Origin: Gammaproteobacteria bacterium | Lineage (GTDB): Bacteria > Pseudomonadota > Gammaproteobacteria > Magnimaribacterales > Magnimaribacteraceae | Direction: 5' to 3' | Assembly: GCA_004214065.1 (NCBI GenBank) | Contig: SGZM01000005.1 | Span: 1 to 55,883, forward strand | Length of the DNA: 55,883 nt | Made by a program: the position numbers and the translations under genes | The notes under the pieces: generated by a model | Seen by the model: only the letters and a program-made list of their open reading frames with translations | What the model was told of the DNA's origin: nothing | Databases searched by the model: none | In this document: piece after piece, positions 1 to 55,883 of the stretch | Position numbering within the stretch: position 1 is the first letter of the stretch | How the letters are laid out: each line of letters starts with the position of its first letter

Positions 1-104
1 GGGTCTTAAAGAGCCGTTCAAGACTAGGACGTTGATAGGCAGGGTGTGTAAGTGCTGCAAGGCATTGAGCTAACCTGTACTAATTGCTCGATCGGCTTGA
101 CCGT
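1..104 (+). rRNA. rrl: 23S ribosomal RNA, 3' end (partial)
   Basis: This is the last ~100 nt of a large-subunit rRNA gene, cut by the window start. The stretch around 32-57 (GTTGATAGGCAGGGTGTGTAA) and the following GAGCTAACC and GTACTAAT blocks are the highly conserved end of bacterial 23S rRNA. The closing segment GGCTTGACC near 94-102 corresponds to the strand that pairs with the 5' end of the molecule, so the mature 3' end is placed near 104. The exact end is approximate. Confidence 0.95.
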
Positions 105-164
105 ATTACATCAAGTAATTTCTTGATATAAGCTAAATTATTTTAGATTGAATTTATAAGTTTC

Positions 165-282
165 TGTCTGATGACAATAGCAAGAGTGAACCACCTGATA
201 CCTTTTCGAACTCAGAAGTGAAACCTCTTAGCGCCGATGGTAGTGTGGTTGCGACCATGTGAGAGTAGGACATCGTCAGACT
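165..282 (+). rRNA. rrf: 5S ribosomal RNA
   Basis: The segment carries the conserved 5S core CGAACTCAGAAGTGAAAC followed by AGCGCCGATGGTAGTGTGG. The ends pair with each other (GTCTGATGA near 166 with TCGTCAGAC near 273-281), forming helix I. Length about 118 nt, normal for 5S. It lies ~60 nt after the 23S end, as in a standard rrn operon, and no tRNA lies between or after them. Confidence 0.95.
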
Positions 283-290
283 TTTTTTTA

Positions 291-326
291 AAACCCTTCT
301 AATTTTTAATTAGGAGGGTTTTTTTC
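291..326 (+). terminator. Rho-independent terminator of the rRNA operon
   Basis: Arms 292-301 (AACCCTTCTA) and 311-320 (TAGGAGGGTT) form a hairpin with a 9-nt loop, followed by a run of T from 319 to 325. A second T-run sits directly after 5S at 282-289. The downstream minus-strand gene ends inside this hairpin (stop codon at 306-308), so the same element may also help end that transcript, although its T tract on that strand is short. Confidence 0.85.
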
Positions 327-1136
327 TGCCACTAATAATGCACCTAATGCTGAGGCATATTCACCATTCTTAGGAAAATGAGGAGTAAATCCAGTTATTA
401 ATGCAGCTTCTTCAAGAGAATTTCTGAGTCCACTAAATGAAGGAGATCTTCCGACTACAACTATTTGTTCAGCTTTAAACATCATTGCGACCGATGTAGC
501 TATCCTAGCAGCTGTTTGACCAACTAAATTTACAATCCCTGCAGCTATGTCCTCTTTAGAGAATTCTCCATCAACTTTTGAAACTTTGCCAAAATTTACA
601 GCAGTTGTTGTAGGAGGGAGTTGACCTATAGGGCCCGAGACTACGTCTTCAAGTATCAAGTCCACTTCACTTTCATTGCCTTTATCAGCTAGTAATGCTA
701 TTTCCTCGGGGTTATCAGTTCCTAACAAGAGTTTACTTAAACCGAGAACAGTACCACCCCCTACACCAGTCCCTGAACAATGCAAAAAATTTCCTTTATG
801 AGCATGAATGCATGCAGTACCTGATCCAGCACTTACAATTATTACTGATTCTTCTTTATCTAGTCCGGCAAGATTCATAGAACCTTCTCCTATTGCATCA
901 ATTTCATTTACATGGATTATGGGTGTGGAATCAATTGTATTTCCAAGTTCAAGATGCCTGCCTCCTGTAACTGCTAGAAATCCTTTGTTAGAATTAAAAT
1001 CGAAGTTAGGAAATAGATCTCTTACCCTAGCATGACTTATCTCATCGGAGCTTAAATCCATTGCATGGATTATTTTGTCCTCTTCCTTTCTAATTGTATC
1101 AGTTACAGTAATGCCAAAATCAGCTGAGATATTCAT
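306..1136 (-). CDS. coaW: Type II pantothenate kinase-like (Fumble family) protein
   Basis: Probable kinase phosphorylating pantothenate, the first step of coenzyme A synthesis, in the cytoplasm. The 276-residue protein begins with an ASKHA-type phosphate loop (ADFGITVTD, residues 5-13), has a TGGRHLEL segment near 57-64, a glycine-rich GTGVGGGTVLGLSKLL block near residues 122-137 typical of type II pantothenate kinases, and a second nucleotide-binding region (QIVVVGRSPSF) near the C terminus. The length matches the Staphylococcus CoaW type rather than bacterial CoaA. It is a single gene convergent with the rRNA operon, its stop lying inside the rRNA terminator. Family membership is seen in the motifs; substrate is inferred. 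Another ASKHA sugar or cofactor kinase is the main alternative. Confidence 0.72.
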   Translation of the reverse strand: MNISADFGITVTDTIRKEEDKIIHAMDLSSDEISHARVRDLFPNFDFNSNKGFLAVTGGRHLELGNTIDSTPIIHVNEIDAIGEGSMNLAGLDKEESVIIVSAGSGTACIHAHKGNFLHCSGTGVGGGTVLGLSKLLLGTDNPEEIALLADKGNESEVDLILEDVVSGPIGQLPPTTTAVNFGKVSKVDGEFSKEDIAAGIVNLVGQTAARIATSVAMMFKAEQIVVVGRSPSFSGLRNSLEEAALITGFTPHFPKNGEYASALGALLVAEKNPPN

Positions 1137-1205
1137 GAAGCTTTTATTTTTAATTAAGTTACTATTAGCAAGGTAATTATAAATGTTTATAAGGGGAGTT
1201 TGTAA

Positions 1206-1940
1206 ATGGATATAAGACAGATTGTAATGGTTTCAGAACTTCGTGATCCGATTGTTCAGGATCTTAGTAACCTTTTTGAGTTTGAAGTGGCTTTTAATGA
1301 TCCAGGAGTATCACATTTTGGATTAGAAAATGCGGTTATTCCAATTGGAACAGATTTTTTAGAAGTAGTTAGCCCAGTAGAAGAGAACACAACTGCCGGT
1401 AGATTCATCAAGAAACGTAACGGAGATGGTGGTTATATGGTTATCATTCAAGTAGATGACTTTGATTTATCAAAATCATTAGTTAAAGAGCATGGTATAG
1501 GAGTTGTATGGGAAACAGATCTGCCAGAAGCTAAGGCTATTCATCTTCATCCAAAAGAAATGGGAGGGGCAATTTTATCTCTAGATTGGATGAATCCAAA
1601 AGAAAGTTGGAAATGGGCAGGCCCTGATTGGAAAAATCATATTTCAGGTCATGTAAAAGCTATAGATGGGGTAGAGATACAATCCTCGGACCCTGAAGAT
1701 ATGTTTAAGAGTTGGTATAAAGTATTAGGAAATGTCTCTGCGGACCCAGAAAGCAGATCAATCCTACTAGATAATACATGGTTAAGGTTCGTTGAAGATT
1801 TAGATGGAAGAGGTGCAGGAGTATCGGCATTTAGTATAAAAGTAGATGAACCTAAAGCAATAACAGATAAGGCACGTAACCTAGGTTTCATCTATGATGG
1901 AGAGATAATAATTGGTGGAGTGAAATTTTATTTGGCATGA
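1206..1940 (+). CDS. VOC/glyoxalase-like domain protein
   Basis: A 244-residue protein of the vicinal-oxygen-chelate fold, most like the Glyoxalase_3-type group. The first half (residues 1-125) reads as one beta-alpha-beta-beta-beta module: an N-terminal IRQIVMVSEL strand, FGLENAVIPIGTDFLEVVSP, then GGYMVIIQVDD and an IHLHP segment. The second half repeats the pattern (GHVKAIDGVEIQSSDP... FSIKVDE). No signal peptide, so cytoplasmic. The start is well supported by a strong AAGGGGAG ribosome site at 1191-1198. Its stop overlaps the next start (ATGA, 1937-1940), implying translational coupling to the secreted protease. The substrate is unknown; the family includes lyases, dioxygenases and resistance proteins. 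Confidence 0.7.
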   Translation: MDIRQIVMVSELRDPIVQDLSNLFEFEVAFNDPGVSHFGLENAVIPIGTDFLEVVSPVEENTTAGRFIKKRNGDGGYMVIIQVDDFDLSKSLVKEHGIGVVWETDLPEAKAIHLHPKEMGGAILSLDWMNPKESWKWAGPDWKNHISGHVKAIDGVEIQSSDPEDMFKSWYKVLGNVSADPESRSILLDNTWLRFVEDLDGRGAGVSAFSIKVDEPKAITDKARNLGFIYDGEIIIGGVKFYLA

Positions 1941-4441
1941 AAAAAACCTATATTGTCCTTCTAATATTCTTATTTACATTAGTTTCTTGCGGCGGCGGAG
2001 GAGGTGGAAGTGATGCGACTCCAACTAATCCAACTGGAAGTTCAACACCCACTCCCACTCCTACACCCACTCCCACTCCTACACCCACTCCTGCTCCTAC
2101 ACCAACGCCTTCACCCGCTCCTAGTAGCAGCCTTCCGGTCTCTGGGGCTATTAATCTTACAAATGAATTTGAGCAGGATAAGATAACTTATGAGAATTCT
2201 GCAGAGTACATTGAGCAAGCAGGGTTAGCTCTAATAAATGCTTCATCGGCTTATGCAAGAGGTGCTACTGGTCAGGGAGCACTTATAGGAATCATGGACT
2301 CTGGAGTGGATGATTCTCATCAAGAGTTAGATGGAATGAATAAATTAACTTCTGATAGTTATTTGGTTTATTCAGATAGAAGTCCTACAACAGAAGAAAA
2401 AAGGCATGGCACTCATGTTTCAGCTATCGCACTTGGCGAGAGAGATGGTTCGGGAATGCATGGTGTTGCTTTTGATGCTCAACTTTTCTTTATCTCCATA
2501 AAATTAGGTACTGCAGGAGAAGACTACGAACCAGCCCAAATAGATTCAACAGTTGATTATACGGGAGTAGATGATAGCTGGTCTCAATTAGAAAATTATT
2601 TTGTTGAAAGAGGTGTCACTGTAGTAAACGGAAGCTTTGGGTATCAGGGCAATATAAATGACTATACCGAAGAAAATCTGAGGTACGCATTTCCTAAAAC
2701 AATTGAAGTTCTGGCACAGGCTGGGACCCCAGATGCAGATAAAACTCTATTTATCTGGTCTGCAGGAAATGGAGGAGGTTATGCCGATCAGGGAGTAGAT
2801 TATTCAAGCCCAGAAGTTTTTGGTGGGTTGCCTTATTTAGTGACTGAGTTAAGAAATAATAGTGCTGCAGTTGTATCTGTAGATGCTAATGGAGAAATAA
2901 GTAGCTTTTCAAATAGATGTGGAGTTGCGAAAGATTACTGTATAGCTGCTCCCGGAAGGTCTATAACGAGTGCTTATGCTCAAGATGCTCCAGATTATAA
3001 TTATTACGCAGAATACAGCGGAACTTCCATGGCAGCTCCGCATGTATCAGGAGGCCTAGCTTTATTGGTGGATTATTTTGATGGTCAACTAGGTAATACA
3101 GAAATTTTGCAAAGACTTTTCTTAACAGCTGATAAATCTGGAATTTATGCTGATGCAGATATTTATGGTCAAGGCTTAATGGATTTAGACGAAGCAACCA
3201 AGCCTCAAGGCACCACTATGATAGCTACTTTTGGGGATGCTATTACAAATTTAACCTTAACAGAAGGAGCTACTAAGATATTTTCTCTAGGCCCCGCATT
3301 TGGAGGGAGTATTGGCGATTTCATGCAAAATGCAAAGTTAATTGTAATTGATGAATTGGGAGCACCTTTTAGCAAAGAACTAGGATCAAAATCATTCTCT
3401 AATCTATACTCTCCGAATTGGCTTGCCTCTAATCAATCTTTTATAAAAAGAAAATTGAAAAGAAGAGAAATTAATACTTCTCAAGGATCAAGACTCACTT
3501 TGGGTATCAATGAAAGACTTTCTTTTGAGGAATATGGACTTTCTTTGTGGGCAGATAATGAAAAGAGTTTAAATTACTTTTCTTTACTTCATCCAATTTC
3601 AAGAAATAATCTTCTATTTGTTGGAAAGGGATATAGCCCAAATTTATATTTTGGAAACGAATCAGAGGCAACATTTACACAAAATAAAAGTTTAGGATAT
3701 TACGGATCTCCTTATTTAGACCTCGCTTATAATGGCTCTTTTCTTGGATATAGAAACCTTGTCTCCTCAAAAAATGAAATAACTTTAGCTCTATTTTCGG
3801 GAACGCATAGAGAAAACAATAACTACTTGATCAAATCAAAAGGTTCAAAGGGTTTAATAGCTGAATATAGATCTAGATATGATAAAACTTCTATATCTTT
3901 TCAAGGTGGAGTGACAAATGAAGCTGAGAGTCTTTTAGGGTCATCTTTGTCAGGAGCTTTTGGTCTCAAATCAAGTAAAACTTATTTTGGAGGTATAGAG
4001 TTGATGCGACTCAATGGCGCTATAGAGACTAAAGGTTCTATATTTATTGGAAAGAGCAATCCATCTTTTGAAAATAAAAGCTTGATCACTTCAATGGATA
4101 ACTTAATTTCAACTTCTTTAAATATCGGAATCTATAAAAGAGGATTCTTAAGGGCTAATGATTATTTTGGTTTTAGGATAGATCAGCCCTTGAAAGTAGA
4201 AGAGTCTGGAGTAGAGCTATTGCTGCCTTATAGAAGGAATAAGAATAAAGAAATTCAGTTTGAAACAATGGATTTTGATTTGTCACCTAAATACAGAGAA
4301 TTAAACTCTGAATTTATTTATGAGCTCAGTACTAATCGATTAGATTTCTTTGGACGCATGGGATTATCTAGAAATCAGGGACATCAGGAGTCTGATTTAG
4401 AGCCTTATTTTATGATTGATATGGAATTAAGGATAGATTAA
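1937..4441 (+). CDS. Subtilisin-like (S8) serine protease, lipoprotein with beta-rich C-terminal half
   Basis: A secreted or surface protease of 834 residues. Residues 1-18 are a lipoprotein signal peptide with lipobox LVSC (Cys18), followed by six glycines and a Thr-Pro repeat linker (residues ~37-60). The S8 domain spans about 85-410 with the catalytic triad Asp121 (IMDSGV), His157 (HGTH) and Ser364 ([10 protein letters not shown]) and oxyanion Asn278 (SAGNGG), so it should be active. Residues ~420-834 are rich in alternating hydrophobic/polar strands, Ser, Tyr and Gly, as in autotransporter-type barrels, but the end (MELRID) lacks the classical terminal Phe. Start fixed by coupling to the VOC gene. 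Its last codon overlaps the convergent ferritin-like gene by 4 bp. Protease identity is firm; passenger-barrel architecture is inferred. Confidence 0.87.
2045..2098 (+). repeat. 18-bp tandem repeat coding Thr-Pro linker
   Basis: Three head-to-tail copies of an 18-bp unit (ACACCCACTCCCACTCCT at 2045-2062 and 2063-2080, a diverged third copy at 2081-2098) encode Thr-Pro repeats in the S8 protease linker, followed by a decayed Thr/Ser/Ala-Pro tail to about 2123. Unit length is a multiple of three, so copy-number change would alter linker length without breaking frame. Confidence 0.9.
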
Positions 4442-5577
4442 AACAGGCCTTGTGCGGCATGTGCAGCCAATTCTTTATCTGATTGTTGATCTATTTCTTT
4501 TGAAGACTCTAAAGGTTTGTTAAGTTCAGCCCAGTCAATCTCAAATTCACTATCTGCGTCCATATAAGACGTTAGATTAAGCTTTTCATAAAGCGGTAAC
4601 ACTTTATCAGTCAGAAGCCCAATTCTCTTAAGGTTAGGCATAACTCTACTGAATAAGAGATTTGTGAACATGTCTTGAGTCTCATTACTAATCAACATTT
4701 CTCTTATTTCTTCTTCGCTTATATTGAACCATCTTGCAGGTAACTCAGTATTTATAATTCTGTCTCTCATTACAACGCAAGCCTCATAAGCAAACATTGC
4801 CCTATCTTCTACTTCTTCTTCGGTGAGAGTGTTTAAAAATTCTTCCAAATAATTAACTCCAAAAGTAACATGTCTCGCTTCATCTCTGATCACATAATGT
4901 ACAAGCTGTCTTAGAAGTGCACAGTTAGAGGTTTCTTTAGTTGTTTGAAATGCTGCAAGAGCGAGCCCTTCAATGATAATCTGCATACCTATAAACTTTA
5001 AATCCCATCTTGGGTCTGAAAGAATTTTGTCGATTAAAGATTTAAGATTCTTGTTTATCGGGTATTCAATTCCGGATACCTCTTTTAAATATCTTGCGAA
5101 AACTTCTACATGTCTCGCTTCATCAAAAGTTTGAGAAGCTGCATATAATTTTGCCTGATATGTTGGAGCACAAGAGACAAGTTGTGATGCAACCAATAAT
5201 GCACCTTGTTCGCCATGAAGAAATTGACTTAAAGACCATGCGGTGTCATGACGCATGTATTCTATGCGCTCTTCTTCAGGTAGGGCAGCGAGAGGGCCTT
5301 CCATCCTAGCTATTAGTTCAGCTTTCACGGGAGCTTCACCTTTTTTTATAGCCTTAGACCAATCTAAATCAATGGAACCATCCCAATTAAGTTTTTTACC
5401 TAATTCGTAGAGCTTTTTGATGCGGGTATCAGCATCAGTGTAATCCCAGTTGTAGTGACCAATTAATGGTGTATTAAATATTTCTACAACATCTTCAATA
5501 TTTTCTTCACTAAAATCTGCAGGAAGATCAAATTCTCTAGGATCTACGGGAGGATTATCTACAACTTTTATTTTCAT
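4438..5577 (-). CDS. Ferritin-like diiron protein (paralogue 1)
   Basis: A 379-residue, apparently soluble four-helix diiron protein. It carries four carboxylate/His motifs typical of ferritin-like oxygenases and R2-like proteins: Glu123 (HGEQGA), Glu153/His156 (FDEARHVEVF), Glu203 (IIEGLA) and Glu233/His236 (RDEARHVTFG). The DEARH spacing resembles AurF-type N-oxygenases more than ferritins or ribonucleotide reductase R2; the R2 radical tyrosine context is not recognised. It is the second gene of a tandem pair, 5 bp after its paralogue, and lies downstream of the CobS/CobT-like genes on the same strand. Compared with the paralogue, the segment at residues 77-110 differs most. Substrate unknown; diiron chemistry is inferred from conserved ligands. 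Confidence 0.75.
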   Translation of the reverse strand: MKIKVVDNPPVDPREFDLPADFSEENIEDVVEIFNTPLIGHYNWDYTDADTRIKKLYELGKKLNWDGSIDLDWSKAIKKGEAPVKAELIARMEGPLAALPEEERIEYMRHDTAWSLSQFLHGEQGALLVASQLVSCAPTYQAKLYAASQTFDEARHVEVFARYLKEVSGIEYPINKNLKSLIDKILSDPRWDLKFIGMQIIIEGLALAAFQTTKETSNCALLRQLVHYVIRDEARHVTFGVNYLEEFLNTLTEEEVEDRAMFAYEACVVMRDRIINTELPARWFNISEEEIREMLISNETQDMFTNLLFSRVMPNLKRIGLLTDKVLPLYEKLNLTSYMDADSEFEIDWAELNKPLESSKEIDQQSDKELAAHAAQGLF

Positions 5578-5582
5578 ATTTT

Positions 5583-6686
5583 TTAGGCAGTTTTAGATGA
5601 GTAATCTAGAGGCTGTGATAGTTCATCCCAGTCTATATTTCCGTGGTCTTCTAGATCTTGAAACTGCAGAATATCCATTTCCTCATATTTTTCGATAGTC
5701 TTTTCAGTAAGTAGACCAATTCTCTTTAAATTAGGCATAATTTTTGAGAAAAGTAGATTATTAAATAACCTGGCATTCTCAGACTGATTTAAAACTTCTT
5801 GAGCTTCTTCGGCATTCCATCCATAGTGTTTCATCACATTGTCTGAACCGAATCTATTTCTCATTACCACACAGGCTTCGTAAGCAAATTCAGCTCTATC
5901 TTCTTTTTCTTCATCTGAAAGGGTGGCAACAAATTCTTCTAGGTAGTTGACACCAAAAGTCACATGTCTTGCTTCATCTCTAATAACTAAGTAAAAAATA
6001 TCTTTCAGCAATGGATCCATAGCCGCAGCTCTTTGTCTTTCAAAAGCTGCAAGGGCAAGTCCTTCAATAATAATCTGCATACCTATAAATTTTAAATCCC
6101 ACCTTGGATCTGAAAGGATCTTATCGAGGAGTGCTTTTAGGCCTGGCATGACAGGATAATTCCATCCTATTCTTTCCTGTAAATACTTATTAAAAACTTC
6201 CACATGTCTTGCTTCATCAAAAGTCTGAGAGGCTGCATATAATTTTGCATTGTAAGTAGGAGCGCATGATACTAGTTGTGAAGCGACCAGTAGCGCTCCC
6301 TGTTCACCATGTACTATTTGGCTTAATCCACTAGCTAACAAGTGCCATGAACATTCAATTTTTTTCTCTTCAGAGAGGTCATCATAAGGTTTGAAGCCAG
6401 ACAATTGTTGTATTTCAGGATTAGTTGCCCAGTCATTTAATGAATAAGGTTCTTTGGACCAATCTAAGTCTAAAGTTGCATTCCAGTTTAGTTTTTTACC
6501 GAGCTCATATAGTTTTTTTAATCTGTTATCGGCATCTGTATAGTCCCAATTATAAGATCCTGTAAGAGGCGTCTGGAAGATCTCTACTATGTCTTCAATA
6601 TCTTGTGGTTCAAGTTTACTTTCAAGATCATCCTTATCGAAATAAGTAAGACCAGTCGGACAGTTTTCTACTACTTTTATTTTCAT
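5583..6686 (-). CDS. Ferritin-like diiron protein (paralogue 2)
   Basis: A 367-residue paralogue of the following gene, sharing the same start (MKIKVV), the LLVASQLVSCAPTY block, and the same predicted diiron ligands: Glu128, Glu158/His161, Glu208 and Glu238/His241. The shared MPNLKRIGLLT segment near the C terminus shows that similarity runs the full length, so this is a tandem duplication rather than shared domains. A TTAGGAAT ribosome-site-like sequence lies about 10 nt before the ATG. First gene of the pair; whether it is co-transcribed with the cobT-like gene 161 bp upstream is unclear, as no strong terminator is visible in between. Probable oxygenase or oxidase of unknown substrate; the pair may form a heterodimer. 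Confidence 0.75.
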   Translation of the reverse strand: MKIKVVENCPTGLTYFDKDDLESKLEPQDIEDIVEIFQTPLTGSYNWDYTDADNRLKKLYELGKKLNWNATLDLDWSKEPYSLNDWATNPEIQQLSGFKPYDDLSEEKKIECSWHLLASGLSQIVHGEQGALLVASQLVSCAPTYNAKLYAASQTFDEARHVEVFNKYLQERIGWNYPVMPGLKALLDKILSDPRWDLKFIGMQIIIEGLALAAFERQRAAAMDPLLKDIFYLVIRDEARHVTFGVNYLEEFVATLSDEEKEDRAEFAYEACVVMRNRFGSDNVMKHYGWNAEEAQEVLNQSENARLFNNLLFSKIMPNLKRIGLLTEKTIEKYEEMDILQFQDLEDHGNIDWDELSQPLDYSSKTA

Positions 6687-6847
6687 GAATAATTCCTAAT
6701 TTGCGTACATATTACCTTAAATTTGCTACAACTAGTTATTTATAACTTAAAAAAGCTAAGCTCTATTTGCTTCTAAATATCTCTATACATTTTAATATCA
6801 AATGGAACTCTTGCACTAATGACAAATGATTGCTGGTAAAAGACTTA
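6687..6847. other. Intergenic region between cobT-like and ferritin-like genes
   Basis: A 161-bp AT-rich spacer. It holds a short inverted repeat AGTTAT-TT-ATAACT (6733-6746) and a TAATAT hexamer on the minus strand near 6708-6713 that could be a -10 box for the ferritin-like pair, but no convincing -35 box. No strong terminator for the upstream cobT-like gene, tRNA or small ORF is visible. Confidence 0.4.
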
Positions 6848-8605
6848 TCAGTCTACTTTAAACAGATCTGTTAGTTGTTCTAGCATTGCGCCACCTAATT
6901 CTTCTGCCCTATGAATAGTAACTGCATTTTTATAATAACGTGTTACATCATGACCAATACCTATGGCTATCAAATTAATATCTGATTTTGTTTCAATAGA
7001 ATGTATTACTTGTCTTAAATGAAGGTCTAAGAAGTTAGTTGGGTTAGTTGATAAAGTACTATCATCTACTGGAGCACCATCCGAAATAACCATGAGTATC
7101 TTTCTTTGTTCTGATCTTCTGGCAAGTCTATCATGGGCCCAAATTAGAGCCTCTCCATCAACATTTTCTTTTAACAGTCCTTCTCTTAACATAAGTCCAA
7201 AGTTCTTTTGGCCTCTTCTCCAAGGTGTATCTGCAGATTTGAAAATTATGTGTCTAATGTCATTTAGTCTTCCAGGATTTTCAGGCTTACCATCCTCCAT
7301 CCACATTTTTCTACTTTCTCCACCTTTCCATTGCTTGGTTGTAAAACCTAGAACTTCGGTTTTTACATTACAGCGTTCTAGAGTAGTGCTGATAATATCT
7401 GCACATATTGCAGCTACTGTCATTGACCTTCCTCTCATGGATCCAGAGCTATCGACTAATATAGAGACACTGGTATCTCTAAATTCTGTATCTTTCTCTA
7501 CTTTGTAAGTAAGAGCGGTCAGAGGATCGGTGATAATTTTATGTAAACGAGCAGAATCCAACATACCCTCTTCTTTATTAAATTCCCAGGATCTATTTTG
7601 TTGAGCCATTAAGAATCTTTGCAGCCTATGAGCTAATTTTGATATTGTGGCTTTACTAGGACCCATGAGTTGATCAAGATGTTTTCTTAACCTTTGAAGC
7701 TCTTCAGGACTACATAAATCCTCGGCCTTAATCTCTTCATCAAAACTTCTTGTATAAACCTTATAGGTGAAGTTTGTAGTTTGCCCTACAAGCGATTCTA
7801 GCCATGACTGATTGGTCATAATCTCTTGATTTTCATCTACAATTGCATCTTCATCTACATCACCTGAATCTCCTTCAGTCTCTTCTGTTCCTTCTTGATT
7901 ATCTTGTTCAGGTGAACTTTCTGATTCTTGAGACTCATCGTCTTCTCCGTTTTCCGAGGCTGATTCTTCTTCTTGCTCAGTCTCATCTTCTAAATCGTTA
8001 TCTTCGGATTCATTTTGTTCATCATCTATATTTAGATTTTTTAAAAAATCTTCTGAAACTTCTTGAAACTTAGACTGATCGTCGAGAGATTCTCTTAATT
8101 TTTGTTTTAACTCTTCCTCTTGATTATCAAAAAGTTTTCCCCAATGCTTCAGGAATAGACTAGATTTTTTAGTTTCATTTTCAGGAAGACATAAATCTCT
8201 TAACCAAGTTTCTAGCGCTATCTCTAGATGATCTTCTTGATCTTCAAGACTTTCATATAATTTACATTTTTCTTTGTATTTAGAAGTGATGTTTGTAGCT
8301 ACTCCTGGATAGTTCAATGATCCAAGTATTTCTACCCGAGCATCCTCCATGACTCTCATTAATGAATTAACCTTTTCGGTACCTGAATTAATTCTAATAG
8401 TTTTGTCTCTGTACTTCTCCACGCAAGCTAGAGCATCTGCTTTCCCTCTATAGGATGATAATTCTTGTAAAGATTTTGGTGGATTAGGTAGAGAGGAACC
8501 TATACCGCCAAAATTTATTTCAATTTCAGGATTACCTGAAATAGCTCTTGTTGCAGCTGAGACAGCTTCTTTTATGGTCTCTGGCTGCGAATTTTTTTGG
8601 GCCAT
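6848..8605 (-). CDS. cobT: CobT-like von Willebrand A domain protein
   Basis: A 585-residue homologue of the CobT subunit of aerobic cobaltochelatase. The N-terminal ~190 residues match the CobT N-terminal region; residues ~190-265 are an extreme Glu/Asp/Ser/Gln-rich acidic linker; the C-terminal third is a VWA domain with an intact MIDAS motif (VDSSGSM, about residue 383) and a later [11 protein letters not shown] segment. In aerobic B12 synthesis CobS and CobT form the ATPase/chaperone part that drives CobN to insert cobalt into hydrogenobyrinate diamide. No cobN or other corrin gene is in this window. It follows the cobS-like gene by 7 bp, a clear pair. Function here could be metal insertion into another protein; the symbol denotes family only. 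Confidence 0.78.
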
Positions 8606-8612
8606 TTGCTAA

Positions 8613-9596
8613 CTAAACTTTTTCTATTTCTTCTGCAATAGAATCTACAGATTCAGAATCAAAGCACCTCTGATAATACTCGGCGATGATAACTCTTTCT
8701 GTCTCGTCACATTTATTTAAGAAAGTTATTTCAAAAGATTTATTTAGATCATTAAAAATTTGATAATTTTCTGCCCAACTAATTACTGTTCTAGGAGACA
8801 TTAATGTAGAAATATCTCCATTTGCGAACCCTTGCCTAGATAAATTGGCTACAGAAATCATATTTTTAGCTATATTCAGGCCTTCTTTATTATCTAAACT
8901 CGGTACTTTTGAGAGAACAACTTTAAGTTCTAAATCTGGGTCTAAATAATTAAGAGTTGAGACAATGTGCCATCTGTCCATTTGACCCTGGTTTATTTGC
9001 TGTGTGCCATGATACAAACCTGAAGTATCACCTAGTCCTACAGTATTTGCAGTAGCAAATAGTCTAAATCCAGCATGAGGAGATATAACCTTATTTTGAT
9101 CAAGTAAGGTTAACTTACCTTCTACTTCGAGAACTCTTTGAATCACGAACATTACATCAGGTCTTCCGGCATCGTATTCATCAAACACTAATGCCGTAGG
9201 AGTCTGCAGCGCCCAAGGAAGAATACCTTCTTTGAATTCAGTAATTTGTTTACCATCCTTTAAGGTTATAGCGTCTTTGCCTAGTAAATCAATCCTACTT
9301 ATATGACTATCCAGATTAATTCGTATACATGGCCAATTAAGTCTTGCGGCCACCTGTTCTATATGTGTCGACTTACCAGAACCATGATAGCCTTGAATCA
9401 TAACTCTTCGATTATGGGAGAAGCCCGCAAGAATAGCTAAGGTAGTATTTTTATCAAATTTATATGAGTTATCTATTGTAGGTACATATTCGTTAGGCTC
9501 TTTAAAAGCCATCACCTTCATATCAACATCTATATCAAATGTCTTCCTAACATCTATCTCTACGCTAGGTATTCCGTTATCATTTTTATCGTTCAT
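8613..9596 (-). CDS. cobS: CobS-like AAA+ ATPase (MoxR/dynein-like class)
   Basis: A 327-residue AAA+ ATPase of the CobS family. Walker A is GYHGSGKST (residues 69-77), followed by the CobS-typical INLDSHISRIDLLGKD segment; Walker B is VFDEYD (137-142); a sensor-1-like LFATANTVGLGD and an arginine-bearing SPRTVISWAE region follow. The length equals that of classical CobS. With the CobT-like VWA protein it should form an ATP-driven ring complex acting on a metal-containing partner. First gene of the minus-strand group, divergent from cysE with 82 bp between starts. No obvious Shine-Dalgarno sequence precedes the ATG. Cobalt chelation is known for the family but unsupported by context here. Confidence 0.82.
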   Translation of the reverse strand: MNDKNDNGIPSVEIDVRKTFDIDVDMKVMAFKEPNEYVPTIDNSYKFDKNTTLAILAGFSHNRRVMIQGYHGSGKSTHIEQVAARLNWPCIRINLDSHISRIDLLGKDAITLKDGKQITEFKEGILPWALQTPTALVFDEYDAGRPDVMFVIQRVLEVEGKLTLLDQNKVISPHAGFRLFATANTVGLGDTSGLYHGTQQINQGQMDRWHIVSTLNYLDPDLELKVVLSKVPSLDNKEGLNIAKNMISVANLSRQGFANGDISTLMSPRTVISWAENYQIFNDLNKSFEITFLNKCDETERVIIAEYYQRCFDSESVDSIAEEIEKV

Positions 9597-9666
9597 TTTT
9601 AATTATTTAAAAGAAAGGCGCCCCATTATCCTGATTTGAATCGTTTCAGCAATACTTAGGCTGAAG

Positions 9667-9678
9667 TACAATAGGCAT
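9667..9678 (+). promoter_or_regulatory. Predicted cysE -10 box giving a leaderless start
   Basis: TACAAT at 9667-9672 is followed by exactly 6 nt (AGGCAT) and then the cysE ATG at 9679. A sigma-70 start site normally falls about 7 nt after the -10 hexamer, i.e. on the A of the ATG. The -35 region (TTTCAG, 17-bp spacer) is weak. No ribosome-binding site could fit in the leader. Confidence 0.55.
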
Positions 9679-10467
9679 ATGGTAAATAAAGAATCGATAG
9701 CTAACATTTGGAGTACTATTCAAGAAGAAACACAAAAGCGAGTTAAGGCTGAGCCTGTACTGGCAAGTTTCTTTCATACGACTATATTGGAGCATAGTTC
9801 CTTTTCAGCAGCCATTGCTGATCTAATAGCAAATGACCTGGGTAGTAGCTCTGTACAACCTATGATGCTAAGGAGCGTAATAAAAGATGCTATTAATTCT
9901 AGTGAAGAAATTCTTGAAGGAACAATGACGGATTTGCTTGCTGCCAAGGAAAAGGATCCTTCTTGCCGGTATTTATCTGAACCACTTTTATTTTTTAAGG
10001 GATTTAAATCTTTACAATCACATCGAGTGGCAAGTTGGTTATGGGAAAATTCACGACACACTTTAGCTCACTATTTTCAAAGCAGAACATCTGAAGTTTA
10101 CGGAGTTGATATTCATCCTGCTGCAAAACTAGGTAAAGGGATAATGATTGATCATGGGACTGGAGTTGTTATCGGTGAAACCTCTGTTATAGAAGATAAT
10201 GTTTCAATTTTTCAGGGTGTTACTTTAGGAGGAACAGGCAAAGAAACAGGAGATAGACATCCCAAGGTAAAGGAGGGTGTGTTGTTGAGCGCTTCATCTA
10301 CAGTTCTCGGTAATGTAGAAATAGGCCGCAATGCTAAAATAGCAGCAGGAAGCGTTGTTCTAGAGAACGTGCGAGAAGGGGCAACAGTTGCTGGAGTTCC
10401 GGCTAAAGAAGTAGGTCAGGCAGCAGATAGTGTTCCAGCAGATGAAATAGATCACTTAATTGAATAG
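9679..10467 (+). CDS. cysE: Serine O-acetyltransferase
   Basis: Transfers acetyl from acetyl-CoA to L-serine, giving O-acetylserine for cysteine synthesis. The 262-residue protein has the N-terminal alpha-helical SATase domain (residues ~1-140: EPVLASFFHTTIL, SLQSHRVASWLWE) and a C-terminal left-handed beta-helix of hexapeptide repeats with the hallmark IDHGTGVVIGET, FQGVTLGGTG and RHPKV motifs carrying the catalytic His. Length is normal for the CysE type. The gene is preceded by a -10 box only 6 nt from the ATG. It begins a plus-strand group with a crotonase and a thioesterase, 10 bp before the former; that grouping has no obvious metabolic logic. Confidence 0.95.
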   Translation: MVNKESIANIWSTIQEETQKRVKAEPVLASFFHTTILEHSSFSAAIADLIANDLGSSSVQPMMLRSVIKDAINSSEEILEGTMTDLLAAKEKDPSCRYLSEPLLFFKGFKSLQSHRVASWLWENSRHTLAHYFQSRTSEVYGVDIHPAAKLGKGIMIDHGTGVVIGETSVIEDNVSIFQGVTLGGTGKETGDRHPKVKEGVLLSASSTVLGNVEIGRNAKIAAGSVVLENVREGATVAGVPAKEVGQAADSVPADEIDHLIE

Positions 10468-10477
10468 GAAAATTACA

Positions 10478-11359
10478 ATGAAATATGAAACTATTAAATA
10501 TGAAGTAGAAAATAATATTTTAACTTTAACTTTAAACCGTCCAGACAAGCTTAATGCTTTTACAGGGCAAATGATGGACGAATTAATATCTGCTTTTGAT
10601 TTAGCAGGAAAAGATGATGATGTAAGAGTTATTATTGTAACTGGAGAGGGAAGGGGTTTTTGCGCTGGTGCCGATCTATCTTCTGGATCGAATACTTTTA
10701 ATAGAGATGTAAGAAATAATAAGAGTGATGAGGTGGACCACAAAGAAGATCCTGAATGGATGAGAGATGGGGGAGGTAGAACTACTTTATCTATATATGA
10801 CTGTCCCAAACCTATTATTGCTGCTATAAACGGACCTGCTGTTGGTGTAGGTGTCACAATGACTTTACCTATGGATATTAGACTTGCCAGTGAGGATGCA
10901 AAGTTTGGTTTTGTGTTTGCCAGAAGAGGTTTAGTTCCTGAAGCAGCATCAAGCTGGTTTCTTCCCCGTCTAGTGGGTATAAGTAAGGCGTTAGAGTGGA
11001 CATACTCTGGAAAGGTTTTTAGTGCCGAAGAAGCTAAAGATGGTGGGTTGATAAGATCAGTCCATAAACCTGACGAACTCCTTGAAGAGGCCAAATCTAT
11101 TGCTAATGAAATAATTCAAAATACTTCTTCGATATCAGTTTCTTTAACCAGGCAGATGCTTTGGAAAATGTTGGGAGCCGATCATCCCATGGAAGCTCAT
11201 AAAGTTGATTCTAGGTTCATATATGAACTAGGAAGAGGTGATGATGCTAAAGAGGGAGTCAACTCGTTTCTTGAAAAGAGATCACCCGAATTTCCTAATA
11301 AAGTTTCAGAGGATATGCCTGAATATTACCCGTGGTGGGACGAAAAGAAATTTACTTAA
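10478..11359 (+). CDS. Enoyl-CoA hydratase/isomerase (crotonase) family protein
   Basis: A 293-residue crotonase-fold enzyme acting on an acyl-CoA, probably in fatty-acid or branched-chain degradation. It shows the first oxyanion-hole motif GEGRGFCAGADLSSG (residues ~52-66) and the second NGPAVGVGVTMTLPMDIRLAS, followed by FGFVFARRGLVPEAASSWFLP, where the Glu sits at the position of the catalytic Glu of hydratases. I chose ATG at 10478, with AGGA 8 nt upstream, over an in-frame TTG at 10460 that overlaps cysE. The exact reaction (hydratase, isomerase or other) cannot be read from sequence alone. It is 1 bp before the thioesterase gene, consistent with a shared acyl-CoA pathway. Confidence 0.85.
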   Translation: MKYETIKYEVENNILTLTLNRPDKLNAFTGQMMDELISAFDLAGKDDDVRVIIVTGEGRGFCAGADLSSGSNTFNRDVRNNKSDEVDHKEDPEWMRDGGGRTTLSIYDCPKPIIAAINGPAVGVGVTMTLPMDIRLASEDAKFGFVFARRGLVPEAASSWFLPRLVGISKALEWTYSGKVFSAEEAKDGGLIRSVHKPDELLEEAKSIANEIIQNTSSISVSLTRQMLWKMLGADHPMEAHKVDSRFIYELGRGDDAKEGVNSFLEKRSPEFPNKVSEDMPEYYPWWDEKKFT

Positions 11360-11360
11360 T

Positions 11361-12233
11361 ATGAAAAAGAAAGCTTTAAATAAATTAATCAAGTTATTAG
11401 ATCTTGAAACGTTAGAAGAAAATCTTTTTAGAGGACAAAGTGAGAATATAGGGGGCCCACGAGTTTTTGGCGGACAAGTAATAGGGCAGGCTTTAACAGC
11501 TGCAGCTAGAACTGTACCCGAAAAACGGTTTGCCCACTCTTTACATGCCTATTTTCTTCGTCCGGGTGATATGGAGTATCCAATCATTTATGACGTTGAA
11601 AGAACAAGGGATGGGGGCAGCTTCACCACAAGACGTGTTATAGCTATTCAAAAAGGTGAGCCAATTTTTGATATGGCTCTATCTTTTCATAAAAAAGAAA
11701 AAGGCCCTTCCCATCAAATTGATATGGATGATATTCCCGGACCTAATGAATGTATGAGTGATTTAGATATTAAAAAGAAAATCATAGACAAGATCCCTGC
11801 AAAACATAGAGATTTCTTCCTAAGGGAAAGACCCATAGAAATGAGACATTTACCGGGTGAGAGTATGTTTGATGAACCTAAAAATAAACTTCCTTACAAA
11901 CATGTATGGATGAAGGCAGCTGGCAAGTTACCTGATGATATTTTGCAACATCAGGCTATATTGGCTTATGCTTCTGATATGGGTCTTCTGAGTACTTCTA
12001 TGAATCCTCATAAGCTAAGTTATGCTAAAGGGAATGTGATGAGTGCAAGTTTGGATCATGCCATGTGGTTTCATAGGCCTTTTAGAGCAGATGAATGGAT
12101 GCTTTATTCTACTGATAGCCCAAGTGCCAGTAATGCCAGAGGATTTAATAGAGGAAGTGTCTATACTGAAAAAGGCATTTTAGTTGCTTCTGCTGTTCAA
12201 GAAGGTCTAATGCGGGTTGTGAATAAAAAGTAA
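11361..12233 (+). CDS. tesB: Acyl-CoA thioesterase II
   Basis: Hydrolyses medium/long-chain acyl-CoA to free acid and CoA. The 290-residue double-hotdog protein matches TesB in length and motifs: LFRGQSENIGGPRVFGGQV near the N terminus, GGSFTTRRV in the first hotdog, and in the second YASDMGLLSTSM (catalytic Asp) and SASNARGFNRGSVYTEKG ending ASAVQEGLMR (catalytic Gln). The long open frame extends upstream to 11238, but the ATG at 11361 aligns with the TesB N terminus and directly follows the crotonase stop. Convergent with gltD, 27 bp apart. Confidence 0.93.
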   Translation: MKKKALNKLIKLLDLETLEENLFRGQSENIGGPRVFGGQVIGQALTAAARTVPEKRFAHSLHAYFLRPGDMEYPIIYDVERTRDGGSFTTRRVIAIQKGEPIFDMALSFHKKEKGPSHQIDMDDIPGPNECMSDLDIKKKIIDKIPAKHRDFFLRERPIEMRHLPGESMFDEPKNKLPYKHVWMKAAGKLPDDILQHQAILAYASDMGLLSTSMNPHKLSYAKGNVMSASLDHAMWFHRPFRADEWMLYSTDSPSASNARGFNRGSVYTEKGILVASAVQEGLMRVVNKK

Positions 12234-12260
12234 TATTTATTAGTTACTCAGCACTAAAAT

Positions 12261-13712
12261 CTATTTAAGAGTTGTGGAACCCATGAGGTGTTGATCTATT
12301 TCTCTTGCAGCAGCCCTACCTTCGTTAATGGCCCAGACCACAAGAGATTGACCTCTTCTGCAATCACCAGCAGCAAAAACCTTTGGATTTGAAGTCTGAT
12401 GAATGTTGTGCTCAGCTTTATAATTTGATCTTTCGTCAAGATCAACATTTAGATTATCTATTGCATAATGTTCAGGGCCTAGAAAACCCATGGCTAACAA
12501 AATGAGATCTGCTTCCCAGTCCTTTTCAGTACCTGGAATCTCTTGGAAATTATTATCAACCTCTACAGTTTTAATTCCTTTTAAAGTTCCATCATCATTT
12601 CTTAAAAACTCTTTTCCAGATATTGAGTAGACTCTTGGGTCGTCTCCGTAAATTTCTTTAGATTCTTCATGGCCATAATCAACTTTGTAAATTCTTGGGA
12701 ACAAAGGCCAGGGATTATTATCTGCTCTCTCCTTAGGAGGCTCAGGCATGATTTCAAAATTTATTAAAGATTTACATCCATGTCTTAACGAAGTCCCAAT
12801 GCAATCAGTTCCTGTATCTCCACCGCCTATAACTATTACATTTTTATTCTTAGCCGAAATATAGTTTCCGTCATCATGAGCAGAATCTAGAAGACTTTTA
12901 GTATTTGTTCTTAAGAAATCCATAGCAAAGTGAACGCCAACACCTTCTCTGTGTGGTATGGGTAAATCTCTTGGTTTGGTTGCTCCTGTTGTTAGTAGAA
13001 CAATGTCATTAGCACTGTCCAATTCTTGAATACTCACAGCAGACTCGCCTTGTCCCCCAACGTCTGCATTAGTAAAAAATTCAATACCTTCAGTTTCCAT
13101 AACTTCAACTCTCTGCTCTATTATGGACTTATCTAGTTTCATATTAGGAATTCCGTACATCATGAGCCCGCCAATTCGATCAGCCCTTTCGTAGACCTTT
13201 ATTTTATGACCAACACTGTTGAGCTGCTGAGCTGCAGAAAGACCTGCAGGTCCTGAACCAACAATAGCAACAGATTTCCCTGTTCTAGTTGAAGGAATTT
13301 GAGGTTTCAACCATCCGTTTTGAAAGCCTTTATCGGCAATTGCAAACTCAAGATTTTTAATAGCTACTGGACTCTCAGTAATACCAAGCACACAGGCCCC
13401 TTCACAAACTGCTGGACAGACTCTCCCAGTGACTTCAGGAAAATTATTCGTCAACATTAACTTATCAAAAGCTTCTTCCCATTTGTTCTGGTAGACAAGG
13501 TCATTCCATTCAGGAATAAGGTTATATACTGGACATCCTTCACCTGATTGGCAGAAAGGCACTCCACAATCCATGCATCGCGCTCCTTGAACTGCAAGTT
13601 TCTCATCATCATGATCTGTATAGATTTCTTTAAAATCTAAAACTCTTTCTTTCGCAGGACGGTATGGTTCAACAGCCCTAGAAAATTCTTTAAACCCTGT
13701 AGTTTTACCCAT
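12261..13712 (-). CDS. gltD: Glutamate synthase (NADPH) small chain
   Basis: Electron-input subunit of glutamate synthase (GOGAT), taking electrons from NADPH through FAD and iron-sulfur clusters to the large subunit. The 483-residue protein has an N-terminal cluster domain (CMDCGVPFCQSGEGCPVYN and CPAVCEGACVLG, residues ~41-110), an FAD-binding GSGPAGLSAAQQL motif near 152, an NADPH-binding GGGDTGTDCIGTSLRHG motif, and a C-terminal AAGDCRRGQSLVVWAINEGR motif. Length is standard. It overlaps the end of gltB by 8 bp, so the two subunits are co-translated. Confidence 0.97.
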   Translation of the reverse strand: MGKTTGFKEFSRAVEPYRPAKERVLDFKEIYTDHDDEKLAVQGARCMDCGVPFCQSGEGCPVYNLIPEWNDLVYQNKWEEAFDKLMLTNNFPEVTGRVCPAVCEGACVLGITESPVAIKNLEFAIADKGFQNGWLKPQIPSTRTGKSVAIVGSGPAGLSAAQQLNSVGHKIKVYERADRIGGLMMYGIPNMKLDKSIIEQRVEVMETEGIEFFTNADVGGQGESAVSIQELDSANDIVLLTTGATKPRDLPIPHREGVGVHFAMDFLRTNTKSLLDSAHDDGNYISAKNKNVIVIGGGDTGTDCIGTSLRHGCKSLINFEIMPEPPKERADNNPWPLFPRIYKVDYGHEESKEIYGDDPRVYSISGKEFLRNDDGTLKGIKTVEVDNNFQEIPGTEKDWEADLILLAMGFLGPEHYAIDNLNVDLDERSNYKAEHNIHQTSNPKVFAAGDCRRGQSLVVWAINEGRAAAREIDQHLMGSTTLK

Positions 13713-16700
13713 TTCCTTGTTGTTTTGTTTTGTTCATTTCATTGAGTACTCGTTTATAGTCCGTTGGCATAACTTTTACAAATTTTTGAGATTCAGTTTC
13801 CCAATTGTCTAAAATTTCCTTTGCAACAGCTGAATCAGTGTAATCGCTATGTCTAGTAATTAAGTCTTTCAAGTCATTTAGGTCTTCATCTAGGAGGGTT
13901 TCAAGCTCAAAGGTTTCACTATTGCAGTTTTCTTCAAAGTTACCTTTATCATTATAAATATATGCAATACCTCCGCTCATTCCAGCTCCAAAATTTCTTC
14001 CAGTTGGTCCTAAAATAACTGCCTTGCCTCCAGTCATATATTCACAACCATGATCCCCTATACCTTCAACCACTACAGAGGCACCACTATTTCTTACACA
14101 GAACCTTTCTGCTGCTATTCCTCTAAAGTAAGCTTCACCTTCGGTGGCTCCATATAATGCAACATTTCCTAACAAAATATTTTCTTCAGCTTTGAATTGA
14201 CTATTTTTAGGTGGATAGATTACTAGTTTTCCTCCTGAAAGACCCTTGCCTACAAAATCATTAGCATCCCCTTCAAGTTTAAAAGTGATACCTTTAACTA
14301 GCCATGAAGCAAAACTTTGTCCTGCAGAGCCTTTGAAGTTAATTTCTATAGTATCCTCAGGTAAATCATTAGCTTCCCACACTTTAGCTATTTCATTAGA
14401 AAGCATTGTTCCAACAGTTCTATTTGTATTAACAATATGACTTTCAAAAGAAACTTTCTCACCCTTATGGATAGCATTTTTGCACTCTTCGATAAGAGCA
14501 TTGTCTAGTGCTTTATCTAGTCCATGATCTTGTGTCTGGGTATTATAGACTTCTGTATTATCAAAGATTTTTTCTGCTGGTTGAAGGATACCAGAGAAAT
14601 CTAAGCCGTTTCTTTTCCAATGATCAACGGCTATATCTGTTTCTAAGCAATCGACTCTACCAATCATTTCATTGATAGTTTTGAAACCTAATTCTGCCAT
14701 TATCATCCGTAGATCTTTCGCTACCATGAATAGATAATTAACCACATGCTCTGGTTTGCCCTTAAATTTTTTTCTTAATTCTTTATCTTGAGTTGCAATA
14801 CCAACAGGACATGTATTGAGATGACATTTTCTCATCATAATACAACCTAAGGTAACTAATGGAGCAGTAGCAAATCCAAATTCTTCTGCACCCAAAAGTG
14901 CTGCTATAGCTACATCCCTGCCAGTTTTTATCTGACCATCTGTTTGAAGTACGACTCTAGAACGTAAATTATTCATAACTAGGGTTTGATGCGTTTCTGC
15001 AACTCCTAATTCCCATGGAAGTCCTGCATGTTTTATTGAAGTGAGTGGCGAGGCGCCTGTTCCACCATCATGACCAGCTATAACCAAGTGATCTGTTTTG
15101 GCTTTAACAACTCCAGCAGCTATAGTCCCAACTCCAACTTCAGATACTAATTTAACGCTTATTCTTGACTCTCTATTAGCATTTTTTAGGTCATGTATGA
15201 GTTGAGCAATATCTTCTATTGAGTAAATATCATGATGAGGAGGAGGGCTTATTAATCCAACTCCGGGTGTTGAGTGTCTTATCTTTGCAATATAGTCATC
15301 AACTTTTTTTCCAGGAAGTTCACCACCTTCACCAGGTTTTGCACCTTGAGATATTTTGATCTGTAGCTCATCGGAATTAGTAAGATATCGCATTGTTACA
15401 CCAAACCGTCCAGAGGCTACTTGTTTTATTGCCGATCTTTTTGAAATACCTGATCCATCAGGTTTGAACCTGATAGGATCTTCTCCGCCCTCACCAGTAT
15501 TAGATTTTCCACCTAATTCATTCATGGCAATTGCTAAGGATTCATGCGATTCAGTTGAGATAGATCCTAAGCTCATAGCTCCAGTAGCAAATCTTTTTAC
15601 AATTTCTTTTTCACTTTCTACTTCTTCTATACTGATTGGATTCAAGGGGCTTTTGAATTTCAAGAGACCTCTTAGAGAGCTTTGTTTGGTTGAGACTTCA
15701 TTTGCGTGTTTAGCAAAATCCCAATAAGCATCTTCGTTATTAGTTCTTGCTGCTAGTTGCAAAGAAGAAATAGTTTTGGGATCCCACATATGTGCATCAC
15801 CACCATTTCTCCAATGAAAATCTCCAGGATTTGGAAGGGTAGTGACATTAATTTCTTCTTTAGGATATCCAAGATCATGTCTTCTTTTTTGCTCATCAAA
15901 TAATGCTTCAAAACTTATGCCGCCAACTCTGCTTGCTGTTCCAGGAAAGGATCTTTCAATTATCTCATCAGATAGACCCACAGCTTCAAATATCCTAGCG
16001 CCCTTGTAAGAATGTAAGGTTGATATGCCCATTTTTGCCATCACTTTAAGGATGCCTTTTTTTGTTCCCTTTTTATAAGCTTCTATGATCTGATCGTTTT
16101 CTTTCAAGGATTCATCTTGAAGAGAGCCATCTTCTACAGACTGGAAGATTGATTCAAAAGCCAGGTAAGGATTAATGGCATCTGCTCCATATCCAAATAA
16201 CAAGCAATGATGATGAACCTCTCTAGCTTCGCCCGTTTCAAGGATGATGCCTATCTTGGTCCTGAGTTGCCTTTCTATTAGGTAATGATGAATTGTTGAG
16301 CAGGATAACAGAGAGCTAAGAGAGATTTTCGAACTTGAAATTTCTTTGTCAGATAAGACAATAAAAGTGTATTCGTCTTCAATAGCTTCTTCAGCTTCCT
16401 GGCAAATTTCCTCTAGCCTAGTCAACATACCCGTTAAACCATCATTCTTTGAATAGGTTAAATCTATGGTTTTTGTCTTCCAATTTCCTTGAGAAAGGTC
16501 TTTGATAGAACTTAAGTCTCGATTGGAAAGTATAGGATTCTTAACTCTGAGTCTTTTAACATTATCTCTATTGTTCTCAAGAAGATTTCCCTCGGGACCT
16601 ATTAAGCACTCTAAGGACATAATTACTTCTTCTCTTATCGAATCGATAGCAGGATTAGTTACTTGGGCAAATAGTTGCTTAAAGTAATCAAATAAGAGCC

Positions 16701-18267
16701 TTGGCTTGTCTGATAGGCATGCCAGAGCTGCATCATTACCCATAGAGCCTAGAGGGTCCCTCAATTCTGAGACAAGAGGTAAAAGCATGAATTGCATGGT
16801 TTCAGTTGTATAACCGAATGCTCTCATCCTTGAAATAAGATTTTCATTTATTTCATCTTTATGGTTATTACTCTTGAGATCTTCTAGGTTGACTATTGAT
16901 TTATTCCATTCTGCATAATCATGTTGATTTGCTATATCAGTTTTAATCGTTTCATCAGGTATCATTTCGCCTTTTTCAAAGTCAATTAAAAACATCTTTC
17001 CGGGCTGTAATCTTCCTTTTTTAATTACTTTTTCAGGATCTATTGGAAGCACTCCTACCTCTGACGCCATTATGACCTTGTCATCATCAGTCAAATAAAA
17101 TCTACTTGGTCTAAGACCATTCCTATCTAAGACAGCTCCAACTTTCTTTCCGTCTGTAAAAACTATGGATGCAGGACCATCCCATGGTTCAATCATAGAA
17201 GAGCTGTATTGATAAAACGCTTTCTTCTTATCTGACATATTTACATCAGATTGCCAGGCTTCTGGGATCATCATCATAACTGACTCTTGTAGGCTTCTTC
17301 CTGAAAGTAATAAAAATTCGAGAACATTATCGAAGCTACCCGAGTCAGTACAGTCTAATTCAGTAATTGGGAATAGTTTCTCTATATCTTTACCGAATAG
17401 ATCACTATGCACAGTCCCTTGACGTGCTTTCATGGCATTCATATTGCCTTTGAGAGTATTAATTTCTCCGTTATGACACATATATCTATTCGGTTGTGCT
17501 CGATCCCAAGACGGAAATGTATTGGTACTGAATCTTGAATGAACCATAGCAAGATGTGTTTCGAAGTCTTTATTCTCAAGATCGGGATAAAAAGGAAATA
17601 ATTGAGAGGGAGTAAGCATTCCTTTATAAACTATTACTGAAGTTGACAGGCTGCATATGTAATAAAGTTTTGCTTCTTTTAACTGATCATTACTTCTAAT
17701 CACATGACTTATTTGCTTTCTAATTATGTATAGTTTCCTATCAAATTCATCTTTACTTATTCCTTCTTGAGATTTGATAAATAATTGTTTGATGACTGGT
17801 TGAGCTCCTCTAGAAGCAGGGCCTACATCTGCTCCTTCTGGATCAACTGGAACGTCTCTCCATCCCAGACAGTGTTGATTCTCCTGGCTTATTATCGATT
17901 CTGTTTCGGTGATACAAAAGTCTCTTTCGTTAGTGTCGACAGGCAAAAACACGTTACCTACTGCATAGTGACCAGTTTCAGGGAGGTCTATTCCAATCTT
18001 GTCAGCTTCAGACCTGAAGAAGCTATCAGGTAAGGCTATTAAAATTCCAGCTCCATCTCCAGTATTTTCTTCAAATCCACAGCCACCTCTGTGATCCATT
18101 TTAGAGTTAACAAGGAAAGCATCATCCATTATCTGTCTAGATGGAATGCCTTTAATATTTGCAACCAACCCAACTCCACAAGAGTCTTTTTCAAATTGAG
18201 GATCATATAACCCCTTTTTTTTGGGGAAACCAAACCTGTACTTATCTTTAAGTTTAAAATTATTCAT
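13705..18267 (-). CDS. gltB: Glutamate synthase (NADPH) large chain
   Basis: Catalytic subunit converting glutamine and 2-oxoglutarate to two glutamates. At 1520 residues it has the full domain set: an N-terminal glutamine amidotransferase whose nucleophile is Cys30 (DSCGVGLVAN), so a 29-residue propeptide is expected to be removed; a central domain; an FMN-binding synthase barrel (GGEDPIRFKPDGSG, RISVKLVSEVGVG, GGTGASPL); a 3Fe-4S site CIMMRKCHLNTCPVG near residue 1140; and the C-terminal GxGxG beta-helix. No frameshift or missing motif seen. It fits with the two ammonium channel operons in this window, though its own promoter looks sigma-70-like. Confidence 0.97.
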   Translation of the reverse strand: MNNFKLKDKYRFGFPKKKGLYDPQFEKDSCGVGLVANIKGIPSRQIMDDAFLVNSKMDHRGGCGFEENTGDGAGILIALPDSFFRSEADKIGIDLPETGHYAVGNVFLPVDTNERDFCITETESIISQENQHCLGWRDVPVDPEGADVGPASRGAQPVIKQLFIKSQEGISKDEFDRKLYIIRKQISHVIRSNDQLKEAKLYYICSLSTSVIVYKGMLTPSQLFPFYPDLENKDFETHLAMVHSRFSTNTFPSWDRAQPNRYMCHNGEINTLKGNMNAMKARQGTVHSDLFGKDIEKLFPITELDCTDSGSFDNVLEFLLLSGRSLQESVMMMIPEAWQSDVNMSDKKKAFYQYSSSMIEPWDGPASIVFTDGKKVGAVLDRNGLRPSRFYLTDDDKVIMASEVGVLPIDPEKVIKKGRLQPGKMFLIDFEKGEMIPDETIKTDIANQHDYAEWNKSIVNLEDLKSNNHKDEINENLISRMRAFGYTTETMQFMLLPLVSELRDPLGSMGNDAALACLSDKPRLLFDYFKQLFAQVTNPAIDSIREEVIMSLECLIGPEGNLLENNRDNVKRLRVKNPILSNRDLSSIKDLSQGNWKTKTIDLTYSKNDGLTGMLTRLEEICQEAEEAIEDEYTFIVLSDKEISSSKISLSSLLSCSTIHHYLIERQLRTKIGIILETGEAREVHHHCLLFGYGADAINPYLAFESIFQSVEDGSLQDESLKENDQIIEAYKKGTKKGILKVMAKMGISTLHSYKGARIFEAVGLSDEIIERSFPGTASRVGGISFEALFDEQKRRHDLGYPKEEINVTTLPNPGDFHWRNGGDAHMWDPKTISSLQLAARTNNEDAYWDFAKHANEVSTKQSSLRGLLKFKSPLNPISIEEVESEKEIVKRFATGAMSLGSISTESHESLAIAMNELGGKSNTGEGGEDPIRFKPDGSGISKRSAIKQVASGRFGVTMRYLTNSDELQIKISQGAKPGEGGELPGKKVDDYIAKIRHSTPGVGLISPPPHHDIYSIEDIAQLIHDLKNANRESRISVKLVSEVGVGTIAAGVVKAKTDHLVIAGHDGGTGASPLTSIKHAGLPWELGVAETHQTLVMNNLRSRVVLQTDGQIKTGRDVAIAALLGAEEFGFATAPLVTLGCIMMRKCHLNTCPVGIATQDKELRKKFKGKPEHVVNYLFMVAKDLRMIMAELGFKTINEMIGRVDCLETDIAVDHWKRNGLDFSGILQPAEKIFDNTEVYNTQTQDHGLDKALDNALIEECKNAIHKGEKVSFESHIVNTNRTVGTMLSNEIAKVWEANDLPEDTIEINFKGSAGQSFASWLVKGITFKLEGDANDFVGKGLSGGKLVIYPPKNSQFKAEENILLGNVALYGATEGEAYFRGIAAERFCVRNSGASVVVEGIGDHGCEYMTGGKAVILGPTGRNFGAGMSGGIAYIYNDKGNFEENCNSETFELETLLDEDLNDLKDLITRHSDYTDSAVAKEILDNWETESQKFVKVMPTDYKRVLNEMNKTKQQGNG

Positions 18268-18340
18268 ATGTTGTGGGTTGTTAACTCTCAGCTAACTAAT
18301 TTGCCGTAAAAAGTAAGTTAGAGAATTGCGCAGGTGCAAG

Positions 18341-18369
18341 ATTGTACCTTTTGTTGGGCAATCTGGGAA
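18341..18369 (-). promoter_or_regulatory. Candidate sigma-70 promoter of gltB
   Basis: On the minus strand, TTCCCA (18369-18364) and TACAAT (18346-18341) are separated by 17 bp, a good -35/-10 pair, in the 108-bp gap between aroB and gltB. It would give a leader of about 67 nt. No sigma-54 box was found in this gap. Confidence 0.45.
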
Positions 18370-18375
18370 GATTGA

Positions 18376-19449
18376 CTATATCAATTTAATTGATTGTAAA
18401 ATATCAGATTCTTTTATATCCGAGACAATTTTTGTACTCCCAATAGCATCTAGAAGAATGAAATTGAGCTTATCACCTTTCTTTTTCTTGTCGACTGACA
18501 TCAATTTTAATAATGCGCTTGCCTCAAATTTATTTTGCAATAGGGAATCTGTGAGAATAGAAGACATAAGGCTCTTTATTCTCTCGCTCTCTTCTTCGTC
18601 AAGGTGCAGTACTGATTGTGATAGGTTGGCTGCCATAATTATCCCCAAAGCAACAGCTTCACCATGAGTAAATTCTTGGAATTTGCCATAAACCTCTATT
18701 GCATGTCCAAATGTATGGCCCATATTAAGCCATTTTCTAACTCCTTGTTCAGTTTCGTCTTGTGCTACAACCTCTGCCTTTATTTCAATAGATTTCGCTA
18801 TAGCATCTAAAAGTTTTGTATCTTCTCCTGCTAAAAGATCTTCTATATTTTCTTCTAGCCAATTAAAGAAGCCTTCATCTTTTATTAAAGAGTGTTTAAT
18901 TATCTCTGCCATACCTTCTCTTAAATGACTTTGATCTAAGCTTGTGAGTAATTGTGTGTCAGTTAGTACTTTTGCAGGCTGATGAAATGCACCTATCATA
19001 TTCTTTCCTTTAGGATGGTTAATTGCTGTTTTTCCACCAACAGAAGCATCTACTTGTGCTAGTAAAGTTGAAGGTATGAGAACAAAATCTACTCCCCTCT
19101 GGTAGGTAGCAGCTGCAAAACCTGTCATGTCACATGTTATGCCTCCGCCCAGTGCAAAAAGTACGCAGTCCCTGCTGTAACTATTTTCTATAAGTATGTC
19201 ATGTATAAGAGATAGGGTAGAGGCTGACTTATTCTCTTCATTTGCTTCAATTATTATTTCTGAAAATTTTGATGATATAGGTTGAAGATTTGTTCTAACT
19301 TTTTCCTTAACAGAGCCCTTAATATTTGAATCAATAACTAATAGAATCTCTCTATTGGAAAATTCTTTAAAATTAGATTCCTTAAGAATATCCTTACCAA
19401 CTAAAACTGAATAAATCCTAGAGTCAGTAGTTATCTTTATTTCTTTCAT
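18376..19449 (-). CDS. aroB: 3-dehydroquinate synthase
   Basis: Second enzyme of the shikimate pathway, cyclising DAHP to 3-dehydroquinate with NAD and a divalent metal. The 357-residue protein has the family motifs ALGGGITCDMTGFAAATYQRG (NAD/substrate binding, residues ~99-119), PSTLLAQVDASVGGKTAIN and the C-terminal metal-binding RKWLNMGHTFGHAIE and FTHGEAVALG histidines. Length is typical. Overlaps aroK by 4 bp in the classic aroK-aroB order. Confidence 0.96.
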   Translation of the reverse strand: MKEIKITTDSRIYSVLVGKDILKESNFKEFSNREILLVIDSNIKGSVKEKVRTNLQPISSKFSEIIIEANEENKSASTLSLIHDILIENSYSRDCVLFALGGGITCDMTGFAAATYQRGVDFVLIPSTLLAQVDASVGGKTAINHPKGKNMIGAFHQPAKVLTDTQLLTSLDQSHLREGMAEIIKHSLIKDEGFFNWLEENIEDLLAGEDTKLLDAIAKSIEIKAEVVAQDETEQGVRKWLNMGHTFGHAIEVYGKFQEFTHGEAVALGIIMAANLSQSVLHLDEEESERIKSLMSSILTDSLLQNKFEASALLKLMSVDKKKKGDKLNFILLDAIGSTKIVSDIKESDILQSIKLI

Positions 19450-19952
19450 TTTCTTTTTTCTAGATTAAGGATGATTGAATCTACGACCTCATTTGGGTTA
19501 TTACTTTCCTTTATTATAATATCGCTACAACTTTCATATATAGGATTACGAAATTTTGCAATTTCTCTCAACGTTTCCTCTTTATCGTCAACACCTTCTA
19601 AGAGAGGCCTTTCTTTATCATTCATAGTCCTCTCTAATTGAGTTTGAATGCTTGTTTCGAGATAAATACATGTACCTTTTTTTAATAAATTTCTATTTTG
19701 TTCTCTCAAGATTATGCCACCGCCTGTTGAAATGACCGAATCTTCGTAATTAATTATATTGCTTAGCTCTTCAAACTCTCTTTCTCTGAATTTTTTTTCG
19801 CCTTCAACATCAAATATCCAGGAAATACTTACACCAGCTTTTTTTTCAATTTGTTTATCTGTGTCAAAGAAATCTAGACCCATTCTTTTGGAGAGTTTTT
19901 TCCCAACAACTGATTTACCAGAAGCCATAGGCCCGATAATTATTAGCCTCAT
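19446..19952 (-). CDS. aroK: Shikimate kinase
   Basis: Phosphorylates shikimate with ATP in aromatic amino-acid synthesis. The 168-residue P-loop kinase shows Walker A GPMASGKS (residues 7-14), DTDKQIEKKAG (shikimate-binding Asp), FREREFEEL and a glycine triplet STGGGIIL, all characteristic of AroK/AroL. It diverges from mrcA with only 20 bp between start codons, and its ATG is 6 nt after a TATAAT, so the message is predicted to be leaderless. In many gammaproteobacteria aroK lies at the end of pilMNOPQ, which is absent here. Confidence 0.95.
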   Translation of the reverse strand: MRLIIIGPMASGKSVVGKKLSKRMGLDFFDTDKQIEKKAGVSISWIFDVEGEKKFREREFEELSNIINYEDSVISTGGGIILREQNRNLLKKGTCIYLETSIQTQLERTMNDKERPLLEGVDDKEETLREIAKFRNPIYESCSDIIIKESNNPNEVVDSIILNLEKRK

Positions 19953-19958
19953 TGGGTT

Positions 19959-19966
19959 ATTATAAC
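19959..19966. promoter_or_regulatory. Overlapping divergent -10 boxes of aroK and mrcA
   Basis: The 8-bp block ATTATAAC at 19959-19966 contains TATAAC on the plus strand (19961-19966), ending exactly 6 nt before the mrcA ATG at 19973, and TATAAT on the minus strand (19964-19959), ending exactly 6 nt before the aroK ATG at 19952. The two -10 hexamers overlap by 4 bp. Both -35 regions would lie inside the opposite gene and are weak matches, so this rests on the -10 geometry. Confidence 0.5.
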
Positions 19967-19972
19967 TCCTAC

Positions 19973-22342
19973 ATGTTGCTTAAATTAAAAACATATTGCA
20001 TTTACATTTATAACAGCTATTTAGGAAAATTCATTCTGGTTTCTGCGTGCTTAGTTATTATGGGCTTGTCTAGTTTGAATTTGTATATTGATAGCAAGCT
20101 TCCTAATGAAGAAACTATAAAGGATATTGAACTTCAAATACCTCTCAAAATCTTTTCATCTGATGGAAAGTTGATCGGAGAATTTGGAGAGAAAAGAAGA
20201 ACAGCATTAAGTTTTAATGATATTCCAAATCACTATATAAATGCCGTACTAGCAGCGGAAGATGATAATTTTTTCTCTCATTCGGGAGTTAGTTACTCGG
20301 GTCTTATTCGATCATTATACAGGTTAGTAGTTTCTGGGAAGGTTCAAGGTGGGGGAAGTACTATTACCATGCAGGTTGCTGGAAATTATTTAACAAGCAG
20401 AGATGTTAGTCTTTTCAGGAAAGTAAAAGATATCTTTTTGGCTTACAGATTAGAAGAAACCTATTCCAAGGAAGAAATATTTGAGTTCTATGTTAATAGA
20501 ATATTTTTTGGTAACAGAGCTTATGGAATAGCTGCAGCTAGCGAAGTTTATTATGGCAAGCCTTTGTCTAAATTAGATCTAGCTCAGTGGGCAATGATCG
20601 CGGCTCTGCCTAAAGCCCCATCCACCATAAATCCGTTAGTAAATCCAAAAAGGGCGCTTATTAGGAGAAATTGGATTCTTAAGAGAATGCTAGAATTAGA
20701 GTTTATTCATCCAGAGCAATTTCAACTAGCTATTGAGGCTCCTATAACGGCAAATTATTACGGTTTAGTTTCTGAAGTTGAAGCCCCATATGTTGCGGAA
20801 GAAGTTAGGCGTTATATGATTCAAGAATATGGCCTTAAGGCTTATTCGGAAGGTTTGGAAGTATTCACAACCATAGACTCTAAATTTCAGAATCATGCTT
20901 CTAAAGCAGTTGAAAGAGGGTTAGAAACATATGACAAAAGGCATGGTTTTAGAAAGCCAGATAACATTTCTGATCTTTTTCCAGAGAAGTTTTTAGAGTC
21001 TTCAAGAGAAGAACAGCTTGCTGAGATAGAGAATACTTTAAGCGTGGAATCTATCAATGGAGCTGAAGATTCTGGATTACTTTCAGTATTTGATATTTTA
21101 GAAGGGGTAACAGAAAACAAAGGCCGATTCATGGGAGTCGTTATAAATAATAAAACTTCTCTTGAAATTCTGACAAAATCTGGAGAGATAACCACAATTA
21201 GTTGGGCTGAAGAATTAAGCTGGGCAAGGCCTTACATTTCGGAAAATAGAAGAGGGACAAAACCAAGAGCATATGAAGATATCTTGGTTCTAGGAGATTT
21301 GGTCTGGTTGAAACAAGATGAATTTACTCAAACTCTTTCTCTTACGCAGATCCCTGAAGCGCAGAGTGCTTTGATTTCTTTAGACCCGAAGTCGGGCTCC
21401 ATTATTGCTTTAGTAGGCGGTTATGATTTCTTTTTGAGTAAATTCAATAGAGTTGAGCAATCTTCTCCTCTGCTTGGATCTAATTTTAAACCTTTTCTTT
21501 ATGCAGCTGCCTTTTCTGATGGCTATACACCGGCATCGCTCATAAATGATGCTCCTATTGTTTTTGAAGATAAGGCTTTGGAAGAAAAATGGAGACCTAG
21601 AAATGCTAGCGGAAAATTTTACGGACTCACTAGACTAAGAGAAGGACTACTGCAAAGTAGAAATTTAGTCTCGGTAAGACTTTTAAGGGAATTAGGTGTT
21701 GAAAGGGTTCGGTCTTATACAGAAAAGTTTGGATTTGATAGGCAAAGACTTCCTGCGGATCTTTCATTGTCTCTTGGAACTGCCTCTCTTAACCCATTGA
21801 GTAATGCAGCTGCTTATTCAGTATTTGCAAATGGAGGAAAGAAGATTGAGCCATACTTAATATCTAAAATTATTGATAGGTCGGGAGTGATCCTCTTTCA
21901 AAAGAAGTTAAAAGAACCCGAACAAGTCATAGATCCTAGAATAGCTTTCTTGATTACTGATATTTTAAAAGAAGCTGCGGTGAGAGGCACTGCCAGAAAG
22001 GTTTTAGAATTAGAAAGAAATGATTTTGCAGGCAAAACAGGAACAACCAATGATGCCGAGAGTACATGGTTTACTGGATACAATGAAAATATTGTTACTT
22101 CGGTCTGGGTTGGTTTTGATCAGCCGAAGAGTTTAGGTGATCGGGAGTTTGGTTCATCTACAGCTTTGCCTATTTGGCTTGATTATAAGGCTGATCTTCT
22201 TGATCAAATTCCTATATCAATAACACTTCCTCCTAAAGGGTTATCTATTATAAAAATTGATAAAGATTCGGGTAAGCTAGCAAATCAAACCACTATTGAG
22301 CCGATATTTGAATATTTTTTAGAAGAGAATATACCTAATTAG
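19973..22342 (+). CDS. mrcA: Penicillin-binding protein 1A (class A, bifunctional)
   Basis: Inner-membrane peptidoglycan glycosyltransferase and transpeptidase. From the ATG at 19973 the protein has 789 residues: a single N-terminal membrane anchor (~16-38), the GT51 domain with AAEDDNFFSHSG and GGGSTITMQVAGN, an inserted OB-like region, and the transpeptidase with SNFK (the SxxK serine), SRN and KTGTTNDAES (KTG) motifs, all intact. A TTG at 19952 would add 7 residues but overlaps the aroK start; no ribosome site is visible for either. The end overlaps convergent slmA by 8 bp. In Pseudomonas and E. coli this gene faces the pilM-pilQ or hof genes; here it faces aroK directly. Confidence 0.95.
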   Translation: MLLKLKTYCIYIYNSYLGKFILVSACLVIMGLSSLNLYIDSKLPNEETIKDIELQIPLKIFSSDGKLIGEFGEKRRTALSFNDIPNHYINAVLAAEDDNFFSHSGVSYSGLIRSLYRLVVSGKVQGGGSTITMQVAGNYLTSRDVSLFRKVKDIFLAYRLEETYSKEEIFEFYVNRIFFGNRAYGIAAASEVYYGKPLSKLDLAQWAMIAALPKAPSTINPLVNPKRALIRRNWILKRMLELEFIHPEQFQLAIEAPITANYYGLVSEVEAPYVAEEVRRYMIQEYGLKAYSEGLEVFTTIDSKFQNHASKAVERGLETYDKRHGFRKPDNISDLFPEKFLESSREEQLAEIENTLSVESINGAEDSGLLSVFDILEGVTENKGRFMGVVINNKTSLEILTKSGEITTISWAEELSWARPYISENRRGTKPRAYEDILVLGDLVWLKQDEFTQTLSLTQIPEAQSALISLDPKSGSIIALVGGYDFFLSKFNRVEQSSPLLGSNFKPFLYAAAFSDGYTPASLINDAPIVFEDKALEEKWRPRNASGKFYGLTRLREGLLQSRNLVSVRLLRELGVERVRSYTEKFGFDRQRLPADLSLSLGTASLNPLSNAAAYSVFANGGKKIEPYLISKIIDRSGVILFQKKLKEPEQVIDPRIAFLITDILKEAAVRGTARKVLELERNDFAGKTGTTNDAESTWFTGYNENIVTSVWVGFDQPKSLGDREFGSSTALPIWLDYKADLLDQIPISITLPPKGLSIIKIDKDSGKLANQTTIEPIFEYFLEENIPN

Positions 22343-22922
22343 AATCTAATGATGAAATGAGAAATTCAAATTGATCATTTATCCTCTTTGAGGGAGAGTC
22401 TTGAAAACCTGATCTTACAAACTGTTGAATAATCCCTTCAGAGCAAGCTAACAATAAGTTTGCAGCTGTAGCAGTCGGTAAACCCAATTTATTTTTGGTT
22501 TCTTGTTCATATTTTTGGAGATTTTGTTTTATTAGCAATTCAACTTTAGACATCATCTGTCCAATTCTTTGATCAAGGCTTGTTTCATCTACAGAGAAAG
22601 CTTCTCTAGTCAGTAACCTTGCCAAGCCAGGATTCTTTTCACTGAAAGTTACAAGCAGTATTAGTATTTTTTTTACTTTCTCAAGTTCGTTGCCATCTGA
22701 AGAATTTATATTAGAAATTAAATCAAAAATATTTTGTTCACAGAAGTCCACTAATCCAGAATATATTTTCTTTTTACTTGGAAAGTGTCTGTATATAGCG
22801 GCTTCAGTAATACCGCATTCATTTGCAAGTAGAGAAGTTGTAATCTTCACTGGACCCTTCTCACCTAGCATTTTGGCCAGGCTTTGCATGATATCTAATT
22901 GGCGTGGTTTCAATTGATTCAT
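22335..22922 (-). CDS. slmA: Nucleoid occlusion factor SlmA-like TetR-family protein
   Basis: A 195-residue TetR-fold DNA-binding protein. The N-terminal helix-turn-helix (LANECGITEAAIYRHFPSKKKIYSGL, in two parts residues ~27-52) and the overall length match SlmA, which binds specific chromosomal sites and blocks FtsZ ring assembly over the nucleoid. The strongest support beyond fold is position: last of algC-argB-slmA, the arrangement found in Pseudomonas. It starts 9 bp after argB and overlaps the convergent mrcA end by 8 bp. A generic TetR repressor is the alternative. Confidence 0.82.
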   Translation of the reverse strand: MNQLKPRQLDIMQSLAKMLGEKGPVKITTSLLANECGITEAAIYRHFPSKKKIYSGLVDFCEQNIFDLISNINSSDGNELEKVKKILILLVTFSEKNPGLARLLTREAFSVDETSLDQRIGQMMSKVELLIKQNLQKYEQETKNKLGLPTATAANLLLACSEGIIQQFVRSGFQDSPSKRINDQFEFLISSLDSN

Positions 22923-22931
22923 ATTTTAGAA

Positions 22932-23795
22932 TTAGCTTATCATAGTTCCTACACCTTCCTCAGTAAGGACCTCTAACAGTACTGCATGAGGCACCCGACC
23001 ATCAATAATATGACAAGATTTCACACCTCTTTTTTTTGCATCTAAAGCAGCTGTTAACTTAGGAGTCATACCGCCCGTAATGAACTCTTCTTTAAGAATT
23101 CTTTGACCATTTCTTAGAGAGATTTTTGAAATAAGATTATTTTCTGAATCACCAATTCCTTTTACATCCGTAAGTAAGATGAGTTTTTCTGCTTTGAGAG
23201 ATTGTGCAATTTCTCCAGCCACGACATCAGCATTGATATTGAGGTAGCCGTTATTTTTAGATTTACCTATTGGGGCGATGACCGGAATAAAGCCTTTATC
23301 AATTCTTTTTTTAAGTTCCCCAGTAATTATTTTGTCTACTTGCCCAACATGACCTAAATCTAAACCTTTTTCACTGATTTTTTTTGATGCTTTTATGATC
23401 TGATACTTATTGTGATTGAAAGAAATAGCACTACCGCCAAATCGCTTAATTAATCTAACAATTTCATTGTTTATCTGAGTACCAAGAACTTTTTTCACAA
23501 CATTCATTGCCTGACTCGTAGTTACTCTAAGCCCTCCAATAAATTCAGATTCGACTCCAGCTTTCAAAAGTTCCTTTCCAATCTGAGGACCTCCGCCATG
23601 GACAATCACAGGTTTCATACCCACCAATCTCATCAGAGCGATGTCTCTTGTGAAGCTTTCTTTGAGAGGTTCTTCCGTCATAGCCGCCCCTCCATACTTA
23701 ACAACAATTATTTTATCTTTAAATTTCTGTATATAAGGAAGGCCCTCACTTAAAACGGAGGCTATATTTTCGGCTTGTTTTCTAGTTATAGACAT
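22932..23795 (-). CDS. argB: Acetylglutamate kinase
   Basis: Phosphorylates N-acetylglutamate, second step of arginine synthesis. The 287-residue amino-acid kinase has IIVVKYGGAAM (residues ~28-38), VIVHGGGPQIG, the NADVVAGEIAQSL nucleotide region, LLTDVKGI and the ADP-binding GGMTPKLTAA motif. PII proteins bind this enzyme in some phototrophs, but no evidence for that exists here despite two glnK genes in the window. Lies 2 bp after algC. Confidence 0.96.
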   Translation of the reverse strand: MSITRKQAENIASVLSEGLPYIQKFKDKIIVVKYGGAAMTEEPLKESFTRDIALMRLVGMKPVIVHGGGPQIGKELLKAGVESEFIGGLRVTTSQAMNVVKKVLGTQINNEIVRLIKRFGGSAISFNHNKYQIIKASKKISEKGLDLGHVGQVDKIITGELKKRIDKGFIPVIAPIGKSKNNGYLNINADVVAGEIAQSLKAEKLILLTDVKGIGDSENNLISKISLRNGQRILKEEFITGGMTPKLTAALDAKKRGVKSCHIIDGRVPHAVLLEVLTEEGVGTMIS

Positions 23796-23797
23796 GA

Positions 23798-25162
23798 TTA
23801 AAAAATATTGAGTTCAGGGTCTATACTTTTTATATTTTGATTAAACAAATTTTTTATATCTTCTAAATCATTTTCTGTTTCTGCTTCAAATCTAAGCACT
23901 AAAACCGGAGATGTATTAGATGCCCTCAACAGGCCCCATCCTCTTTCAAATTCTACCCTGATACCATCAATATCAATTATAAGGGCATCATCAAAATGTG
24001 AATTCTCAATAAATTTCTCCACTATCTCAAACTTTTTGTCATCTGATACAGGAATATTTATTTCAGGAGTTGAGACTAGGTTTGGAACATTATAAAAAAT
24101 ATTCTTTTCCTCAGAGACGGCTATTATTTCTAGCATTCTTGCTCCAGCATATATTCCATCATCAAATCCAGGCCACCTATCATTAAAGAAGATATGACCA
24201 CTCATTTCTCCTCCTAGTTGCGCGTCAGTCTCTCTTATCTTCTGCTTTATGAACGTATGACCTGTTTTGCATATAAGTGGTTCCCCACCTAAATTTATTA
24301 TTGCATCTGATAGTAATTTAGAGCACTTAACATCGAATACTATTTTTGAATTGGGGTTGTTTTGAATTACTTGTTTTGCAAATAAGATCATTTGACGGTC
24401 AGGATATATCATCTCACCTTCTGGAGAGATAACCCCTAATCTATCTGCATCTCCATCAAAAGCTAGACCAATTGAAGAGTTGTTGATATCTACACTATTA
24501 ATTAAGTCTTGCATATTTTCTATCTTGGAAGGATCAGGATGATGATTTGGAAAGGAGCCATCAACTTCACCATATAGCTCAATAACATTACATCCTAATC
24601 TTTCGTAAACTTTTTTTGCAACAATGCCTGCAGCACCATTTCCACAATCTATAGAGATGTCTAATTTTTTTTCAATATTTATACTGTCTACTATTCTGTT
24701 GATATAACTTTCTTCAATATTTTCGCTTTTTAACAGTCCATTACCGCTCCTAAAGTCTCTATTTATTACTCTGTTTTTTAAAAAGGTTATTTCTTCACTG
24801 GAAGTAGAGTTATTTTGAAAAACAATTTTAAAACCATTGTATTCTCCTGGATTGTGACTTCCGGTTATGACCACTCCGCTAGATGAACTCAGAGAAAATG
24901 TTGAATGATAGAACATGGGACTGGTAACTATTCCAATATCAATAACATTACATCCGCTTGATATAACCCCAGAAGAAAGCCATTCAAATATATCGGGACT
25001 AGAGAGTCTTCCATCACGTCCAATAATAAATTCGCTAAGACCTCTGTCTTGGGCTTCAGAGCCCAAGGCTTTTCCAAGATTTATAACAACTTCTTGATTC
25101 AGATCTTCGTAAGCCACACCTCTTATGTCATTTGCTCTAAAAATATGTTCATTAAGTTTCAC
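23798..25162 (-). CDS. algC: Phosphomannomutase/phosphoglucomutase
   Basis: Interconverts hexose 1- and 6-phosphates for LPS and polysaccharide precursors. The 454-residue protein has the catalytic phosphoserine Ser102 in TGSHNPGEYNG, the Mg-binding DGDADR loop (Asp236/238/240), the sugar-binding GGEMSGHIFF segment and a C-terminal phosphate-binding RASNTSP loop: an active alpha-phosphohexomutase of the AlgC type. The start is a GTG 6 nt after a TATAAT, so it is probably leaderless. First gene of algC-argB-slmA; divergent from ilvE with an 88-bp spacer. Confidence 0.93.
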   Translation of the reverse strand: MKLNEHIFRANDIRGVAYEDLNQEVVINLGKALGSEAQDRGLSEFIIGRDGRLSSPDIFEWLSSGVISSGCNVIDIGIVTSPMFYHSTFSLSSSSGVVITGSHNPGEYNGFKIVFQNNSTSSEEITFLKNRVINRDFRSGNGLLKSENIEESYINRIVDSINIEKKLDISIDCGNGAAGIVAKKVYERLGCNVIELYGEVDGSFPNHHPDPSKIENMQDLINSVDINNSSIGLAFDGDADRLGVISPEGEMIYPDRQMILFAKQVIQNNPNSKIVFDVKCSKLLSDAIINLGGEPLICKTGHTFIKQKIRETDAQLGGEMSGHIFFNDRWPGFDDGIYAGARMLEIIAVSEEKNIFYNVPNLVSTPEINIPVSDDKKFEIVEKFIENSHFDDALIIDIDGIRVEFERGWGLLRASNTSPVLVLRFEAETENDLEDIKNLFNQNIKSIDPELNIF

Positions 25163-25174
25163 AAATAGATTATA
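25163..25174 (-). promoter_or_regulatory. Predicted algC -10 box giving a leaderless GTG start
   Basis: On the minus strand TATAAT (25174-25169) is followed by CTATTT (6 nt) and the GTG start at 25162. A TAGACC about 19 bp upstream could be a weak -35. There is no room for a Shine-Dalgarno sequence if transcription begins 7 nt after the -10 box. Confidence 0.55.
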
Positions 25175-25250
25175 TCTGCTGACTAATCTATTTGGTCTAT
25201 ATAAAATAATTTATATCGATAGAATATAAGAAAAATTATAGGAATTTGTT

Positions 25251-26171
25251 TTGGATCTTTCAAAAATAAGCGGCGAAATCTGGTTTGATGGTGAAATGAT
25301 AGATTGGCAAGAAGCTAATACTCATTTATTAACTCATACTCTTCACTATGGTCTTGGTGTTTTTGAAGGTGTCAGGGCCTATGAAACTCAAAGAGGGCCT
25401 TCAATATTTAGACTTCATGACCATACGGATAGACTATATAAATCTGCCGCTACAGTTAATATGAATATTCCATATTCAAAGGATCTAATCAATAAAGCTC
25501 ATGAGAATGTAATAAAAGTGAATGATCTAAGGGAGGCCTATATCAGACCTATGTGCTTTTATGGATCTGAAGGAATGGGTCTTAGAGCTGATAATTTGAA
25601 GGTTCATACTATGGTAGCTGCCTGGGAATGGCCTTCATATATGGAACCTGAAGCTAGAGAAAAAGGAATAAAAGTAAAACTATCTTCTTATAAAAGACAA
25701 GTCAAAAACCCTGTTTCTAATGCGAAAGTTAATGGAAATTATGTTCACTCAATAGTTGCACTAAATGAAGCTCTTGAAAACGGATTCGACGAAGCACTAA
25801 TGCTTGATGCAGATGGTTATGTTGCAGAGGGAAGTGGCGAAAATTTCTTTATAGTAAAAAATGGCGTACTTTATTCACCGGACTTAGATTCATGTTTAGA
25901 TGGGATTACTAGAAGAACAATTTTAGATTTAGCTGAAGAACTAGGCATTAACTATGAAATCAAGAAACTTACTGTTGAAGATGTCTTAGAGGCTGATGAA
26001 TCTTTTTTTTCAGGAACTGCTGCAGAAGTGGTCCCAATAAATTCGCTAGACGGTGATTCTATTGGTTCGGGGTCAAGAGGCCCGATAACTGAAAAGTTGC
26101 AAAGCACTTATTTTGATCAAGTTAGAGGAGTTAGGGAATTAAATTCTTCCTGGCATACCTATATCAAATAA
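25251..26171 (+). CDS. ilvE: Branched-chain amino-acid aminotransferase
   Basis: PLP-dependent transaminase for the last step of valine, leucine and isoleucine synthesis. The 306-residue protein has HTLHYGLGVFEGVRAYE (29-45), the PLP lysine Lys159 in NAKVNGNYVHS, EGSGENFFIVKNGVL and DGITRRTILDLA. The start is a TTG: it has AGGA 8 nt upstream and gives the IWFDGE-type N terminus normal for IlvE, while the next ATG would cut it. It heads the plus-strand run into the LPS-core operon, 5 bp before waaF. Confidence 0.94.
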   Translation: MDLSKISGEIWFDGEMIDWQEANTHLLTHTLHYGLGVFEGVRAYETQRGPSIFRLHDHTDRLYKSAATVNMNIPYSKDLINKAHENVIKVNDLREAYIRPMCFYGSEGMGLRADNLKVHTMVAAWEWPSYMEPEAREKGIKVKLSSYKRQVKNPVSNAKVNGNYVHSIVALNEALENGFDEALMLDADGYVAEGSGENFFIVKNGVLYSPDLDSCLDGITRRTILDLAEELGINYEIKKLTVEDVLEADESFFSGTAAEVVPINSLDGDSIGSGSRGPITEKLQSTYFDQVRGVRELNSSWHTYIK

Positions 26172-26176
26172 AGATC

Positions 26177-27190
26177 ATGAGAATTTTAATCATTGGACCA
26201 TCATGGGTTGGTGATTCTGTTATGGGTCAAACTCTCTATAGGAGACTTAAAGATGAAGAGCCCAACTGCATTATTGATGTAATTTCTCCCCAGTGGTCAT
26301 TACCCTTGATGAAAAGAATGCCTGAAGTCTCAAAAACTATTGCCTCTCCATACCTGCATGGAGATATTAAGCCTTTATCCAGGTATAAATTTGGTAAAAA
26401 TTTAAGAACATCTCTTTATGACAGGTCGATCATACTTACAAATTCCTTGAAATCTTCATTGATTCCTTTTTTTGCCAATATACCTATTCGTACTGGATGG
26501 CTGGGCGAAATGAGATTTGGTTTGTTGAATGATATTAGGTATCTCAAAAAAGAATCTAATCATTTGATGGTTGAAAAATTCGCTGCATTGTCTATTCAAA
26601 AACACAATTATTCTTTTGAAAGCTTATCTTTCCCTCGTCTAGATATTGATATAGATAATCAAAAAGAACAGTTGAATAAACTAAACTTAAATTCTGATTT
26701 GCCTTGTCTAGCAATTTGTCCTGGAGCAGAGTTTGGCCCCTCAAAACAATGGCCAGCTGAGTACTTTTCTAAAGTAGCAAGGGAATATGTTAACAAAGGA
26801 TGGAATGTTATTTGTTTTGGATCTAAAAATGACTCACTAACAGGAAAGAGACTTGAAACCGCTAACAACTTAGTAAATGAAGATAAATTTATTAACCTAA
26901 TTGGTTTGACCTCTTTATTAGATGTTGTCGATTTATTAGCTTACTGCAAAAGAGTTGTGACAAATGATTCAGGTTTAATGCATATTGCAGCAGCTGTTAA
27001 AACTCCCTTAGTTGCTCTCTATGGGCCTTCTTCTCCGGAATACACCCCCCCTTTGATAGATAAGAAGATAATTTTAAGAAAAGTCGAGGGCTACGAAAAA
27101 ATAAGAAAAGGGGATACTATCGAAGGCTATCATCATTCTTTATTGTCTATTCAACCTTCAGAAGTATTACGTGCTTTGGAGATACTTTAA
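26177..27190 (+). CDS. waaF: ADP-heptose:LPS heptosyltransferase II
   Basis: Adds the second L,D-heptose to the inner core of lipopolysaccharide at the cytoplasmic face of the inner membrane. The 337-residue GT9 protein begins RILIIGPSWVGDSVMGQTLYR, typical of WaaF, and carries AICPGAEFGPSKQWPAEYFS and NDSGLMHIAAAVKTPLVALYG nucleotide-sugar motifs. Matches the family length. First of the waaF-waaG-waaP order seen in Pseudomonas; the ADP-heptose donor would come from hldE and hldD downstream. Confidence 0.93.
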   Translation: MRILIIGPSWVGDSVMGQTLYRRLKDEEPNCIIDVISPQWSLPLMKRMPEVSKTIASPYLHGDIKPLSRYKFGKNLRTSLYDRSIILTNSLKSSLIPFFANIPIRTGWLGEMRFGLLNDIRYLKKESNHLMVEKFAALSIQKHNYSFESLSFPRLDIDIDNQKEQLNKLNLNSDLPCLAICPGAEFGPSKQWPAEYFSKVAREYVNKGWNVICFGSKNDSLTGKRLETANNLVNEDKFINLIGLTSLLDVVDLLAYCKRVVTNDSGLMHIAAAVKTPLVALYGPSSPEYTPPLIDKKIILRKVEGYEKIRKGDTIEGYHHSLLSIQPSEVLRALEIL

Positions 27191-27197
27191 ATCTTTT

Positions 27198-28298
27198 ATG
27201 AAAAAAAAGTTAGCGTTGCTCTTATATAGATATTTTCCTTATGGTGGATTGCAAAAAGACTTTTTAGGAATCACTAAAGAATTACTTGGAAGAGGGCATG
27301 AAGTTAAAGTCTATACAAGAAGCTGGGAAGGCGATATTCCCAAAAATTTAGATGTAGTTCAACTAGGTGAAAAAGGATTCTCAAACTACTCTAAAAACAA
27401 AACTTATGTGGTTAAGGCTCTTAAATCGGTTAAAGACTTCCTTCCTGATATTGTATTTGGTTTTAACAAGATGCCTGGTCTCGATTTATATTTTGCTGCT
27501 GATACTTGCTTCGCAAAGCAGTCACTTAAAAAAAACCCTTTACAAAAATTTACAAGAAGACACCGACAGTCTATGGAATTTGAAAGGGAAGTATTTTCAA
27601 GAGATTCTAACTCTAAAATCCTTCTTTTAAATGAAATTCAAGCCCAAGATTTCCAAGATGTATATTCCACTCAACAAGAGAGATTAACTTTAATTCCTCC
27701 AGGAATAGAGAGAGATTGGAATCAGCAAGAATTTATTGATATTGCAAAGCTTCTCAACCTACCTGCAAATGAAAAAATTATTCTCTTTGTGGGGTCAGAC
27801 TTTTCTCGAAAGGGCTTAGATAGAGCAATAATAGGTATAAGTCATTTATTAAAACAAAATATTTCGGCAACACTTTTAGTTCTTGGAGATGACCATAAAG
27901 GTCCATACGAAAAAGCCATTAAGGAACTGTCTCTAAGTAATAGGATTATCTTTTTAGGTCCAAGAAAGGACGTTTCCTCTTTTATGAAGTCATCTCATCT
28001 CTTAGTTCATCCTGCAAGAGAAGAGGCTGCTGGAAATATAATAATTGAAGCTTTAGTTTCCGGACTGCCTTCTTTGGTCTCTAGTGAAGTAGGTTTTTCA
28101 GCTGAAGTTTTGAAATATAACTCGGGGATAGTTGTTGATGGAGAATTCAATCAAGAGAAGTTTAATTACCTTTTAGAAGAAAGCCTATCTAATGAAAAAC
28201 TAACTTTAGTTAAGGAGGCAATAAAACCCTTAGCTAACAATGATTATTTTTATTCCAGATTCAATTTCATTGCAAATTTTATAGAAGAAGCATTTTGA
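27198..28298 (+). CDS. waaG: LPS core glucosyltransferase-like protein
   Basis: A 366-residue GT4 glycosyltransferase that should add the first outer-core hexose to heptose II. The N-terminal YRYFPYGGLQKDFLGI segment is almost diagnostic of WaaG; the C-terminal domain has VGSDFSRKGLDRAI, FLGPRKDV and HPAREEAAGNIIIEAL with the conserved EX7E-type donor site. I chose ATG 27198 over an upstream in-frame TTG at 27171, which overlaps waaF. The sugar specificity is not determined by sequence. Confidence 0.9.
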   Translation: MKKKLALLLYRYFPYGGLQKDFLGITKELLGRGHEVKVYTRSWEGDIPKNLDVVQLGEKGFSNYSKNKTYVVKALKSVKDFLPDIVFGFNKMPGLDLYFAADTCFAKQSLKKNPLQKFTRRHRQSMEFEREVFSRDSNSKILLLNEIQAQDFQDVYSTQQERLTLIPPGIERDWNQQEFIDIAKLLNLPANEKIILFVGSDFSRKGLDRAIIGISHLLKQNISATLLVLGDDHKGPYEKAIKELSLSNRIIFLGPRKDVSSFMKSSHLLVHPAREEAAGNIIIEALVSGLPSLVSSEVGFSAEVLKYNSGIVVDGEFNQEKFNYLLEESLSNEKLTLVKEAIKPLANNDYFYSRFNFIANFIEEAF

Positions 28299-29800
28299 TG
28301 GAAAATCCGTACTTTTTAGATAATGATCTAAGACAAGTTTTCAGATCTGAAGATACCTTCTCTGTTGCACAAAATATAAATGGGAAAGTTTTTAGAGAAT
28401 ATGAAAATAGAATTACAAAACAATTTAAAATTCAGGATAAAAGCTACTTCATTAAATTTCATGGCCCAGTTGGATGGAAGGAGATTATAAAAAATCTTAT
28501 ACAAATAAAGACACCTGTTATAGGGGCTCAAAGAGAATACGATGCTTTAAATCACTTAACCAAAACCAACATCAATTGTCCAAAGATAAAAGGATTTGGT
28601 AAGAAAGGTTTAAATCCTGCTAAATCTTCTTCTTTCCTTATCACTGAAGAGTTATATGGAACCTTATCACTTGAAGATTTTTTTTTACAAGACCTTCATA
28701 AAAACCTTACCTATAAGCAAAAGAGTAATTTAATAGAAGCAGCAGCCATTTTGATTCGCAGAATGCATTTAAGCGGTTTAAACCATAGAGATTTATACCT
28801 TTGTCATTTGCATATAAAGAAAGAAATTGATTTTGATGATATTGAAATCTATTTAATAGATTTGCATAGAGCACAAATACGATCTTCAGTGCCTTTTAGA
28901 TGGACTGTGAAAGATCTCGGCGGTTTTTTTCATTCTGCTATTCAGTTCAACTTTACAGAAAGAGATTTTTATAGATTTTTGATGGCTTACTTCAACTGCT
29001 CTCTTAGAGACTTGTTTACCAATCATCACGCTATGATAAGGAAAATATTAAATAGGGCATTTTCCATGTATTTGAAACCCATTCTAAAGGAGGTTTCAAT
29101 TAAGTCTTCATCGTTTTCTGAAGAAAGCATATTTACTAAGCATGTGACTGAATCTGGAAAATGGTTTTTAGAAAAAAATCTTGATCCAAATGATTTTATT
29201 CAATTTTTTCAAGACGAAGATTTATTAATACGTAAAGGTGAGGTGATTAAAAATGAAAAAGGACACCTAATAGTAAAAGTTAAGATAGAGAATAGATATT
29301 TCTTTATAAAGAAATATAGAATAAAAAATGTCTTTCATGGTCTGTCTAGATTATTTAAGAAAACACGAGCTTATAATTCATGGTTATCGATTCACTGGCT
29401 TAACGCAGCTGGAATAAAAACTGCTCATCCGATATCACTATATGAAGGAAAAGGTATTTTGGGTTCTCGAGTATCATTTTTAATAACTGAAGAGATTGAG
29501 GGAAAAAGACTGGATGATGCCATTGTCGATAATATTCATGCAGATTTAATAGTTTCTAGCATAGATGCATTTTTTAAACGGATGAGCTGGATAAAGTTCT
29601 GTCATGGGGATGCAAAAACTTCAAATTTTTTCTTGAATGAGAAAGGGTTAGTAACTTTCGATCTTGATTCTTCTAGAAGAAAATATTCATTTTTTTTTCA
29701 TAACAGAGCTATTTCTAAGGATAAGATAAGAATCTTAAGGAGCTTAAAAAGCAACAGCAAAGTATATTTAAAATTATCTAAAAGGTTACAAGGAAGTTAA
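28298..29800 (+). CDS. waaP: WaaP-type LPS core kinase fused to a second kinase-like domain
   Basis: A 500-residue protein with two protein-kinase-like LPS kinase domains. The first (residues 1-~265) matches WaaP/RfaP, which phosphorylates heptose I: GKVFREYENR, GWKEIIKNL, GAQREYDALNHL and the catalytic loop HRDLYLCHLHI with Asp165 (P. aeruginosa WaaP uses an Asp at a similar place). The second (~300-500) has its own lysine region (YFFIKKYRIK), FLITEEIEGKRLDD, catalytic-type HGDAKTSNFF (Asp438) and TFDLDSS (Asp455/457). In Pseudomonas such kinases are separate neighbouring genes. Start codon overlaps the waaG stop (TGATG). Two different core phosphorylation sites are the likely meaning. Confidence 0.85.
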   Translation: MENPYFLDNDLRQVFRSEDTFSVAQNINGKVFREYENRITKQFKIQDKSYFIKFHGPVGWKEIIKNLIQIKTPVIGAQREYDALNHLTKTNINCPKIKGFGKKGLNPAKSSSFLITEELYGTLSLEDFFLQDLHKNLTYKQKSNLIEAAAILIRRMHLSGLNHRDLYLCHLHIKKEIDFDDIEIYLIDLHRAQIRSSVPFRWTVKDLGGFFHSAIQFNFTERDFYRFLMAYFNCSLRDLFTNHHAMIRKILNRAFSMYLKPILKEVSIKSSSFSEESIFTKHVTESGKWFLEKNLDPNDFIQFFQDEDLLIRKGEVIKNEKGHLIVKVKIENRYFFIKKYRIKNVFHGLSRLFKKTRAYNSWLSIHWLNAAGIKTAHPISLYEGKGILGSRVSFLITEEIEGKRLDDAIVDNIHADLIVSSIDAFFKRMSWIKFCHGDAKTSNFFLNEKGLVTFDLDSSRRKYSFFFHNRAISKDKIRILRSLKSNSKVYLKLSKRLQGS

Positions 29801-29801
29801 T

Positions 29802-31046
29802 TTGAAAATTGGATTATTAAGTTATCGAAGTCATCCTTATTCTGGAGGCCAGGGTATTTATATCAAACACTTGAGCAAGGCATTGAATGAACTGGGACAT
29901 GAAGTTTCTGTACTATCCGGTCCACCCTATCCTGAGCTTGATGATTCAATTCAATTAATTCAGATCCCCAGTTTAGGCATGTTTGAGACTGAAAATAGGA
30001 TGAAGTTATTTAACCTGGGATTACTGTTAAAACCCCTAGATTTATATGAGTGGGTAACTGTTATGACTGGCGGTTTCCCAGAACCTTATACTTATGGCAA
30101 GAGAGTTTATAAATATTTAAAAAATAATAAAAAGGATTTCGATATTATTTTAGATAATCAATCCTTATGCAGTTCTCTTTTAAATATTCAAGATATGTTA
30201 CCTCTTGCAGTCACTATTCATCATCCAATCACTAAGGATCATAAACTTGAGATGGAAAATGCTTCTAACTGGAAAGAAAAACTTTCCTCGATCAGGTGGC
30301 ATAATTTTCTTCCAATGCAAATGAGGGTAGCTCCTAAATTAAATAAGATTATCTGTGTAAGCGGTCCTTCTAAAGAAGATATAGTTAAAGAGTTTCTGGT
30401 CGAAGATAATAAGATTGAAGTAATACTAAACGGAATTGATATTAATAAGTTCATACCCGGGCCTTCAAGTTTAGTTAAATCAAACAGAATAATAACCACA
30501 GCAAGTGCCGATATTCCCTTAAAAGGCTTAAAATATTTAATACAGGCTCTCCCAGAAATTTTGAGATCTTTCCCTAAAACTACATTAACAGTAATAGGTA
30601 AATCTCCTTCGAATAGCGAAGTTAGTGAGCTTATAGGTAATTTGGATTTAAAAGATATAATAAGCTTTAAGTCAGGGATCAGTGAGAAAGAAATTGTTGA
30701 TTTATATCATGCATCCGAAATAGCTGTTATTCCGTCACTATACGAAGGTTTTGGTTTTGGTGCTGGAGAGGCTATGGCTTGCGGAGTTCCATTGATCAGT
30801 ACTCATTCAGGTGGATTAAAAGAAGTTGTAGGTGACTGTGCTTTAGAGATACTACCTTCTTCTAAAGACGAAATAGAAAAGGCAGTGATAAGCCTATTTA
30901 ATGACCATGAGAAGAGGAAAGAGCTTTCTGTAAAAGGAAGGCTGAGAATGGAAACAAAGTTTGATTGGAAGATTGCAGCAAGTTCTTACGAATTGTCATT
31001 TCAAGAAGTAATAGAATCTTTTAACAATGAACACAATAAAGTATAA
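29802..31046 (+). CDS. Family 4 glycosyltransferase
   Basis: A 414-residue GT-B enzyme. The N-terminal acceptor domain begins KIGLLSYRSHPYSGGQGIYI; the C-terminal donor domain has NGIDINKF, PLKGLKYLIQALP and the EX7E-type sequence PSLYEGFGFGAGEAMACGVPL followed by STHSGGLKEVV. Start is a TTG with AAGGA 8-12 nt upstream; no ATG aligns with the family N terminus. It follows the double kinase by 1 bp and overlaps the methyltransferase by 20 bp. Donor and acceptor are unknown; outer-core sugar addition or glycosylation of another lipid or small molecule are both possible. Confidence 0.85.
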   Translation: MKIGLLSYRSHPYSGGQGIYIKHLSKALNELGHEVSVLSGPPYPELDDSIQLIQIPSLGMFETENRMKLFNLGLLLKPLDLYEWVTVMTGGFPEPYTYGKRVYKYLKNNKKDFDIILDNQSLCSSLLNIQDMLPLAVTIHHPITKDHKLEMENASNWKEKLSSIRWHNFLPMQMRVAPKLNKIICVSGPSKEDIVKEFLVEDNKIEVILNGIDINKFIPGPSSLVKSNRIITTASADIPLKGLKYLIQALPEILRSFPKTTLTVIGKSPSNSEVSELIGNLDLKDIISFKSGISEKEIVDLYHASEIAVIPSLYEGFGFGAGEAMACGVPLISTHSGGLKEVVGDCALEILPSSKDEIEKAVISLFNDHEKRKELSVKGRLRMETKFDWKIAASSYELSFQEVIESFNNEHNKV

Positions 31047-31734
31047 AAAACTTAATCTTAAAAGTAATCAGCTCCTATTGGATATGGGTTGTGGTGAAGG
31101 AAGACATTCTATAGGAGCTCTACTGGAAACCTCTGCAAATGTCATTGGTTTGGATTTGTCTATTCGAGACTTAGAGATTGCAAAATCCAGATTAAATGAT
31201 TTTAACCTTTCAGATATCAGTACTTTTTGCACTTTTGGTGTTGGTAATATCAATGATATTCCTCTGGAAAGTGATTCTCTTGATGCAGTCATGTGTAGTG
31301 AAGTTTTAGAGCATGTAGAGTCACCTGAAGAATCTATTCAAGAGCTAGTAAGAGTTTTAAAGCCAGGCGGAGTAATGGCGCTGAGTGTTCCTAGATATTT
31401 ACCTGAGTTAATTTGCTGGAAATTAAGTAAAGAATATTCAGAAACTCCTGGAGGTCATGTGAGGATCTTCAAGCATAAACAATTAAAGGATTTGGCTGTT
31501 AACAGGGGACTCGAATACCAATCTTTTCATTGGGCACATGGTTTACACTCACCCTATTGGTGGCTTCAATGTCTATTCTGGACTACGAAAGAAACTTCGT
31601 CCTTAGTCAGACTCTACCATAAACTGTTAGTTTGGGATTTAATGAAAAAACCACTGCTCACTAAAATATTAGAAGCGATTCTTCAACCATTGATAGGAAA
31701 AAGTCTTGTAATGTATTTTAGGAAACCCAACTAA
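31027..31734 (+). CDS. Class I SAM-dependent methyltransferase
   Basis: A 235-residue Rossmann methyltransferase. Motif I LLDMGCGEGRHS (residues ~17-28), the acidic strand-2 residue in VIGLDLS, the VMCSEVLEHVE segment and RVLKPGGVMALSVPR are all present, placing it in the Methyltransf_11/UbiE-like group. Its start overlaps the glycosyltransferase end by 20 bp and its stop abuts the next ATG, so the three genes form a tightly coupled unit. Substrate unknown; context suggests the product of the neighbouring glycosyltransferase. Confidence 0.83.
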   Translation: MNTIKYKKLNLKSNQLLLDMGCGEGRHSIGALLETSANVIGLDLSIRDLEIAKSRLNDFNLSDISTFCTFGVGNINDIPLESDSLDAVMCSEVLEHVESPEESIQELVRVLKPGGVMALSVPRYLPELICWKLSKEYSETPGGHVRIFKHKQLKDLAVNRGLEYQSFHWAHGLHSPYWWLQCLFWTTKETSSLVRLYHKLLVWDLMKKPLLTKILEAILQPLIGKSLVMYFRKPN

Positions 31735-32745
31735 ATGAAAAGTTCAAACTTGGAGTTTTACAGAAACTCAATAGACTATATTTTATCTGTTCAAAATATG
31801 GACGGTTCTATTCCATGGGAGTTTGAAAAGAAACTAGATCCTTGGGATCATATAGAAGCAGCAATGGGGCTCTCTATAGGAAGAAAAAAAGAAGAAAGTG
31901 AAAAAGCTTTTATCTGGTTAAGAGACAATCAGCTTAGTGACGGGTCTTGGTATGCGGAATATTTGAACTCTATTCCTGCGACCAAAAGAAGAGAAACAAA
32001 TTTTTCTGCATATATAGCAACCGGATTATGGCATTACTATTTAATATTTGAAGATAAAGATTTTGTAGAAACCATGTTGCCTACTTTAGCTAAAGCACTA
32101 GATTTCGTGCTATCAATGCAAACAGAAGGCGGCGATATATATTGGGCCTCTGAAGAAGGAAAAGAAATTTTAGATGATTCTTTAATTACCGGCAGTAGTT
32201 CTATTTATAAGAGTTTAGAATGCGCAGCAGCAACTTTTGATATTTTTGATAAACCCATAGAGAGTATTCTTGTCTCGATGAATAAACTAAAAATGTCTAT
32301 TAATAATAATCCTCAGAGATACGACAGAAGTTGGGAAAGTAAATCACGATATAGTATGGATTGGTATTATCCAATTTTGTGCGGTATTTATGACAAAAAG
32401 AAGAGCATCGAAGAAATAAATTCAAAATGGGCAGAATTTATAGTCAAGGACATGGGATGTAAGTGTGTTAAAGAAGAGCCTTGGGTTACAGTTGCAGAAA
32501 GCTCTGAACTCGTAACTGCTCTTGTAAAGATTGGACTTTATAATGAGGCTGAGACTCTTTTCAATTCCTTACATCAATGGCGTGACGAAAAAGACGGATT
32601 ATATTGGACTGGATACGTATACCCCGATAAAAAGTTTTGGCCTGTAGAAAAGCCAACTTGGACAGCAGGAGCCATTTTGTTGGCTGCAGATGCTCTTTAT
32701 AAATTTACACCTGGATCAGAATTATTTTCTAAAACTTGGATTTAA
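31735..32745 (+). CDS. Alpha/alpha-toroid (prenyltransferase/terpene-cyclase-like fold) protein
   Basis: A 336-residue protein with repeated QW-like motifs of alpha-alpha toroid enzymes: QNMDGSIPWEF (~20-30), RDNQLSDGSWYAE (~63-75) and MQTEGGDIYW (~124-133). This fold occurs in squalene/hopene cyclases, protein prenyltransferase beta subunits and carbohydrate-active alpha/alpha barrels; no DXDD cyclase motif is visible, so terpene cyclisation is unlikely. No signal peptide or membrane segment. Last gene of the ilvE-waaF...operon, directly joined to the methyltransferase, which suggests a shared pathway on a glycan or glycolipid. Function unknown. Confidence 0.65.
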   Translation: MKSSNLEFYRNSIDYILSVQNMDGSIPWEFEKKLDPWDHIEAAMGLSIGRKKEESEKAFIWLRDNQLSDGSWYAEYLNSIPATKRRETNFSAYIATGLWHYYLIFEDKDFVETMLPTLAKALDFVLSMQTEGGDIYWASEEGKEILDDSLITGSSSIYKSLECAAATFDIFDKPIESILVSMNKLKMSINNNPQRYDRSWESKSRYSMDWYYPILCGIYDKKKSIEEINSKWAEFIVKDMGCKCVKEEPWVTVAESSELVTALVKIGLYNEAETLFNSLHQWRDEKDGLYWTGYVYPDKKFWPVEKPTWTAGAILLAADALYKFTPGSELFSKTWI

Positions 32746-32750
32746 AAGTA

Positions 32751-33371
32751 TTACTTTTTTTTTCTTAATAGGCTTAAAGATTTAATCATTTCTATTTCTT
32801 CAAAATGACCACTTTCAATAGCTTTTAAATAAATATTAAAAGGAGGTCTGCCCCCATCTTTTGGATTTGGAAAAACATCATGTATAGCTAGTAACCCTCC
32901 GGGATTTAATCTTCTTGACCACAATCTATAATCATTTTGAGCAGCTTCTTCGCTATGTCCACCATCTATAAAGATCATACTAAAATTAATTTTTAAATCT
33001 TTATAGGCTTCTTCTGATGATGAAATAACTGGTATTACTATCTTTTTAAGCTTAGATGAATTTATAGTATTCAAGAAATAGGGAAGTGTATCGATTCCAT
33101 TGCCTTCTTTATTTAATAAATCTGGATCAAAAAACTCTTCTCCAGGTTGTTGCTCTTCAGACCCTTTATGATGGTCTATCGAGTATAGTTTTTGTTTATT
33201 TTCTTTGACGGCCGAGCCTATATAAACTGCAGATTTACCGCAATAACTTCCTATTTCTAGTGCATCACCCTGTTTTGTATATTTTTTTGCATAGGAATAA
33301 AGGGCTTCTCCTTCTATTGGATCCAGGAAACCTTTTACTTTATTTATGTCTATTGGTAGCTTAATTGCCAT
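32751..33371 (-). CDS. Class I SAM-dependent methyltransferase (Methyltransf_24/TylF-like)
   Basis: A 206-residue methyltransferase with motif I ALEIGSYCGKSAVYIG (~35-50), an acidic strand-2 end in YSIDHH, MIFIDGGHSEEAAQNDYRLW and LNPGGLLAIHDVF, as in O-methyltransferases of the TylF/CmcI group whose metal site uses such acidic/His residues. It is a single gene convergent with the toroid-protein gene (5 bp apart) and divergent from hldE. No Shine-Dalgarno sequence; a TATATT about 11 nt upstream predicts a very short leader. Substrate unknown, possibly the same glycoconjugate. Confidence 0.75.
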   Translation of the reverse strand: MAIKLPIDINKVKGFLDPIEGEALYSYAKKYTKQGDALEIGSYCGKSAVYIGSAVKENKQKLYSIDHHKGSEEQQPGEEFFDPDLLNKEGNGIDTLPYFLNTINSSKLKKIVIPVISSSEEAYKDLKINFSMIFIDGGHSEEAAQNDYRLWSRRLNPGGLLAIHDVFPNPKDGGRPPFNIYLKAIESGHFEEIEMIKSLSLLRKKK

Positions 33372-33422
33372 GGTTTAAAAAAATAATATACCCTTCATCA
33401 TTAATGCTTAATTTAATAATAT

Positions 33423-33440
33423 AGATCGGTATAACGATCT
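33423..33440. promoter_or_regulatory. Inverted repeat upstream of hldE (candidate operator)
   Basis: A perfect 6-bp inverted repeat AGATCG-N6-CGATCT lies at 33423-33440, ending 7 bp before a TATAAT (33448-33453) that serves hldE, i.e. across the expected -35 position, where no good -35 box is seen. This is the typical place for an activator or repressor site. It sits between divergent genes and could affect both. Confidence 0.4.
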
Positions 33441-33447
33441 CAAGGTA

Positions 33448-33463
33448 TATAATTATTGTAAGT
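33448..33463 (+). promoter_or_regulatory. Predicted hldE -10 box
   Basis: A perfect TATAAT at 33448-33453 lies 10 nt before the ATG at 33464, predicting a leader of about 4 nt. No ribosome-binding site precedes this start; the second in-frame ATG (33476) would give a leader of ~16 nt, also without a good Shine-Dalgarno sequence. Confidence 0.5.
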
Positions 33464-34876
33464 ATGAATCTTAAAATGTTATCGAAAGGAAATGTTCTTG
33501 TTTTTGGGGACATTATTTTAGATAGATATATATCTGGAAATGTTGATAGAGTTTCTCCGGAAGCACCGGTACCCGTTCTCAAGCCTTCAAAAGAAGAGAT
33601 TCGGCTTGGTGGTGCAGCAAATGTTGCACTTAATTTATCAAGTTTAGGCTCTAACACAACATTAATCGGTGTTACCGGAAGAGATGATTCATCGATCCAG
33701 ATAAAGGAGTTACTTCAAAAAAATAATATTAAAAGCGCTTTAACTAGATCTAATAATCCTACTATTTCTAAACTAAGATTATTAGCAGGGCAGCAACAGC
33801 TAATCCGAATAGATAATGAAGAAGAATTCTCTGAGGCAGATTGGAAATCAAGCCTAGCCGTCTATAAAAAGCATATAAAATTAAAAAAGAATCAGGTATT
33901 GATAATATCAGATTATGACAAAGGAACTTTAAGAGACATACCTAGCCTTATAAAAGAGGCAAAGAAATTTAAAAAGATAATTTTGGTGGATCCAAAAGGA
34001 GATGATTTCTCCAAATATAAATCTGCAAATATCATCACTCCAAATTTCCATGAGTTTGAGAGAGTTGTAGGAAAGACTAAAGATGAAGCAGACGTTACGA
34101 GAAAAGGAAAAGAGCTCATTAAATCTTTGCAATTAACTTCACTCTTGATAACGAGAGGCTCAGAAGGTATGACTTTGCTAGAGAGTATAAATGGGAAAGT
34201 TAAGAGACAAGATTTTCCAACAGAAGCAAAAGATGTATTTGATGTTTCGGGAGCTGGCGATACTGTTATAGCGAGTATAGCTGCAGGAATAGCAGGAGGC
34301 TTTAGTCTTTCGGAATCAATAAAATTAGCCAATATTGCCGCAGGCATAGTTGTAGGAAAGTCGGGAACAGCAAGTGTAAGTCAAGTTGAGATTAGTCCGG
34401 TACTGAATCAAGCGGAACCATATATGACTTTAGAAGAAGCTCAGTCTTATTCGCAAGATATTCATAATCGAAATAAAAAAATTGTTTTTACAAATGGGTG
34501 TTTTGATATCTTGCATGCAGGACATGTAGAGTATCTAGAGGCTGCAAAAGACTTAGGTGATAAATTAATTATAGGTCTCAATTCAGATCAATCAGTAAAA
34601 AAGTTAAAAGGTAAAAATAGACCTCTAAATACTCTCAATCATAGAGCAAAGGTCCTAGCATCCTTAAAGTGCGTAGACAGAGTTGTTGTCTTTGGAGATT
34701 TAACTCCCATTAGACTTATAAAAGCCTTAAAACCTGATGTTTTAGTTAAAGGCGGAGACTACAAGATTAAAGATATAGTGGGTTATAAAGAGGTAACTAA
34801 ATCCGGTGGTAAGGTTGTTACTGTTCCTCTTGTAGAAGGTTTATCTACAACAAAAATTATTGCAAAAACGCTTTAA
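33464..34876 (+). CDS. hldE: Bifunctional heptose-7-phosphate kinase / heptose-1-phosphate adenylyltransferase
   Basis: Makes ADP-D,D-heptose for the LPS inner core. The 470-residue protein has an N-terminal PfkB-type kinase (residues ~8-320: VFGDIILDRYI, RLGGAANVALNL, VSGAGDTVIASIAAG with the catalytic Asp) and a C-terminal nucleotidyltransferase (~340-470: FTNGCFDILHAGHVEYLEAA, GLNSDQSVKKLKG). Both active sites are intact. Its end overlaps the convergent acyltransferase gene by 4 bp. Works with hldD (next but one, opposite strand) and feeds waaF. Confidence 0.96.
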   Translation: MNLKMLSKGNVLVFGDIILDRYISGNVDRVSPEAPVPVLKPSKEEIRLGGAANVALNLSSLGSNTTLIGVTGRDDSSIQIKELLQKNNIKSALTRSNNPTISKLRLLAGQQQLIRIDNEEEFSEADWKSSLAVYKKHIKLKKNQVLIISDYDKGTLRDIPSLIKEAKKFKKIILVDPKGDDFSKYKSANIITPNFHEFERVVGKTKDEADVTRKGKELIKSLQLTSLLITRGSEGMTLLESINGKVKRQDFPTEAKDVFDVSGAGDTVIASIAAGIAGGFSLSESIKLANIAAGIVVGKSGTASVSQVEISPVLNQAEPYMTLEEAQSYSQDIHNRNKKIVFTNGCFDILHAGHVEYLEAAKDLGDKLIIGLNSDQSVKKLKGKNRPLNTLNHRAKVLASLKCVDRVVVFGDLTPIRLIKALKPDVLVKGGDYKIKDIVGYKEVTKSGGKVVTVPLVEGLSTTKIIAKTL

Positions 34877-35841
34877 TCTAATTTTCTCTTCTCTCTTCTC
34901 TTCTCTCGTCTTTTCTCTCTACCCGACCATTTTGGGTATATTGATTGTTCAGTCCCTGACTTAAAACGTCTATGCATCCATAGGTAACCTTCAGGCTCCT
35001 TTCGAATGAATTTTTCATAAAGTTTGTTCATATTAGCTAGAAACTTTTCTTCATCTTCTAGGCTTTGTAATTCTTGAAATTCAATTTCGTAAACATTTTC
35101 AATTTTAGATATATCCGCAACTACTATTTTGATGTTCTTACCAGAAAGGAAGGCAGGGAAGGTAACAGTGGCTGCGTCATGGTCAAAGAAAGGAATCATT
35201 TTAGACACTTTAGAACCGTAATCTTGATCTGCAGCATATAGAAATATTTCTCCTGATTTTATCCATCTTATAGCCTTCATGGCTTCTTTATTGGTTAATG
35301 ATCCTTTTATGTAATTATTTCTAGCCTTGATCATTACGTAGTTTATAACTTCATTTGTCTGTAATTTGTACATACCACTTAGGTCAAAGAATTGACTCAA
35401 GAGTCTTAAATCAAGTTCTAAGTGTGTAGAGTGTTTTATGAGAACAAGAACTCCCGTTGTTGGATTCTCTAATAGATGTTTATTGATAAATTGTGTTTCT
35501 AATTTTTTTACTTTTTTATCAGATCCCCACCAACCAATTGCCATCTCAAATATACCTCTCCCTACAGCCTGAAAATTTAACTTAACCAGTTTATCTAGTT
35601 CTTTACTTTCAAGGTGAAGGCATCTTTCTATATTGATTTTACTTATTTCTTTTCGATGAGGGCTGACTTTATAAATTAGGTTTCCAGTAGTGGTGCCAAG
35701 TCTCATTAGCATTTCATAAGGCAGGAAAGATAAAACTCTGAGTAATGCTAGCCCTAGCCAAGTGAACATGCCTTTTAAAGAAAAAAGGGCTGTCGACAAT
35801 TTTGGATTTTTATTTTGTAATAAAGATTTACTACGGTTCAT
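34873..35841 (-). CDS. Lipid A acyltransferase-like protein (LpxL/HtrB family)
   Basis: A 322-residue late acyltransferase-like membrane-associated enzyme expected to add a secondary acyl chain to Kdo-lipid IVA. A hydrophobic stretch (~24-42) anchors it; the catalytic HX4E motif is present as HSTHLE (His137/Glu142) after GVLVLIK. A DQDYGSK segment (the usual glycine-rich substrate-site region) and a late YLWMHRRFKSG match LpxL/LpxM (WMHRRFK). Unusual: the C terminus is an added basic tail of three REKR repeats encoded by a 12-bp tandem repeat. It overlaps hldD by 11 bp, upstream. Which position on lipid A it acylates cannot be told. Confidence 0.85.
   Translation of the reverse strand: MNRSKSLLQNKNPKLSTALFSLKGMFTWLGLALLRVLSFLPYEMLMRLGTTTGNLIYKVSPHRKEISKINIERCLHLESKELDKLVKLNFQAVGRGIFEMAIGWWGSDKKVKKLETQFINKHLLENPTTGVLVLIKHSTHLELDLRLLSQFFDLSGMYKLQTNEVINYVMIKARNNYIKGSLTNKEAMKAIRWIKSGEIFLYAADQDYGSKVSKMIPFFDHDAATVTFPAFLSGKNIKIVVADISKIENVYEIEFQELQSLEDEEKFLANMNKLYEKFIRKEPEGYLWMHRRFKSGTEQSIYPKWSGREKRREKRREKRKLD
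34885..34920 (-). repeat. 12-bp tandem repeat coding a basic C-terminal tail
   Basis: Three in-frame 12-bp units (minus-strand codons for Arg-Glu-Lys-Arg) form a purine-only GAGA-rich tract at the 3' end of the lipid A acyltransferase-like gene, just before Lys-Leu-Asp and the stop. The unit preserves frame, and the tract ends 8 bp from the hldE stop on the other strand. Confidence 0.9.
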
Positions 35842-36793
35842 TCTTCGGCCAACCTTCTAGTGTATCTAAATAGCGTTTTACGCCTTCTTGGACATTAAGA
35901 AATTCTTCTTTATAACCTGCTTCTCTTAATTTTGAAATATTTGCTTCCGTAAAGCTTTGATAGGCTCCTTTTAGTTTGTCTGGAAAGGGAATATATTTTA
36001 TTTTACCTTTTTTATTCCAATCTATTACAGCATTAGCGACGTCATTGAATGTTTGGCTTCGACCCGTACCAACATTAAATATTCCAGAGATTTCTGTATT
36101 TTCTAGAAACCATAGATTTACTTTCACTACATCTTCTACGAAGATAAAATCTCTTCGCTGCTCACCGTCCTCATAACCATCTGTCCCTTCAAAAAGTTTT
36201 ATCTCATCATTAAGCTTTAATTGATTATGCAGATGGTAGGCAACACTTGCCATATTGCTTTTATGTTGTTCTTGAGGACCATAAACATTGAAATATCTTA
36301 ACCCTACAATCTGAGTTGTATTTTCTTTTAAATCCTCTCGAACTAGTTGATCAAATTTAAATTTAGAATACGCATAAAGGTTTATTGGGTTTTCATTCTT
36401 AATTTCTTCTCCAAATACTTTGCCATTCCCATATACGGACGCCGAAGAAGCATAGATAAGAGGCGTATTTGACCTCTTGGAGAGATTTAACAGTTCTTTT
36501 GAATACAGCAGATTATTTCTATATAAATATTCTGAATCCCATTCCATGGTATTAGAACAAGCACCTTGATGGAAAATCGCCTTAAGATTGATTCCATCAA
36601 AACTATTTTTCTGAACTTCCTTAAGAAATTCATCTATTTCAAGATAGTTTTCAATCTCACAATGTGCAATATTTTCTTTCAGTTCTGCATTAGCATGGTC
36701 ATCGACGGCAATAATATCCTTATAGCCAAGTCTATTCAGACCCTTGATTAAGTTTGATCCTATAAATCCATTACTGCCGGTTACTACTATCAC
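35831..36793 (-). CDS. hldD: ADP-L-glycero-D-manno-heptose 6-epimerase
   Basis: Epimerises ADP-D,D-heptose to the L,D form used by WaaF. The 320-residue short-chain dehydrogenase-like protein has the NAD(P) motif TGSNGFIGSNL (5-15), a catalytic YAYSKFK (YxxxK), GLRYFNVYGPQEQHK and the HldD-typical GACSNTMEWD segment. The start is GTG at 36793. It precedes the acyltransferase in a minus-strand pair (11-bp overlap) and diverges from waaA with 46 bp between starts. Confidence 0.95.
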   Translation of the reverse strand: MIVVTGSNGFIGSNLIKGLNRLGYKDIIAVDDHANAELKENIAHCEIENYLEIDEFLKEVQKNSFDGINLKAIFHQGACSNTMEWDSEYLYRNNLLYSKELLNLSKRSNTPLIYASSASVYGNGKVFGEEIKNENPINLYAYSKFKFDQLVREDLKENTTQIVGLRYFNVYGPQEQHKSNMASVAYHLHNQLKLNDEIKLFEGTDGYEDGEQRRDFIFVEDVVKVNLWFLENTEISGIFNVGTGRSQTFNDVANAVIDWNKKGKIKYIPFPDKLKGAYQSFTEANISKLREAGYKEEFLNVQEGVKRYLDTLEGWPKNEP

Positions 36794-36824
36794 AATTTTT
36801 AATTTAATTTAGGAATAATGGCTA

Positions 36825-36839
36825 TGTTAGCATACGCAT
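36825..36839 (+). promoter_or_regulatory. Predicted extended -10 of waaA giving a leaderless start
   Basis: TGTTAGCAT at 36825-36833 reads as an extended -10 (TGn plus TAGCAT) and is followed by exactly 6 nt (ACGCAT) and the waaA ATG at 36840. The nearest purine-rich ribosome-like site, AGGAAT at 36811-36816, is too far upstream (about 24 nt) to serve this ATG. Confidence 0.4.
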
Positions 36840-38120
36840 ATGGCCAGAAACCTGTATACAGCTGTAATTTCTTTATTATTGCCAGCCTATTTTTTAAGAT
36901 TATGTTGGAAGGGCTTAAAGAATAAGGAATATTTATTTAGATGGGGAGAAAGGTTAGGTTTAAGCTCACATGGGCCTTCTGAAGGTAAATCAATTATTTG
37001 GATTCACGCTGTTTCTGTTGGAGAAGTGAATGCCTCCATGTCCTTATTGAGGAAACTACTTGAAGACTATCCCAATTCTGAAATCTTAGTAACCACTACT
37101 ACGCCGACAGGATCTAAATTACTTATTGAGAGATTAGGCGGGAAAGTCAAACATCAATACATACCAGTTGATATACCTTTTTTTGTCACTCTATTTCTTG
37201 AAAGATGGAAGCCTAAGATGCTGATATTAATTGAAACTGAAATTTGGCCTAATATCATTAATAGTTGTAAAGAAAAGGATATATATACTGCCTTGGTAAA
37301 TGCAAGGCTCTCTGAAAAGTCTAAAAATAATTATATAAAGTATTCTTCTTTGATTCGGCCTGCAATAGATTCTATAGATATTATTTTGGCCCAATTCGAG
37401 TCAGATAAGAATCGTTTTCAAGAGTTGTCACCAAACAAAAAAATCAATTTATGCGGCAATTTAAAGTTTGATCAGGCTGTTCCAGATGAACTTGATGAGA
37501 TCTCTCAATCCATAAGGAAAAACTGGTCTATAAGTGGGAATTTCAGGCCAACTTTGATAGCTTCGAGCACTCATGAAGGCGAAGAAGAGATTATATTAAA
37601 TGCCTTCAAGGATATATTAAAAGCACTACCAGACGCATTGCTCATTCTAGTGCCTAGACACTTTGAGAGATTTGGTAGAGTAAAAAATCTAATCAAGGTC
37701 TCTGGTTTGGCACTTGCTGCCAGATCTAAAAAAACTGAGGTAGGTAAGGATATTCACGTTCTTTTTGGGGACACAATTGGCGAGCTTAACTTCCTTTATT
37801 CGCTGGCAGATATTGCTTTTGTAGGCGGAAGTTTAATAGATCACGGTGGACAAAATCTCCTTGAACCTTCTGCTCAAAGCATGGCCTTACTTTCGGGACC
37901 TAGCCTTAGAAATTTTTCAGACATATCTGAACAACTTAAAGCCAGTGGTGCTTTGGAAATCGTTCTTAACTCAGATGAGTTGTCAAAAAAATTCCTTAAA
38001 ATAATAAATGATCCTAAATTATTAGAGTCTAAAGGCAGGGCAGCTCTAGAGGTTTTTAATAAAAACAGAGGAGCTTTAGATATTATCCTCAACTACCTAA
38101 GCAATCCTCTCGCTGATTAA
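36840..38120 (+). CDS. waaA: 3-deoxy-D-manno-octulosonate (Kdo) transferase
   Basis: Transfers Kdo from CMP-Kdo to lipid IVA at the inner membrane. The 426-residue GT30 protein has an N-terminal membrane-associated helix (~6-24), the family block FRWGERLGLS, IWIHAVSVGEVNAS (general-base Glu), a donor domain with STHEGEEEIIL and LVPRHFERFGRV, and the C-terminal GGSLIDHGGQNLLEP motif. Length equals that of E. coli WaaA. The number of Kdo residues added cannot be read from sequence. Monocistronic; next gene is under a separate sigma-54 promoter. Confidence 0.95.
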   Translation: MARNLYTAVISLLLPAYFLRLCWKGLKNKEYLFRWGERLGLSSHGPSEGKSIIWIHAVSVGEVNASMSLLRKLLEDYPNSEILVTTTTPTGSKLLIERLGGKVKHQYIPVDIPFFVTLFLERWKPKMLILIETEIWPNIINSCKEKDIYTALVNARLSEKSKNNYIKYSSLIRPAIDSIDIILAQFESDKNRFQELSPNKKINLCGNLKFDQAVPDELDEISQSIRKNWSISGNFRPTLIASSTHEGEEEIILNAFKDILKALPDALLILVPRHFERFGRVKNLIKVSGLALAARSKKTEVGKDIHVLFGDTIGELNFLYSLADIAFVGGSLIDHGGQNLLEPSAQSMALLSGPSLRNFSDISEQLKASGALEIVLNSDELSKKFLKIINDPKLLESKGRAALEVFNKNRGALDIILNYLSNPLAD

Positions 38121-38148
38121 AAAATATTGCCCGATTCTAGAGCCATTT

Positions 38149-38164
38149 TTGCTATCCAAGCACA
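38149..38164 (+). promoter_or_regulatory. Candidate enhancer element upstream of glnK-amtB 1
   Basis: TTGCTATC-N4-CACA lies 67 bp before the -24 GG of the sigma-54 promoter. The same TTGCTATC plus CACA pattern (N5) lies 69 bp before the equivalent position of the second glnK-amtB promoter. The placement suits an enhancer-binding activator, but it does not match the NtrC palindrome. Confidence 0.35.
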
Positions 38165-38213
38165 GTCTTAGAACATCTCGGTACAAAATCCTCTAATTTT
38201 ACCTATTTTAGTA

Positions 38214-38230
38214 TTGGCACTGAGATTGCA
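38214..38230 (+). promoter_or_regulatory. Sigma-54 promoter of glnK-amtB 1
   Basis: TTGGCAC-N5-TTGCA with 10 nt between the invariant GG (38216-38217) and GC (38228-38229) is a near-perfect -24/-12 sigma-54 promoter. Transcription would start around 38241, giving a leader of ~32 nt that contains the AAAGGAG ribosome site at 38261-38267 before the glnK ATG. Implies RpoN plus a nitrogen-responsive activator. Confidence 0.88.
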
Positions 38231-38272
38231 TATATTCTTCTGTATTTTTCTAAAAAATTAAAGGAGAAAATA

Positions 38273-38611
38273 ATGAAGTTAATAACAGCAGTTATTAAAC
38301 CTTTTAAACTTGATGAAGTCAGGGAAGCACTCTTAAGTGTAGGTGTTACTGGACTGACTGTCACGGATGTAAAAGGTTATGGCAGACAAAAAGGCCATAC
38401 AGAGCTATACAGAGGATCTGAATATGAGGTCGATTTGTTACCAAAAACAAAGATCGAAATTGCGGTATCTGATGAGAAAGCTGACGAGGTTGTAGAAGCT
38501 ATTAGTACTTCTGCTAATTCAAACAAAATAGGTGATGGAAAGATTTTTGTTGTAGATCTTAATCAACTGGTCCGTATTAGGACCGGAGATCTAAACGAAG
38601 ACGCGCTATAA
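38273..38611 (+). CDS. glnK: PII nitrogen regulatory protein (GlnB/GlnK), copy 1
   Basis: A 112-residue PII signal protein, sensing 2-oxoglutarate and ATP/ADP and blocking AmtB when nitrogen is plentiful. The T-loop is intact: [15 protein letters not shown] with Tyr51, the uridylylation site, and the C-terminal GDGKIFV and RIRTGDLNEDAL signatures. Strong ribosome site AAAGGAG. It is 15 bp before amtB and under a sigma-54 promoter, which fits the GlnK (ammonium-channel) role better than a housekeeping GlnB. Confidence 0.95.
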   Translation: MKLITAVIKPFKLDEVREALLSVGVTGLTVTDVKGYGRQKGHTELYRGSEYEVDLLPKTKIEIAVSDEKADEVVEAISTSANSNKIGDGKIFVVDLNQLVRIRTGDLNEDAL

Positions 38612-38626
38612 ATTTAAGGAGATAAA

Positions 38627-39850
38627 ATGACAGAACTAGAATTTGCGCTTAATACCTTCTACCTTCTAATGAGTGGAGCTTTAGTCATGTGGATGGCTGC
38701 AGGATTTACTATGTTAGAAGCTGGATTGGTTCGTTCAAAGAATGCTGCAGAGATAGTAACTAAGAATTTAGGACTATTTTCTATAGCTTGTGTAATGTAT
38801 TTGGTATGTGGCTTCTTTATCATGTATCCAGGAGACTCAGCAGTTTCAGCATGGGTACCAGGATTTAGCTTGTCATATTTGGGACTTGGAATGGGTGACC
38901 AAGATATGTCCTATGGATCGTATTCAGAAGGGTCAGATTTCTTCTTCCAAGTAGTATTCGTTGCGACTGCAATGTCTATCGTTTCGGGTGCAGTGGCAGA
39001 AAGAATGAAATTATTACCTTTCTTTGCATTTGCAGTTGTCTTAACCGGTTTCATTTATCCAGTTCAAGGATACTGGAAATGGGGTGGCGGTGGACTGGAT
39101 GCTCTAGGCTATACAGATTTTGCCGGGTCGGGTGTTGTGCATCTATGTGGAGCTGCAGCCGCTTTAGCCGCCGTATTTATACTAGGAGCTAGGAAAGGAA
39201 AATATGGAGAGAATGGATCCGTATATGCTATACCTGGATCTAATATACCCATAGCAGCCTTAGGTGCTTTAGTGCTTTGGTTAGGTTGGTTTGGTTTTAA
39301 TGGCGGTTCTCAGCTTGCCATTAATACTGCAGCTGACGCTATAGCTGTTGGTCAAGTATTTCTAAATACAAATATGTCCGCTGCTGGAGGTGTCCTAGGT
39401 GCTTTATTTGCTAGTAAAATCTTTAGTGGGAAGGCTGATGTAACCATGGCTATAAATGGTGCGATTGCCGGGTTAGTGGCTATAACGGCTGCTCCAGATA
39501 CCCCTACGGGAGGTTTAGCAACTTTAATCGGTCTCATTGGTGGTGTCATCGTCTATTTCTCAGTCATTATCCTAGATACAAAACTGAAGATTGATGATCC
39601 AGTTGGTGCTATATCAGCTCACGGTACAGTAGGTATCTGGGGAATTATGGCAACTCCATTATCAGGAGCTGGAGCTTTTGGAACTCAATTCCTAGGCGCC
39701 TTGATAATATTTGCATGGGTATTCGTAACCAGCTTCATCGTTCTAAAGATCTTAGATTCTGTAGTAGGAATTAGAGCATCTGATGAAGACGAAGAAATAG
39801 GTTTAGATAAAGCAGAAATTGGAGTAGAAGCCTACCCAGATTTCAAGTAA
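38627..39850 (+). CDS. amtB: Ammonium transporter, copy 1 (no signal peptide)
   Basis: Inner-membrane ammonium channel of 407 residues with about 11 membrane helices. The twin pore histidines appear in SGVVHLCGAAAALA and AISAHGTVGIWG, the Phe gate region in LWLGWFGFNGG, and AGFTMLEAGLVRSKNAAEIV is the family N-terminal helix. It lacks the cleaved signal peptide seen in copy 2 and differs in sequence throughout, so it belongs to a different Amt subgroup rather than being a recent duplicate. AGGAG ribosome site upstream. Followed by a strong terminator. Confidence 0.94.
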   Translation: MTELEFALNTFYLLMSGALVMWMAAGFTMLEAGLVRSKNAAEIVTKNLGLFSIACVMYLVCGFFIMYPGDSAVSAWVPGFSLSYLGLGMGDQDMSYGSYSEGSDFFFQVVFVATAMSIVSGAVAERMKLLPFFAFAVVLTGFIYPVQGYWKWGGGGLDALGYTDFAGSGVVHLCGAAAALAAVFILGARKGKYGENGSVYAIPGSNIPIAALGALVLWLGWFGFNGGSQLAINTAADAIAVGQVFLNTNMSAAGGVLGALFASKIFSGKADVTMAINGAIAGLVAITAAPDTPTGGLATLIGLIGGVIVYFSVIILDTKLKIDDPVGAISAHGTVGIWGIMATPLSGAGAFGTQFLGALIIFAWVFVTSFIVLKILDSVVGIRASDEDEEIGLDKAEIGVEAYPDFK

Positions 39851-39890
39851 TGCTGCGCTAGATTATGTCAATTCTTTTGCATAATAAAAT

Positions 39891-39927
39891 TAGGTGGCCC
39901 TTAACCGGGTCACCTATTTATTTTTTG
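39891..39927 (+). terminator. Rho-independent terminator after amtB 1
   Basis: Stem AGGTGGCCC (39892-39900) pairs with GGGTCACCT (39907-39915) around a 6-nt loop with one G-U pair, followed by the T-rich ATTTATTTTTT. Confidence 0.88.
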
Positions 39928-39969
39928 AGCGTAAATGGATTTACACATTAACAAGGAAGTTAACTCAAT

Positions 39970-40158
39970 TTGATTATGGACATAAAACTTATTAAACCTA
40001 AAGAAGCTGCACAAATACTTATGTGCAGTGAAAGAACATTAGAGGCATGGCGCAGAGAAGAAAAAGGACCATGCTATTATAAAATAGAAGGAAAGATTCT
40101 ATATAAAGCAGAAGATATTCTAAGTTTTATTGAGGAATCTAAAGTTTCAATACAATAA
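39970..40158 (+). CDS. Small HTH (excisionase/MerR-like, HTH_17) protein
   Basis: A 60-62 residue DNA-binding protein consisting of one winged helix-turn-helix of the excisionase-like type: IKPKEAAQILMCSERTLEAWRREEKGP (in two parts), then YYKIEGKILYKAEDILSFIE, the classic HTH_17 pattern. Start is either TTG at 39970, 12 nt after AAGGA (39953-39957), or ATG at 39976. It lies between the first amtB terminator and a lipoprotein gene starting 20 bp later. No integrase, attachment site or other mobile-element gene is present, so a regulator role is likelier than excision. Target unknown. Confidence 0.7.
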   Translation: MIMDIKLIKPKEAAQILMCSERTLEAWRREEKGPCYYKIEGKILYKAEDILSFIEESKVSIQ

Positions 40159-40177
40159 TAAAAAGAGGAGAGGTGTA

Positions 40178-40993
40178 ATGCATAGAAATAATTTTTCCAT
40201 CATATTCTTATTATCAATTTTTGTAGTTTCGTGCTCAGGCTCGGTAGAGAAAGAGTCGATATATGAAAATGATGACAATACTGCATATGTTGAATATCTC
40301 TGGTGTAAAAACGGACCAGATATGTCACAAGAGGCTTTTACAAGTATGATTTCTGAATGGAATGAAATTCTTGATGGATTAGACACAGCAGTTCCAATGT
40401 CTGTTGGACTAGTACCAAGGACGGAAACAGACTTATATGACGGGATGTGGGTTCTAGTTTGGGAATCAAAAGCACAAAGCAAAAAAGGATGGGATGAATG
40501 GCTTGCAGGGCCTGCGGAAGATTGGACTGAGAAGACAAGCTCCATACTCGCTTGCGGAGCATCTGATAATGGAGAAGAGCTTAATTACGCTTTTAACGTA
40601 AGTTCTTTTAGAGCTGCTGGAGCTCAGGATAGTGAACCAGGAGGTGTAGCTGGGTTTGCTTTTTGTAGTTATAACGAATCTTTTGGATCGAACGAACTCT
40701 TGGCAAGTCTAGATGCTTATAATGGCTGGTTAGATGCAGCTCAAGAAGCAGCTGGTACAGCATCGCCATATTTTTATACTATTCACGAGCCTGACTTTGA
40801 GACACCTATACCAGGAACCTCAACCGGCTCTTATGATTATGCTTTTCATCATTTTTGGGAATCAGAAGATTCTAGACAATTAGGTGCTGCTTTATTTGCG
40901 GATACTGCTCCTGTCCCTGAAGGTCCACAACCTGATTGTGGAGATGATATGTTTCTGTTTGATACATATCCTTTTAGATCCCCTCAAGGATAA
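40178..40993 (+). CDS. Lipoprotein of unknown function
   Basis: A 271-residue predicted lipoprotein: residues 1-19 are a signal peptide with lipobox VVSC (Cys19). The mature part is acidic and has two similar-looking halves (TAYVEYLWCKNGPDMSQEAF... and GVAGFAFCSYNESFGSNELL...), each followed by a region ending in a W-rich HFWES or VWESKAQ segment, suggesting a duplicated dimeric alpha/beta-barrel-like fold. Five cysteines may form disulfides. The chosen ATG has a strong AGAGGAGAGG ribosome site; a longer frame from 40130 would spoil the signal peptide. It sits between two glnK-amtB units and after a small HTH gene. I do not recognise the family. Confidence 0.75.
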   Translation: MHRNNFSIIFLLSIFVVSCSGSVEKESIYENDDNTAYVEYLWCKNGPDMSQEAFTSMISEWNEILDGLDTAVPMSVGLVPRTETDLYDGMWVLVWESKAQSKKGWDEWLAGPAEDWTEKTSSILACGASDNGEELNYAFNVSSFRAAGAQDSEPGGVAGFAFCSYNESFGSNELLASLDAYNGWLDAAQEAAGTASPYFYTIHEPDFETPIPGTSTGSYDYAFHHFWESEDSRQLGAALFADTAPVPEGPQPDCGDDMFLFDTYPFRSPQG

Positions 40994-41012
40994 TATTAAG
41001 TAAAGACACTTT

Positions 41013-41047
41013 TTGGTGCAGTCTTCCATAGACTGCACCATTTTATT
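41013..41047 (+). terminator. Rho-independent terminator after the lipoprotein gene
   Basis: Stem GGTGCAGTCT (41015-41024) pairs with AGACTGCACC (41030-41039) around a 5-nt loop, followed by ATTTTATT. It isolates the lipoprotein gene from the second glnK-amtB promoter. Confidence 0.85.
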
Positions 41048-41062
41048 GCTTATTGCTATCTC
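41046..41062 (+). promoter_or_regulatory. Candidate enhancer element upstream of glnK-amtB 2
   Basis: TTGCTATC-N5-CACA, matching the element at the first glnK-amtB unit and lying at nearly the same distance (69 bp) from the sigma-54 -24 GG. Here it is also within ATTG-N12-CAAT, a short inverted repeat. Confidence 0.35.
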
Positions 41063-41112
41063 TATCACAATAGAAACCCTGTAAAACCCTATAATTCACT
41101 ATATAACACTAA

Positions 41113-41129
41113 TTGGTATAAAGATTGCA
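41113..41129 (+). promoter_or_regulatory. Sigma-54 promoter of glnK-amtB 2
   Basis: TTGGTAT-N5-TTGCA with GG at 41115-41116 and GC at 41127-41128, separated by the required 10 nt. The -12 half (AGATTGCATATA) is identical to that of the first unit. It predicts a start near 41140 and a leader of about 73 nt. Confidence 0.82.
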
Positions 41130-41188
41130 TATAACTTAAAGAATTGTTTTCTATTTTAATAACAGTGAATTCAATCTATAGTTAGTAG

Positions 41189-41551
<363 letters not shown>

Positions 41552-41566
41552 AATTTAGGTGAGATA

Positions 41567-42844
41567 ATGATAAAAAAAATACTACTTCTTTCAATAGCTT
41601 CATTTTCTATTGGCATATCGGCCGATGAATTAAATTCAGGCGACACAGCTTGGATACTAACTTCCACAGCCTTGGTGTTGTTTATGACTCTGCCTGGATT
41701 GTCACTCTTCTATGCTGGGCTAGTGAGAAGTAAGAACGCAATTTCGGTATTGATGCAGTGTTTTGCAATAGCTTGTATCGTCTCTGTTGCTTGGGTAGTT
41801 TACGGATATAGTCTTGCCTTTACAGAAGGTAATGCCTTTATTGGTGGAACTAGTGCCTTCTTCTTAAGCGGTATAGGTCGTGATACTTTGGCACCAGGAA
41901 CAACAATGCCACATTCATTATTTGTTATTTTCCAAATGACTTTTGCAATAATAACTCCTGCTTTGGTTGTAGGAGCTTTCGCAGAAAGGATGAAGTTTGG
42001 TGCTATGTGTCTTTTCTCCCTTCTTTGGTTTACGGCAGTTTATATTCCAGCTTGCCATATGATATGGGGCGGTGGTTATCTAGGCGATGTAAAAGATTTT
42101 GCTGGAGGATTAGTAGTTCACCTAACTTGTGGAGTAGGAGCTTTAGTTATTGCTATTATGCTAGGTCCCAGGAAAGGATTTCCTTCGACTGCTATGCCGC
42201 CTCACAACCGCACAATGGTAGTTACTGGTGCAGCAATGCTTTGGGTTGGATGGTTTGGTTTCAATGCTGGTAGCTCTTGGGCTGCAGATGGCTTGGCTGG
42301 CATGGCGATGCTTGTAACTCATATTAGCGCCGCAACAGGAGCTTTGACATGGATGGCCATAGAATGGCTCAAAGGTGGCAAACCAACAATTGTAGGAATT
42401 GCAACAGGAATGGTAGCTGGCTTAGCTACTATTACACCTGCAGCTGGAAGTGTTGGTCCAGAAGGTGCTCTTCTAATTGGTTTAATGGCAGGTTCTATAT
42501 GTTTTTATGCAACTCAAGCAGTTAAAGGAGTTTTTGGAATAGATGACTCATTAGATGTTTTTCCAGTTCATGGCGTTGGAGGCATTATCGGTATAATCAT
42601 GGTTAGTTTTTTAGGCGTACAAGGTGGGTTTTTAGGGTCTAGTGCAGGTGAATCTTGGGTTCCAATGGAGCAATTTTTGATTCAGATGAAAGGTATAGTC
42701 GTAATAGGAGCATGGACAGCTGTTGCTTCTTGGGCCATATTAAAATTAATTGGTTCTTTTACTCCACTAAGAGTCACAGAGGAAGAAGAGTATGAAGGCC
42801 TTGATGTAGTAGAACATGAAGAAAGAAGTTACGACTTAATCTAA
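41567..42844 (+). CDS. amtB: Ammonium transporter, copy 2 (with signal peptide)
   Basis: A 425-residue ammonium channel of the classical AmtB subgroup. A cleavable signal peptide (~1-19, ending GISA) precedes the first helix DTAWILTSTALVLFMTLPGL; the pore histidines lie in GLVVHLTCGVGAL and FPVHGVGGIIG and the Phe gate region in LWVGWFGFNAG. The soluble C-terminal tail (FTPLRVTEEEEYEGLDVVEHEE) is the GlnK-binding segment typical of AmtB. Ends in a strong bidirectional terminator. Confidence 0.95.
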   Translation: MIKKILLLSIASFSIGISADELNSGDTAWILTSTALVLFMTLPGLSLFYAGLVRSKNAISVLMQCFAIACIVSVAWVVYGYSLAFTEGNAFIGGTSAFFLSGIGRDTLAPGTTMPHSLFVIFQMTFAIITPALVVGAFAERMKFGAMCLFSLLWFTAVYIPACHMIWGGGYLGDVKDFAGGLVVHLTCGVGALVIAIMLGPRKGFPSTAMPPHNRTMVVTGAAMLWVGWFGFNAGSSWAADGLAGMAMLVTHISAATGALTWMAIEWLKGGKPTIVGIATGMVAGLATITPAAGSVGPEGALLIGLMAGSICFYATQAVKGVFGIDDSLDVFPVHGVGGIIGIIMVSFLGVQGGFLGSSAGESWVPMEQFLIQMKGIVVIGAWTAVASWAILKLIGSFTPLRVTEEEEYEGLDVVEHEERSYDLI

Positions 42845-42858
42845 GTAATTAATCTTAT

Positions 42859-42889
42859 AAAAAAACCGGCCTTATAGCCGGTTTTTTTC
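42859..42889. terminator. Rho-independent terminator after amtB 2
   Basis: AAAAACCGGC (42861-42870) pairs with GCCGGTTTTT (42877-42886) around a 6-nt loop, with T-runs on the plus strand and A-runs (T on the other strand) before it, so it can work in both directions. Confidence 0.9.
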
Positions 42890-42915
42890 TCTCTAAATCC
42901 ATTATTATACGTAGT

Positions 42916-43845
42916 GTGAAAAGCCAGTTAATTCTATCAATAATGGGACCTACAGGAGTAGGTAAAACAGATTTGGCTATGGATTTGTATGAACAGATTC
43001 CGATAGAAATCATTAGCGTAGATTCAGTACAGATTTATAAAAATTTAGATATTGGAAGTGGTAAACCCTCCAAAGAAGTTCTCAAAACCTTTCCACATGA
43101 AATGATTGATATTATCGAGTGTTCTGAAAATTATTCGACCGCTAAATTTCAAAATGACTGCTTAGCATGCATAAAAAAAGCTTTTGATGGAGATAAGATT
43201 CCAGTTTTGGTTGGAGGATCAATGATGTATTTTCACCATCTTGTAAATGGGCTCTCAAGATTACCCTCTGTAAGCCAAGAAACAAGGCATAAAGTGCAGA
43301 AAGAGTTTGAAGAGAAGGGCTCAATAGAGATGCATCAATATTTACAAGAAATAGATACAGAGGCTTCTTTAAAAATTCATGAAAATGATTCTCAAAGAAT
43401 TAAAAGAGCTATAGAGGTCTTTAAAGAAACCGGTAAGCAGTTTTCTCAATTGCAAGCTCAACAAAAAAAAGAAATAGATAAATTAATTAGTTCATCTAAT
43501 CTTAAGCAAATTGCGATTAAGCCAACAGACAAAGCAATGCATCGTGAGGTGGTTGCAAATAGATTTAAAGATATGATCGAAAAAGGCCTTATAGAAGAGG
43601 TAGAAAAAATTCTAGATCATAAAAATATATCAAGAAACTCACAATCAATGAAAAGTGTAGGTTACAGACAAGTTTGTGATTTTTTAGAAGGAGATATTGA
43701 TCTTGATGATATGATTGAAAAGGGAATTAATGCTACGAGACAGCTTGCTAAAAGACAAATGACTTGGATTAATAGCTGGAAAGATTTAATAATTTTAGAA
43801 AAAAATGCTGAACTTTCAACTTCGGTAAAAAGAATAATTGAATAA
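42916..43845 (+). CDS. miaA: tRNA dimethylallyltransferase
   Basis: Adds an isopentenyl group to A37 of tRNAs reading UNN codons. The 309-residue protein has P-loop GPTGVGKT (11-18), ISVDSVQIYKNLDIGSGKP (DSxQvY), GGSMMYFHHLVNGL, and the later RQLAKRQMTW motif, all as in MiaA. The start is GTG at 42916; there is no Shine-Dalgarno site, and TATTAT (42903-42908) ends 7 nt before it, so it may be leaderless. It heads the miaA-hflX-hflK-hflC-hisZ-purA run, with 5 bp to hflX and no hfq between them. Confidence 0.94.
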   Translation: MKSQLILSIMGPTGVGKTDLAMDLYEQIPIEIISVDSVQIYKNLDIGSGKPSKEVLKTFPHEMIDIIECSENYSTAKFQNDCLACIKKAFDGDKIPVLVGGSMMYFHHLVNGLSRLPSVSQETRHKVQKEFEEKGSIEMHQYLQEIDTEASLKIHENDSQRIKRAIEVFKETGKQFSQLQAQQKKEIDKLISSSNLKQIAIKPTDKAMHREVVANRFKDMIEKGLIEEVEKILDHKNISRNSQSMKSVGYRQVCDFLEGDIDLDDMIEKGINATRQLAKRQMTWINSWKDLIILEKNAELSTSVKRIIE

Positions 43846-43850
43846 AACTA

Positions 43851-45149
43851 ATGCAAAGAGAAGAAATACTTCCGTTATCAATAATTGTTCATATTGATAG
43901 GTTTTCTTTAAGTAAAGATCTGCAGTTAGAAGCACTCCAAGAATTCAAAGAGTTATGTTTATCTTCTGGCACAGAGGTTATGGCAGAAGTTTCTGGAAAA
44001 ATTGACAGACCTTCTCCTAACTTTTTTATTAAACAAGGCAAATTAGAAGAGATCAAAGAATTGGTCAGATCTCATAAGGCACATCTCGTTATATTTAATA
44101 ATGATTTAACTCCCTCTCAAGAGAGAAATTTAGAAAAATTCTTAGGGACAAGAGTTCTAGACCGAACTTCATTAATACTAGATATATTTGCAACAAGGGC
44201 TAGCAGTCATATTGGTAAGCTTCAGGTTGAATTAGCTCAACTCACTCATTTATCTACAAGACTGGTTAGAGGTTGGAGTCATTTAGAGAGACAAAAGGGC
44301 GGTATTGGTCTCAGAGGTCCAGGAGAGACGCAATTAGAGACAGATAGGAGACTTATAGGTCACAGAATTAAGAATCTAAAAAAGAGATTAGATAGAGCCC
44401 ATAATCAGAAAGAAGTAAATCGCTACGCAAGAAGAAAGGGGAAAGAGCAAGTAGTTGCCCTTGTTGGTTACACCAATGCAGGAAAAACTACTTTATTTAA
44501 TTACCTGACTCAAAATAACCTTTACGCAGCAGACAAGCCCTTTGCAACACTGGATTCAGTCACTAGAAGGAATGATATGCCTCAACTTAGGAATGTTTTA
44601 TTCTCAGATACAGTTGGGTTTATTTCTAACTTACCTACACAGCTTGTTGAATCCTTTAAAGCAACTTTAGATGATCTAAGTTCTGCAGATCTTCTCTTGC
44701 ATGTTGTAGATATCTCCGACAAAGATCATAGGTTTAAGGTCAATGAAGTGGATAAGATCCTTAAAGATTTAGGTTTATCAGAAAAACCATGCATCCGGGT
44801 AAACAATAAATGTGATAAATTAGACATCCTAGATTTAGAGGATCATTCAAAAAATAGTCATAATCAAATTTGGCTTTCTTCTATTACTCATGAAGGATTT
44901 GATAGCTTATTTGAAGCCATAAATTTTAATCTGAAAGGAAAAATTAATTCTAACTGGATTAGCTTAAGCTCAGACTTAGGTTGGCTCAGAGCTGAACTAT
45001 ATTCAACAGGAGGAGTCTTAGAAGAGAGAATATCTGAAGAAGGTCTGATAGAATTGCACCTTGAAAGTTATCAAAATGACCTCATAAAGTTATTAGATGT
45101 TGAAGGTTTCACCTTAATCAGTAATAAACAAACACAGGAAGCAATATAA
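43851..45149 (+). CDS. hflX: Ribosome-associated GTPase HflX
   Basis: GTPase that splits stalled or stress-damaged ribosomes. The 432-residue protein has the N-terminal HflX domain, the signature GGIGLRGPGETQLETDRR (~156-173), G1 GYTNAGKTTLFN (~202-213), the DTVGFI G3 and NKCD G4 motifs, and a C-terminal extension. Normally hfq lies between miaA and hflX in gammaproteobacteria; here they are 5 bp apart. Its stop abuts the hflK ATG. Confidence 0.96.
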   Translation: MQREEILPLSIIVHIDRFSLSKDLQLEALQEFKELCLSSGTEVMAEVSGKIDRPSPNFFIKQGKLEEIKELVRSHKAHLVIFNNDLTPSQERNLEKFLGTRVLDRTSLILDIFATRASSHIGKLQVELAQLTHLSTRLVRGWSHLERQKGGIGLRGPGETQLETDRRLIGHRIKNLKKRLDRAHNQKEVNRYARRKGKEQVVALVGYTNAGKTTLFNYLTQNNLYAADKPFATLDSVTRRNDMPQLRNVLFSDTVGFISNLPTQLVESFKATLDDLSSADLLLHVVDISDKDHRFKVNEVDKILKDLGLSEKPCIRVNNKCDKLDILDLEDHSKNSHNQIWLSSITHEGFDSLFEAINFNLKGKINSNWISLSSDLGWLRAELYSTGGVLEERISEEGLIELHLESYQNDLIKLLDVEGFTLISNKQTQEAI

Positions 45150-46280
45150 ATGTCTTGGAATGGAAACGATAATAAAGATCCGTGGGGAAGGAATGACACT
45201 CCTCCTGAGATCGATGAAGTAATTAAGAAAGTAAAAGAAAGAGTAGATTCAATTTTTGGTGGAGGCTCTTCTGGAGGCTCATCAGCTGGAGGCGGTTTTA
45301 CCAAGAAATCTGCATCTTTAGTATTCTTTGTTTTAGCTCTTGTCTATATAGGAGCTGGAATATATCAGGTTGAGGAAGCTGAGAGATCCGTAGTGCTTCG
45401 TTTTGGAGAATTCTCTGAAATAAAAGGCCCAGGATTAAGATGGAATCCTCCAATTGTAGACTCAGTAAGTGTAGTTGATGTAGTTCGAGTCAGGCCACAT
45501 AGACATGATGCCCTTATGTTAACTAAAGATGAGAATATCGTGGATGTAACGGTCTCTGTTCAATATCAAATAGCAGATCCAAAGAAATATGTCCTTGATA
45601 TAAGAGATGCAGATGCAAGCTTGGTTCAGGCAACTGAGAGTGCTTTAAGGCATGTAGTAGGCGGTTCGATTATGGATGATGCTTTGACTACTGGTCGTGA
45701 GTTGATAGCTCAAGAAGTTAAAACTAGGCTCCAAAGATATTTGAACAAATATAATACTGGACTTGAGGTTGTCATTGTAAATATTGAAGATTCTTCTCCT
45801 CCCAGACAGGTTCAAGAAGCGTTCGACGACGTTATTAAAGCGAGAGAAGATGAAGTTCGTGCAAGAAATGAAGCTGAGACTTATGCAAATGGTTTAGTGC
45901 CTGAAGCAAGAGGTCAGGCACAAAGAATGTTGCAAGATGCGGAAGCATATAAAGAGCAAGTTGTTTCAGAGGCTCAGGGAGATGCAACACGTTTCAACTT
46001 ATTGTTGGCTGAATATCAGAAAGCTCCTGACGTAACTCGTAATCGTCTTTATCTAGATTCGATCCAAGGCGTAATGTCGAACAGTACAAAAGTTATGATT
46101 GATGTAGAGGGTGGAAATAATATCCTTTATCTACCTCTCGATAAGATTGCGGAATCTGCAAGAGGCGTTGATAACTTAAATATACCGTCAAACTCATCAG
46201 GAAATGCTTCAATAAGCGACCTTACCAATCAGGTTATTGAAGAAATCAGAAGAAGAAATAGACAAGAGGAAAGAAGATAA
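45150..46280 (+). CDS. hflK: FtsH protease modulator HflK
   Basis: Membrane SPFH/prohibitin-domain protein forming, with HflC, the cage around FtsH. The 376-residue protein has a Gly-rich N-terminal segment typical of HflK (WGRNDTPPEID, GGGSSGG), one transmembrane helix (~55-71), then the SPFH domain (EEAERSVVLRFGEF, GPGLRWNPP) and a coiled-coil region (~230-290). Orientation with the bulk in the periplasm is family knowledge. Overlaps hflC by one base (TAATG). Confidence 0.95.
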   Translation: MSWNGNDNKDPWGRNDTPPEIDEVIKKVKERVDSIFGGGSSGGSSAGGGFTKKSASLVFFVLALVYIGAGIYQVEEAERSVVLRFGEFSEIKGPGLRWNPPIVDSVSVVDVVRVRPHRHDALMLTKDENIVDVTVSVQYQIADPKKYVLDIRDADASLVQATESALRHVVGGSIMDDALTTGRELIAQEVKTRLQRYLNKYNTGLEVVIVNIEDSSPPRQVQEAFDDVIKAREDEVRARNEAETYANGLVPEARGQAQRMLQDAEAYKEQVVSEAQGDATRFNLLLAEYQKAPDVTRNRLYLDSIQGVMSNSTKVMIDVEGGNNILYLPLDKIAESARGVDNLNIPSNSSGNASISDLTNQVIEEIRRRNRQEERR

Positions 46281-47155
46281 TGAAAGCACTTAGGACATTA
46301 ATTATTCCGGTTTTGGTAGTTACAGTGATTGCCATAAGCCAATCTGTATATGTAGTCAAAGAAACTGAAAGAGCAGTCAAATTAGAATTTGGTGCTGTAG
46401 TAGAGGCCGATGTTGAGCCAGGATTACATTTCAAAATTCCCATTGTTAATTCAGTAACAAAATTTGATGCCAGGATCCTTACATTAGACGCTGCCCCTCA
46501 AAGTTATTTAACGTCAGAGAAGAAGGCGCTTACAGTTGATTCCTTTGTTAAATGGAGGGTTAGTGATGTTGAGAAATACTATACAACCACAGGTGGTGAT
46601 GAGGAAAGGCTAAGAAGATTACTTATCCAAAGGGTTGATGCAGGTTTGAGGAATGAATTTGGTAGCCGTACGGTTAATGAAGTTGTCTCTGGAGAAAGGG
46701 ATGAGTTGATGGACAAATTAACTCTTCAGTTAAACTCGATAGCTCTAGACGAGCTTGGTGTAGAGGTAATAGATTTAAGAGTAAAGAAAATCGATCTTCC
46801 ACCTGAAGTTAGTGATTCCGTATATAACAGAATGAGAACTGAAAGAGAGCGACTGGCTAAAGAGCTAAGGGCTCAGGGAAACGAAGTCGCAGAAAAGATA
46901 AGAGCTACGGCAGATAAAGAAAAGACTATTATTCTGGCTGATGCTTATAGACAAGCAGAAGAAATCAAGGGTAATGGAGATGCTATTGCAACCTCTACTT
47001 ATGCTGATGCTTACTCAAAAGATCCGGAGTTTTATGACTTCACTAGAAGCTTGAAAGCTTATCAATCTACTTTCGGGAGTAAGTCAGATATTTTATTAAT
47101 TAATCCTGATAGTGATTTCTTTAAATATCTGGACGACTCTAAAGCTAAAGATTAA
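46280..47155 (+). CDS. hflC: FtsH protease modulator HflC
   Basis: Partner of HflK in the FtsH-regulating membrane complex. The 291-residue protein has one N-terminal helix (~5-23), the SPFH start VKETERAVKLEFGAVV, VEPGLHFKIPIVNSV, and a helical Arg/Glu/Ala-rich region (~190-240: RERLAKELRAQGNEVAEKI). Length is normal. Ends 3 bp before hisZ. Confidence 0.95.
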   Translation: MKALRTLIIPVLVVTVIAISQSVYVVKETERAVKLEFGAVVEADVEPGLHFKIPIVNSVTKFDARILTLDAAPQSYLTSEKKALTVDSFVKWRVSDVEKYYTTTGGDEERLRRLLIQRVDAGLRNEFGSRTVNEVVSGERDELMDKLTLQLNSIALDELGVEVIDLRVKKIDLPPEVSDSVYNRMRTERERLAKELRAQGNEVAEKIRATADKEKTIILADAYRQAEEIKGNGDAIATSTYADAYSKDPEFYDFTRSLKAYQSTFGSKSDILLINPDSDFFKYLDDSKAKD

Positions 47156-47158
47156 TAA

Positions 47159-48127
47159 ATGAGTTCCAAAATACGCTGGAGCTTACCTGATGGCGTAGAC
47201 GAGCTGCTTCCACCAAAAGCAATTGAGGTAGAAAGGTTAAGAAGGGAGTTAGTAGATAAGTACACCTCCTCAGGATATGAATTTATTATTCCTCCTCTAT
47301 TGGAATTATCTGAAACTATTGGAGGAGAAGCTCATGATGAAATTCAATCTCATGCTTTTAGCTTTAAAGACAATCTAACCGGAAAAAATCTTTCAATAAG
47401 ACCTGATATATCAGAGCAAGCATCAAGGATTGATGCTTATAGAATTCAATCCGATCAAGTGGTTAGGTTGTGTTATGCCGGAGAAGTTGTAAAGAGCAAG
47501 ACTTCCAAAGTTCTAAGATCTAGAACGACGATACAAGTAGGTGCAGAAATATTTGGAGACTCTTCTAGAGAATCTGAGTTAGAGAGTATCAATCTAATGT
47601 TAGAAAGCCTGAAGATTGCCGGAATAGATGATACTACCTTGAGTTTGGGTCATGCAGGATTCACTGCCTCTGTTCTAGAACCTTTTAAAGACCTAGGGAC
47701 CGAGGTATTCGCTAATATTGAATCAGCGATTTCAAAAAAGTCTAAATCTGATTTACAAACACTGATTCCTGAATCTCATAAGCAAAAGAATTCTTTAATA
47801 GATCTGTGTGATATGTATGGTCATAAAGAGATTCTAGATACAGCAAAAAATAGTTATTCTTTCATAGATACTACTCAAGAGTATATGGACAACCTAGAAT
47901 TCATAGTTTCAGAGATTGAGGCAAAAAGAAATTTAAAATTACATATTGATCTTGGAGAGATCCAGGGTTTTAAATATCATAATGGAATTGTTTTCTCAGC
48001 CTACACAAGTTCTGCTGGGTATGTATTAGCTAAAGGCGGTAGGTATGATGGCCTTAGAAAGTCTTCAGATGAAGACAGACCTGCAGTAGGTTTTGATCTG
48101 GATTTAATAGCAGTATCTAACTTATAG
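47159..48127 (+). CDS. hisZ: ATP phosphoribosyltransferase regulatory subunit HisZ
   Basis: A histidyl-tRNA-synthetase-like protein lacking the anticodon domain, the regulatory partner of short-form HisG in histidine synthesis. Class II motifs include PDGVDELLPPKA, a motif-2-like RSRTTIQVGAEIFG and LAKGGRYDGLRKSSDEDRPAVGFD near the end. At 322 residues it is shorter than the usual ~380-400 for HisZ, ending soon after the motif-3 region. Position between hflC and purA is where hisZ sits in many gammaproteobacteria. No hisG is in the window. Confidence 0.88.
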   Translation: MSSKIRWSLPDGVDELLPPKAIEVERLRRELVDKYTSSGYEFIIPPLLELSETIGGEAHDEIQSHAFSFKDNLTGKNLSIRPDISEQASRIDAYRIQSDQVVRLCYAGEVVKSKTSKVLRSRTTIQVGAEIFGDSSRESELESINLMLESLKIAGIDDTTLSLGHAGFTASVLEPFKDLGTEVFANIESAISKKSKSDLQTLIPESHKQKNSLIDLCDMYGHKEILDTAKNSYSFIDTTQEYMDNLEFIVSEIEAKRNLKLHIDLGEIQGFKYHNGIVFSAYTSSAGYVLAKGGRYDGLRKSSDEDRPAVGFDLDLIAVSNL

Positions 48128-48137
48128 GAAATAAATA

Positions 48138-49415
48138 ATGAAACAAAATATTTCTTTATTAGGCCTCCAGTGGGGGGATGAAGGAAAGGGCAAGGTTGTA
48201 GATAACCTGGCAAACGATCTTGATGCCGCCGTAAGATACCAAGGTGGACATAATGCGGGTCATACATTAATTGTTAATGGCAAGAAAATAGTATTTCATC
48301 TTCTCCCTTCAGCGATTTGCCACGAAAATATCAAGTGCTATGTCGGAAGAGGGGTTGTCGTAAGTCTTGAAGCTCTCTTCTCCGAAATTGCGGAAGCAAA
48401 GGAAGTTCTTGGTAGTATAGAAAATAGATTAGTTATAAGTCCGGCTTGCAGTCTTATACAGCCTTACCATATCCAGCTTGATCAACTTAGAGAGCAGTCT
48501 AATAATTTAACTAAAATTGGAACAACTGGTAGAGGTATCGGTACCTCCTACGAAGATAAAGTTGGAAGAAGATCTATTCGAATTGCTGATCTTTATAATG
48601 AAGAAAAGCTCAGAGATAAATTAGAACAATCTTTAGAATTTTATAACTCAATCTTTAAATACTCCTTCGGAGCCCCAGAGATAGATTTAAATGAACTTTA
48701 TGAGATTAATTTGGAACATGCAGAGCTACTAAAGCCCTACGTAGGTAATGTAATAGAAGAAATTAGAGAATTACAAAACAATAACAAAAAGATCCTTTTC
48801 GAAGGAGCACAAGGGGCTTTGTTAGATGTTAGTTTGGGCACTTATCCATTTGTTACTTCAAGTAATCTAATTGGTGGAGTCTCTGCAGGTACGGGTATAA
48901 GTCCGTCTGATATTGATTACACTATAGGTATTACAAAAGCTTATACGACGAGAGTTGGAGAGGGACCTTTTCCAACTGAATTATTTGATGAAACAGGAAC
49001 CTACCTCGCTGAAAAAGGTGGAGAAGTTGGAGCAACAACTGGTAGACCTAGAAGGTGTGGCTGGTTAGATGGTTTTCTACTTTCTAATATGGTTAAGGTT
49101 AGCGGTGTAGATGGTCTTTGTTTAACAAAGATAGATGTTCTAGATGGACTGGAGAAGATAAAGATTTCTACTGAATATAAAAGTCAACATACATCTGGAT
49201 CTCTTATTGAAACTATGGATCTTGAAGAAGTCGAGCCAGTTTATATAGAGTTAGACGGATGGACTGACCCCACCTCAGGCAAGACTTCCTTTAATGAGTT
49301 AAATGAAAATGCTAAATCGTTTATAGAAAAAATCGAAGAAATTGCAGGGGTTCCTGTTATCATGATTTCAACTGGCCCAAAAAGAGAAGATACTATAATT
49401 AGAGAAAAAATTTGA
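48138..49415 (+). CDS. purA: Adenylosuccinate synthetase
   Basis: Joins IMP and aspartate with GTP in AMP synthesis. The 425-residue protein begins with the invariant GLQWGDEGKGKVVD (P-loop-like, 8-21) and GGHNAGHT; further motifs TTGRGIGTSYEDK, FEGAQGALLDVSLGTYPFVTSS and GEGPFPTEL are intact. Standard length. GGAAATAA before the ATG is a weak ribosome site; hisZ ends 10 bp upstream, so it belongs to the hfl operon run. Confidence 0.97.
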   Translation: MKQNISLLGLQWGDEGKGKVVDNLANDLDAAVRYQGGHNAGHTLIVNGKKIVFHLLPSAICHENIKCYVGRGVVVSLEALFSEIAEAKEVLGSIENRLVISPACSLIQPYHIQLDQLREQSNNLTKIGTTGRGIGTSYEDKVGRRSIRIADLYNEEKLRDKLEQSLEFYNSIFKYSFGAPEIDLNELYEINLEHAELLKPYVGNVIEEIRELQNNNKKILFEGAQGALLDVSLGTYPFVTSSNLIGGVSAGTGISPSDIDYTIGITKAYTTRVGEGPFPTELFDETGTYLAEKGGEVGATTGRPRRCGWLDGFLLSNMVKVSGVDGLCLTKIDVLDGLEKIKISTEYKSQHTSGSLIETMDLEEVEPVYIELDGWTDPTSGKTSFNELNENAKSFIEKIEEIAGVPVIMISTGPKREDTIIREKI

Positions 49416-49416
49416 T

Positions 49417-49797
49417 ATGAAATATTTTATTGCATTAGCTTTAACCGCTTCCAATCTCCTTTTGTCTGATGAGAAGGTTTTTCAAGAGGGTGACACCTTT
49501 GAGGCAAGAAAATTTGAAGCTATAACTCTTTATTTTTATAGAGCTGATGCAACAAGACTCGATACTGCAAGAGACTTTGCCTTTTCTTTAAATGATTTTA
49601 TAGACTATGCAGCTATTGACCAAAGAGACCTTTACAAAATTAGGAGAGGAGATACTTTCAAAATCACAGAAAGCTTTAAAAATGGAGATATCTTTCAAGT
49701 CAATTTAGATAGCAAAAAAAGTAAAAGAGAAAAATATTTTGTTCTCTCAGAAGATTTAGATAATAGATTTCTTACTCGGATAAACAAAGAATCCTAA
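49417..49797 (+). CDS. Small exported protein of unknown function
   Basis: A 126-residue protein with a short N-terminal hydrophobic segment (~2-16, YFIALALTASNLLL) that looks like a signal peptide, followed by an acidic/basic mixed region without cysteines or recognised motifs. Repeated FEARKFEAITLYFYR and FKNGDIFQVNL strands suggest a small beta-rich domain. It starts 1 bp after purA and ends 7 bp before the DUF3604 gene, so it is likely co-transcribed with both. I do not recognise the family. Confidence 0.6.
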   Translation: MKYFIALALTASNLLLSDEKVFQEGDTFEARKFEAITLYFYRADATRLDTARDFAFSLNDFIDYAAIDQRDLYKIRRGDTFKITESFKNGDIFQVNLDSKKSKREKYFVLSEDLDNRFLTRINKES

Positions 49798-49804
49798 TTT
49801 TTTT

Positions 49805-52003
49805 ATGACACGCTATTTACAAATAGCATTTAAAGTTTTTTTAATCTTCTTATTCCCTTTTGTTGTACTATTTTTAGCTCTCTTTTTCGACTTCTTTGGA
49901 AAGCATCAGGATTTAGGAAAAATAGAGCTAATTCAAGCACCCTACTATAATTCTGTTGTTGAAAGCTCTTCAGACAAGAAAATCTTATTTGGAGACCTTC
50001 ATGTTCATACCACTTACTCTCTCGATGCTTTTGTTGGTAATCTACCAATCTTAGAAGGTGAAGGCGCTCATCCTGTCGCTGACGCCTGTAATTTTGCTAG
50101 ATTCTGTGCCAATCTAGATTTTTTTTCCGTTACTGACCACGCAGAATTCCTAACCAAAAGAGAATGGGACGAGACTATAGAGTCACTAAGAAATTGTTCT
50201 TTAGTTTCGGAAGAGAAAGATGAGGAGGAAATAATTCCTTTAGCTGGCTGGGAGTGGACTCAGACAAGTTTAAATCCCGAAGAACATTATGGGCATAAGA
50301 ATGTTATCTTAAAACCACTACAGGGGAGTCTTCCAGCCCGTCCTATAGGTGCACCCGACCATAAATTTTTTAAAAGTATAGTTGATGCTCCAATATATGC
50401 TTTGTATGGAGCTCTTTTGTATGACTATGAAAACATGTCTAGTTATTTCAATTACAGACAAAGACAATTAATTCTTCGAAACTTAGAATACTGTGACGAA
50501 AATAAACACGTCACCGAACTACCTTTAGACTGTCTTGAAAGGGCTGAAAAGCCTTCAGACTTATATAGAAAGTTAGATGAGTGGGGCATGGATTCGTTGG
50601 TTATTCCTCATGGTTCAGCCTGGGGAAATACTTCACCTCCAATGGCAAGTTGGCGAAACCAATTAAACAGTTCAGAACACAATGAAAAATATCAAAACTT
50701 AGTAGAAATATTTTCTGGTCATGGAAATTCTGAGGAATATCGTGCTTGGGAGGCTTTTAGAGAAATTAATGGAGAATATGTTTGCCCATCCCCCACAGAA
50801 AATTATATCCCTGATTGTTTTCAGGCTGGAGAAATTATTAAAGAACGGTGCAGGGTTTCAGCAGGAAGTGAAGAAGTATGTAATATGAAGGCTAAAGAGG
50901 CACGACATAATTTTACTCAATCTAATCCCTTTGGCTTACTTACGATACCTAACCAAATGCCACATGAATGGTTAGAGAGTGGACAGTGTAAAGACTGTTA
51001 TCTGCCAGCTTTTGAATATAGACCAAGATCTTCGGTCCAGTATGCTTTAGCTTTAAGAAACTTTACTGACAGGAATTCTAAACCTTTTAGATTTGGTTTT
51101 ATTGGTTCAAGTGATAATCACTCTTCAAGGCCGGGCACTGGATATAAAGAAGTTAACAGAGTGCTAAATACAGACTCCAGATATAAATCATCCAGCCCCA
51201 TACTTAATCCACCTAAATCATCTAAAGAATATGCTATTCCTAGCTCTCAAGAGATTAATCTTGAGCAAATGTTAGATAGGACAAAACCAAGCCAAGGCGA
51301 AAGGGTAGCTTCTTTCTTATATACGGGCGGATTAATTGCTAGTCACGTTTCAAAGAAAAATAGAGATGAATTGTGGAAATCCTTAAATAATCGAGAGGTT
51401 TATGCTACGAGCGGCGAAAGGATTTTATTGTGGTTTGATTTAATAAATCATCCGTCGGGAGAAATAAAACCTATGGGAAGTGAGTTTATTATGCCTGATA
51501 ATCCTCAGTTTCAAGTCAGAGCATTGGGTTCTCAAAAGCAAATACCTGGATGCAATATCACGGATAAGAATAATCTGGATCTGATTCATCAAATTTGTAA
51601 TGGAGAATGCTTCAATCCAATTGATGAAAGAAATAATATTACAAGGATAGAAGTAGTCAGAATAAGACCTCAAAGCTATCCAAATGAACCTATTGAAAAA
51701 TTAATTGAAGATCCTTGGCTGGTATTGCCATGTGAACCTTCCCAAGAAGGTTGCGAAGTAAAGTTTGAAGATACCAAATATCTAGAAGCAAATAGAGAGG
51801 TTATCTATTACGTAAGGGCCATTCAAGAGCCTTCTCTAGCAATAGGTGCTGCGAATTTAGCATGTGATAGAGATGATTCAGGAAAATGCACTAAAGTAAA
51901 TCTTTGTGGAGATGTAGAAGGTCAAGGCGAGGGGGATTGTTTATCTGAAAATGAAGAGCGAGCTTGGTCTTCCCCCATTTTTGTTAAATTTTCTGGAAAT
52001 TAG
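49805..52003 (+). CDS. DUF3604 family protein (PHP-like metal-binding)
   Basis: A 732-residue protein with an N-terminal membrane anchor or signal (~8-30) and the DUF3604 body outside the cytoplasm. PHP-type metal-site motifs are visible: FGDLHVHTTYS (Asp64, His66, His68), SVTDHAEFL (Asp111, His112), VIPHGSAWGN and IGSSDNHSSRPGTG. Many cysteines in the last third and near CRVSAGSEEVC suggest disulfides, in line with export. The family is unassigned; hydrolysis of a phosphoester or amide is a guess from the PHP-like site. The end overlaps convergent nusB by 20 bp. Confidence 0.85.
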   Translation: MTRYLQIAFKVFLIFLFPFVVLFLALFFDFFGKHQDLGKIELIQAPYYNSVVESSSDKKILFGDLHVHTTYSLDAFVGNLPILEGEGAHPVADACNFARFCANLDFFSVTDHAEFLTKREWDETIESLRNCSLVSEEKDEEEIIPLAGWEWTQTSLNPEEHYGHKNVILKPLQGSLPARPIGAPDHKFFKSIVDAPIYALYGALLYDYENMSSYFNYRQRQLILRNLEYCDENKHVTELPLDCLERAEKPSDLYRKLDEWGMDSLVIPHGSAWGNTSPPMASWRNQLNSSEHNEKYQNLVEIFSGHGNSEEYRAWEAFREINGEYVCPSPTENYIPDCFQAGEIIKERCRVSAGSEEVCNMKAKEARHNFTQSNPFGLLTIPNQMPHEWLESGQCKDCYLPAFEYRPRSSVQYALALRNFTDRNSKPFRFGFIGSSDNHSSRPGTGYKEVNRVLNTDSRYKSSSPILNPPKSSKEYAIPSSQEINLEQMLDRTKPSQGERVASFLYTGGLIASHVSKKNRDELWKSLNNREVYATSGERILLWFDLINHPSGEIKPMGSEFIMPDNPQFQVRALGSQKQIPGCNITDKNNLDLIHQICNGECFNPIDERNNITRIEVVRIRPQSYPNEPIEKLIEDPWLVLPCEPSQEGCEVKFEDTKYLEANREVIYYVRAIQEPSLAIGAANLACDRDDSGKCTKVNLCGDVEGQGEGDCLSENEERAWSSPIFVKFSGN

Positions 52004-52391
52004 ATTTATACATCTTATCCAGTACAGCATTAACGTACTTATGGCCATCTACAGAACCATATTTTTTAGTTAACCTTATACTTTCATTGATAATGATAGG
52101 CGCATCTGTGTCTGTAAAAAGCATTTCATATGCGGCAAGTCTCAATGTATTTCTTTCAATAGGATCTAAAGAAGGAAGGCTTCTTTCCATAAAGTTAGAA
52201 AGAGTTTCGTCAATAGCTTCTTTAGAAGATATAACTCCATTAAGTAAATCTTTAAAGTGTGGGTATTTACTTTGAAGAGATAAGTCTTTGAGTATATCTC
52301 TTACATCCGAACCCGAGATCTCTATTTCATAAAGGCTCTGAAGAACTTTATCTCTAGATCTAACAGGAGATGTGTCTTTTTTTGATTTCAT
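51984..52391 (-). CDS. nusB: Transcription antitermination factor NusB
   Basis: All-helical RNA-binding factor that with NusE binds boxA in rRNA leaders. The 135-residue protein has the N-terminal SRDKVLQSLYEIE arginine-rich helix and the signature LPSLDPIERNTLRLAAYEML and INESIRLTKKYG near the C terminus. Last gene of the nrdR-rib-nusB run, 3 bp after ribH; in Pseudomonas thiL would follow, but here the convergent DUF3604 gene does, overlapping by 20 bp. Confidence 0.94.
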   Translation of the reverse strand: MKSKKDTSPVRSRDKVLQSLYEIEISGSDVRDILKDLSLQSKYPHFKDLLNGVISSKEAIDETLSNFMERSLPSLDPIERNTLRLAAYEMLFTDTDAPIIINESIRLTKKYGSVDGHKYVNAVLDKMYKSNFQKI

Positions 52392-52394
52392 TAA

Positions 52395-52859
52395 TCAATC
52401 AAGCACACTGACCATATTCATTGCACTTAGAGCAAACTCTTTTCCTTTATTCATTTTATCTGGATTAGATCTTTCTATAGCTTGTTCAATGGTATTTGTG
52501 GTCAGAACCCCGCAAATAATTGGTACATTAGTTTTTAAAGCTACAGTTTGCAGTCCCTCAATACAGGCATTAGAAATAAAATCAAAATGAGGTGTATCTC
52601 CCTGAATAATTGCACCTAAAGAAATAACCGAAGAGACTGATTCATTTTCCGCAATAGACTGAGTGGCTAGAGGTAATTCAAATGCACCAGGTACTTCTTT
52701 TATAATTATATTTTTTTCCTCTACTCCTTGGCTAAGAAGTTCTTTCTGAGTTTCCTCTAAAAGATCTTGAACTATAACCGCATTCCATGATGTAAAAACA
52801 ATCCCGTAGGTTGCTTTTTTAGCTTTATCAGATATCTCTTTAATTTCTAGCCCTTTCAT
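52395..52859 (-). CDS. ribH: 6,7-dimethyl-8-ribityllumazine synthase
   Basis: Condenses aminoribitylaminouracil with dihydroxybutanone phosphate in riboflavin synthesis. The 154-residue protein has the substrate-binding TSWNAVIVQDLLE (~23-35), VPGAFELPLATQ and GAIIQGDTPHFDFIS (catalytic His) motifs. Standard length; 4 bp after ribBA. Confidence 0.96.
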   Translation of the reverse strand: MKGLEIKEISDKAKKATYGIVFTSWNAVIVQDLLEETQKELLSQGVEEKNIIIKEVPGAFELPLATQSIAENESVSSVISLGAIIQGDTPHFDFISNACIEGLQTVALKTNVPIICGVLTTNTIEQAIERSNPDKMNKGKEFALSAMNMVSVLD

Positions 52860-52863
52860 GAAT

Positions 52864-53955
52864 TTAATTGATGAATTCAGTAATCTCTAGATCAAAACCA
52901 GCCAGAGGATATTTAGCTGAAGCACCTAATAATCTAATTTTAGTTATCCCGAGGTCTTTGAGTATTTGTGCCCCCACACCCACGATTCTAGAATCTGGAC
53001 TATCATTACTTATTGGATTCTTTTGCCCTTTAAGGAAGGAAATATTGGATAAAATTTCTTGTGAAGTTTCTGAGTGGGATAATAAGAGCAAAACACCTTG
53101 ATCCTCTTCATCTATTTTTTTCATAGCCTGAGAAAAAGAGAGTCTACTTCCAAACTGATTAATTCCCATAACATCTTGTAGAGTATTATTCTGAGAAACT
53201 CTTACCAATACCTCATCCTGACTATCGATATCACCTTTTATAAGAGCTATATGTACATCTCCATTTATAGTGTCTTCGTAAGCATGCAAAATAAATTCTC
53301 CATACTCTGATTCAATACTAGTCTTATCTAACAGATTAATACTCTTTTCACTTATATTTCTATAGTGAATAAGATCTGCAATTGTTCCAATTTTAAGATC
53401 ATGTTTTTTTGCAAAGAGCTCCAAATCTCCTCTTCTTGCCATTGTCCCATCATCATTCATTATTTCTACAATTACAGCAGAAGGATCTAAACCCGCAAGT
53501 TTGGCTAGATCAGTTCCAGCTTCAGTATGTCCAGCTCTAGTTAGAACGCCACCTTCTTGGGCTTTGATAGGGAAAACATGACCTGGTTGAACTATATCTT
53601 CAGCTTTTGCTGTTTTATGAACTGCTGCCTGAATAGTAGTTGCACGATCAGCTGCTGATATGCCTGTAGTAACACCCACCGCAGCTTCAATGGAAGTAGT
53701 AAAAGCAGTGCCAAGTTCCGTCCCGTTATGCTTAACCATCTGTTCTAAACCAAGTCTCTTACAACGGTCTTCATTAATTGCTAAACAAATTAACCCTCTA
53801 GCGTGTGTTGCCATAAAGTTTACAGCGTCAGGATCAACCTTTTCTGCTGCGAGGACCAAATCACCTTCATTCTCTCTATCCTCATCATCCATGAGGATAA
53901 CCATCTTTCCTTGAGATATGTCTTCAATTATTTCTTGAATGCTATTTAATTCCAT
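52864..53955 (-). CDS. ribBA: 3,4-dihydroxy-2-butanone-4-phosphate synthase with degenerate GTP cyclohydrolase II-like domain
   Basis: N-terminal RibB domain (residues 1-~200) has the acidic loop MDDEDRENEGDL (22-33), FMATHARGLICLA and GVLTRAGHTEAGTDLA, so it should make dihydroxybutanone phosphate from ribulose 5-phosphate. The C-terminal domain (~215-363) has GTP cyclohydrolase II shape (GVGAQILKDLGITKIRLL) but lacks the zinc-binding Cys triad: the expected region reads RVSQNNTLQDVMGINQFGS with no cysteine. So only the RibB activity is expected, as in the RibBX-type proteins of some gammaproteobacteria, and a separate ribA should exist elsewhere. Confidence 0.9.
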   Translation of the reverse strand: MELNSIQEIIEDISQGKMVILMDDEDRENEGDLVLAAEKVDPDAVNFMATHARGLICLAINEDRCKRLGLEQMVKHNGTELGTAFTTSIEAAVGVTTGISAADRATTIQAAVHKTAKAEDIVQPGHVFPIKAQEGGVLTRAGHTEAGTDLAKLAGLDPSAVIVEIMNDDGTMARRGDLELFAKKHDLKIGTIADLIHYRNISEKSINLLDKTSIESEYGEFILHAYEDTINGDVHIALIKGDIDSQDEVLVRVSQNNTLQDVMGINQFGSRLSFSQAMKKIDEEDQGVLLLLSHSETSQEILSNISFLKGQKNPISNDSPDSRIVGVGAQILKDLGITKIRLLGASAKYPLAGFDLEITEFIN

Positions 53956-55049
53956 TACTTATAGTTTGGGGTCAAGATGATCTTTTTGTCTTGACCTAAA
54001 TTGGTAATCGTATTGATTTCAAAGTCTATTGTACTCAGTTTTTGATTATCCTCACCGAATTTAGAAAAGGTTTTTCTTCCTTTACCTAATAATTTAGGTG
54101 CTTGATAGAGAATAAATTCGTCAATTAATTTATTAGCAAGAAGAGCATCATAAATTTCAGAACCAGATTCGACCAACATCGTGTTGATAGATTTTTCATT
54201 TGCCAGATATTCCATAATTAAATTTAAATTATTTAATTCCTGTTTAGACATGAGACAAATCTCGGCATTGTTAGACTTTATCTTTGAACCTTGAGCTGTG
54301 AATATTAGTGTTTTCGCTTCTGAAGAAAAAATATTTTCCTTTCCAGTTAGAGAGTGATGTCTATCTATTACAACTCTAAGAGGCTGCATAACTTCATTCA
54401 TATCATATTCTGAATCTCTAGATGTTAGGGTAGGATTATCTTTAAGGATTGTGCCGGTGCCTGTCAGAATGGCTTCATTTGTAGCTCTAAGTTTATGCAC
54501 ATCTTTTCTAGATATTTCTGATGTGATCCATTTACTTTCACCTGAAGCTAAAGCTATTCCGCCATCCAGTCCTGTTGCCATCTTAGCTGTTATGAAGGGC
54601 CTGTTTTTTTCTATCCTAGAAAAAAAACCTCTGTTGAGCTCTCGCGCTTCTTTTTCTAAAAGTCCTTCTACTATTTCGATAGCCTTTTCTTTCTTTGCAA
54701 ATCCATCCTGAGAATTATCTTCTGATGCGATGTAAACTTTCTTAATACCATGTTTTTTAATGGCCTCTGAACAAGGCGGCGTTTTGCCTGTTGTAGAACA
54801 GGGCTCTAATGTTACAAACATTTCTGATCTAGTAAGTGCAGATTCTGCTTCCGGACCTAAATTCTCATAGACGTCCTGGATGGCCTTTACTTCGGCATGT
54901 CCTTCTCCAGCTGTCTTGTGCCATCCTCTGCCTATTATTTTATTATCTAGAGTAATAACACAACCCACCATTGGGTTTGGTCTTGTTGTTAAAAGTCCTT
55001 TTTTAGCTAGAGATAGAGCTTCAAGCATGTGCTCTGAAGGAGAGGTCAT
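53955..55049 (-). CDS. ribD: Bifunctional riboflavin deaminase/reductase
   Basis: Catalyses the deaminase and reductase steps of riboflavin synthesis. The 364-residue protein has the cytidine-deaminase-like zinc site HAEVKAI (His51, Glu53) and PCSTTGKTPPC (Cys84, Cys93) in the first ~145 residues, and the reductase domain (RPFITAKMATGLDGGIA, TGTGTILKDNPTL, LVESGSEIYDALL) afterwards. The usual CSHxG motif reads CSTTG here. Start and stop touch its neighbours: 2 bp after nrdR and sharing one base with ribBA. No riboflavin synthase gene lies between ribD and ribBA, where it is usual. Confidence 0.94.
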   Translation of the reverse strand: MTSPSEHMLEALSLAKKGLLTTRPNPMVGCVITLDNKIIGRGWHKTAGEGHAEVKAIQDVYENLGPEAESALTRSEMFVTLEPCSTTGKTPPCSEAIKKHGIKKVYIASEDNSQDGFAKKEKAIEIVEGLLEKEARELNRGFFSRIEKNRPFITAKMATGLDGGIALASGESKWITSEISRKDVHKLRATNEAILTGTGTILKDNPTLTSRDSEYDMNEVMQPLRVVIDRHHSLTGKENIFSSEAKTLIFTAQGSKIKSNNAEICLMSKQELNNLNLIMEYLANEKSINTMLVESGSEIYDALLANKLIDEFILYQAPKLLGKGRKTFSKFGEDNQKLSTIDFEINTITNLGQDKKIILTPNYK

Positions 55050-55051
55050 AA

Positions 55052-55507
55052 TTAATCGCTTGTTAACTTCTCAACTTCTTCAGAAAATTCATTAATGTCT
55101 TCAAATCGTCTATAAACAGAAGCAAATCTAATAAAAGCCACTTCATCTATTTTTCTAAGATTTTGCATAACAACTTCTCCTATAAGTCTCGAAGGTATTT
55201 CTCTTTCTCCTGAAGATCTAATATCTTTCTTTATATCTTCTATGAGAGTTTCTATTTCCTCTTCACCGACAGGTCTTTTTTCTAATGATCTATACAGGCC
55301 TTCTCGCAGTTTGTGTTCGTCAAACGGTTCTCTAGAATTATTTTTTTGCTTAATAACCCTTGGCATCAGAAGTTCAGCCGTTTCAAAAGTTGTAAATCTT
55401 TCATTACAAGCAGGGCATTCACGTCTTCTTCTTATTTGCTGACCCTCAGCTATTAATCTCGAATCAATAACTTTCGTATCTGAGAACCCGCAATAAGGAC
55501 AATGCAT
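55052..55507 (-). CDS. nrdR: Transcriptional repressor NrdR
   Basis: Repressor of ribonucleotide reductase genes responding to (d)ATP. The 151-residue protein has a zinc ribbon with Cys3, Cys6, Cys31 and Cys34 ([13 protein letters not shown] ... [17 protein letters not shown]) and an ATP-cone domain (~49-139). Length and position before ribD match the family. NrdR boxes were not found in the window, as no nrd genes are present. Confidence 0.97.
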
Positions 55508-55510
55508 AAA

Positions 55511-55883
55511 TTAGCCTGAATATACTGGAAATTTAGAACAAAGATCAATAACTTTTTCTTTTACTTCTTTTTTGGTTTGTTCGTTGTTTATATCATCTAG
55601 AACATCACAAATCCAAGTTGCAACTTGCGTCATTTCTTCTTCTTTGAAGCCTCTTGTTGTGGCAGCTGGTGTTCCAATCCTAAGGCCACTGGTAACAAAA
55701 GGTGATTGGGGATCATTAGGAACAGCATTTTTATTAACAGTAATATTGGACTCACCTAAAGCTGCATCAGCATCTTTGCCTGTTAGTCCCTTTTCAACAA
55801 GATCGACCAAAAACATATGGTTCTCTGTTCCATTTGAGACAATATTTATTCCTCTTTCCATAAAAGTGGCCGCCATTTGTTTT
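55511..55883 (-). CDS. glyA: Serine hydroxymethyltransferase, C-terminal part (cut by window end)
   Basis: The C-terminal ~124 residues of SHMT, which interconverts serine and glycine with tetrahydrofolate. Recognisable segments are [35 protein letters not shown] and the C-terminal [17 protein letters not shown] motif. The reading frame runs off the window edge at 55883, so the PLP lysine lies outside. It is 3 bp before nrdR on the same strand, so it likely heads or joins the glyA-nrdR-rib-nusB run. Confidence 0.95.

Follow-up and report, generated by a model that had tools for sequence, protein, structure and literature searches.

A conserved -10 block between aroK and mrcA in SAR86 as a putative minimal bidirectional promoter

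The divergent genes aroK and mrcA on a SAR86 contig (the window, 55,883 nucleotides) are separated by a spacer of merely 20 bp. This spacer probably harbors one bidirectional promoter, which would give rise to a leaderless aroK(B) message and to an mrcA message whose leader is only 1-3 nt long. We propose a compact sigma70-type promoter which is built on a single symmetric extended -10 element, GTTATTATAAC. Polymerase bound in the minus orientation would use GTTATAAT and start at the A of the aroK ATG; bound in the plus orientation it would use GTTATTAT and start about 18 bp away, at 19970-19972. Two polymerases could not bind together, and at low activity a mutually exclusive expression of the two genes would not be expected. 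The reading which best accommodates the data is a conserved promoter of the known bidirectional type joined to a leaderless start that is likewise of a known type.

Gene arrangement and the spacer

The best NCBIfam match of aroK is AroK NF003456 (8.4e-49, under the curated cut-off of that model). aroK overlaps aroB (19449-18376; TIGR01357 match above cut-off) by 4 bp, thus the minus-strand promoter probably drives aroKB. The ATG of mrcA, 19973-19975, is kept in position in 18/18 genomes of the genus. The intergenic region reads CAT TGGGTTATTATAACTCCTAC ATG or, resolved further for 19950-19975, CAT TGGGTT ATTATAAC TCCTAC ATG. The features are:

aroK, 19446-19952, minus strand: shikimate kinase, ATG at 19952-19950, from the ORF call and a profile match
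Predicted aroK transcription start, 19952, minus strand: A of the ATG (leaderless), placed 7 nt downstream of the -10 and fitting the genome-wide class
GTTATTATAAC, 19956-19966, both strands: symmetric extended -10 pair, invariant in 18 genus genomes
Proposed mrcA -10 TATTAT, 19958-19963, plus strand: highest-ranking -10 of this strand within 19860-19975, unchanged in all 29 family genomes
aroK -10 TATAAT, 19959-19964, minus strand: 6 nt before the aroK ATG, highest-ranking -10 of this strand in the region, unchanged in all 29 family genomes
aroK -14G, 19966, minus strand: partial extended -10 GnTATAAT, plus-strand C in 29/29 family genomes and in a genus of the sister family
Predicted mrcA transcription start zone, 19970-19972, plus strand: 1-3 nt leader, derived from TATTAT at 19958-19963, 18-20 bp from the minus start
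mrcA, 19973-22342, plus strand: class A penicillin-binding protein (PBP1A), TIGR02074 PBP_1a_fam match above cut-off

An initial annotation had pointed out a minus-strand TATAAT (19964-19959) and a plus-strand TATAAC (19961-19966), each exactly 6 nt from its own ATG within the 20-bp gap, and the letters of the window agree in every detail. It did not include the stronger plus-strand hexamer TATTAT at 19958-19963, which overlaps the same block. A -35 element is absent from either strand, the best candidates having 3/6 matches. A simple consensus promoter scan reported no promoter at the spacer because that scan requires a -35.

Conservation among relatives

In a genome of 36% GC a lone TATAAT-like word means little; the conservation of this block, as judged from the alignments, is far in excess of chance. 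The family set comprises 29 genomes containing the aroK/mrcA junction, and 18 of these belong to the genus of the window. Columns 19958-19964 (TATTATA) and 19966 (C) are invariant in 29/29, compared with 0/45 invariant wobble columns of aroK in the same genomes, and the distance from the block to the aroK ATG is constant throughout. Comparison with relatives had been named beforehand as the check on which the idea of a shared block could founder, and the block withstood it. Within the genus the spacer length of 20 bp and GTTATTATAAC are both invariant, at aroK identities of about 66-80% to the aroK of the window (aligned N-terminal part).

An 11-bp symmetric sequence which is invariant in a genus might equally be the operator of a regulator and not a promoter core. 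We consider this highly improbable because family-wide the outer arms vary, whereas the -10 hexamers and the minus-strand -14G stay, and because the distance to the aroK ATG coincides with the genome-wide -10 peak described below.

One genus of the sister family (six genomes) extends the comparison. Its aroK spacer is CTACTCATTATATC, with a G at the third base in one genome; TATAAT 6 nt before the aroK ATG and the -14G are kept, the base equivalent to T19958 is a C, and the mrcA start is more distant. Neither the other sampled genera of the sister family nor the genomes sampled from the remaining two families possess the block. Hence the aroK -10 predates, and is independent of, the tight divergent arrangement.

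The aroK side: a probable leaderless promoter

Very probably the aroK mRNA begins right at the start codon. In 29/29 family genomes a conserved -10 hexamer is located 6 nt ahead of the ATG, and in none of the aligned relatives is an SD found within range of aroK. For the single-contig relative G005 (1.59 Mb, 36% GC) this range is defined by an SD peak at 5-8 nt. A minus-strand AGGAG upstream of the -10 was discarded as an aroK SD; it is 13 nt from the ATG, outside this peak, and is not conserved in the family.

The spacing of aroK is not singular. In G005, near-consensus -10 words ahead of ORFs that lead transcription units display a one-base-sharp peak 6 nt from the ATG, with 46 at this distance, whereas distances of 10-44 nt average 17.1 (sd 4.9). 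For exact TATAAT the numbers are 12 versus 2.5. Across 19 genus genomes TATAAT-N6-ATG adds up to 454 occurrences; N9 yields 200 and the reversed pattern 259. This sharp excess indicates that leaderless starts are a regular class in SAR86. The class may comprise some 30 genes in G005, an upper-range estimate since a few peak members, such as rplI, are coding coincidences. By its promoter sequence aroK is a fitting member in every respect. Thus, an invariant TATAAT-N6-ATG, a genome-wide class of the same build and the missing SD jointly argue for a leaderless aroK promoter, and on this point the initial annotation was right as far as the letters can tell.

Among the members of the peak are guaB, purB, folD, fabI and mpl. 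purB carries the same footprint: in 23/23 genomes, drawn from two genera, TATAAT-N6-ATG and a -14G are constant, although the bases between the -10 and the ATG change. Elsewhere, in several further genera, its -10 lies further out. Hence, inside one family, genes seem able to change from a leaderless to a leadered start or back. rplI was dropped as a conservation control, its TATAATTAA being read as the terminal part of the coding sequence of rpsR, which lies upstream; the rplI query, the first 30 residues from G005 with a generic L9 continuation, served only for the retrieval of loci. A phoB-like response regulator gene (G005:708040) has a leaderless-spaced TATAAT. It is preceded by a conserved CTTTGTGACAT, in which TGACA is repeated at a distance of about 11 bp, an arrangement reminiscent of a pho box occupying the -35 region.

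Within aroK itself, the wobble bases of codons 2-7 (19929-19949) are unusually conserved in the genus, having an entropy of 0.3-0.5 where the mean is 1.0. This could reflect an overlapping promoter, a requirement of the leaderless mRNA, or chance.

The mrcA side: a proposed plus-strand -10

The initial annotation assigned TATAAC (19961-19966) to mrcA and consequently predicted two strictly leaderless transcripts with starts at 19952 and 19973. TATAAC is indeed kept within the genus, and its 6 nt to the ATG is the leaderless distance. Nevertheless this assignment is very improbable. At -7, a key site and one of the two at which -10 elements are most strongly conserved, TATAAC carries a C, and with published -10 frequencies it scores 2.4 versus 4.9 for the overlapping TATTAT. 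In four family genomes it is replaced by TATATC, and genome-wide it is not enriched at 6 nt (1 seen, 0.9 expected). By its 6-nt hexamer mrcA therefore does not fit the leaderless gene class, unlike aroK, and the better TATTAT is located 9 nt away, a distance at which TATTAT shows no genome-wide enrichment. An SD was not found within range of mrcA.

TATTAT is more likely than TATAAC to be the -10 of mrcA. It is offset from the minus-strand -10 by one base, so that the -7T/-11A positions of both elements coincide, and in the genus it has a -14G of its own (19956), which renders GTTATTATAAC symmetric. With TATTAT as the plus-strand -10, the mrcA start is predicted at about 19970-19972 with a leader of 1-3 nt, and not at 19973. 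Of the two leaderless transcripts originally envisaged the one of aroK stands, whereas the one of mrcA gives way to a transcript with a minimal leader. A single -10 block usable in both directions is upheld, with TATTAT as the likelier plus-strand hexamer.

How much of the conservation is due to mrcA? Because the plus-strand -10 is a one-base shift of the minus-strand -10, most of the conservation of TATTAT is explained by aroK alone. The block might be used by aroK only, as a leaderless promoter working in one direction; the match on the plus strand would be a by-product of the near-symmetric TATAATA. mrcA would be transcribed from another promoter, e.g., GATAAT (19935-19940), which lies within aroK, and its short leader would have no SD. 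This is a possibility to be taken seriously, albeit clearly less probable than bidirectional use. TATAAT is followed by an A in about a third of the leaderless candidates (16/46), and an A is likewise common at the purB position matching T19958 (19/23). The sister-family genus retains the minus-strand -10 and -14G and not T19958; the wobble bases of aroK codons 2-6 are unusually conserved in the genus, and GATAAT, located there, is the second-best plus-strand -10 match. Further, in three genera of the family (g2, g6 and g7) the mrcA start is more distant, and there mrcA may have a -10 of its own. Against use by aroK alone stand T19958, invariant in 29/29 family genomes, and G19956 and T19957, which together with T19958 are invariant in 18/18 genus genomes. 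The purB positions matching G19956 and T19957 vary. GATAAT, moreover, occurs in nine variants across the family. These invariant bases lend modest support to plus-strand use beyond what aroK accounts for. What the data show directly is the sequence, its conservation and the genome-wide leaderless signature; use of the plus-strand -10 by mrcA, the exact starts and leaderless translation we infer.

Comparison with known promoters

For bidirectional use of the spacer the geometry is a familiar one. TATAAT (19964-19959) and TATTAT (19958-19963) form a symmetric -10 with predicted starts at 19952 and 19970, 18 bp apart. Among bacterial bidirectional promoters, a start spacing of 18 bp with coinciding -7/-11 positions is the arrangement met most often (PMC10268837; PMC12825309). 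Such promoters are recognized by mapped divergent starts 7-25 bp apart, and a further trait is a T at -18 from each start. With the starts predicted here, this T would be present for the plus direction (T at 19952) and absent for the minus direction if the plus start is at 19970, where the plus-strand base is T and not A.

The symmetric -10 bidirectional promoters (Warman et al. 2021, as cited through PMC10268837 and PMC12825309) share with the aroK/mrcA spacer overlapping -10 elements on two strands, the -7T/-11A coincidence, the dispensability of a -35 and, as predictions here, the 18-bp start spacing and the production of two mRNAs. The aroK/mrcA promoter differs from them in being predicted from sequence, in having its ATGs at or no more than 3 nt from the predicted starts, and in its conservation across a SAR86 family. 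In leaderless bacterial genes a TANNNT signal lies some 10 bp ahead of the start codon, and gammaproteobacterial cases were previously reported from Xanthomonadales and Legionellales (Zheng et al. 2011, PMC3160421). aroK resembles these genes in a -10 ending 6 nt before the ATG, the lack of an SD and its position as first gene of the unit, yet here the signal is common to a divergent gene. Our literature search found neither SAR86 in the context of leaderless genes nor start-site data for SAR86.

Two further systems are related. lysG/lysE of Mycobacterium tuberculosis has divergent overlapping promoters and one gene with an additional leaderless transcript, but a 108-bp spacer, a LysR-type regulator and a separate second promoter for the leaderless transcript (PMC5648196). 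The divergent promoters of EcoRV-type restriction-modification systems share overlapping core promoters and coupled transcription, but are controlled by a C protein (PMC5333194).

Pattern searches for -10 blocks readable in both directions between CAT and ATG returned purB, acetolactate-synthase-like and thioesterase-like genes in many genomes. As divergent leaderless pairs these were rejected, since in most cases no gene begins at the opposite CAT. We read them as one-directional leaderless promoters and claim no general class of pairs. Upstream of the thioesterase-like gene ATTATAAT has an ATG on either side at a distance of 6 nt, conserved in seven genomes; at the two loci that were read, the frame starting from the second ATG is only 2-8 codons long.

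Biological meaning

The initial annotation had further proposed that polymerases compete for the same DNA and that cell-wall and aromatic synthesis exclude each other at the promoter. Of the competition, the exclusion of simultaneous binding holds. Basal competition is not expected: in five tested E. coli bidirectional promoters basal activity was too low for it, and competition appeared only under strong activation of one direction (PMC12825309). Thus, exclusion between the pathways of aroK and mrcA is not a prediction that follows from the sequence, and a regulatory switch between aromatic and cell-wall pathways is not established by this finding.

A more far-reaching view can be offered tentatively, and we deem it rather unlikely: streamlined SAR86 genomes would have fused a leaderless and a divergent promoter within 20 bp, leaving aroK without an untranslated leader and mrcA with hardly any; the orientation of the polymerase would balance shikimate synthesis via aroKB against PBP1A, under family-wide selection. 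The individual pieces are already known; new is their combination in a spacer of 20 bp, kept in the genus on a core that is kept in the family. In a marine lineage that is abundant and uncultured, the aroK/mrcA spacer would provide an example of a minimal bidirectional promoter with deep conservation. It points to a class of leaderless genes in SAR86, and it suggests that genome streamlining may squeeze two promoters into a single -10 block.
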